From assembly GCA_011046415.1 (NCBI GenBank), contig DSAP01000111.1:1-32830 (forward strand): 32,830 nt of DNA, given 5' to 3'. Of this stretch, positions 1-32,830 are shown piece by piece; the stretch's first letter is position 1, and each line of letters begins with the position of its first letter. The notes under the pieces were generated by a model. That model saw only the letters and a list, made by a program, of their open reading frames with translations, made no database searches and was not told where the DNA came from. The DNA is from a bacterium (lineage in GTDB: Bacteria; Zhuqueibacterota; QNDG01; JABMRT01). The translations under genes and the position numbers were made by a program.

Positions 1-6
1 AATCTC

Positions 7-1209
7 ATGGCAAAGGCGAAATTTGAGCGTACCAAGGAGCATGTGAATATCGGTACGATCGGACATGTTGATCACGGCAAGACGACGCTGACGGCGGCGA
101 TCACGATGTATTTATCGAACAAGGGTCAGGCGTCGGTGAAGAAATACGACGAGATCGACAATGCGCCCGAGGAGAAGGCGCGCGGGATCACGATCAACAC
201 GGCACATGTGGAGTATGAGACGGGTAATCGTCATTATGCGCATGTTGACTGTCCGGGCCACGCGGATTACATCAAGAACATGATCACGGGCGCGGCACAG
301 ATGGACGGTGCGATACTGGTTGTGAGTGCGGCGGACGGTCCGATGCCCCAGACGCGCGAGCACATTTTATTGGCGCGTCAGGTGAATGTGCCTTCGGTCG
401 TGGTTTTTTTGAACAAGACGGATCAGGTTGATGATCCGGAGTTGATCGAGCTGGTCGAGTTGGAGTTGCGAGAGCTTTTATCGGTGTACGAGTTTCCGGG
501 AGACGAGATACCGATCATCCGTGGGAGCGCGTTGAAGGCGATGGAGAAGGGTGTTTCGGGAGATTTCAGCGGATCGGAGTGGGAGCCGATTCAGGCGTTG
601 CTGGATTCGGTGGACAGTTACATCCCGACGCCGGTACGCGACACGGACAAGCCGTTTTTGATGCCGGTCGAGGATGTTTTTTCGATCACGGGTCGGGGCA
701 CGGTGGGAACGGGTCGCATCGACCGGGGGAAGATCCACACGGGTGATTCGGTAGAGATCGTGGGTTTGGGGAGCGACATGAAGTCGACGGTGACGGGTGT
801 GGAGATGTTCCGAAAGATTTTGGACGAGGGTCAGGCTGGAGACAATGTGGGGTTGTTGCTTCGGGGCGTGGACAAGGAGAAGCTGACGCGTGGGATGGTT
901 GTTGCGAAGCCCGGGAGCATCACGCCTCATACGAAGTTCGAGGGACAGGTTTACGTGTTGAAGAAGGAAGAAGGGGGCCGCCACACGCCGTTTTTCGGGG
1001 GATATCGTCCCCAGTTTTACTTCAGGACGACGGACGTGACGGGATCGATCACGCTTCCTGAAGGTGTCGAGATGGTGATGCCCGGAGACAACATCAACAT
1101 GGCGGTTGAATTGATCGAGCCGATCGCGATGGAGGAGGGTCTCCGGTTCGCGATCCGCGAAGGCGGCCGGACGGTCGGCGCGGGCGTCGTCGGAAAAATA
1201 ATCGAATAA
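7..1209 (+). CDS. tuf: Elongation factor Tu
   Basis: EF-Tu is the GTPase that brings aminoacyl-tRNA to the ribosomal A site in the cytoplasm. The 400-residue product is full length for the family. It carries the P-loop GHVDHGKT near residue 19, the switch I segment [15 protein letters not shown], the DCPGH G3 motif and the NKTD G4 motif, followed by the two beta-barrel domains ending in [10 protein letters not shown]. It is the first gene of the block and lies 20 bp upstream of rpsJ, so cotranscription is likely; its own promoter is outside the window. The gene leans on G-ending codons (gcg, acg, ttg) more visibly than the ribosomal genes after it. Identification is essentially certain. Confidence 0.99.
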
Positions 1210-1229
1210 GCGAGTCAGCTCGAGAGAGG

Positions 1230-1544
1230 GTGAAGGTGACAGGCCAGACAATTCGAATAAAGCTCAAAGCGTACGACCACACGTTGATTGACAAGTCGAC
1301 CGAGCGGATCGTGCGTACGGCCAAGAGTACGGGTGCGGCGATATCCGGACCGATTCCGCTTCCGATTAAACGGTCGGTGTATACGGTCCTGCGTTCACCG
1401 CATGTGGACAAGAAGTCCCGCGAGCAGTTTGAAACACGGATTCACAAGCGGTTGATCGATATTCTGAACGCGTCACCCAAAACCGTGGACGCGCTCATGA
1501 AGCTTGAACTCCCAGCGGGTGTGGACGTCGAGATAAAAGTTTGA
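1230..1544 (+). CDS. rpsJ: 30S ribosomal protein S10 (NusE)
   Basis: S10 is part of the 30S head and, as NusE, pairs with NusB in transcription antitermination. The 104-residue product matches the family length and shows the conserved segments [21 protein letters not shown] and [23 protein letters not shown]. The start is the GTG at 1230 behind a purine-rich GAGAGAGG; a second in-frame GTG at 1236 is possible and would remove two residues. It is the first ribosomal gene of the S10 cluster, between tuf and rplC. Confidence 0.98.
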
Positions 1545-1563
1545 TGGAACATGGAGTGAATCA

Positions 1564-2178
1564 ATGCGTGGTCTTTTGGGTAAAAAAATAGGAATGACCC
1601 GGGTGTTTAATGAGGCCGGCCTGCCTGTCTGTGCGACGGTGATCGAAGCCGGCCCCTGCAAGGTGGTTCAGGTGAAGACCGAAGACAAAGACGGATACAA
1701 CGCCGTGCAGCTGGGTTTTCTGGAACAGATGGAGAAGCGTACGACCAAACCCCTGATCGGTCATTTCAAGAAGGCCGGCCTGTCTCCCCAGCGAATCCTG
1801 AAGGAATTCCGCGATTTTGAAGGAGAAGTCAAACAGGGCGACGATGTTTCCGTGCAGATTTTCTCGGCGGGGGAGCGGGTCAAGGTGACAGGCATCAGCA
1901 AGGGCAAGGGATTCACCGGCGTCATCAAACGCCATCATTTCAGGGGCGGCCCGAAGACTCACGGACAGTCAGATCGGCACCGTGCGCCCGGTTCAATCGG
2001 ACAGTCTGCCTATCCCAAAAGGGTATTCAAGGGGGTGCGTATGGCCGGACGTTCGGGTGTAGACCGCGTCACGATCCGGCATATGAGGGTTCTGAAGGTA
2101 ATTCCTGAGAAAAACTTGATTTTCGTTGAAGGCGCCGTACCCGGCGCAAGAAACGGATTATTGGAAATTCGGGCATAG
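1564..2178 (+). CDS. rplC: 50S ribosomal protein L3
   Basis: L3 binds 23S rRNA early in 50S assembly and sends a loop toward the peptidyl-transferase centre. The 204-residue product begins MRGLLGKKIGMTRVF and holds the family signature GKGFTGVIKRHHF followed by GGPKTHGQSDRHRAPGSIGQ. The length is normal. It is 19 bp downstream of rpsJ and 12 bp upstream of rplD, in the usual S10-cluster order. Confidence 0.99.
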   Translation: MRGLLGKKIGMTRVFNEAGLPVCATVIEAGPCKVVQVKTEDKDGYNAVQLGFLEQMEKRTTKPLIGHFKKAGLSPQRILKEFRDFEGEVKQGDDVSVQIFSAGERVKVTGISKGKGFTGVIKRHHFRGGPKTHGQSDRHRAPGSIGQSAYPKRVFKGVRMAGRSGVDRVTIRHMRVLKVIPEKNLIFVEGAVPGARNGLLEIRA

Positions 2179-2190
2179 CGAAGGACGGGT

Positions 2191-2826
2191 ATGGTTGTGA
2201 AACTCGATGTTTATCGTTTGGACGGGACTCCCTCCGGGGAGAAGCTGGAACTTCCGGCTAAGATTTTTGGAATCGAACCGAATGATCACGTCATCTGGCT
2301 GGCCGTCACGGCGGAGGAGGCGAACAACCGTCAAGGGACGGCAAAAGCCAAGACACGCAGCGAGGTCAGAGGAGGCGGGAGGAAACCCTGGAAGCAGAAA
2401 GGACGCGGCACCGCCCGCGCCGGCACAATCCGGTCTCCGTTGTGGGTCGGGGGCGGGCGTATTTTCGGGCCTGAACCTCGGACGTATGAAAAACGGATTC
2501 CTCAGAAAATGAAACAATTGGCCCGGCGTTCTGCACTTTCTTATCGTGCCAAGGATGCGCAAATCCGTCTCATCGAGGATTTTAATCTCGACGCGCCGAA
2601 AACAAAAACCATTCAGGATGTGTTAAACGCGCTGCAGGTCGCGGATCAGAAAGTGCTACTGCTGACGGCGACCGGAGACCGGAATATCTGGCTTTCGGGA
2701 CGCAATATTCCCATGCTGTCGATCCGGGGCGCCGATTCTTTCTCGACCCGTGATGTGCTGGGAGCCAGGATGCTTCTTATTCAAAAAAGCGCAGTGGACA
2801 AAATCAAAGAGGTGTTAGGCCAGTGA
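2191..2826 (+). CDS. rplD: 50S ribosomal protein L4
   Basis: L4 lines the nascent-peptide exit tunnel with an extended loop. That loop is visible as TRSEVRGGGRKPWKQKGRG around residues 55-75, followed by the helical domain. The 211-residue length is typical. An AAGGACGGG Shine-Dalgarno stretch precedes the ATG. The stop codon overlaps the GTG of rplW, so the two are probably translationally coupled. In E. coli L4 represses its own operon; nothing here shows whether that applies. Confidence 0.98.
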   Translation: MVVKLDVYRLDGTPSGEKLELPAKIFGIEPNDHVIWLAVTAEEANNRQGTAKAKTRSEVRGGGRKPWKQKGRGTARAGTIRSPLWVGGGRIFGPEPRTYEKRIPQKMKQLARRSALSYRAKDAQIRLIEDFNLDAPKTKTIQDVLNALQVADQKVLLLTATGDRNIWLSGRNIPMLSIRGADSFSTRDVLGARMLLIQKSAVDKIKEVLGQ

Positions 2827-3113
2827 AGGGTGAACGACACATCATCATCGCGCCGTTGATGACCGAGAAGATGTCCGCCTTGCAGGAAGATCAAAACAAG
2901 GTGGCGTTTGTGGTCGACAGGTCGGCCAACAAGATTGAAATCAAGAGGGCAGTAGAATCCCGCTTCAATGTGAAGATCGATAAGGTTTCAACCGTGAACA
3001 TGATGGGAAAAACCAAGAAGATGGGACGGTTTGAAGGCCGGAGATCGAACTGGAAAAAGGCGGTTGTTACACTCAAAGAAGGGTTCAAGATCGACTTTTT
3101 CGAAGGGAAATAG
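2823..3113 (+). CDS. rplW: 50S ribosomal protein L23
   Basis: L23 sits at the tunnel exit and is the docking site for trigger factor and SRP. The 96-residue product shows the conserved start [12 protein letters not shown], the central [15 protein letters not shown] and the tail [19 protein letters not shown]. Translation starts at a GTG that overlaps the rplD stop codon. Length and order are normal. Confidence 0.98.
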
Positions 3114-3118
3114 TTTTT

Positions 3119-3943
3119 ATGCCGATTAAGACATACAGACCGGTTACACCGTCACAGCGGTATATGTCGGTTTCGACATTCGAAGAGATCACCAAGGGGA
3201 CTCCCGAGAAGTCCCTTTTAAAGCCGAATCCCAAGAAGTCCGGACGGAACAACACGGGAAGCGTGATGGTGCGCCGGCGAGGCGGTGGTCACAAGCGTCA
3301 CTACCGGATCATCGATTTCAAACGGGACAAGATCGGAATTCCCGCCAAGGTGTCGTCCATCGAGTATGATCCCAACCGCTCCGCACGGATTGCATTGCTA
3401 TTTTATGTGGACGGGGAAAAGCGGTATATCCTGGCTCCCGAGGGTCTCCGCGTCGGAGACACTTTGATGGCCGGTCCGGAGGCCGAGATCAGGGTCGGCA
3501 ACGTGCTGCCCATGAATAAGATTCCCCTGGGCACGGAAATCCACAATATCGAGCTGAAGCCGGGACGGGGGGGGCAAATTGTCCGTAGTGCCGGCGCCTC
3601 TGCGCAACTCATGGCGCGCGAGGGAAGTTATGCGACGATCAAGCTTCCGTCGGGTGAGGTGCGAATGGTTCGCCAGGCGTGTATGGCGACCATCGGTCAG
3701 GTGGGGAATGCCGATCACAGCAACGTGACCCTCGGTAAGGCCGGCCGTTCACGCTGGCTGGGCAGGCGCCCGAAAGTCCGCGGGGTGGTCATGAATCCAG
3801 TCGACCATCCGATGGGCGGCGGTGAAGGAAAATCCTCTGGCGGGCGTCATCCGACCACCCCTTGGGGAAAACCGACCAAAGGATACAAGACGCGTAAGAA
3901 ACGCAAGAAATCGAATGCACTCATTGTGAAACGTAGAAATTAG
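3119..3943 (+). CDS. rplB: 50S ribosomal protein L2
   Basis: L2 is a primary 23S rRNA-binding protein needed for subunit association and peptidyl-transferase activity. The 274-residue product starts [18 protein letters not shown] and carries the C-terminal signature [20 protein letters not shown], which includes the conserved histidine region near the catalytic centre, then a basic tail with [16 protein letters not shown]. Length is typical. It is 5 bp after rplW and 12 bp before rpsS. Confidence 0.99.
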
Positions 3944-3955
3944 CGAGGAATCGGT

Positions 3956-4225
3956 ATGGCGCGTTCCGTCAAAAAGGGGCCTTATCTGGATCCCAAACTC
4001 GTGAGCAAGATCGAGGCTCTGAACAATACCCGTTCAAAGAAAGTGATCAAGACCTGGGCCAGAAGATGCACCATCCCCCCGGAGTTTGTGGGACATACCG
4101 TGGCGGTTCATAACGGGAACAAGTTCATCCCGGTTTTCATCACGGAGAATATGGTGGGGCATAAACTGGGTGAGTTCTCACCCACGCGCACCTATCGCGG
4201 GCACAGTGGCAGGAAAGAACGCTAA
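3956..4225 (+). CDS. rpsS: 30S ribosomal protein S19
   Basis: S19 forms a complex with S13 in the 30S head near the A and P sites. The 89-residue product begins [15 protein letters not shown] and contains the family signature [24 protein letters not shown], ending in [23 protein letters not shown] Shine-Dalgarno precedes the ATG. Order between rplB and rplV is the standard one. Confidence 0.99.
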
Positions 4226-4248
4226 TCAGGAGCGTGAAGGAGTCGATT

Positions 4249-4602
4249 GTGGCTGTTGAAGCAAAAGCAGTAGCGAGATACATCAAGATGTCGCCGCGCA
4301 AAGTGCGGCTGGTGGTCGATATGATCCGGGGAAAATCGGTGGAACAGGCCCTGAATGCGCTCCATTTCGTGCCGAAACACAGTTCCGTTCCCGTTGAGAA
4401 GGTGTTGCGTTCCGCCGTGGCCAATGCCCTCAACACCGATGCGGGATCGAAACTGAATCCCGAGGATCTGATGGTCAAGGAAATCCAGGTCGGGCCGGGT
4501 CCCACCATGCGCCGCTATAATCCGGGACCCCAGGGGCGTGCCATGCTGATCCGGAAACGATCGTGTCACATCTCCATAGTCGTTTCGGACAAGGTTTCTT
4601 AA
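4249..4602 (+). CDS. rplV: 50S ribosomal protein L22
   Basis: L22 sends a beta-hairpin into the exit tunnel. The product shows [19 protein letters not shown] at its start and the hairpin region [21 protein letters not shown] at its end. I place the start at the GTG at 4249 because AAGGAG lies about 7 bases upstream, giving 117 residues. An upstream in-frame GTG at 4234 is only one base from its AGGAG and would add five residues. The gene lies between rpsS and rpsC. Confidence 0.96.
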
Positions 4603-4622
4603 GGAATATTCAGGAGGATCAT

Positions 4623-5255
4623 TTGGGACAAAAAACCAATCCAATCGGATTTCGTCTGGGGATCAATCAATCGTGGCAGTCTCTGTGGTTTGACGAGAAG
4701 ACTTTTGCACAGAAGCTCAAAGAAGACCTGATGCTTCGAAAATATATCGACAACCGGTTGCCGGGAGCCGGTATATCGAAGGTTGAAATCAAGCGGACAC
4801 CGAAGCGGATCACCATGACGCTTCATACGGCGAGGCCTGGCATCGTCATCGGCAAAAAAGGCGCGGAGGTGGACAAACTCAAAGAAGAACTGCAGCGCCT
4901 GACGTCCAAGGAAGTGCAGCTCAACGTCCATGAGATCAAGCGTCCCGAACTGGATGCCGCCCTCGTGGCGGAGAATGTGGCCCGGCAGCTTGAATCGAAG
5001 GTGTCTTTCAGACGGGCGATGAAGCGGGCCATCACGTCGACCATGCGAATGGGCGCCGAGGGCGTACGCATCGCCTGTGCGGGACGGCTGGGCGGTGCCG
5101 AAATGGCCCGACGGGAGCAATACAAGGAAGGCCGGATTCCACTCCATACCCTGCGGGCCGACATCGATTATGCCACCAAAGTCGCCAACACGTCTTACGG
5201 GACAATCGGGGTCAAGGTCTGGATCTGCAAGGGAGAGGTCATCGGGGTCCGTTGA
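4623..5255 (+). CDS. rpsC: 30S ribosomal protein S3
   Basis: S3 lies at the mRNA entry channel of the 30S subunit. The product (210 residues) contains [13 protein letters not shown] at the start, a KH domain with the GxxG loop in [15 protein letters not shown], and the C-terminal motif [25 protein letters not shown] split across the S3-C domain. The start is a TTG at 4623, preceded by a strong AGGAGG at 7 bases spacing; the longer upstream reading frame has no family similarity and overlaps rplV. It sits between rplV and rplP. Confidence 0.97.
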
Positions 5256-5301
5256 GGCGTGTCGGAAACCAGTTACTGAGATCGAGTAGGAGTTTTTTCT
5301 T

Positions 5302-5727
5302 ATGTTAATGCCGAAGAAGGTCAAGTGGAGGAAGCAGCAGCGCGGCCGGATGAAAGGGCCGGCGACACGGGGCGCAACCCTCTCGTTCGGTTCGTATGGC
5401 CTGAAAGCCCTCGAACCCAAATGGATCAACAGCAGACAGATCGAGGCGGCCCGCGTGGCGATCACCCGTCATGTGAAAAGAGGCGGGAAGCTTTGGATCC
5501 GGATTTTCCCTGACAAACCCGTTACCCAGAAACCCGCCGAGACCCGGATGGGCAAGGGCAAGGGAAGCCCCGAATTCTGGGTGGCGGTTGTCAAACCGGG
5601 ACGTATCCTGTTCGAACTGGAAGGGGTGCCGCCGGATGTGGCCAAGGATGCGATGCGACTGGCATCATACAAACTGCCGCTCAAGACCAAATTCGTGTCC
5701 GTCGTTGAAGGAGAAACAGACGCATGA
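5302..5727 (+). CDS. rplP: 50S ribosomal protein L16
   Basis: L16 helps position the A-site tRNA on the 50S subunit. The 141-residue product begins [19 protein letters not shown] and contains the conserved [27 protein letters not shown] segment (read here in two parts) and [19 protein letters not shown] lies 9 bases before the ATG at 5302; an ATG at 5308 (MPKKVKW) is the alternative. The stop overlaps the rpmC start as ATGA, which suggests translational coupling. Confidence 0.98.
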
Positions 5728-5939
5728 TCAAAATCGAAGAACTCCGACAATTGTCTTTGGATGAAATCCGGGTCCGTCTGCAGGATGCCGAAGAAGAATT
5801 GACCAATCTGCGGTTCCAGCTGGCGTTGCACCAGCTCGACAATCCGCTGAAGGTCCGCTTTTTGAAGCGCGATATCGCAAGGCTGAAAACGGTGATCCGG
5901 GAATACGAAATGGGTATCCGGACGGAAGTCAAAGCATAG
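5724..5939 (+). CDS. rpmC: 50S ribosomal protein L29
   Basis: L29 is a small two-helix protein at the tunnel exit next to L23. The 71-residue product has the family pattern of an N-terminal helix ([16 protein letters not shown]), the middle motif [18 protein letters not shown] and the basic helix [16 protein letters not shown]. The ATG overlaps the stop of rplP and has GAAGGAGAAA upstream. Length is typical. Confidence 0.97.
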
Positions 5940-5947
5940 AAGGCAGG

Positions 5948-6217
5948 ATGCGAAAGATGACAGAACGGTCTAAACGAAAAAAAGATTTCGTGGGTCTTGT
6001 AGTCAGCAACAAGATGGAAAAATCCATCGTGGTTTCGGTGGAGCGGCAGATTCGTCATCCGCTGTACAAGAAATACGTCAAGAGGACATCGAAATTCATG
6101 GCGCATGACGAACAAAACAGTTGCTCGGTCGGGGATACGGTCCGGATCATGGAAATGCGGCCGCTTTCCCGAAAGAAACGCTGGCGTCTCGTGGAAATCC
6201 TGGAAAAAGCGAAGTGA
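5948..6217 (+). CDS. rpsQ: 30S ribosomal protein S17
   Basis: S17 is a primary 16S rRNA-binding protein with an OB fold. The 89-residue product contains [39 protein letters not shown] and the signature [20 protein letters not shown]. The ATG at 5948 follows AAGGCAGG closely; the ATG at 5957 (MTERSKRK) is an alternative start. It lies 8 bp after rpmC and 24 bp before rplN. Confidence 0.98.
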
Positions 6218-6241
6218 TTTGCGTTTTGGAATGAGGGGAAG

Positions 6242-6610
6242 ATGATTCAGCAAGAGACGAAACTCAATGTGGCCGACAATACAGGGGCTAAACGCGTCCA
6301 GTGCATCAGGGTCCTGGGCGGTTCAAAACGGCGATACGGCAGTGTGGGCGATGTCATTGTGGTGTCGGTAAAAAACGCCTCGCCCGGCGGAAACGTGAAG
6401 AAAGGTGAAGTCAGCAAAGCGGTGATTGTCCGCACCCGGAAGGAAGTGAGCCGGCAGGACGGATCCTATGTCCGGTTCGATGACAATGCCGTCGTCCTGA
6501 TCAACGAACAGGGTGAACCCAAGGGTACCCGTATTTTCGGACCTGTCGCCAGGGAATTGCGCGAGAAACAATTCATGAAAATCGTTTCACTCGCCCCGGA
6601 AGTCCTCTAA
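6242..6610 (+). CDS. rplN: 50S ribosomal protein L14
   Basis: L14 contributes to the inter-subunit surface of the 50S subunit. The 122-residue product starts [18 protein letters not shown], has the signature [21 protein letters not shown] (seen in two parts) and ends with [25 protein letters not shown], all standard. GAGGGGAAG precedes the ATG. Length is exactly the usual 122. Confidence 0.99.
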
Positions 6611-6629
6611 GGTTGTGGAGAATGGATTT

Positions 6630-6950
6630 ATGAAGATCATGAAAAACGACACAGTGCTTGTGATATCGGGAAATTATAAAGGGATGAAAGGAAAGGTCCT
6701 CAAAGTGTTTCCGAAACAGCAGCGGATCATCGTCGAGGGCGTCAATTTCATCAAGAGGCATACGCGCCGGAGCCAGAAAAATCCCCAGGGCGGAATCGTG
6801 GAGAAGGAGGCCCCGATACACGCTTCCAACGCCATGGTGATTTGCCCCAAATGCGACACGCCGTCACGGATCGGGCGTCAGCCTCTTTCGGACGGGAAAA
6901 AGATCCGGATTTGCAAGAATTGTCATGAAATGCAGGCGACCTCTTCGTGA
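6630..6950 (+). CDS. rplX: 50S ribosomal protein L24
   Basis: L24 initiates 50S assembly by binding domain I of 23S rRNA. The product holds a KOW motif at [18 protein letters not shown], then [26 protein letters not shown], and a C-terminal zinc-ribbon pair (CPKC and CKNC). The ATG at 6630 has GGAG 9 bases upstream and gives 106 residues, matching the family; a GTG at 6615 would add five residues but has no good Shine-Dalgarno. Confidence 0.97.
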
Positions 6951-6976
6951 GAGCCGAAACAGGAGACAACGTTTTA

Positions 6977-7546
6977 ATGGCCGAGAAGAAAGAAACACCC
7001 AGGTTGTGGCTCAAGTACCGGGATGAAATCGTGCCGCAATTGAAGGAACGGTTTGCATACAAGAACATCATGCAGGTTCCAAGAATCGAGAAAATATCCG
7101 TCAATATCGGTGTTGGTGAGGCTACCCAGGACGCCAAATTTCTGGAAGGTGCCGTGAACGATCTGACCGCCATAGCGGGCCAGAAGGCCGTAGTCACCCG
7201 GGCGAAGAAATCCATCTCGAATTTCAAGCTGAGAGCCGGGATGCCCATCGGCTGCCGGGTGACGCTCAGGGGTGAACGCATGTACGAATTCCTGGATCGG
7301 TTGATCAGCCTGGCCATGCCCCGCGTACGGGATTTTCGCGGCGTGAAAGACAGCGGCTTCGACGGACGGGGGAATTTCACCCTGGGAATCCGTGAACAGA
7401 TTGTGTTTCCGGAGATCAATTACGATAAGGTGGTCAAGATACGCGGACTCAATATCACAATCGTCACCACCGCAGAGACAGATGAAGAGGCATACGAACT
7501 GTTGAAGCAGTTCGGCATGCCGTTCCAGAAGCGGAATGCAGCATAG
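6977..7546 (+). CDS. rplE: 50S ribosomal protein L5
   Basis: L5 belongs to the 5S rRNA particle of the 50S subunit together with L18. The product (189 residues) shows [23 protein letters not shown], the [22 protein letters not shown] motif (seen as two halves) and the end LLKQFGMPF. The ATG at 6977 has AGGAGA about 10 bases upstream. An in-frame GTG at 6947 overlaps the end of rplX but adds ten residues with no family similarity. Order rplX-rplE-rpsN is standard. Confidence 0.97.
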
Positions 7547-7573
7547 TCAGCGATACTATTGAAGGAGCTCTTC

Positions 7574-7759
7574 GTGGCAAAGAAAGCACTCATTGTCAAG
7601 GCGCAAAAAAAAACCAAGTTCGGAGTCAGGGGATATCACCGTTGCGGTCGGTGTGGACGTCCGAGGGCATATATGCGGAAATTTGATTTGTGCCGGATCT
7701 GTTTTCGCGAGTTGGCGTTGCGGGGTGAAATCCCCGGGGTGAAAAAATCAAGCTGGTAA
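7574..7759 (+). CDS. rpsN: 30S ribosomal protein S14, zinc-binding type (type Z)
   Basis: S14 is a late-assembling protein of the 30S head. The 61-residue product is the short zinc-binding form: it shows a complete CX2C-X12-CX2C motif (CGRC ... CRIC) and ends IPGVKKSSW, typical of type Z. The start is the GTG at 7574 with AAGGAG about 8 bases upstream; a TTG at 7559 would add five residues and use part of that Shine-Dalgarno as coding. Two-subunit context between rplE and rpsH is standard. Confidence 0.97.
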
Positions 7760-7793
7760 GGTATTCATTCCAGGAGATCAGGAGATCGTATCT

Positions 7794-8192
7794 ATGTCTT
7801 TGACAGATCCCATTGCAGATTATCTAACACGGATCCGGAATGCCTGTATGGCCAAACACAGCAAGGTCGATGTGCCGGCATCCCGGTTGCTGAAACAGGT
7901 TACCCAGATCCTTATGGAAGAGGGATATATCCGGAATTTCACGATGGTCGACGACTCCCGGCAGGGAATCATCCGGATCTATCTGAAGTACGATCCCGAT
8001 AAGAAACCGGTGATCGAGGGACTTGAACGGGTGAGCCGTCCCGGATTTCGCCGATATGCGGGCGTGAAGGATATCCCCCGTGTGCTGAATGGCTTCGGGA
8101 TCGCCATTTTGTCGACCCCGCAGGGATTGATGACCGATAAGAAGGCGCGCAAGGCATCGGTCGGCGGCGAAGTACTTTGTCATGTCTGGTGA
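7794..8192 (+). CDS. rpsH: 30S ribosomal protein S8
   Basis: S8 binds the central domain of 16S rRNA and, in E. coli, represses the spc operon. The 132-residue product begins MSLTDPIADYLTRIRNACMAKH and ends with ILSTPQGLMTDKKARKASVGGEVLCHVW, whose STPQGLMTDKKA core is the family signature. Repeated AGGAGA purine stretches precede the ATG. About 100 bp follow before rplF, in which I see no gene or structure. Confidence 0.99.
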   Translation: MSLTDPIADYLTRIRNACMAKHSKVDVPASRLLKQVTQILMEEGYIRNFTMVDDSRQGIIRIYLKYDPDKKPVIEGLERVSRPGFRRYAGVKDIPRVLNGFGIAILSTPQGLMTDKKARKASVGGEVLCHVW

Positions 8193-8293
8193 CCGATCAT
8201 GCTTGTGGAAGCCGGCATAAATATCCAGAATGCGCGCTTTGACGTTCCGGTGTCACGGAACGGGAAAGAACCATATTTTCAAGGGAGAATTCA

Positions 8294-8830
8294 TTGTCAC
8301 GCGTAGGCAGATTACCTGTTGATATCCCTGAAGGGATTTCGGTTGAGAAACAGGGCGACGTTCTTGTGGTCAGCGGCCAGAAGGGACAGCTGAAACAGAA
8401 AATACACCCTGATGTGAACCTCAAGATTGAGCCGGGCCGTGTGATCGTCGAACCGGCCGGAGACAGCGGGCGCCAGCGTTCCCTGCATGGGCTCATGCGG
8501 GGCCTGGTGAATAACATGGTCGTCGGCCTGACAGAGGGTTACATCCGCAGTCTTGAAATCGTCGGGGTCGGGTACCGGGCTGAGAAAAAAGGGAATGCCC
8601 TGGTACTGCAACTGGGATTCTCGCATCCCATCTATTTCGTCCCTCCGGAGGGGATCACGATCGATCTGCCGGCCGCCACACAAATCGAGGTGAAGGGGAT
8701 CGATAAGCATCTGGTCGGTCAGGTGGCCGCCAAGATACGCTCTTTCCGCCCGCCCGAACCCTATAAAGGGAAAGGCATCCGGTATGCGGGAGAGCATGTC
8801 CGGCGGAAAGCCGGCAAGGCCACGGCATAA
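8294..8830 (+). CDS. rplF: 50S ribosomal protein L6
   Basis: L6 lies near the factor-binding site of the 50S subunit. The 178-residue product starts SRVGRLPVDIPEGISV and has the duplicated L6 fold with the C-terminal signature RPPEPYKGKGIRYAGEHVRRKAGK. The start is a TTG at 8294 preceded by AGGGAGAA. Length is typical. It follows a 101-bp gap after rpsH, the longest gap in the superoperon. Confidence 0.98.
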   Translation: MSRVGRLPVDIPEGISVEKQGDVLVVSGQKGQLKQKIHPDVNLKIEPGRVIVEPAGDSGRQRSLHGLMRGLVNNMVVGLTEGYIRSLEIVGVGYRAEKKGNALVLQLGFSHPIYFVPPEGITIDLPAATQIEVKGIDKHLVGQVAAKIRSFRPPEPYKGKGIRYAGEHVRRKAGKATA

Positions 8831-8872
8831 TTCAATCCAATCAGGACAGGTGTTATACAAGGGTGAGACAAA

Positions 8873-9247
8873 ATGAGTAATTTGGCACTAAAAAGGAAGA
8901 TCCGACGCGAGAAAATCAAACGGCGGATTCATAAAAAAATTCAGGGAACGGCGGAACGTCCCCGACTCGTGGTTTTTCGCAGCCTGAAATCGATTTACGC
9001 CCAATTGGTGGATGATTCCAGCCACCGGACCCTGGCCGCGGTTTCCAGCCTGTCCAAGGCCGATAGCCCGAAGACAAAAAAAGCCGGGGGGAAAATCGAT
9101 TCGGCCAAGGGAGTCGGTCAGGCGATCGGGGAAGCGGCCAAGAAACTGGGTGTTTCCGAGGTCGTTTTCGATCGCAACGGATATCTTTACCATGGGCGCG
9201 TCAAGGCACTGGCCGAAGGCGCACGAGAAGCCGGTTTGAAATTCTAA
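8873..9247 (+). CDS. rplR: 50S ribosomal protein L18
   Basis: L18 binds 5S rRNA and links it to 23S rRNA. The 124-residue product has the basic N-terminus ([19 protein letters not shown]), [20 protein letters not shown] and the C-terminal signature [23 protein letters not shown] in two parts. Length and position between rplF and rpsE are normal. Confidence 0.98.
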
Positions 9248-9296
9248 GCCCGTCACATTCGGGACGAACACGTATATCAAGAAAAAGTCGGAGAAT

Positions 9297-9800
9297 ATGT
9301 TGGAAAAAATCAATCCTGGTGAATTCGACTTGAAAGAGCGCGTCGTGAACATCAATCGCGTGGCCAAGGTGGTCAAGGGCGGACGACGCTTCAGTTTCAA
9401 TGCGATTGTGGTGGTCGGAGACGGAAAAGGACATGTCGGTATCGGAATGGGCAAGGCGAATGAGTTGACCAGCGCCATTTCAAAGGGGTCTGAAAACGCC
9501 AAAAAGAATCTGGTGCGTGTTCCCATCCTGAATGGAACGATTCCGCATTCGATCATATCCAAATACGGCGCAGGTAAAGTTCTTTTGAAACCGGCGTCAC
9601 CCGGTACCGGCGTCATCGCAGGCGGTCCGGTGCGCGCGGTGGTGGAGGCCGCGGGGATACAAAATATCCTGACAAAATCCCTGGGGTCGACGAATCCCCA
9701 CAATCTGGTGAAAGCCACCATGAAAGGACTGCTCGATATCAAAGACGGCATGATGGTCGCCCGCAGACGCGACAAGCGCCTCATGGAAATTTTTCAATAG
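9297..9800 (+). CDS. rpsE: 30S ribosomal protein S5
   Basis: S5 is a decoding-fidelity protein at the back of the 30S subunit. The 167-residue product contains the double-stranded RNA-binding-like N-terminal domain with [16 protein letters not shown]-type sequence (here [19 protein letters not shown]), [17 protein letters not shown], and the C-terminal [28 protein letters not shown] precedes the ATG. Length is typical. Confidence 0.99.
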
Positions 9801-9813
9801 ATGAGGACGGATC

Positions 9814-9996
9814 ATGGGAAAGCTCAAGATAACACAGGTTCGAAGCACCATTAAACGGGTCGAAAAACAGAAGCGGACCATGCGGGCACTCGGTTTGCGC
9901 AGACTGCATCAGAGCGTGATTCAACCCGACAATCCACAGGTTCGCGGCATGGTTTTTCAGGTGAAACATCTGGTCGAGATCGAAGAACTTCAATAA
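9814..9996 (+). CDS. rpmD: 50S ribosomal protein L30
   Basis: L30 is a small non-universal 50S protein. The 60-residue product has the family core KITQVRSTIKRVEKQKRTMR, ALGLRRLHQSV, and ends VKHLVEIEELQ. It lies between rpsE and rplO as in most spc operons. Confidence 0.97.
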   Translation: MGKLKITQVRSTIKRVEKQKRTMRALGLRRLHQSVIQPDNPQVRGMVFQVKHLVEIEELQ

Positions 9997-10022
9997 TTTT
10001 GACAGGACGGTTTGAGGCACAC

Positions 10023-10460
10023 ATGGATTTAGGATCACTGAAACACGCAGAGGGTGCAACCAGGAAAACAAAACGCATCGGCCGCGGTCCCGGATCCGGA
10101 CACGGCAAGACAGCCACCCGGGGGCACAAGGGACAACACGCACGATCCGGTGCAAAACACCGCGCCTGGTTCGAGGGGGGCCAGATGCCGTTGCAGCGGC
10201 GGGTTCCCAAACGGGGCTTTACCCATATTTTCAAGAAAACTTTCGAAATCGTCAATGTGGGAGACCTGGAACGCATTCAGGCGGCCAGAATCACCGCCGA
10301 GCAGCTTCTTGAGGCCAATCTGATCCCCCGGCGGGGAGCCCGGATCAAGATACTCGGTGAGGGTGAAATCAAGAAGGCGGTCGAAATCGAAGCACATGCT
10401 TTCAGTAAAAGCGCCGAAGAAAAGATACAGGCGGCCGGCGGAAAGGCGATCCGGATATGA
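10023..10460 (+). CDS. rplO: 50S ribosomal protein L15
   Basis: L15 is a late-assembly 50S protein. The product (145 residues) contains GRGPGSGHGKTATRGHKGQHAR and the FEGGQMPLQRRVPKRGF signature (each shown only in part of the family motif), ending in a typical alpha/beta domain with GGKAIRI. The ATG at 10023 follows TTTGAGG at suitable spacing; a TTG at 9999 in frame would add eight residues without a ribosome-binding site. The stop overlaps the secY start (ATGA). Confidence 0.97.
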   Translation: MDLGSLKHAEGATRKTKRIGRGPGSGHGKTATRGHKGQHARSGAKHRAWFEGGQMPLQRRVPKRGFTHIFKKTFEIVNVGDLERIQAARITAEQLLEANLIPRRGARIKILGEGEIKKAVEIEAHAFSKSAEEKIQAAGGKAIRI

Positions 10461-11782
10461 TGAAAAGTTTTCAAAGTGTGTTTAAAATCCCCGACCTCAA
10501 GTATCGGATTTTGTTCACGCTGGGCATCCTGGTCCTCTACCGGATCGGCTGTCATCTGCCGACTCCGGGGATCAATGCCGAAGCGCTGTCAGAGTTCTTC
10601 GAACAAAGCCGCAACACCCTTTTCGGCCTCTACGATATTTTTGCAGGAGGGGCTTTCAGCAAGGCGGCCGTTTTCGGACTGGGAATCATGCCCTATATTT
10701 CGGCGTCGATCATCATCCAGCTGCTGGGTGCGGTCATCCCCTATTTCCAGCGGCTCCAGAAAGAGGGTGAAGAGGGGCGCAAGAAAATCACCCAGCTCAC
10801 CCGATATGGCACCGTCTTTATCGCGGTGATGCAGGCCCTCGGCGCGAGCCTCTTTCTCGAGAATCTTCCGATCACCCGATCGGGTATTCCCGCCGTTCCC
10901 CATCCGGGAATCGGGTTCAAGCTGCTGGTCATGATCACCATGACGGCCGGCACCGTCCTCATCATGTGGATGGGTGAGCAGATCACGGAACGGGGTATCG
11001 GCAACGGCATTTCACTGATCATTTTTGCGGGAATCATCGAGCGGTTTCCGACAGCCATACTCGCCGAGGTGCAGCAACTGGCAGCCGGCAACCGCCACCT
11101 GATCGCCGAAATCTTTATTTTCGCCCTGCTTTTCGGGATCATCATGTCCGTCGTGCTGGTTACCGAGGGCACGCGCAAGATTCCTGTTCAGTATGCGAAA
11201 CGGGTTATCGGACGAAAGATTTACGGCGGCCAGTCCACATTCATCCCGATAAGGGTCTCCGGTTTCGGCGTGATGGCGATTATCTTCGCGAATTCGTTGA
11301 TGTTCGTTCCCCAAACTGTCGGGCAATTTTTTCTGAACAACGAGTTCGTTCAAAATCTCATCTCCTATTTTGACATGGAGTCGCCGGTTTACTGGTTTTT
11401 CCTGGGCATCCTGATCTTGTTTTTCACATATTTTTATGCCGCCATCGCCTTCAATCCCGTGGATGTGGCGGAAAACATGCAGAAGCAGGGTGGATTCATC
11501 CCGGGCGTCCGACCGGGCAAGAAAACGGCCGATTATATCGATCATGTACTTTCGCGGGTCATGTTTCCGGCCGCCCTGTTTTTTGCGGTGATCGCGATTT
11601 TCCCTTTTTTCGTGAGTAGGTATCTGAATGTATCTCCGATTTTCTCACAGTTCTTCGGCGGAACGAGTCTGCTCATCATGGTGGGCGTCGCGCTCGATAC
11701 ACTGCAGCAAATCGAATCCCATCTGTTGATGCGGCATTACGACGGTTTCATGAAGACGGGTCGCATCCGCGGCAGGCGCTGA
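10457..11782 (+). CDS. secY: Protein translocase subunit SecY
   Basis: SecY is the membrane channel of the Sec translocon. The 441-residue product has ten predicted hydrophobic segments. It begins FKIPDLKYRILFTLGILVLYRIG, carries the plug/TM2 region FAGGAFSKAAVFGLGIMPYI, the GERGIGNG-type loop (EQITERGIGNGISLIIFAGI) and the cytoplasmic loop GRKIYGGQSTFIPIRVSGFGV, each being a recognisable SecY signature. The ATG overlaps the rplO stop codon, consistent with coupling. The next genes adk and map complete the usual secY-adk-map-infA order. Confidence 0.99.
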   Translation: MMKSFQSVFKIPDLKYRILFTLGILVLYRIGCHLPTPGINAEALSEFFEQSRNTLFGLYDIFAGGAFSKAAVFGLGIMPYISASIIIQLLGAVIPYFQRLQKEGEEGRKKITQLTRYGTVFIAVMQALGASLFLENLPITRSGIPAVPHPGIGFKLLVMITMTAGTVLIMWMGEQITERGIGNGISLIIFAGIIERFPTAILAEVQQLAAGNRHLIAEIFIFALLFGIIMSVVLVTEGTRKIPVQYAKRVIGRKIYGGQSTFIPIRVSGFGVMAIIFANSLMFVPQTVGQFFLNNEFVQNLISYFDMESPVYWFFLGILILFFTYFYAAIAFNPVDVAENMQKQGGFIPGVRPGKKTADYIDHVLSRVMFPAALFFAVIAIFPFFVSRYLNVSPIFSQFFGGTSLLIMVGVALDTLQQIESHLLMRHYDGFMKTGRIRGRR

Positions 11783-11814
11783 GAGACGAGAAGTTTAGAT
11801 TATTGAGGAACGTT

Positions 11815-12468
11815 TTGGCACAGAAAAGAATGGTCCTGCTGGGTGCGCCCGGTGTGGGTAAAGGAACACAGGCCAAGAAACTTCAGGAGGTTTTCAACCT
11901 CGCCCATATTTCAACGGGAGACATGTTGCGGGATGCGGTCCGGCAGGGAACCGACTCCGGCATCAAGGCCAAAGAGTACATGGAAAAGGGTGAACTCGTG
12001 CCGGACGATCTGATCATCGATCTGGTCGATGAACGTCTCGGAAAGGATGATTGTCAAGAGGGTTTTATCCTTGACGGGTTTCCCCGCACCGTCATCCAGG
12101 CCGAGAAACTGGATATGCTGCTCCGAAAGCGTGGTATCGGACTCGATGACGTGGTTACGATCGACGTTCCGAACGAAGCCATTATCCTGCGTCTTTCAAA
12201 AAGACGCGTATGTGATACATGTGGATACGTACTGGAGTCTGATGAAGCAAATCCGGGCGATCCCTGTCCGAAATGCGGCGAAGGCACGGTGATACGCCGC
12301 AAAGACGACGGGCCGGAAAGCGTCCGTCGCAGGCTCGAAGTCTATGATGAGAAAACCCGTTCTCTGATTCAGTATTACGACGGACGCCGGTTGCTCAAAA
12401 CCGTGGATGGGACGGGCAGTCCCGCGACTATTTTTGATCGTCTGGTCGGAACGCTCGGGCTGGCCTGA
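11815..12468 (+). CDS. adk: Adenylate kinase (zinc-LID type)
   Basis: Adenylate kinase interconverts ATP + AMP and 2 ADP in the cytoplasm. The product has the P-loop LLGAPGVGKGTQAKKL, the AMP-binding HISTGDMLRDAV, the DGFPRT motif, and a long LID that carries four cysteines (CDTC and CPKC), indicating the zinc-binding LID form. I favour the TTG at 11815, with GAGGAA just upstream, giving 217 residues; a TTG at 11803 or the ATG at 11830 (MVLLGAPG) are alternatives. It is 32 bp after secY and 8 bp before map. Confidence 0.96.
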   Translation: MAQKRMVLLGAPGVGKGTQAKKLQEVFNLAHISTGDMLRDAVRQGTDSGIKAKEYMEKGELVPDDLIIDLVDERLGKDDCQEGFILDGFPRTVIQAEKLDMLLRKRGIGLDDVVTIDVPNEAIILRLSKRRVCDTCGYVLESDEANPGDPCPKCGEGTVIRRKDDGPESVRRRLEVYDEKTRSLIQYYDGRRLLKTVDGTGSPATIFDRLVGTLGLA

Positions 12469-12476
12469 GGGTTCGA

Positions 12477-13244
12477 ATGATATCCCTTCGGGAAGCATGG
12501 GAAATCGAAAAGCTTCGCCAGAGTGCCCGGCTTCTCGCAGCCGCGTTTCACGAGGTCGAAAAGCACATTGCCCCGGGCGTGCCGACCGAAACGCTCGATA
12601 CACTGGCCGATGAAGCAATTCGTTCGGGCGGAGGCCTGCCGGCTTTCAAGGGGTACAACGGCTTTCCCGCATCGGTCTGCACGTCTCTCAATGCGGTTGT
12701 GGTGCACGGCATACCGGGCAAAGAGGAATTGAAACCGGGAGACATCCTGAGCCTGGATATCGGCGTGTTGCTCGACGGGTATTTCTCCGATGCCGCGAAG
12801 ACCTATGCGATCGGCGCGGTGGACGAAACAAAAAAACGCCTGATGGAAACGACACGCAAGGCGCTCCACCGGGGCATCAAGAAGTGCCGCGAAGGAATGC
12901 GTTTATCGGATATCTCGCATGCCATTCAGGCGACGGCAGAGGCGGATCATTTTTCCGTGGTCCGGGCGCTGGTCGGGCACGGCATCGGGACGGCGCTTCA
13001 CGAAGAGCCGCAGATACCGAATTACGGCGCACCGGGACAGGGACCGAAACTCCAGGCGGGAATGGTTCTGGCCATTGAGCCCATGATCAATGCGGGAACC
13101 CATTCGGTCGAGATTCTCAAAGACGGCTGGACGGTTGTGACCCGGGATCGAGAGCCGTCCGCCCATTTTGAACATACGGTTCTGGTCACGCAGGGTAAAC
13201 CTGAAATACTAACCATGGGGATTGAGGAGAGACAGCCGGAATGA
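12477..13244 (+). CDS. map: Methionine aminopeptidase, type I
   Basis: This metalloprotease removes the initiator methionine from nascent proteins. The 255-residue product has the pita-bread fold motifs: [19 protein letters not shown], the metal ligands in [18 protein letters not shown], the catalytic histidine in [23 protein letters not shown] (in pieces), and the late ligands in AIEPMINAG and FEHTVLVT. No N-terminal zinc finger is present, so it is the short bacterial type Ia. Its stop overlaps the infA ATG. Confidence 0.98.
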
Positions 13245-13459
13245 GTAAAGAACAGGCCGTCCGTGTGGACGGCACCATACTCGAGACCCTTCCCAATGCG
13301 ATGTTCAGGGTTGAACTGGAAAGCGGTCACAGGGTCCTCGCCCATGTTTCGGGGAAAATGCGGATGCATTTTATCAAGATTCTGCCGGGTGACAAGGTGA
13401 CAGTCGAACTGTCCCCCTATGACTTGACGCGGGGACGGATTGTATATCGTTATAAATAA
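13241..13459 (+). CDS. infA: Translation initiation factor IF-1
   Basis: IF-1 occupies the 30S A site during initiation. The 72-residue product is the standard length and an OB-fold protein: [63 protein letters not shown]. It overlaps the end of map by four bases (ATGA) and is followed 16 bp later by rpmJ. Confidence 0.99.
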
Positions 13460-13475
13460 TAATGGGTGACGCATC

Positions 13476-13589
13476 ATGAAAGTCAGGGCTTCGGTTAAAA
13501 AGATATGTGACAAATGTAAAGTGATCAAACGACGCGGCGTGCTGCGTGTTATCTGTGAGAACCCGCGCCATAAACAGCGTCAAGGTTGA
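13476..13589 (+). CDS. rpmJ: 50S ribosomal protein L36
   Basis: L36 is the smallest 50S protein. This 37-codon gene translates as [20 protein letters not shown] followed by [17 protein letters not shown], with the zinc ligands C11, C14, C27 and H32 all present (the zinc-containing form). It lies between infA and rpsM as expected and is easily missed because of its length. The following rpsM starts 35 bp later. Confidence 0.98.
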
Positions 13590-13624
13590 TCCGGGAAGAT
13601 ATTTTTAATCAAGAAGGAGGCAAA

Positions 13625-13996
13625 TTGGCTCGTATTGCAGGGGTGGATCTTCCCAAAGAAAAACGGATTGAAGCGGCATTGACCTATATTTTCGGGATCG
13701 GTTTTTACAGATCCAGGAAGATTCTGGAAAAGGCCGGCGTCAGTCCCGATATACGGGTGAAGGCGCTGGCAGACGCCGATGTCGCGAAAATCCGGTCCGT
13801 GCTCGACAGCGACTATAAGGTGGAAGGGTCTTTGCGGGCGGAAGTGACGATGAATATCAAGCGGCTCATGGATGTCGGCTGTTATCGCGGACTTCGTCAC
13901 CGTCGCGGATTGCCGGTAAACGGACAACGGACTCGAACCAATGCACGGACCCGCAAGGGCCGCAAGAAGACCGTCGCCGGAAAGCGCAAGAAATAG
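13625..13996 (+). CDS. rpsM: 30S ribosomal protein S13
   Basis: S13 bridges the 30S head to the 50S subunit and contacts the P-site tRNA. The 123-residue product starts [25 protein letters not shown] and has the C-terminal signature [27 protein letters not shown] (in parts). The start is a TTG at 13625, preceded by AAGGAGG; the longer reading frame from 13586 overlaps the rpmJ stop and adds sequence foreign to the family. Confidence 0.98.
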
Positions 13997-14034
13997 GCTG
14001 AGAACAAATAGACGACAGAAAAAGGAGAATCATA

Positions 14035-14424
14035 TTGGCACCGCCGAAACGCAGTCGCAAGAAAAAAAAGGAGAAGGTCGAATCGGAAGGCCAGGCCCAT
14101 ATCAAGGCCACTTTCAACAATACGACGGTGACGCTGACCGACAATTACGGCAATGTCATTTCATGGGCCACGGCAGGACGGGTGGGATTCAAGGGAGCCC
14201 GGAAGAACACCCCGTTCGCCGCGCAGCTCGCCGCACAGAGTTGTGCGAAGGAAGCCATGGATCTCGGCCTCAAACGGGTCAGTGTGATGGTGAAGGGACC
14301 GGGAGGCGGGCGGGAGGCGGCGATCAGATCCTTGCAGGCATCGGGTATCGAGGTCGTGGCCATCAAGGACGTCACGCCCGTTCCTCACAACGGATGCCGC
14401 CCCCCCAAACGAAGAAGAGTGTAA
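14035..14424 (+). CDS. rpsK: 30S ribosomal protein S11
   Basis: S11 shapes the 30S platform near the E site. The 129-residue product has a basic N-terminus ([18 protein letters not shown]), [20 protein letters not shown], the motif [20 protein letters not shown] and the end [18 protein letters not shown], all signature segments. The start is a TTG with AGGAG about 9 bases upstream. Order rpsM-rpsK-rpsD-rpoA-rplQ is the classic alpha operon. Confidence 0.98.
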
Positions 14425-14447
14425 CCAGAAGCGACGAGGAATCTTGA

Positions 14448-15077
14448 ATGGCAAAATATAACGGGCCGGTCTGCAAGCTTTGCCGCCGTGAAGGCGAGAA
14501 GCTTTTTTTAAAGGGCGAACGATGCCTGTCCGGCAAATGTTCTGTAGAAAAGAAGGCCTATCCGCCCGGCCAGCATGGGAAAACAAGACGGATCAAACTC
14601 AGTGATTACGGGATGCAGTTGCGGGAGAAACAGAAAATCAAACGGCATTACGGACTCCTGGAATCCCAGTTCCGTCTGGTGTTTGACCGGGCAAACCGCA
14701 AGAAAGGCATCACGGGTGAGAACATGCTCAAAATGCTGGAGAGCCGGCTCGACAACATGGTCTTTCGTCTCGGCTTCGCCGGGTCGCGGAGACAGGCCCG
14801 CCAGCTCGTGCGGCATCGTCATTTTACGGTCAACGGAAAATTGGTGGACATCCCCTCTTTCGAGGTGCGTCCGGGAGATGTGATCGCGGTACAGGAGTCG
14901 AGCCGGAAAATGCCCGCCATCCATGAGGCGATGCGGCGTATCCGGGAAGGCCAGCTTCTGCCGTGGTTGCAGCTCGACAAGGCGAAAATGGAGGGGTCTC
15001 TTCTCGAACAGCCGAACCGGGCGGATATCCCGATCACGTTCAACGAGAACCTGGTCGTTGAACTTTACTCGAAGTAA
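14448..15077 (+). CDS. rpsD: 30S ribosomal protein S4 (zinc-containing form)
   Basis: S4 nucleates 30S assembly at the 5' domain of 16S rRNA. The 209-residue product has four N-terminal cysteines (CKLC, then C and C in GERCLSGKCSVE), indicating the zinc-binding form. It continues with YPPGQHGKTRRIKLSDYGMQ, then the S4 RNA-binding domain (ESRLDNMVFRLGFAGSRRQARQLVRHRHFTVNG, read in parts). Length is normal. The ATG has a GACGAGGA region upstream. Confidence 0.98.
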   Translation: MAKYNGPVCKLCRREGEKLFLKGERCLSGKCSVEKKAYPPGQHGKTRRIKLSDYGMQLREKQKIKRHYGLLESQFRLVFDRANRKKGITGENMLKMLESRLDNMVFRLGFAGSRRQARQLVRHRHFTVNGKLVDIPSFEVRPGDVIAVQESSRKMPAIHEAMRRIREGQLLPWLQLDKAKMEGSLLEQPNRADIPITFNENLVVELYSK

Positions 15078-15103
15078 TTCTTTAACCTTTCGAGGATTTT
15101 TTA

Positions 15104-16090
15104 ATGAATCGGATAACCTTACAAATGCCAGAAGGGGTCGAACGGGACGAGGCCAGTTATTCCAGTACATTCGGCAGGTTCATCGTTCAACCCCTGGAAC
15201 GCGGATTCGGCGTCACCATCGGCAATGCGTTTCGTCGCGTTTTGCTGTCTTCGCTTCAGGGTGCCGCAGTCACCCATGTCCGGATCGATCATGTACAACA
15301 TGAATTCTCGATCATCCCCGGCGTGGTTGAAGACATGTCCGAAATTATCCTGAATCTCAAACAGGTCCGGCTCAAACTGATCAACAAACGGCCCGATCGC
15401 ATCCTGATGCATCTCAAGGGTCCGTGTGATTTCCGGGCCGGAGATCTTCAGAAGGAGAGTCCGGATTTCGAGATTTTAACGCCGGACCTCCTGATCGCGA
15501 CCCTGAATGAGGATGCGGATTTCAATATCGAACTCCGGATCGGACGCGGGAGAGGGTATGTGCCCGCCGAAGAAAACAAACTGCCGGACCAGCCGATCGG
15601 AACCATTTCCATTGATTCGATTTTTAATCCGATCGTGAAGGTTAACTATATCGTTGAGAATACCCGTGTCGGGCACCGCACGGACTATGAACGGCTGATC
15701 CTTAATGTCTGGACGGACGGAAGCGTAACGCCGGACGATGCGCTGACCTATTCCGGGCAAATTTTGAAGGACCATATCGAGCAGTTTATTTCTTTCGAGG
15801 TGCAGCCTGAACATGAAGAGATATCAGAGATAGACGAAGATGCCCTGCGCATCCGCAAGTTGCTCAAGATGAGTGTGGATGAACTGGAACTGTCTGTCCG
15901 TTCCCATAATTGTCTGAAGGCGGCCGATATTCAGAGTATCGCGGATCTGGTGCGCCGGGATGAACAGGAAATGCTGAAATTCCGGAACTTCGGACGGAAA
16001 TCCCTTCAGGAACTCTCCAAGATACTCGAAGAAAAGGGACTTTTTTTCGGAATGGATGTGGAAAAATATTTAAAGGGCGATGCGTCCTAG
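15104..16090 (+). CDS. rpoA: DNA-directed RNA polymerase subunit alpha
   Basis: The alpha subunit dimerises to nucleate RNA polymerase and contacts UP elements and activators. The 328-residue product has the N-terminal dimer domain (FGRFIVQPLERGFGVTIGNA, FRRVLLSSLQGAAVTHVRID), the insert domain, a linker rich in E and D, and an intact C-terminal domain with the helix-hairpin-helix region (LELSVRSHNCLKAADIQSIA and FRNFGRKSLQEL). Length is typical. It lies between rpsD and rplQ. Confidence 0.99.
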   Translation: MNRITLQMPEGVERDEASYSSTFGRFIVQPLERGFGVTIGNAFRRVLLSSLQGAAVTHVRIDHVQHEFSIIPGVVEDMSEIILNLKQVRLKLINKRPDRILMHLKGPCDFRAGDLQKESPDFEILTPDLLIATLNEDADFNIELRIGRGRGYVPAEENKLPDQPIGTISIDSIFNPIVKVNYIVENTRVGHRTDYERLILNVWTDGSVTPDDALTYSGQILKDHIEQFISFEVQPEHEEISEIDEDALRIRKLLKMSVDELELSVRSHNCLKAADIQSIADLVRRDEQEMLKFRNFGRKSLQELSKILEEKGLFFGMDVEKYLKGDAS

Positions 16091-16117
16091 AGATCGTATG
16101 CGAGGAGAAACGAATTT

Positions 16118-16612
16118 ATGAGACACCGGAGAACGGTTCCCAAATTGAGCCGGACGGCGCCGCATCGAAAGGCCCTGATGGCGAATCTGGCCTCCGCCCT
16201 GTTCGAGCGGAAGCATATACGGACCACGGAAGCCAAGGCCAAGGCGGCCCGACAGGTATCCGAAAAGCTGATTTCACTGGGGAAAAAGGGCACATTGCAT
16301 GCCCGCCGTCTTGCATTCAAGCAGCTCAGGCAGAAGCGGGCCGTCCAGATTCTTTTCGATGAAGTCGCGCCCCAGTATATGGATCGCCCGGGCGGGTATA
16401 CGCGTGTCGTAAAGCTGGGACAGCGTCCGGGAGACGGGGCGCCTATGGCGGTGCTTGAACTCGTCGGTTTCGAGACCGCCGTCAAGAAAAAGAAACAGAA
16501 AGATGCGGCCGCCGCAGCAAAAGAAGACAAGAAGAAAGAAGACAAGAAGAAAAAAGAGAAAAAAGGGCAGAAAACAGATCAGGCGGAAGAGGTAGCCGAA
16601 GCATCCAAATAA
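16118..16612 (+). CDS. rplQ: 50S ribosomal protein L17 with long lysine-rich tail
   Basis: L17 lies near the exit of the polypeptide tunnel. Residues 1-121 are a normal L17 core (MRHRRTVPKLSRTAPHRKAL, LFERKHIRTTEAKAKAAR, the RPGDGAPMAVLELVG end). Residues after about 121 form a 43-residue low-complexity extension alternating lysine and acidic residues, then QAEEVAEASK. Total length 164 compares with about 120-130 usually. The last gene of the superoperon, it is followed by a terminator at 16643. The tail is disordered by composition; I see no domain in it. Confidence 0.97.
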   Translation: MRHRRTVPKLSRTAPHRKALMANLASALFERKHIRTTEAKAKAARQVSEKLISLGKKGTLHARRLAFKQLRQKRAVQILFDEVAPQYMDRPGGYTRVVKLGQRPGDGAPMAVLELVGFETAVKKKKQKDAAAAAKEDKKKEDKKKKEKKGQKTDQAEEVAEASK

Positions 16613-16642
16613 AACACAGCATACAGTCACGGGGCGGTTTTT

Positions 16643-16675
16643 GGGGCAGTCTTAGAGATTGCCCCTTTTTATTTT
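16643..16675 (+). terminator. Rho-independent terminator of the ribosomal superoperon
   Basis: A stem of GGGGCAGTC and GATTGCCCC with a TTAGA loop (one G-T pair) is followed by TTTTTATTTT. It lies 30 bp after the rplQ stop and points rightward. The stem includes the stop codon of the convergent ATPase gene (16652-16654). On the minus strand the stem is followed by CAAAAA, not a T-tract, so it should act only on the ribosomal transcript. Confidence 0.9.
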
Positions 16676-17785
16676 AAAGAGGGGTGTTTTGGTTTGAGAG
16701 TGATCGGGGAGGGATCCCGGGGTGCTGAAGAAAAACAGGTCGGCCACGGTCAGGCCGATCGATTGTCTGAGGGGCTTCCAGTTCTCACGGTAGGCCTCAT
16801 TGTCTACGGAGGTTCCTTTTTCATCCTTGTTGACCACGCGCACCCGTTCGGGTTGGCTGCGGTTGATCATGAAGGGAGAATGGGTCGTAAACACGAGTTG
16901 GTTTTTGTCGGCTAGATTGTCGAGCAATCCGCTTAAATCCTTCTGGCCGGAGGGATGCAGGTGTGTTCCCGGTTCATCCAAAAGGAACAGGTATTCGTTC
17001 GCCCGGGCCATCGCGGTCGTGGCGATAAAATTAATATAGAAGGAGAGATACCACAAAAAGCCGTTGGAACGGGATTTGGGCGTATCATATACGGTGGTCG
17101 CATCGCTGAAATCGATATAGAGCAGGTCGCCGTTGACGCGCAATTTGATTTCCAGTGAGGGCTCCTGGGTCCAGACCTCACGGATATTCTGGGTGATGAT
17201 CCGACCGGTTTCCTCCGTGGCGCGCCTGCCGCGTGTGGAGTCTTCGAAAATCAGTGCGGGATCCTCGACGCCTCCGATCTTGAGGAGATTCATCTCCGTC
17301 CTGAACTTGTCATGGTTGTTCCGCAGGTTGTCGAGGTTGACCTTGTCGCGGATGATCGGAATCGAATCGAAATACATGATTTTGGGGAGGAGAGAAAGCA
17401 GCGGTTTCACATTCCCGATCGCAAGCAGTTTGTCGTCCGTCTGAATCTTGAAATCCGTGAGATCGGGGCCTTCACGGAACAAAATGAACGAATCGACATT
17501 CCTGAAACCGTCGTACATCTTGATCAACTGGATCCGTTCTTCTTTCGTGAGGTTGATGAACTCGAGTCCGACTACGGGCGGTTTCCCTTCGTGATAGAAA
17601 TCCGAATACTGGCAGGTCAGTTCATTCGTAAATTTGAGTTCTGAATGAAAGGATTCGACGGCTTTGAGTATGTTTGTTTTCCCGGACTCATTGGGTCCAA
17701 TCAAGACGGTGACTTTCCTGTCGAGAGGAACGACGAGTTCGCGAATGGATTTGAAAGCTTTGATATGGACCCTGGATATGATCAT
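16652..17785 (-). CDS. OLD-like AAA ATPase lacking a TOPRIM domain
   Basis: The 377-residue product belongs to the SMC/OLD-type AAA ATPases. It starts MIISRVHIKAFKSIRELVVP, has a Walker A GPNESGKT at residues 30-37, and a late Walker B/D-loop region LFLLDEPGTHLHPSG near residue 270, followed by the conserved histidine switch in LVFTTHSPFMI. Full OLD-family nucleases continue with a C-terminal TOPRIM domain (an LxVEG motif). Here the sequence stops soon after GLTVADLFFFS, in a tail that overlaps the rplQ terminator. So it is either an ATPase-only homologue or a truncated OLD nuclease. A GGGAGGGAG Shine-Dalgarno precedes the ATG at 17785. It is a single minus-strand gene, with an AT-rich leader. 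Function is unknown; defence or repair roles are family associations only. Confidence 0.85.
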   Translation of the reverse strand: MIISRVHIKAFKSIRELVVPLDRKVTVLIGPNESGKTNILKAVESFHSELKFTNELTCQYSDFYHEGKPPVVGLEFINLTKEERIQLIKMYDGFRNVDSFILFREGPDLTDFKIQTDDKLLAIGNVKPLLSLLPKIMYFDSIPIIRDKVNLDNLRNNHDKFRTEMNLLKIGGVEDPALIFEDSTRGRRATEETGRIITQNIREVWTQEPSLEIKLRVNGDLLYIDFSDATTVYDTPKSRSNGFLWYLSFYINFIATTAMARANEYLFLLDEPGTHLHPSGQKDLSGLLDNLADKNQLVFTTHSPFMINRSQPERVRVVNKDEKGTSVDNEAYRENWKPLRQSIGLTVADLFFFSTPGSLPDHSQTKTPLFKIKRGNL

Positions 17786-17863
17786 GCTCCCTCCCTCAAG
17801 AATATGCTATAGAAAATACATGATTCAAACTAAAATGCAAGAGAAAAAATAAAATACAAGTGA

Positions 17864-17894
17864 TAAAAAAAGGCCGGTTTCAGACCGGCCTTTT
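17864..17894 (-). terminator. Rho-independent terminator after the first TonB-dependent receptor
   Basis: An AAGGCCGGT / ACCGGCCTT stem with a short loop lies 17 bp beyond the receptor stop codon. Read on the minus strand it is followed by a run of seven T, ending the receptor transcript. On the plus strand only TTTT follows, so weak bidirectional activity is possible. Confidence 0.88.
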
Positions 17895-17910
17895 CACCCA
17901 CTGTTGAAAT

Positions 17911-20070
17911 TCAATACCTAAATCCGGCGGACAGGCGGATTTCCCGTCCGGGGCCCGGATATCCTTCGGTCAAGAAAACGGTTCGATCCGCGAGGTTGAT
18001 CGCTTCCAGGCGTAGAGAGAGCGTAAACCGGTTTACCTTAAAATCTCTTCCGAGTTCGGCGTTCCAGAGGGAAATCCGGTCCATTTTGCGTCCGGGGGTA
18101 TTGGCCGCATCGGCATACCGGTCACCCACGAGGCGAAGACTCAGCTGGAAGGAGAAATCATGCCAGTCTGCCCCCGCCGAGACGTCCCATTTATGGCGGG
18201 GGCGGTAGATTAACGCCTTCCCCCGAAAGGGTGAGCCCGGGGTCTCGTTTGTGGATTGCATCCGGGTGTATGCGATTTTCAAACGGAACCGGTCGCCGGG
18301 CAGGCGGCATGTCAGGGTGTTTTCGATACCGTGAATCCGTGCCTTGCCGACGTTCTCAGGGGACCAGACGAGACCGTCTTCGGATCCCCACTGGATCAGA
18401 TTCCTGAAGCGGCTAGTGAAGAACATGGATTCCAGTCCGATCCAGGCCGCGCCGGATTTGCGGAGCGAGAAGCCGATATCCATCGTGTTCGCGGTTTCGG
18501 GCTTGAGGTCCGGGTTGCCCCTTGAGAACATGTCCTCCGGCCACCAGAGATCGTTGAATGAAGGCGCACGGTATGCATGACCCATGTTCGCGCGCAGGAT
18601 CAGTTCCTCTTTCCCGCCGAGGGACAGGAGCAGGCCGAATCCGGGGCTGGTATGTTTTCCGATATCCGACAAACGGTCGTGCCGGATACCCGGGATCAGG
18701 CTGACCCCGAGTCCCGGCAGGATACGGCGGTTGATTTCAGCCTGGGCGAAGGCCCCGATCGTCCTCCGGTTCTGCCTGGAGAAGCGGGTGCTGTTGAGCC
18801 GGTTCTCACGTAATTCAGCCCCCGCGCTGATTTCGAAAGAATCGGCGACGCGGTAGCGTGCCCGTATTTCAGATCCGAGCGCGGTATTTTCATGGCGGTC
18901 CTTTTCCGGAACCCAGCCTTCGGGATCCCGGTATCGGTTGTCCCAGGTCTCCCCGTAGACCTGATGGACGAGCCCCAGACGTTCCGTCCATCGGTGATCG
19001 CCGCGCAGGGAGACGAGGGTCCGGGTTTCATGCCTCCGTGCCGCGGGAGTCGGGTAGGTGATCTGTCCAGCCACGCCACGCCGTGTGTCGTGCCTCTGAA
19101 AGACGGCCTGGAACCGGTGACGGATGCCGGGGGAATAAGCGCCTTTGAAAAGGAGGCTTTTCGATGCGGAATCGTTGTTCCCGCGGGTCCTAATGAGGCC
19201 CGTATCCGGGATCTTGAACCTGAAGTCGCCGTCGCTTTTTGTCTCACCGTACCCGAGAAACCAGGATAACGGGCCGACACGATGTCCCGCGTTCAGTGAG
19301 GCGGATCGCGTCCCGAATGAACCGATCATGGATTCGAAGCCACATGAGATTCCGTCACGGAAAGCGGCCTGCCGTGAAATCAGATGGATGATCCCTCCGA
19401 CCGCGCCCGCGCCGTACAGCGCGGAACGGCCTCCGCGCAGTACCTCGATCTGTTCCAGGGCGCCCGCCGGAATGGTGTTCAAATCCACCCCCCCGCCCTG
19501 GGCGGAGTTCAGCGGGATGTCGTCCATCAAAATCAAAACGTGTTCCGTGCCCGCACCCCGGATCGACGGGGTGGAGACGCCGGCCAGGTGATCCGCGTTG
19601 TTTGTGAACAATCCGACCATTCCCGCGACGAGTTCGCCCGCCGTGGAAGCGGGCCGATCCGTCAGGCAAGACCGGGTGAGGATGTCGGTCGCCGCGGTGA
19701 TTCGGGACTGCCTGCGTTCGTTCCGGGTCGCCGTGATCACGACCGGATCGATCCGAACGGCGGCGGGTTGGAGCCGGACATCCCGGCGAAGTGGGCCGGA
19801 GACCGAGACTTCCAGACGAGCCTTCCGGTATCCCAACACGGACACGACGAGGATCTGATCTCCGGCGGGTACATTCCGGAGTGCGAAGAATCCGCCGTCC
19901 CCCGAGGCGGCGCCGATGCCTTTGTTTTCGAGGTACACGTTCGCGTCCGGAATGGGACGCCCGGTCGATTCGTCCAGGACAAGGCCGGTGATCGTCGTGG
20001 TCTGCGCGATGAGGGACGAAGAGAGTAAAAGGATGAGGAGAATGTTGAGCGACAAAGACTGGGATTTCAT
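17911..20070 (-). CDS. TonB-dependent outer-membrane receptor, probable cobalamin receptor
   Basis: The 719-residue product is a complete TonB-dependent receptor. It has a signal peptide (MKSQSLSLNILLILLLSSSLIAQ, read in two halves), then a carboxypeptidase-regulatory-like domain at about residues 25-110 (ITGLVLDESTGRPIPDANVY), a plug domain with SIRGAGTEHVLILMDDIPLN and IEVLRGGRSALYGAGAVGG, and a 22-strand-type barrel ending in the aromatic FRY. I place the start at the ATG at 20070, which has AGGAGG upstream and a good signal peptide; the reading frame stays open further upstream but runs through the riboswitch. The cobalamin riboswitch ahead of it supports a B12 or corrinoid substrate. A terminator follows. 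BtuB-like by role, but I do not assign the symbol. Confidence 0.92.
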   Translation of the reverse strand: MKSQSLSLNILLILLLSSSLIAQTTTITGLVLDESTGRPIPDANVYLENKGIGAASGDGGFFALRNVPAGDQILVVSVLGYRKARLEVSVSGPLRRDVRLQPAAVRIDPVVITATRNERRQSRITAATDILTRSCLTDRPASTAGELVAGMVGLFTNNADHLAGVSTPSIRGAGTEHVLILMDDIPLNSAQGGGVDLNTIPAGALEQIEVLRGGRSALYGAGAVGGIIHLISRQAAFRDGISCGFESMIGSFGTRSASLNAGHRVGPLSWFLGYGETKSDGDFRFKIPDTGLIRTRGNNDSASKSLLFKGAYSPGIRHRFQAVFQRHDTRRGVAGQITYPTPAARRHETRTLVSLRGDHRWTERLGLVHQVYGETWDNRYRDPEGWVPEKDRHENTALGSEIRARYRVADSFEISAGAELRENRLNSTRFSRQNRRTIGAFAQAEINRRILPGLGVSLIPGIRHDRLSDIGKHTSPGFGLLLSLGGKEELILRANMGHAYRAPSFNDLWWPEDMFSRGNPDLKPETANTMDIGFSLRKSGAAWIGLESMFFTSRFRNLIQWGSEDGLVWSPENVGKARIHGIENTLTCRLPGDRFRLKIAYTRMQSTNETPGSPFRGKALIYRPRHKWDVSAGADWHDFSFQLSLRLVGDRYADAANTPGRKMDRISLWNAELGRDFKVNRFTLSLRLEAINLADRTVFLTEGYPGPGREIRLSAGFRY

Positions 20071-20110
20071 GGATTCCTCCTGCTTTCCCGCGAAAGCGGT
20101 TAGGGATGAC

Positions 20111-20270
20111 GGGATGATCCTCGGTATCCTGGCTGACGGCTCGAGCCTACTCGCCGGGCCTTCCCGTCCGCCTGAGGCGGTCAGTGGCACGATCCGGTTT
20201 TCGTCGCCGATCACAGTAGCGGGGCTGCTCCCGATTTCCCGGGGCTGTATGCGAAGTCCTGAAACGGTCA
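20111..20270 (-). promoter_or_regulatory. Cobalamin (B12) riboswitch, 5' part doubtful
   Basis: Read on the minus strand, the segment contains the conserved cobalamin-aptamer core: GGGAGCAGCCCCGCTACTGTGATC, seen here in the form AGCCCCGCTACTGTGA, then GCCACTG, GGGAAGGC and GTCAGCCAGGATACC. These match the B12-box layout of the cobalamin riboswitch family. The usual 5' part (P1-P3 with GGGAA...GTGAA) is not evident; a dispersed palindromic repeat starts where it should be. A GCTTTC/GAAAGC hairpin next to the AGGAGG of the downstream receptor could be the expression platform. It sits about 40 bp before the receptor start. Confidence 0.8.
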
Positions 20271-20351
20271 TTGCGGGTATCTTTGGGCGAAGCGCTCTCA
20301 TCGCTTTTTGGGCGTCAATCCGGAGATTGCCGCTTCGCACCTCGCAACGAC
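20267..20351. repeat. Dispersed palindromic extragenic repeat inside the riboswitch leader
   Basis: An imperfect inverted repeat of 85 bp. The left arm starts GTCATTGCGGG and has GCGAAGCG then TCTC; the right arm starts GAGATTGCCGCTTCGCACC and ends TCGCAACGAC. This is the layout of the family of short interspersed repeats seen between genes in many environmental bacteria (ATTGC...GCTTCG...GCAATGAC types). It adjoins the 5' edge of the recognisable riboswitch core. Repeat identity is by pattern only; copy number elsewhere in the genome cannot be judged here. Confidence 0.65.
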
Positions 20352-20556
20352 AAAGAAGGGACTGATGATACAGCCCGGGGGCACGGTGTTCCCGAAGAGA
20401 ATCCCGATTTCTGGTCAACATACAAAAACAGATCTTAAGTCCGGAGAACCTCCTTTCTTTTTCAACGCATCGCCGGAAACCCAATGCATATTTTGACGGG
20501 CCGGCCGGATGAACGAGACCCAATATCCCGTCCGATTCCTTCCAGGACGACATCGA

Positions 20557-21252
20557 TCATCCCGCGTCACTCGCGACGCAGGATTCGACGAACGGGGCCG
20601 CGAGGCGCCGGAACGCCTCCATCTCCTCTTTTCCAAGAGGAGAGAGCCGCGAAAAATCCGGGGCGTACGTCGGGAATCCGGACAGGTTTTGGAGGACGTA
20701 ACGTCCCGCCCCTGAAATCAGGGTGAGCATGGATTCGAACACGTCCCGGGTGTGGAAGCCGGGTATGAGCGTCGTCCTGAATTCGTACGGGATTTCCGAT
20801 TCCATGATCAGCCGGATGCTTTCGAGTATCCGCGAGAAATCAATCGACCTTCCCGTGATGCGGGAGAACGATCCGTTCGGCGCCTTGAGGTCCATCGCGA
20901 CGTAATCGATCCGTTTCTCCCGGATCAACGGCCCGAGACGGTCCGGGAGCGTGCCGTTCGTGTCGAGCTTGACCGAAAAACCCAGCGCCCTGGCATCCTC
21001 CATGGCCGATGCCAGGCCTTCCTGGAGCAGCGGTTCGCCGCCGGTGAAGACCACGCCGTCGAGTTTGCCCGGCCGTCCTTTGAGGAATCCGAGCACGTCG
21101 CGCCATGCGAGCGCGGCCGGTTTCTCCTCCGGTATCAGTTCCCCGTTGTGACACCAGGGGCATCTCAGATTGCACCCCTGCGTGAAGACCACCGCGGCGA
21201 TCCGGTCCGGGAAATCGATCAGGGAGAGCCTCCGGAGTCCCCCGATTTTCAC
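20557..21252 (-). CDS. nrdG: Anaerobic ribonucleoside-triphosphate reductase activating protein
   Basis: NrdG is a radical-SAM enzyme that installs the glycyl radical on NrdD. The 231-residue product has the CX3CX2C cluster motif at residues 27-34 (CNLRCPWC), the GGEPLLQ motif near residue 70, KLDTNGTLPD, and YVAMDLKAP, all standard for this family. Its ATG overlaps the nrdD stop by four bases (ATGA), so the two are translationally coupled. It is the last gene of the presumed four-gene unit under the right-hand riboswitch. I see no clear terminator after it. Length is longer than the compact E. coli NrdG (154 residues) and fits the pflA-like NrdG form. Confidence 0.95.
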   Translation of the reverse strand: MKIGGLRRLSLIDFPDRIAAVVFTQGCNLRCPWCHNGELIPEEKPAALAWRDVLGFLKGRPGKLDGVVFTGGEPLLQEGLASAMEDARALGFSVKLDTNGTLPDRLGPLIREKRIDYVAMDLKAPNGSFSRITGRSIDFSRILESIRLIMESEIPYEFRTTLIPGFHTRDVFESMLTLISGAGRYVLQNLSGFPTYAPDFSRLSPLGKEEMEAFRRLAAPFVESCVASDAG

Positions 21253-23381
21253 GGTGCGACCGCGGCTTCCACGGTTTCGGCGGTTTGATCCGAAACCACC
21301 CTGAACACGCGCCGGTCGCTGAATTCCGATTTCTTGCCCACGTTCCAGTGGTGGACGGGGCGCAGGTAGCCGACGACCCGGGAGTAGACTTCCGTGACGC
21401 CGCCGCAGTCGGGGCAGCGGGTCTGTTCGCCCTTGATGTATCCGTGTTCCCGGCAGACGCTGAAGGTCGGCGTCAGGGTGAAATAGGGGAGGCGGTAGGC
21501 GGATGCGACGCGCCGGACGAGCCGTTTGGCCGAACGGATGCCGGGCAGGCGCTCCCCGATGAATCCGTGGAACACCGTGCCGCCGGTGTAGAGGGTCTGG
21601 AGTTCGTCCTGGAGATCCAGCGCCTCGAAGAGATCGTCCGTGAAGCCGACGGGGAGCTGGCTGGAATTGGTGTAATAGGGGTTCGCCCCTTTCCGGTACT
21701 CCGCCTCATTGGCGCAGAGGATGTTGGGGTATTTCTCCTTGTCCATCATGGCGAGCCGGTACGAGGTGCCCTCGGCCGGTGTGGCTTCCAGATTGTAGAC
21801 GTTGCCCGTCTCTTCCTGCACGGACAGGAGGCGTTCGCGCATATGGGACAGCACCTCCACGGCGAAGGCGCGTCCGATGTCCTCGCCGAGATGCTTGCCG
21901 AGGAAATTCAGGCAGGCCTCGTTCATCCCCACCAAACCGATCGTGCCGAAATGGTTGGTCCAGTACCCGCCGGTCGCGGCCCTGATGTCGGACAGATAAT
22001 GGCGGGCGTAGGGATAGAGATCGGCGTCCGTGAAGGTTTCCAGGATCTTCCGTTTGTTTTCCAGGCTGTCGACGGCCAGATCCATCAGGTGGTCGAGCCG
22101 GGAGAAAAAATCGGATTTGTCCAGCGCGAGAAATCCGATACGGGGCAGATTCAGGGTGACCACGCCGATGGAGCCGGTCAGGGGATTGGCGCCGAAGAGG
22201 CCGCCGCCGCGTTTACGCAGCGTCCGGTTGTCCAGCCTGAGACGGCAGCACATCGAACGGGCGTCCTCGGGGTTCATGTCCGAATTGACGAAGTTGGAAA
22301 AATAAGGGATGCCGTATTTGGCGGTCATCTCCCAGATGGGGTCGAGCCGTTTGTCCTCCCACGGGAAATCCTTCGTGATGTTGTATGTGGGGATCGGGAA
22401 GGTGAAGACGCGCCCCAGCGCGTCCCCCTCGGACATCACCTCCGCGAAGGCCCGGTTCAGGATGAAGAGTTCTTCCTGGTACTCCCCGTATGTCGTTTCC
22501 CGGGGTTCGCCGCCGATGATCACGGGCTGGTCCGCCAGGAATCCGGGCACGGTGAGATCCAGGCTGATGTTGGTGAAGGGCGTCTGAAATCCCACCCGCG
22601 TCGGCACGTTGATGTTGAAGACGAATTCCTGGAGGGCCTGCTTGACCTCCTGTTCCCGGAGGCCGTCGTGCCGGATGAACGGGGCGAGGTAGGTGTCGAA
22701 ATTGCTGAAGGCCTGCGCGCCGGCGGCCTCGCCCTGGAGGGTGTAGAAGAAGTTGACGATCTGCCCCAAGGCCGTCCTCAAATGTTTGGCGGGACGGCTT
22801 TCGACCTTGCCCTGGGCGCCGCGGAATCCTTCCCTGAGGAGCTGGCCCAGATCCCATCCCACGCAGTACACGGCCAAAATGTTGAGATCGTGGATGTGGA
22901 AGTCGCCTTTCAGATGCGCGTCGCGGATCTCCGCCGGATAGTTCTTGTTGAGCCAGTACTGGGAGGTAATCACGGAAGAGATGTGGTTGTTCAACCCCTG
23001 GATGGAGAAGGCCATGTTGCTGTTCTCGTTGACCCGCCAGTCGAGTTTCCCCAGATAGGAATCCACGATGTCGGTGCTGATGTGGGTCTTGATGTCGCGG
23101 ATCCGGGCGTGCTGATCGCGGTAGAGGATATAGGCCTTGGCGGTTCTGCGATGGGGGGAGGCCATGAGCACGGTCTCCACCGCGTCCTGGATTTCCTCCA
23201 CCTCGGGCACCCGGTTTTTGACGTGCCCGTCCAGATGACGCTGCACCTCGCGCGTGAGCCGCTGGGCGATGTCGATGTCGAATTCACCGGTCGCGCGTCC
23301 GGCCTTGAAGATAGCCACGGTGATCTTCGATGGGTCGAATTCGACGACCCGTCCGTCCCGTTTTCGGATTTGTGTGAACAT
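21249..23381 (-). CDS. nrdD: Anaerobic ribonucleoside-triphosphate reductase (class III)
   Basis: NrdD reduces ribonucleotides to deoxyribonucleotides without oxygen or B12, using a glycyl radical. The 710-residue product starts with an ATP-cone (TQIRKRDGRVVEFDPSKITV), has an active-site cysteine region in MCCRLRLD, a C-terminal metal site (C643, H646, C656, C659, from CREH and CPDC), and the glycyl-radical loop RVVGYLRPV with G671. RVVGY replaces the usual RVCGY, so the cysteine next to the glycine is absent. The ATG at 23381 has AAAAGGAG just upstream; the reading frame continues upstream into the receptor gene but has no family similarity there. Only 22 bp separate it from the upstream receptor gene, so it probably belongs to that operon. 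Confidence 0.96.
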   Translation of the reverse strand: MFTQIRKRDGRVVEFDPSKITVAIFKAGRATGEFDIDIAQRLTREVQRHLDGHVKNRVPEVEEIQDAVETVLMASPHRRTAKAYILYRDQHARIRDIKTHISTDIVDSYLGKLDWRVNENSNMAFSIQGLNNHISSVITSQYWLNKNYPAEIRDAHLKGDFHIHDLNILAVYCVGWDLGQLLREGFRGAQGKVESRPAKHLRTALGQIVNFFYTLQGEAAGAQAFSNFDTYLAPFIRHDGLREQEVKQALQEFVFNINVPTRVGFQTPFTNISLDLTVPGFLADQPVIIGGEPRETTYGEYQEELFILNRAFAEVMSEGDALGRVFTFPIPTYNITKDFPWEDKRLDPIWEMTAKYGIPYFSNFVNSDMNPEDARSMCCRLRLDNRTLRKRGGGLFGANPLTGSIGVVTLNLPRIGFLALDKSDFFSRLDHLMDLAVDSLENKRKILETFTDADLYPYARHYLSDIRAATGGYWTNHFGTIGLVGMNEACLNFLGKHLGEDIGRAFAVEVLSHMRERLLSVQEETGNVYNLEATPAEGTSYRLAMMDKEKYPNILCANEAEYRKGANPYYTNSSQLPVGFTDDLFEALDLQDELQTLYTGGTVFHGFIGERLPGIRSAKRLVRRVASAYRLPYFTLTPTFSVCREHGYIKGEQTRCPDCGGVTEVYSRVVGYLRPVHHWNVGKKSEFSDRRVFRVVSDQTAETVEAAVAP

Positions 23382-23403
23382 GCGGCTCCTTTTCCGAGTT
23401 GTT

Positions 23404-25257
23404 TTAATCGAATACCGTCCAGCGGAGGCCGTAACGGAAGGCCCGTCCGGTTTGGGGGAAACCGTAGACCCGGAACTGTCCTGCATTGAGCAGGTTGTCC
23501 AGCTCCAGAAACACATCCGCGTGCTTCATCACGGTGAGAACGGCCTTGAGGTCGAAAATGACGCCGGGGTCTCCGGCGAGGACGGACTGATCCTGCACAA
23601 GCGCCCAGAATTCGCTGCGAAATCCGGCCGCCGCCTGCAGCCGGACTTTCAGATCCCCGCGGAAGAACACCTGAGACCAGGAGACCGCACCCCGTCCCCA
23701 CACGGCGGGCCGTTCCTGGAGGAAATTCCCGCCGCCGTCCACGGCGCGGAGATAGTTGACCACACCGGACAGCTCGATGCGGTGAAACGGTCCGGCCCGG
23801 AACATCGTCTCGATACCGCCGAACCGGGCCTTGCCCGAATTGACGAAACCGGGAGAGAGCGTGTCCGGATTAAACCGGATCCGGTCGCGCGTGTCCCGCA
23901 TGAAAAAACGCACGGTCGCGTCGAGCGGCGGCAGGGGGGTGAGGCGGATGTGGATGCCGGCCTGGTCGGACCGCTCGGGTTTCAGGGATTGATTTCCGAA
24001 TGGCGCGGTCCCGAGATACCGGCGCCGGTATTCGTCCGGGGTTTCAGGGGGGCCGGCGGGAAGGGCGTATCCGGAGGTCTCCCCCAGGGACGGATGGCGG
24101 AAGCGGCGCGAGACGGAAAAGCCCGCCGACGCGGATGCGGAAGGCCGCCAGTCCGCGCTCAGGGCGGGGGAAAGGCGTGGCGCGTCCTCCATGAACCGGA
24201 CGAGGACCAGGTCCGCCCGGGGAGAGACCGTTCCGTATTCCGGATCGATCCGTACATGGGCGGTCTGTTCGCGCGCGGTGAACTTTTTCCCGTCCCGTCC
24301 CGTCAGCCGGTTTTCCGAAAGCCGCAATCCCCAGCCGAGGGGCAGGCCGGCCTGCCGGGCGTCCTGGGACCAGTCGAGGGCCGTGCGTCCGACCGGCGTG
24401 CGCGACGGGGGCGGTCCTTCGGCCGTCTCCGGCCTGAAGAGATATTCCGAGCGGGCCATCTGGACGAGCAGGATGCTCTTCAGGTCCAGGACGGACGATT
24501 CCAGGGCCAGCCGCTGATCCCGGTGTGTGATCTTACGCGCGGGCCGGGAAAGCCGGGCCGAATGGTCCGGCAGGGTCAGGGCATGGGGCATGTCGCCCTC
24601 GTGTCTCCCGTCCATGATGTCGTACCTGAACCGGAGGCGCTCCAGAATCCGGTATGCGATCCGGGCGCGCACGCCCTGTTCCCTGTACGCGATGCCCGGG
24701 ACGTCTTCCGCGAATTTTCTGAGTGTGACCGCGGAAGACAAAGACAGACGTGAAAAGAAAGTCTGGGCGAAGGCGATGTCCAGGTCGCTGTATCCGTTTC
24801 CCCCCGTCCGGTAGAGGAAGGTCGTCTCGGGCCGTTTCGGCTCCGGCCGCCGGGTGACGAGGTTGACCGCCGCGCCGATCTGGGACAGGCCGAAGGGATT
24901 GGTTTCCGGATAGATCTCGATCCGTTCGACCATTTCGGGCGGGATCCGGTTCAGGTCCACCGCTTCGGTCCAGGGCTCGGCGAGCGGCACGCCGTCCACG
25001 CACAGCACGGACTGTTCCGCCGGCGCTCCTGCGAACCGGAAGGGGGCGAACTGGCCGGTGAGTCCCAGATCGCGCACCCAGATCCCCGGGAGGAGTTCCA
25101 GGATGTCCGCGAAGCTCCTGTAGTTCCATCCGTCCGCCTCGGCCATGTCGATTTTCCAGACGAAATCGCCGCCGGGCGCCCGGGACGGAAAGGCGAGCAG
25201 CGCCGCGATGCCGAGGCGCCCCAGCCATTCGAACGGGCTGCTTTTCCACCTATTCAT
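23404..25257 (-). CDS. TonB-dependent outer-membrane receptor (second)
   Basis: The 617-residue product has a hydrophobic N-terminal signal-like segment (GRLGIAALLAFPSRAPG), a plug domain with RSFADILELLPGIWVRDLG, QSVLCVDGVPLAEPW, and VERIEIYPETNPFGLSQIGAAVNLV, then a beta-barrel of repeated alternating strands ending YGLRWTVFD. It has no carboxypeptidase-regulatory domain, unlike the other receptor. It overlaps the end of the upstream S-component gene by 8 bp and is 22 bp before nrdD. The riboswitch at the head of the unit points to cobalamin or a related corrinoid as substrate. The plug is compact and the gene at the short end for the family. Confidence 0.9.
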   Translation of the reverse strand: MNRWKSSPFEWLGRLGIAALLAFPSRAPGGDFVWKIDMAEADGWNYRSFADILELLPGIWVRDLGLTGQFAPFRFAGAPAEQSVLCVDGVPLAEPWTEAVDLNRIPPEMVERIEIYPETNPFGLSQIGAAVNLVTRRPEPKRPETTFLYRTGGNGYSDLDIAFAQTFFSRLSLSSAVTLRKFAEDVPGIAYREQGVRARIAYRILERLRFRYDIMDGRHEGDMPHALTLPDHSARLSRPARKITHRDQRLALESSVLDLKSILLVQMARSEYLFRPETAEGPPPSRTPVGRTALDWSQDARQAGLPLGWGLRLSENRLTGRDGKKFTAREQTAHVRIDPEYGTVSPRADLVLVRFMEDAPRLSPALSADWRPSASASAGFSVSRRFRHPSLGETSGYALPAGPPETPDEYRRRYLGTAPFGNQSLKPERSDQAGIHIRLTPLPPLDATVRFFMRDTRDRIRFNPDTLSPGFVNSGKARFGGIETMFRAGPFHRIELSGVVNYLRAVDGGGNFLQERPAVWGRGAVSWSQVFFRGDLKVRLQAAAGFRSEFWALVQDQSVLAGDPGVIFDLKAVLTVMKHADVFLELDNLLNAGQFRVYGFPQTGRAFRYGLRWTVFD

Positions 25258-25807
25258 GGACGCTTCCCCGCAGCTCCGACGTCCATCCGAGACGGTCGAG
25301 ACGGTTCAGGATGAACGGGACCAGCAGAAAGAAGAAAACCGTGTTGGTGATCATGTGCGTGACGTAGAATCCGAGCCCCTGGATCAGGCTGCCCCAGAAG
25401 AGGACGCGATGGTTCCCTGCGGTCAGCACATAGGCCAGGGTGGTCAAAAGGGCGTACAGGACGGTGAAGCAGAGGCCGCAGGCCGCGAACAGGAGGGCCG
25501 CCTTCCAGCCGATGCGGCGTATCCGCCGGCCCAGCACGCCGGCCACGCCTCCCACGATCGTGTAGGACAGGATCTGCGCGACAAAGAGGGGGGGCGGCGC
25601 CATGCCGTAGGGGTTGAGCATTGAATAGAGTCCGATCGCGATGCCGCCGACGGCGATGCCGGAAACCATCCCCGTCCAGTACCCTGAGATGAAGACGCCC
25701 GTGGTCAGGAGCTCGATGTTGGGGACGGCCGCCAACAGGTGTCCCAGCGCGACGCAGAGGGCCGCGAGCAGGCCGATGACCGGTGGATTGAAATGGGGGG
25801 ATTTCAT
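25250..25807 (-). CDS. ECF-type transporter S component, probably for cobalamin
   Basis: The 185-residue product is an integral membrane protein with about five to six hydrophobic segments, starting NPPVIGLLAALCVALGHLL and PNIELLTTGVFISGYWTGMV. This layout fits the substrate-capture (S) subunit of energy-coupling factor transporters. No EcfA ATPases or EcfT are in the window, so it would depend on partners encoded elsewhere. It is the first gene after the right-hand cobalamin riboswitch, which suggests B12 or a precursor as substrate; this is inference. The ATG at 25807 lacks an adjacent strong Shine-Dalgarno; an AAGGAAAGGA run lies about 28 bases upstream, next to GC-rich inverted sequence. 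Confidence 0.8.
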   Translation of the reverse strand: MKSPHFNPPVIGLLAALCVALGHLLAAVPNIELLTTGVFISGYWTGMVSGIAVGGIAIGLYSMLNPYGMAPPPLFVAQILSYTIVGGVAGVLGRRIRRIGWKAALLFAACGLCFTVLYALLTTLAYVLTAGNHRVLFWGSLIQGLGFYVTHMITNTVFFFLLVPFILNRLDRLGWTSELRGSVHE

Positions 25808-25869
25808 GGCAAGCCGGCCGCGGACGGCGGCGTCCTTTCCTTTCGTTGTCCTTCCCGCGCAGGTACATC

Positions 25870-26070
25870 CAGCCGACAGGCAGGTCTCCTGGCTTTCCCG
25901 GTTCGGATCGCCTTCCCGTCCGCCTGAGGCGGACAGTGGCGGAATGCATCCGTCCACAAATCGGGATCACAGTTGCGGGGCAGCTCCCGAATCGCCGCCT
26001 CTGTGCGTTCATCGGGCGGTTCACGGGATTCCCTATTCTTCCGGCGCCATGGCCGGACACCTGTCGTGTG
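25870..26070 (-). promoter_or_regulatory. Cobalamin (B12) riboswitch
   Basis: On the minus strand this leader shows the full cobalamin aptamer order: ACAGGTG, AGGGAATCCCGTGAA, GGGAGCTGCCCCGCAACTGTG, GCCACTG, GGGAAGGC and AAGCCAGGAGACCTGCCTGTCGG (the last in pieces). The 5' ACAGGTG and 3' CCTGCCTGT can pair as P1. A promoter ends just upstream, so transcription would begin at or near the aptamer. It lies about 60 bp before the S-component start and should shut off the downstream unit when B12 is plentiful. Confidence 0.95.
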
Positions 26071-26074
26071 AATC

Positions 26075-26103
26075 AATATAGGGATTCGGGCCGGCGGAGT
26101 CAA
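26075..26103 (-). promoter_or_regulatory. Sigma70-type promoter of the B12 riboswitch operon
   Basis: On the minus strand, TTGACT (26103-26098) is followed by a 17-base spacer and TATATT (26080-26075). The predicted start site is about 7 bases on, at the 5' edge of the riboswitch. Both hexamers differ from consensus by one base, and the spacing is ideal. Confidence 0.85.
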
Positions 26104-26234
26104 GCGGTTTTTAGACAAAATACGGGATCAATGTGGCGAGGTTTTACAAGATATAGTCGTTCCTGTCCGACCGTGGACAAACGGGGGGAAAGGATGGATA
26201 GAAGATTGCCCACGGAAAACACGAAATGATATGA

Positions 26235-26258
26235 AAAATATAAAAGGCTGACGCCTTT
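26235..26258 (-). terminator. Possible weak terminator after comEC
   Basis: An AAAGGC / GCCTTT stem with a four-base loop, followed on the minus strand by TATATTTTTC, lies about 50 bp beyond the comEC stop. The stem is short, so termination is only probable. The rest of the 26104-26309 interval holds nothing else I can identify. Confidence 0.5.
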
Positions 26259-26309
26259 AACTCCACAGGCCGGGAGAAGAGTTCATCCGTCAGGGTTTTG
26301 CGGGGCGGT

Positions 26310-28718
26310 TCAGGGATCCGCGTTACGGATGCACGTTTTCATCCGGAGGGCGTTCCCGTCGGTCGCGAAAAGGACGGCGCCGTGTTTGTCCGTTCGCACG
26401 ATTTCGGCACCGGCCGAGCGGAGACGGTCCAGCGTCTCCGGCGCGGGATGCCCGTGGCGGTTCCGCGCGCCGACCGAGACGACGGCGTAATCCGGGGCCG
26501 CGCGCTTTACAAATCCGGGAGACGACGAGGTGCGGCTGCCGTGATGGCCGGTCTTGAGCACCGCCGCCCCGAGATCCGTATACCGGTTCATCAGATGTTT
26601 CTCCACGGCGATTTCGGCGTCCCCCATCATCATCAACACGGTTTTCCCGTAGACGATCTGAAGCACGATCGACTGGTTGTTCACGGCGCCGGCCCGGTTT
26701 TGCGGCTTGCCTTTGAAGCGCGGCTCCGGGTTCAGGATGCGGATCTTCACGGCCGGGACGAGGACGAGCGAATCCGGCGCGGTCACTTCCTGTACGGGGA
26801 TTCGCTTCCTCTCCGCGGTCTCCAGGAATGTTTCGTAGGCCGCGGAACGGAATTCGGTTCCGGCGATCAGGATCCGTCCGACCCGGAACCGTTCCATGAT
26901 CGCAGGCAGACCGCCGACATGGTCCAGGTGCGGATGGGTGAGGACGAGCGCGTCGATCCGGCGGATGCCTTCCCGGATCAGATACGGCGCGATGATCCGG
27001 GCCCCGCAGTCGAAACGGCCGTCCGCCGGGCCGCCGTCGATGAGCAGGGTCTTGCCCCGGGGCAGGCGGACGAGCGCCGCGTCACCCTGTCCCACGTCGA
27101 AATGGAGGACCCGCAGATTCCTGTATTCCCGGCCGGTCACCGCGGGCCAGACCGCGCAGTTCATCCAGGCCAGCAGGGCGAAGATCAGCCCCTTGCGCAC
27201 GGTTTTCCGCTTCCATTCCCCGGCCAAGATCAGGGCCGTGATATAGATCAGGATCACGGGCCAGGAGGGCGTCGGGACGGACACGGCGAACCGTCCGGAC
27301 CGGCCGAGCGATTCCACCGCCCAAACCAGTCCCCGGATGAGTGCCTGATTCAGTGCGGCGTAGGACAGGCCGATTTCCACGGAGAACGCGGAAAAGAAGA
27401 GGGAGGCGAATCCGAGCAGCACGATCAGTCCCGCAACCGGCACGGCCGCCAGGTTGAAGAGCCATCCGAGAAGGGGGAGCCGGTTGAAAACCGAAACCGC
27501 GACCGGCAGGGTCCCCGCCTGCGCGGCCAGCGAGACGAAAAGCAGCCCCGTGATTCCCCGAATCCAGGGATGCCGGCCCAGGAAACCGGGGGGTGCGGCC
27601 GAACGGACCGCCCCGTCCAGTTTCGGATAGAGATAGAGGATTCCCATCACCGCGGTGAAGGAGAGGAGGAAACCCGGGTCGAACAGCCGGGCAGGTTTCG
27701 GGAGCAGCAGGATCAGGGCGGCGGCGCCGACCGTGTTGAAGGGGGAGGCCCCCCGGTCGATCAGCAGGCCGGTCAGATAGATGGACGCCATCAGGGCGGC
27801 GCGCACCACGGGGGGGCGGGCCCCGGTGATCAGGGCGAAGGCGGCCAATCCCGAGATGACGAGCAGGGTCTCCGCGGTTTTCGGCAGGCGGCACATCCCG
27901 AAGAGCAGGCGCAGGATGAGGACGATGAAACCCGTGTGCAGGCCGCTGACCGCGAGGATGTGGATGATGCCGGTTTCGGCGAAGGCCTCTTCCGTGTCCG
28001 CATCCATTTCCGTGCGGTCGCCCGCGAGCAGGGTGCGCATCAGGGGGCGGCCGGATTCCGGATAGAGCCGGTCGATCCGGGCGAGGATCCGGCGCCTGGC
28101 CGGGAAGATGACCCGGCGGAGGAGGGGGGAGCCGGAATGTCCCGCGAGAATTTCCGCGCCGTCCGCTTCCGGAACGGTGAGGATTTTCCTGATCCCCTGC
28201 CGCTCCAGCCAGGCCCGGTAGTCGAACCCGCCCGGATTGCGGCGCGGCGGGGGACGGGTCAGCCGTCCGGTGACCCGGATCCGGTCGCCGTATCCGAAGC
28301 GGCTCCCCGGACTTTTCCGGAACCGGACCAGCACCCGTCCCCGGACCGGGCGTGCTGTGTCCTTCAGGATGATCCTTTCCGGCTCCAGTTCCATCGTGAA
28401 GCGGTCCGGCCGGATTTCGGGGTCCGATGCCGGGAATCCTTCCAGCGCGCAGTCGAGGGAATCGGGCAGGGCCGCGACATGGCCGCTCACCGGACGGCCT
28501 GTCGCCGTTCCGTAGCGCAGTGCGCCGAGTACGACGAGGGCGGAAACGAGGACGGCCTGGTTCAGGCCCCGGGCCTTCCATCGTCCGGGGAGGGAACGGA
28601 TCAGGACCAGTCCGGCCAGTACGGGCCAAGCCCATGCCGGAGAGAGGCGGGCGAAATGCGCCGCGCAGATTCCGGCCGCGACGAGGATGGCGGCCTTGAA
28701 GGCGGGGATGTGATTCAT
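26310..28718 (-). CDS. comEC: DNA internalization-related competence protein ComEC/Rec2
   Basis: ComEC is the inner-membrane channel for single-stranded DNA uptake in transformation. The 802-residue product has the N-terminal soluble domain after a membrane segment, a central multi-pass Competence domain with HILAVSGLHTGFIV and LITGARPPVVRAALMA, and a C-terminal metallo-beta-lactamase domain with VLTHPHLDHVGG and VLKTGHHGSRTSS. The domain order DUF4131-Competence-lactamase_B is complete. The ATG at 28718 begins MNHIPAFKAAILVAAG; the frame continues 87 codons upstream in basic, non-family sequence. It is monocistronic here, with no other competence gene nearby. Confidence 0.95.
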   Translation of the reverse strand: MNHIPAFKAAILVAAGICAAHFARLSPAWAWPVLAGLVLIRSLPGRWKARGLNQAVLVSALVVLGALRYGTATGRPVSGHVAALPDSLDCALEGFPASDPEIRPDRFTMELEPERIILKDTARPVRGRVLVRFRKSPGSRFGYGDRIRVTGRLTRPPPRRNPGGFDYRAWLERQGIRKILTVPEADGAEILAGHSGSPLLRRVIFPARRRILARIDRLYPESGRPLMRTLLAGDRTEMDADTEEAFAETGIIHILAVSGLHTGFIVLILRLLFGMCRLPKTAETLLVISGLAAFALITGARPPVVRAALMASIYLTGLLIDRGASPFNTVGAAALILLLPKPARLFDPGFLLSFTAVMGILYLYPKLDGAVRSAAPPGFLGRHPWIRGITGLLFVSLAAQAGTLPVAVSVFNRLPLLGWLFNLAAVPVAGLIVLLGFASLFFSAFSVEIGLSYAALNQALIRGLVWAVESLGRSGRFAVSVPTPSWPVILIYITALILAGEWKRKTVRKGLIFALLAWMNCAVWPAVTGREYRNLRVLHFDVGQGDAALVRLPRGKTLLIDGGPADGRFDCGARIIAPYLIREGIRRIDALVLTHPHLDHVGGLPAIMERFRVGRILIAGTEFRSAAYETFLETAERKRIPVQEVTAPDSLVLVPAVKIRILNPEPRFKGKPQNRAGAVNNQSIVLQIVYGKTVLMMMGDAEIAVEKHLMNRYTDLGAAVLKTGHHGSRTSSSPGFVKRAAPDYAVVSVGARNRHGHPAPETLDRLRSAGAEIVRTDKHGAVLFATDGNALRMKTCIRNADP

Positions 28719-29067
28719 CGGTCCGGGAATTTTTACAAATGAATGATTCGGATGCGGCGCGGCGGATGCGGATTCGGGAAACCGGATCGGACTTTTCCGG
28801 GGTCCGGCTTTTTCATGATACGAATTTTTTGGGACCGGGGAAAGGATTTTTTTCCGCCCATCGTTTTTTCTGTCCCGGGGCGTGATGATTCTGACCGTCC
28901 AGTATGCCCGTCCCGGACGCAGAATCAAGAAAGGATGCCCGTCCCGAAACCGAACACCGGCGGTTGTCCGGGAAATCATCGGGAAGACAGGATGTCATCG
29001 GGAAATCACAGGGACTGTTTAAAAAATATCAATCGGGCTTTTCCGGAAATCAGGCGAAAGGATGCGA
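28719..29067. other. Gene-free interval between comEC and the 21-bp repeats
   Basis: About 350 bp with no convincing gene. Open frames exist on the plus strand but show no ribosome-binding site, no familiar domain and arginine/serine-rich composition typical of chance frames in GC-rich DNA. The leftward comEC promoter should lie in its left part, but I cannot pick out confident hexamers. Confidence 0.5.
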
Positions 29068-29214
29068 AAAACCCGGCGAATATTTCAAAAAACTCGACGA
29101 GTTATACGAAAAACTCGGCGAATAAATTCAAAAACTCGACGAATATTCTACAAAACTCGACGAATATTTTCAAAAACTCGGCGAATATTTTACAAAACCC
29201 GGCGAATGTCATCG
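29068..29214. repeat. 21-bp tandem repeat, seven units
   Basis: Seven consecutive 21-bp units, each starting AAAACYCGRCGA; the conserved C after AAAA falls at 29072, 29093, 29114, 29135, 29156, 29177 and 29198, so the period is exact. Unit ends vary (ATATTTCA, ATATTCTAC, ATATTTTCA, ATATTTTAC). Because 21 is divisible by three, several plus-strand frames stay open and give seven-residue repeats such as KTRRIFx or NSTNIFK; none has a ribosome-binding site or fits a known family. There are no unique spacers, so this is not a CRISPR array. Confidence 0.93.
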
Positions 29215-29342
29215 AAATCCACCCTGATTCTTATTACACTTCAACGGACGGTTTGTGAATTTCTCCGTAGATATCGGATCCCGGCAGGCGGCCGCCCGGT
29301 TGCGCCTGCCGCTTCTTTCATTCCATCGAAAAAGAGCGCGCC

Positions 29343-29701
29343 ATGAACCTGACAGACCATAATGCCCGGTTGCCGCGGCTGAGACCGGACGACCCCGTGG
29401 AAACCCGGGAGATCATGAACGAAATCAGCATGCGGTCCGGTCTGGTTCCGGCCGATGTGGTCGCGGTGATTTACGAACTGAGCGCGAATCTCCTGAACAG
29501 CTGCCGGAACGCCCGGCCCCTCCGGCTGTAGGGGGTCGGGATGTTTGCGCCGACCGTCCGGCTGGACGGCACGATCCGCATCCGGTTCAGGCCCGACACA
29601 GGCGGTTGCTGAAGGAGCTGAACCGTTCCAACAATCTGAAGAGAAAAATCACCCACCGCCAGAATCCGGGCAAGTCCCTCGGGGAGCTCGGAGGGGAGTG
29701 A
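29343..29701 (+). pseudogene. HU/IHF-like DNA-binding protein, broken
   Basis: The first 62 codons (from MNLTDHNARLPRLRPDDPVE) include GLVPADVVAVIYELSANLLN, which matches the helical part of the long HU/IHF-like family that follows an S-x-x-D-V-x-A-V-I pattern. An in-frame TAG at 29529 then interrupts it. Past that stop the same frame continues GVGMFAPTVRLDGTIRIRFRPD, the expected beta-arm region. A frameshift near 29590-29605 moves the rest, LLKELNRSNNLKRKITHRQN and PGKSLGELGGE, into another frame, ending at the TGA at 29699. Two lesions make a pseudogene the best reading. The family normally binds DNA as a nucleoid or recombination accessory factor. Its place next to an integrase may be chance. 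Confidence 0.75.
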
Positions 29702-29719
29702 TGTGACGCGTGACGGGCG

Positions 29720-29775
29720 GAAAGCGGAAAGCTGAAAGCAGAAAGCAGAAAGCAGAAAGCAGAAAGCGGAAAGCG
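29720..29775. repeat. 7-bp tandem repeat, eight units
   Basis: Eight consecutive copies of GAAAGCN (N being G, T, A, A, A, A, G, G) with exact 7-bp period. It lies between the broken HU-like gene and the integrase promoter. The minus-strand reading (LSAF...) is an artefact of the repeat. The remaining 29776-29951 sequence contains nothing else I can support. Confidence 0.93.
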
Positions 29776-29951
29776 GTAGAAGGGCAAGAGGCGATGGGCG
29801 AGCGAGGGGGGGCAGTATCCTGATTGCTGAACCCGAAACCAAGAACCGATCATCCCGTTTCCAGGGCCTGTCGCGTTCCAAGATTCACTCCAATCATGAT
29901 ATTTCCGTCGGGGGTTCGGCGGAGAGGAAAATGATCCGCGGCTTTTTTTGC

Positions 29952-29980
29952 TTGACATTGGGTGATGATTTTTATATTAT
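29952..29980 (+). promoter_or_regulatory. Strong sigma70-type promoter for the integrase
   Basis: A perfect TTGACA at 29952-29957, a 17-base spacer, and TATTAT at 29975-29980. It lies about 85 bp before the integrase ATG in AT-rich sequence. No LexA-type CTGT-N8-ACAG box is visible around it, although many integron integrase promoters are SOS-controlled. Confidence 0.88.
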
Positions 29981-30067
29981 AAAATCAATTATATTCACAA
30001 TCCGTTGAACATCCGGTTGTACCGACACCCCGCGCCGATTCTCGGGCATGCCGAAGGAGAAGGCCGC

Positions 30068-31054
30068 ATGGGCGGTGGAGTGTTTCCGAATACACAGTCC
30101 TTGAAACTGATGGACCGCGTACGGGCCGAGATCCGGATGCGCCATGATTCGCTGCGCGCCGAACAGGCCTGCGTCCGGCGGATCGGCCGGTACATCCGCT
30201 TCCACGGCATGCGGCATCCCGAGACGCTCGGCGAAGATGAAATCCATCAATTCCTTTCCCGCCTCGCCGTGGAGGAGAATGTCTCGGCCTCGACCCAGAA
30301 CCAGGCCCTCTGCGCACTCGTCTTTTTGTACAAGCAGGTACTGAGAACCGAACCCGGCGATTTCGGGGACCTCGTGTGGGCGAAGAAGGCCAAACGCATC
30401 CCCGTGGTCTTCACCCGGGAAGAGGTCCGAGCCGTCCTCGGCCGGATGAACGAGCCCTACCGGATGATGGCCACGCTGCTCTACGGCGAGGGCCTCCGCC
30501 TGATGGAGTGCATGCGCCTGCGGGTCAAGGATGTGGATTTTAACTATAACCAGATAACCGTCCGCGACGCCAAAGGGGGCAAAGACCGGATCGCCCCGCT
30601 GCCGCAGAGACTCGGTGAACCCCTGAAAGCGCATCTCGAAAGGGTCCGGAAAATCCACAACAAGGATCTGGCCGAAGGCTTCGGAAGCGTCTTTCTGCCC
30701 GACGCGCTCGAAAGGAAATATCCGAAGGCCGCGTCCGAACGGGGGTGGCAGTACGTCTTCCCCGCGAGCCGGATCTCCACGGATCCCCGGACCGGGATCC
30801 GGCGGCGCCACCATGCGGACGGAACCGTGCTGCAGCGGGCCGTCAAATCCGCCATCCGCAAGGCGGAGATTCCCAAACACGCCGGGTGCCACACCCTGCG
30901 CCATTCCTTCGCGACGCATCTTCTGGAGGACGGATACGACATCCGCACCGTGCAGGAACTTTTCGGCCACAACGACGTGAAGACGACCATGATCTACACC
31001 CACGTGCTGCAGAAAGGCGGACTCGCGGTCAAAAGCCCGGCGGACGCGTTATGA
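30068..31054 (+). CDS. intI: Integron-type site-specific tyrosine recombinase
   Basis: The 328-residue product is a tyrosine recombinase with SAM-like N-domain ([40 protein letters not shown]) and a catalytic domain with R144, the H275-x-x-R278 pair in [17 protein letters not shown]301 and the nucleophile Y310. Between the second and third catalytic boxes it has the extra patch specific to integron integrases (ALERKYPKA ... GWQYVFPAS, about residues 213-233). The ATG at 30068 follows AAGGAGAAGG; a TTG at 30005 would add 21 residues. It points rightward, the same direction as the two following genes, which is the reverse-type layout known in some integron integrases. A consensus promoter precedes it; its last codon overlaps the next gene. 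Confidence 0.93.
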
Positions 31055-31470
31055 TGAAGGCGCAGAAAACCCTGATGCCCGGCGAACCGGGAACCAGACT
31101 CGCGACGGACAAATACGGAGAAAGGCTGCTCTGTGTCCGGTACCGGATCGATCAGAACACACTCAGAAAATACAAGACCGTCGAGTTGATTGAAGCAGAG
31201 GTGCATCCCATACGGAAAACCGGAAGAACCCCCGTGAACAAAAAATTACGGATTCGGATACATCCCAAGGAAGTGCATCTGCGCAGGGTGGTCAAGGCCG
31301 CCGGCGGGAAATGGGATGCAGAAAAGCAGGCGTGGATACTGCCGTACCGGGAGATCAAGAATCTCGGACTGGAAAAACGGATCGTACCCAATAAACAACA
31401 TTTAGAATTTTATCTTTCGTTGAGCCAAAAAGAAGGGCTCAGTCTCAAGCTTGAATCGAAGTTCAATTAA
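31051..31470 (+). CDS. Conserved hypothetical protein next to the integrase
   Basis: The 139-residue product starts [20 protein letters not shown] and contains [20 protein letters not shown] and VELIEAEV, then a compact motif [20 protein letters not shown]. That last motif resembles the short AxGGxWD-xxxxW-xLPY modules of small nucleic-acid-associated proteins, but I do not assign a function. Its ATG overlaps the integrase stop (ATGA), so it is probably coexpressed. I recall proteins of this kind as frequent companions of recombinases and transposons; that is recollection, not a search result. Its last 25 codons lie inside the left arm of a large inverted repeat and composition becomes AT-rich there. 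Confidence 0.8.
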
Positions 31471-31523
31471 GGCTTCGTTAAATCAGGCTTCGTCGCTCAA
31501 TGAATGATAAAATTCTAAATGTT
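31397..31523. repeat. 127-bp structure with 29-nt inverted arms
   Basis: The arm 31397-31425 and the reverse complement of 31495-31523 match at 27 of 29 positions, both beginning AACATTTAGAATTTTATC. The outer ends read AAC ... GTT. A second small inverted repeat, TGAGCC/GGCTCA, lies inside at 31421-31441. The loop of about 69 bases holds a repeated GGCTTCGT (31471, 31486) and the stop codon of the small gene upstream. It overlaps the 3' end of that gene and marks where GC-rich DNA gives way to AT-rich DNA. Candidates are an integron attC-like site, a miniature inverted-repeat element or a transposon end. No R-box fit to RYYYAAC/GTTRRRY is exact. Confidence 0.85.
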
Positions 31524-31554
31524 ATATGTATTTTGTTTGTTGAAAAATAACAAG

Positions 31555-31567
31555 TGATATAATATCA
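31555..31567 (+). promoter_or_regulatory. Extended -10 promoter within a palindrome
   Basis: TGATATAAT at 31555-31563 is an extended -10 element (TG-N-TATAAT). It lies within the palindrome TGATAT-A-ATATCA at 31555-31567. No good -35 hexamer sits at 17 bases; TTGTTT is 19 bases upstream. The palindrome could be an operator. It is about 40 bp before the primase-type gene. Confidence 0.65.
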
Positions 31568-31606
31568 TATTGTAATTTAGTTATTTGATTTAAACCTATA
31601 CAGAAA

Positions 31607-32800
31607 ATGAAAAACTTACCATACGATGAGTTGAAAAGAAAATATGTCAATCTGCTTGAGGAGAATAGAAAACTTAAAGCAAGACTCCGTGATATAACGA
31701 ACAATTCTGTAAAGACTATTTCCCACCATTCTTCCGTCCAAGAAAATGAAACATTATTCAGCCAGGCTGAAAATACAACATTTAATTTGAATTCAGATGC
31801 AGAATTTAGTAAAAACATCACCAAAGTCACATGCCCTGTTACCAAGTATTCCCAAAGTAATGAAAAAATTGCTCTCTTTATGTCGCTGTTTACAGGAAGA
31901 ACTGATGTTTATGCAAAAAAATGGCGGAATAAGAAAGGATATTCAGGGTATAGTCCGGTTTGCTTGAATGAGTGGGTGCCAGGGCTCTGTCTTAAACCAA
32001 AAGGGAAGTGCTCAAAATGCAAGGACCAGGCGTTTGATACTCTAACCGACTTGGTCATTGAAAAACATTTACAGGGTGAATACGTCATCGGTATTTATCC
32101 GATGCATCCTGATGAAACTTGCCGTTTTTTAGCCATTGATTTTGATAAGCAGGACTGGAAGTATGATATTGCGATCATTCGAGACATCTGCTCTGAATTC
32201 AACATTCCAATTGCAATAGAACGCTCACAATCTGGTAATGGCTGTCATGCCTGGTTTTTCTTTGAACAAAATCTCCCTGCCGTTCTGGCGCGAAAATTCG
32301 GTACTTCTTTGCTTACATGTGGAATGAGCAGGCGACATGAAATATCGTTTAAGTCCTACGACAGATTGTTCCCAAATCAAGACACCCTGCCAAAGGGTGG
32401 TTTCGGCAATTTGATTGCTTTGCCACTGCAAAAAATTGCCAGAGAAAATGGTAATTCGGTTTTCATTGATGAAAACTTCATGACCCATAATGATCAGTGG
32501 CGGTTTCTGTCAGGCATCCAAAGACTAATGAAAAATGACGTGACTTCGATCATTACGAAATTGACCGGGGGGGATGATCTGGGTTTATTAAAAGAGGATG
32601 CGTCAGAGTCAAAACCGTGGAAAAAACAATCTATTGCTCTTGGCAGTCAGGATTTTCCCGAAACGGTGACAATAGTCAAATCCGGCATGCTGTATATTGA
32701 AAAGGACGGATTGAGCCAGAAGGCGTTGAATACACTTAAAAGTTCCTATATTAAAAATATAGCCTCCTCGCTACAAATACCGTATATTGGTATTAGTTAA
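31607..32800 (+). CDS. TOTE-type archaeo-eukaryotic primase domain protein, without helicase
   Basis: The 397-residue product has an N-terminal coiled coil (residues 5-30, DELKRKYVNLLEENRKLKAR), a zinc-type cysteine cluster (C128, C135, C138 in GLCLKPKGKCSKC), the primase metal motif FLAIDFD with D178 and D180, the SGNGCHAWFFFE motif with H214, and SYDRLFPNQDTLPKGGFGN followed by LIALPLQ. These segments are diagnostic of the AEP domain of TOTE conflict systems. Full-length members continue into an SF2 helicase after a conserved SQRALNxLKR region. Here that region reads SQKALNTLKSS and then diverges to a stop after 20 residues, so the helicase is missing or moved. The gene is AT-rich, has a poor ribosome-binding site, and differs sharply in base composition from the genes to its left. 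Confidence 0.9.
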   Translation: MKNLPYDELKRKYVNLLEENRKLKARLRDITNNSVKTISHHSSVQENETLFSQAENTTFNLNSDAEFSKNITKVTCPVTKYSQSNEKIALFMSLFTGRTDVYAKKWRNKKGYSGYSPVCLNEWVPGLCLKPKGKCSKCKDQAFDTLTDLVIEKHLQGEYVIGIYPMHPDETCRFLAIDFDKQDWKYDIAIIRDICSEFNIPIAIERSQSGNGCHAWFFFEQNLPAVLARKFGTSLLTCGMSRRHEISFKSYDRLFPNQDTLPKGGFGNLIALPLQKIARENGNSVFIDENFMTHNDQWRFLSGIQRLMKNDVTSIITKLTGGDDLGLLKEDASESKPWKKQSIALGSQDFPETVTIVKSGMLYIEKDGLSQKALNTLKSSYIKNIASSLQIPYIGIS

Positions 32801-32824
32801 ATTAATAACCGTAGTCGAGGAGGC
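32746..32824. repeat. Nested hairpins at the end of the primase-type gene
   Basis: First, a perfect 7-bp hairpin CTATATT-AAA-AATATAG at 32746-32762. Second, GCCTCCTCGCTAC (32762-32774) pairs with GTAG-T-CGAGGAGGC (32811-32824) over 13 bp with one bulged T. The loop contains a smaller AATACC/GGTATT hairpin. The last 20 codons of the primase-type gene are within it. Such nested structure is common at mobile element ends and at integron attC sites, but canonical attC boxes are not present. The minus-strand side also resembles GTAG-type REP sequences. Confidence 0.8.
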
Positions 32825-32830
32825 GTTATG
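32817..32830 (+). promoter_or_regulatory. RBS and start codon of the next gene
   Basis: GAGGAGG at 32817-32823 followed four bases later by ATG at 32828-32830, the last three bases of the window. The Shine-Dalgarno forms one side of the 13-bp stem described above, so translation could be gated by that structure. The gene itself is outside the window. Confidence 0.6.

Follow-up and report, generated by a model that had tools for sequence, protein, structure and literature searches.

The left-hand of two cobalamin riboswitches in the window (the whole stretch of 32,830 nt that was analysed) is likely a class-I-like switch with a fused P1–P3 arm and without a P2 hairpin, into whose loop L4 a 137-bp MITE-like palindromic element has been taken. 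Judged from the sequence, the most likely function is retained translational control of the adjacent receptor gene, because the BtuB-like reading frame is intact, as are the L5 and L13 partners and the ribosome-binding site, and the switch is probably functional and not broken.

The conserved core and the 5' half

Searches with the RF00174 covariance model detected a right-hand cobalamin riboswitch at 25862-26079 (114.8 bits) and a left-hand one at 20110-20370 (56.6 bits), both on the minus strand of the window; no other RF00174 match was found in the 3.11-Mb genome assembly. The left one exceeds the gathering threshold of 31.5 bits, and its bit score ranks 79th, i.e. third-lowest, of 81 when all matches from the 82 genomes of the phylum are compared. 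Its 3' core is retained within 20110-20240 on the minus strand, as stated in a preliminary description of this DNA, and comprises GCCCCGCTACTGTGA, GCCACTG, GGGAAGGC and GCCAGGATACC. The RF00174 alignment locates P5/L5 (GCAGCCCCGCTACTGT), the aptamer partner of the kissing loop, at 20213-20228 and the B12 box (AGCCAGGATACC) at 20123-20134, both on the minus strand. The alignment also spans GCCACUG...GGGAAGGC together with its flanks, which corresponds to the P8–P12 extension quoted as the criterion for class I cobalamin riboswitches in an excerpt of PMC11260477. From its sequence, the left switch can probably be placed among class-I-like cobalamin riboswitches, with P1 and P3 fused into one arm.

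The preliminary description had regarded the 5' half as eroded or replaced, which was not borne out: it is probably not missing and sits upstream of the palindrome. Beyond the element we found a J3/4-type GGGAA (20389-20393, minus strand), which aligns with the GGGAA of the relatives G001a, G002a and G003b when the element is removed and whose first two Gs lie within the P3 helix, and the 5' strand of a fused P1–P3 helix (CGGGATTCTCTTCGG; 20392-20406, minus strand). The latter has 13 of 15 standard pairs with the 3' strand (CCGAGGATCATCCCG; 20110-20124, minus strand), which is located directly after the B12 box, and the same pairing was independently recovered as inverted repeat I2. At this fixed register, at least 13 of 15 pairs were reached by 14 of 200,000 random strands of local composition, and a comparison with all 622 15-mers preceding GAA on the minus strand returned a single one that pairs as well, namely the window strand itself by position. 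A free-register search of both flanks gave a weaker figure, with 175 of 20,000 shuffles equalling the observed pairing. The energy of the P1/P3 duplex in the window amounts to -19.7 kcal/mol and was matched by two of 2000 shuffled 5' strands; across the seven sequences of this test, three were matched by at most 12 of 2000 shuffles and the other four by 78 to 485.

The comparison with orthologous switches is in accordance with this assignment. Two genomes of the same family (G001 and G002) harbor a cobalamin riboswitch immediately upstream of the orthologous receptor, with about 41% identity each, and a genome from another family of the same order (G003) carries a switch at a contig end, after a relative of the second receptor; its presumed target receptor is cut off. 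A single-protein scan of the genome contigs found no relative, an alignment-based scan did; a plasmid match was not found. With the element removed, the flanks of the window switch align with the three relatives (G001a, G002a, G003b) via GGGAA-N4-GTG and AATC, and 78 of the 88 columns that are invariant in these relatives are kept. Leave-one-out comparisons gave the same value for G003b (78/88), which is free of the element, and 78/91 and 78/82 for G001a and G002a. The RNAalifold consensus of the switches from G001, G002 and G003, calculated with the window excluded, shows a continuous P1/P3 helix of 13 pairs without P2, followed by P4, P5 and the remaining structure, and six of these 13 pairs exhibit a double-sided change in one sequence that maintains the pairing. 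Just five P1/P3 pairs were kept when the window was included, which is probably caused by bulges that shift the columns.

The P2 hairpin of RF00174 is absent from the left switch, in which P1 continues into P3. This arrangement is common to G001a, G002a and G003b and also occurs in G004, G009, G038 and locus L147, so that the divergent aptamer subtype proposed as an alternative in the preliminary description holds in part, namely as a fused P1–P3 variant that the left switch has in common with those of G001, G002 and G003. An alignment of six P2-less switches was set aside, as its P6 region was misaligned. We did not count the absence of P2 against membership in the wider family, because P2 is described as a peripheral arm of cobalamin riboswitches in an excerpt of PMC11260477, and its loss represents a known kind of variation, since the same paper describes the ppe2 B12 riboswitch of Mycobacterium tuberculosis with a fused P1–P3 arm and an L5–L13 kissing loop near the translation start. 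The missing P2 and the element in L4 explain why the 5' half of the left switch looks unlike that of the right copy. Further upstream, GAAAGGAGG is located at 20449-20457 (minus strand), about 45 nt before the P1 strand and with no obvious start codon after it, and in G001a and G002a the similar AAAGGAGG precedes the switch.

The RF00174 match of the left switch spans model positions 1-189, and we rejected its interpretation as an intact P1–P3 because the alignment places P3 and J3/4 inside the element and deletes eight P1 positions on either side. The suspected loss of the 5' half is accordingly not refuted by this match, since the P1–P3 part has been forced into the palindrome. Automatic covariance-model alignments can thus give an intact switch a truncated look.

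The repeat element and its probable insertion in L4

The element extends over 137 bp from 20241 to 20377 and includes the 85-bp palindrome (20267-20351) that had been described as an imperfect palindrome of the interspersed repeat type. The palindrome is real and its family dispersed, but a stand-alone 85-bp repeat was rejected: as the other copies show, it is the interior of a MITE-like terminal-inverted-repeat element whose ends are located 26 bp further out on either side. Family ends were identified with the 19-bp pattern GGGGCTGTATCAAAAGTCC, allowing a maximum of three mismatches. Both ends of the window element (20241-20259 and 20359-20377) fit this pattern with three mismatches each and represent terminal inverted repeats. 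The pattern has 15 matches in this genome, compared with none for the reversed pattern, and 85 versus nine matches over 12 genomes of the class. Pairing of ends (up to nine mismatches in total, at least one end with up to three, spacing of 60-220 bp) revealed five complete copies of 128-159 bp with differing interiors in this genome, so that the search for further copies suggested in the preliminary description added four to that of the window. A short form of the family, whose two ends are about 17 bp apart, is present at L140 (G000:C25:20686).

The window element is similar from end to end to 140-145-bp elements of two further genomes, G006 and G010. The comparison with the 140-bp elements of G006, which belongs to a different family of the same order, reached a score of 53.5 versus a shuffled maximum of 5.5, and 31.5 versus 7.5 for the interior only; the flanks of the G006 elements do not suggest riboswitch loops. 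An interior motif, CATTGCGAGG...GAAGCG, recurs at G000:C56:4893, where a family end is about 90 bp away. The divergence at both ends of the window element suggests that the insertion is not recent.

A link to a transposase comes from G010 (C134:1004-1955), where family ends 952 bp apart enclose a frame that matches an IS1182-family transposase in two pieces. With 186.5 bits against a curated cut-off of 270, this single locus represents a relic and not an intact insertion sequence. The window element is accordingly read as a MITE that may have been mobilised by an IS1182-type transposase, as its 19-bp ends resemble those flanking the relic. It differs from the MITEs of IS1182-family insertion sequences in that a search of the assembly of this genome found no transposase flanked by such ends, and the one IS1182-like fragment there (C82) has no family ends nearby.

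The receptor gene, its expression platform and the right-hand switch

The gene downstream of the left switch (17911-20070, minus strand) encodes a TonB-dependent receptor of 719 amino acids with an intact frame and Pfam plug and barrel domains. TIGR01779 (BtuB) is the best family, but as its score of 192.8 bits is below the cut-off of 599.7, we call the receptor no more than BtuB-like. A P13/L13 hairpin (GCTTTCGCGGGAAAGC) is located at 20082-20097 (minus strand) with predicted stem pair probabilities of 0.82-0.83; it adjoins the ribosome-binding site AGGAGG (20076-20081, minus strand), which directly follows P13, and the start codon at 20070. By inspection, the L13 loop GCGGG is complementary to CCCGC of L5. 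The switches of G001a and G002a exhibit a nearly identical hairpin at the same place before the ribosome-binding site, and ahead of the orthologous receptors in five further loci (L143, L144, L145, L148 and L149) we recognised by eye a stem followed by a T run instead.

By analogy with the L5–L13 kissing-loop mechanism of B12 riboswitches, which is described in excerpts of PMC9600662 and PMC11260477, the left switch looks translational. In the transcript, P4 would be prolonged outward by the element, folded as a long and self-contained hairpin, and the P3–P6 four-way junction, the B12 box and L5 would be assembled from the sequences flanking it. Upon binding of cobalamin, pairing between L5 and the L13 loop of P13, a hairpin beside AGGAGG and the start codon, would repress translation of the receptor.

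Several observations concern the neighborhood of the gene. No promoter-like site was found within 20000-20600. Ahead of its start, the receptor frame runs for 162 codons without a stop (20070-20553, minus strand), i.e. through the riboswitch and the element; this is probably a chance effect of the high GC content, because the frame in G002 does not open before the 3' end of the switch is reached. The receptor is followed by a gene for an AAA ATPase (AAA_15/AAA_21; 16652-17785, minus strand), and a look-alike 379-aa gene occurs after the receptor in G002 (L049, 750-1889).

The right-hand switch (25862-26079, minus strand) harbors a P2 hairpin and its own 27-nt extension of L4. Downstream of it are an ECF-S-like gene, whose score is below the cut-off, a second TonB-type receptor, nrdD and nrdG, and these genes between the two switches (20557-25807, minus strand) likely form an operon. 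Such an operon would connect the sensing of B12 with uptake and with the anaerobic ribonucleotide reductase, which does not depend on B12. At 26075-26103 (minus strand), a sigma-70-like site (TTGACT, 17, TATATT) coincides in part with the 5' end of the right switch.

P4, predicted folding and alternative explanations

The element is located between the two strands of P4, i.e. in L4, a position at which the right copy (27 nt) and G007 (30 nt) also have additional nucleotides. The 5' strand (CACCG; 20384-20388, minus strand) has three of five pairs with the 3' strand (CGGGA; 20229-20233, minus strand), whose position is also supported by the alignment with the relatives. The inner three pairs are kept, one of them via a double change, and the two basal pairs are lost. 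The other 35 switches captured in our survey have five pairs in 31 cases, four in three cases and three in one low-scoring match. The survey comprises 36 distinct cores that fit the search pattern, and G002a and G003b are among those that did not fit; as the pattern could not span the element, the value for the window was taken from a constrained fold. A further cobalamin switch at L053 (G008:C69:2628-2843; 30.5 bits), in a locus that likewise contains a gene related to the second receptor, has three of five P4 pairs and is a candidate for a decaying switch. Across the two sides of the element, candidates for all parts of the P3–P6 junction are present (GGGAA of J3/4, P4, the B12 box and L5), although P4 has just three of its five pairs and J3/4 was not placed upstream of the element by any automatic alignment of the uncut sequence. 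According to base-pair probabilities, the element should fold by itself, with 84 of its 137 bases paired internally and 0.5 with the flanks. Riboswitches tolerate long variable insertions, which according to an excerpt of PMC2258182 are typically stem-loops that leave the core undisturbed. Enforcing P1/P3 and P4 costs 2.3 kcal/mol (from -139.8 kcal/mol for the free minimum to -137.5 kcal/mol).

According to the preliminary description, the repeat might have damaged the aptamer, so that the receptor escapes B12 control. The insertion itself is documented by the family ends, the copies and the homology to the G006 elements, but a broken aptamer with a decaying P4 and a receptor expressed without B12 control is not supported by the L4 site, the conserved columns and the intact platform. 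This explanation stays alive because the two pairs at the base of P4 are lost, and it is in line with the low RF00174 score and with a free-energy minimum that is devoid of P1/P3 in its homologous form. Yet the diverged ends suggest an old insertion, the relative-invariant columns have nevertheless largely been kept, the P1/P3 pairing and the P13/L13 hairpin have been maintained, and the frame of the receptor is intact. We therefore regard the damage as unlikely.

A second alternative is that the true 5' half has been lost and that one end of the element substitutes for it, with GGGAA at 20236-20240 and the adjoining end serving as J3/4 and P1 and without any P4. Exactly this alignment was produced by R1, a covariance model built from the three relatives only, which matches 20109-20252 with 74.6 bits, deletes P4 and uses this GGGAA instead of the upstream one. 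On the uncut sequence, neither RF00174 nor R1 places J3/4 or the 5' half upstream of the element. R1 was trained without inserts and cannot price an insertion of 137 nt, which the training set of RF00174 presumably shows rarely or never. We regard both alignments as undecided, since both must pay for an insertion that is lacking or rare in their training, yet they do not support the insertion alignment either. The substitution would leave this switch without P4, although all 35 other captured switches have at least three of the five pairs, four of the 13 P1 pairs in the R1 alignment are non-standard, and the pairing of the upstream strand would be an accident of the kind seen in 14 of 200,000 random strands. 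Taken together, this scenario is very improbable.

That the palindrome is an ordinary variable L4 hairpin resembling other repeats by chance might be argued from the L4 extensions of the right copy (27 nt) and of G007 (30 nt, without repeat-family ends), from the lack of an obvious target-site duplication by eye in the flanks of the extracted copies and from a BLAST search of a 146-nt stretch against its own genome, which gave weak matches only besides itself and was too insensitive, but it can practically be dismissed given the fit of both ends to the family pattern and the end-to-end similarity, interior included, to the dispersed G006 elements.

The preferred explanation thus remains a P2-less switch with the MITE-like element in L4. 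A more far-reaching idea is that the former MITE now represents the P4 arm of a working riboswitch, whose stem replaces the lost basal pairs in stabilising the junction and may tune the response to B12; we consider it doubtful. No second switch carrying the element was found among the loci examined, and the four other long RF00174 matches examined in the phylum (G080, G081, G068 and G071) have their extra length outside L4.

The left switch shares its conserved core with RF00174 class I riboswitches, as well as the B12 box, L5, the extension that separates these two and a BtuB-like receptor downstream, and it differs from them by the fused P1–P3 without P2, the mobile element in L4 and the incomplete P4. 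With the ppe2 switch it shares the fused arm and, as predicted, the kissing loop near the translation start; according to the excerpt of PMC11260477, ppe2 was placed in class IIb and its P6 extension is truncated, whereas the window switch keeps a long extension. Palindromic elements of 105-146 bp have been reported from tmRNA and RNase P RNA of Rickettsia (excerpt of the review PMC2229807). They likewise combine terminal inverted repeats with a palindrome inside a structured RNA, but they belong to another element family and, unlike in the window, the host RNA is not a riboswitch. Open-access full-text searches, judged by titles and the starts of abstracts, returned no title describing a riboswitch with a mobile palindromic repeat in its aptamer. 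Each component is of a known kind, and their combination did not appear among the titles and abstract starts that these searches gave. The left switch would be a natural case in which a riboswitch has accepted a transposon-derived sequence inside its ligand-binding domain, in a loop whose extension the core can tolerate.
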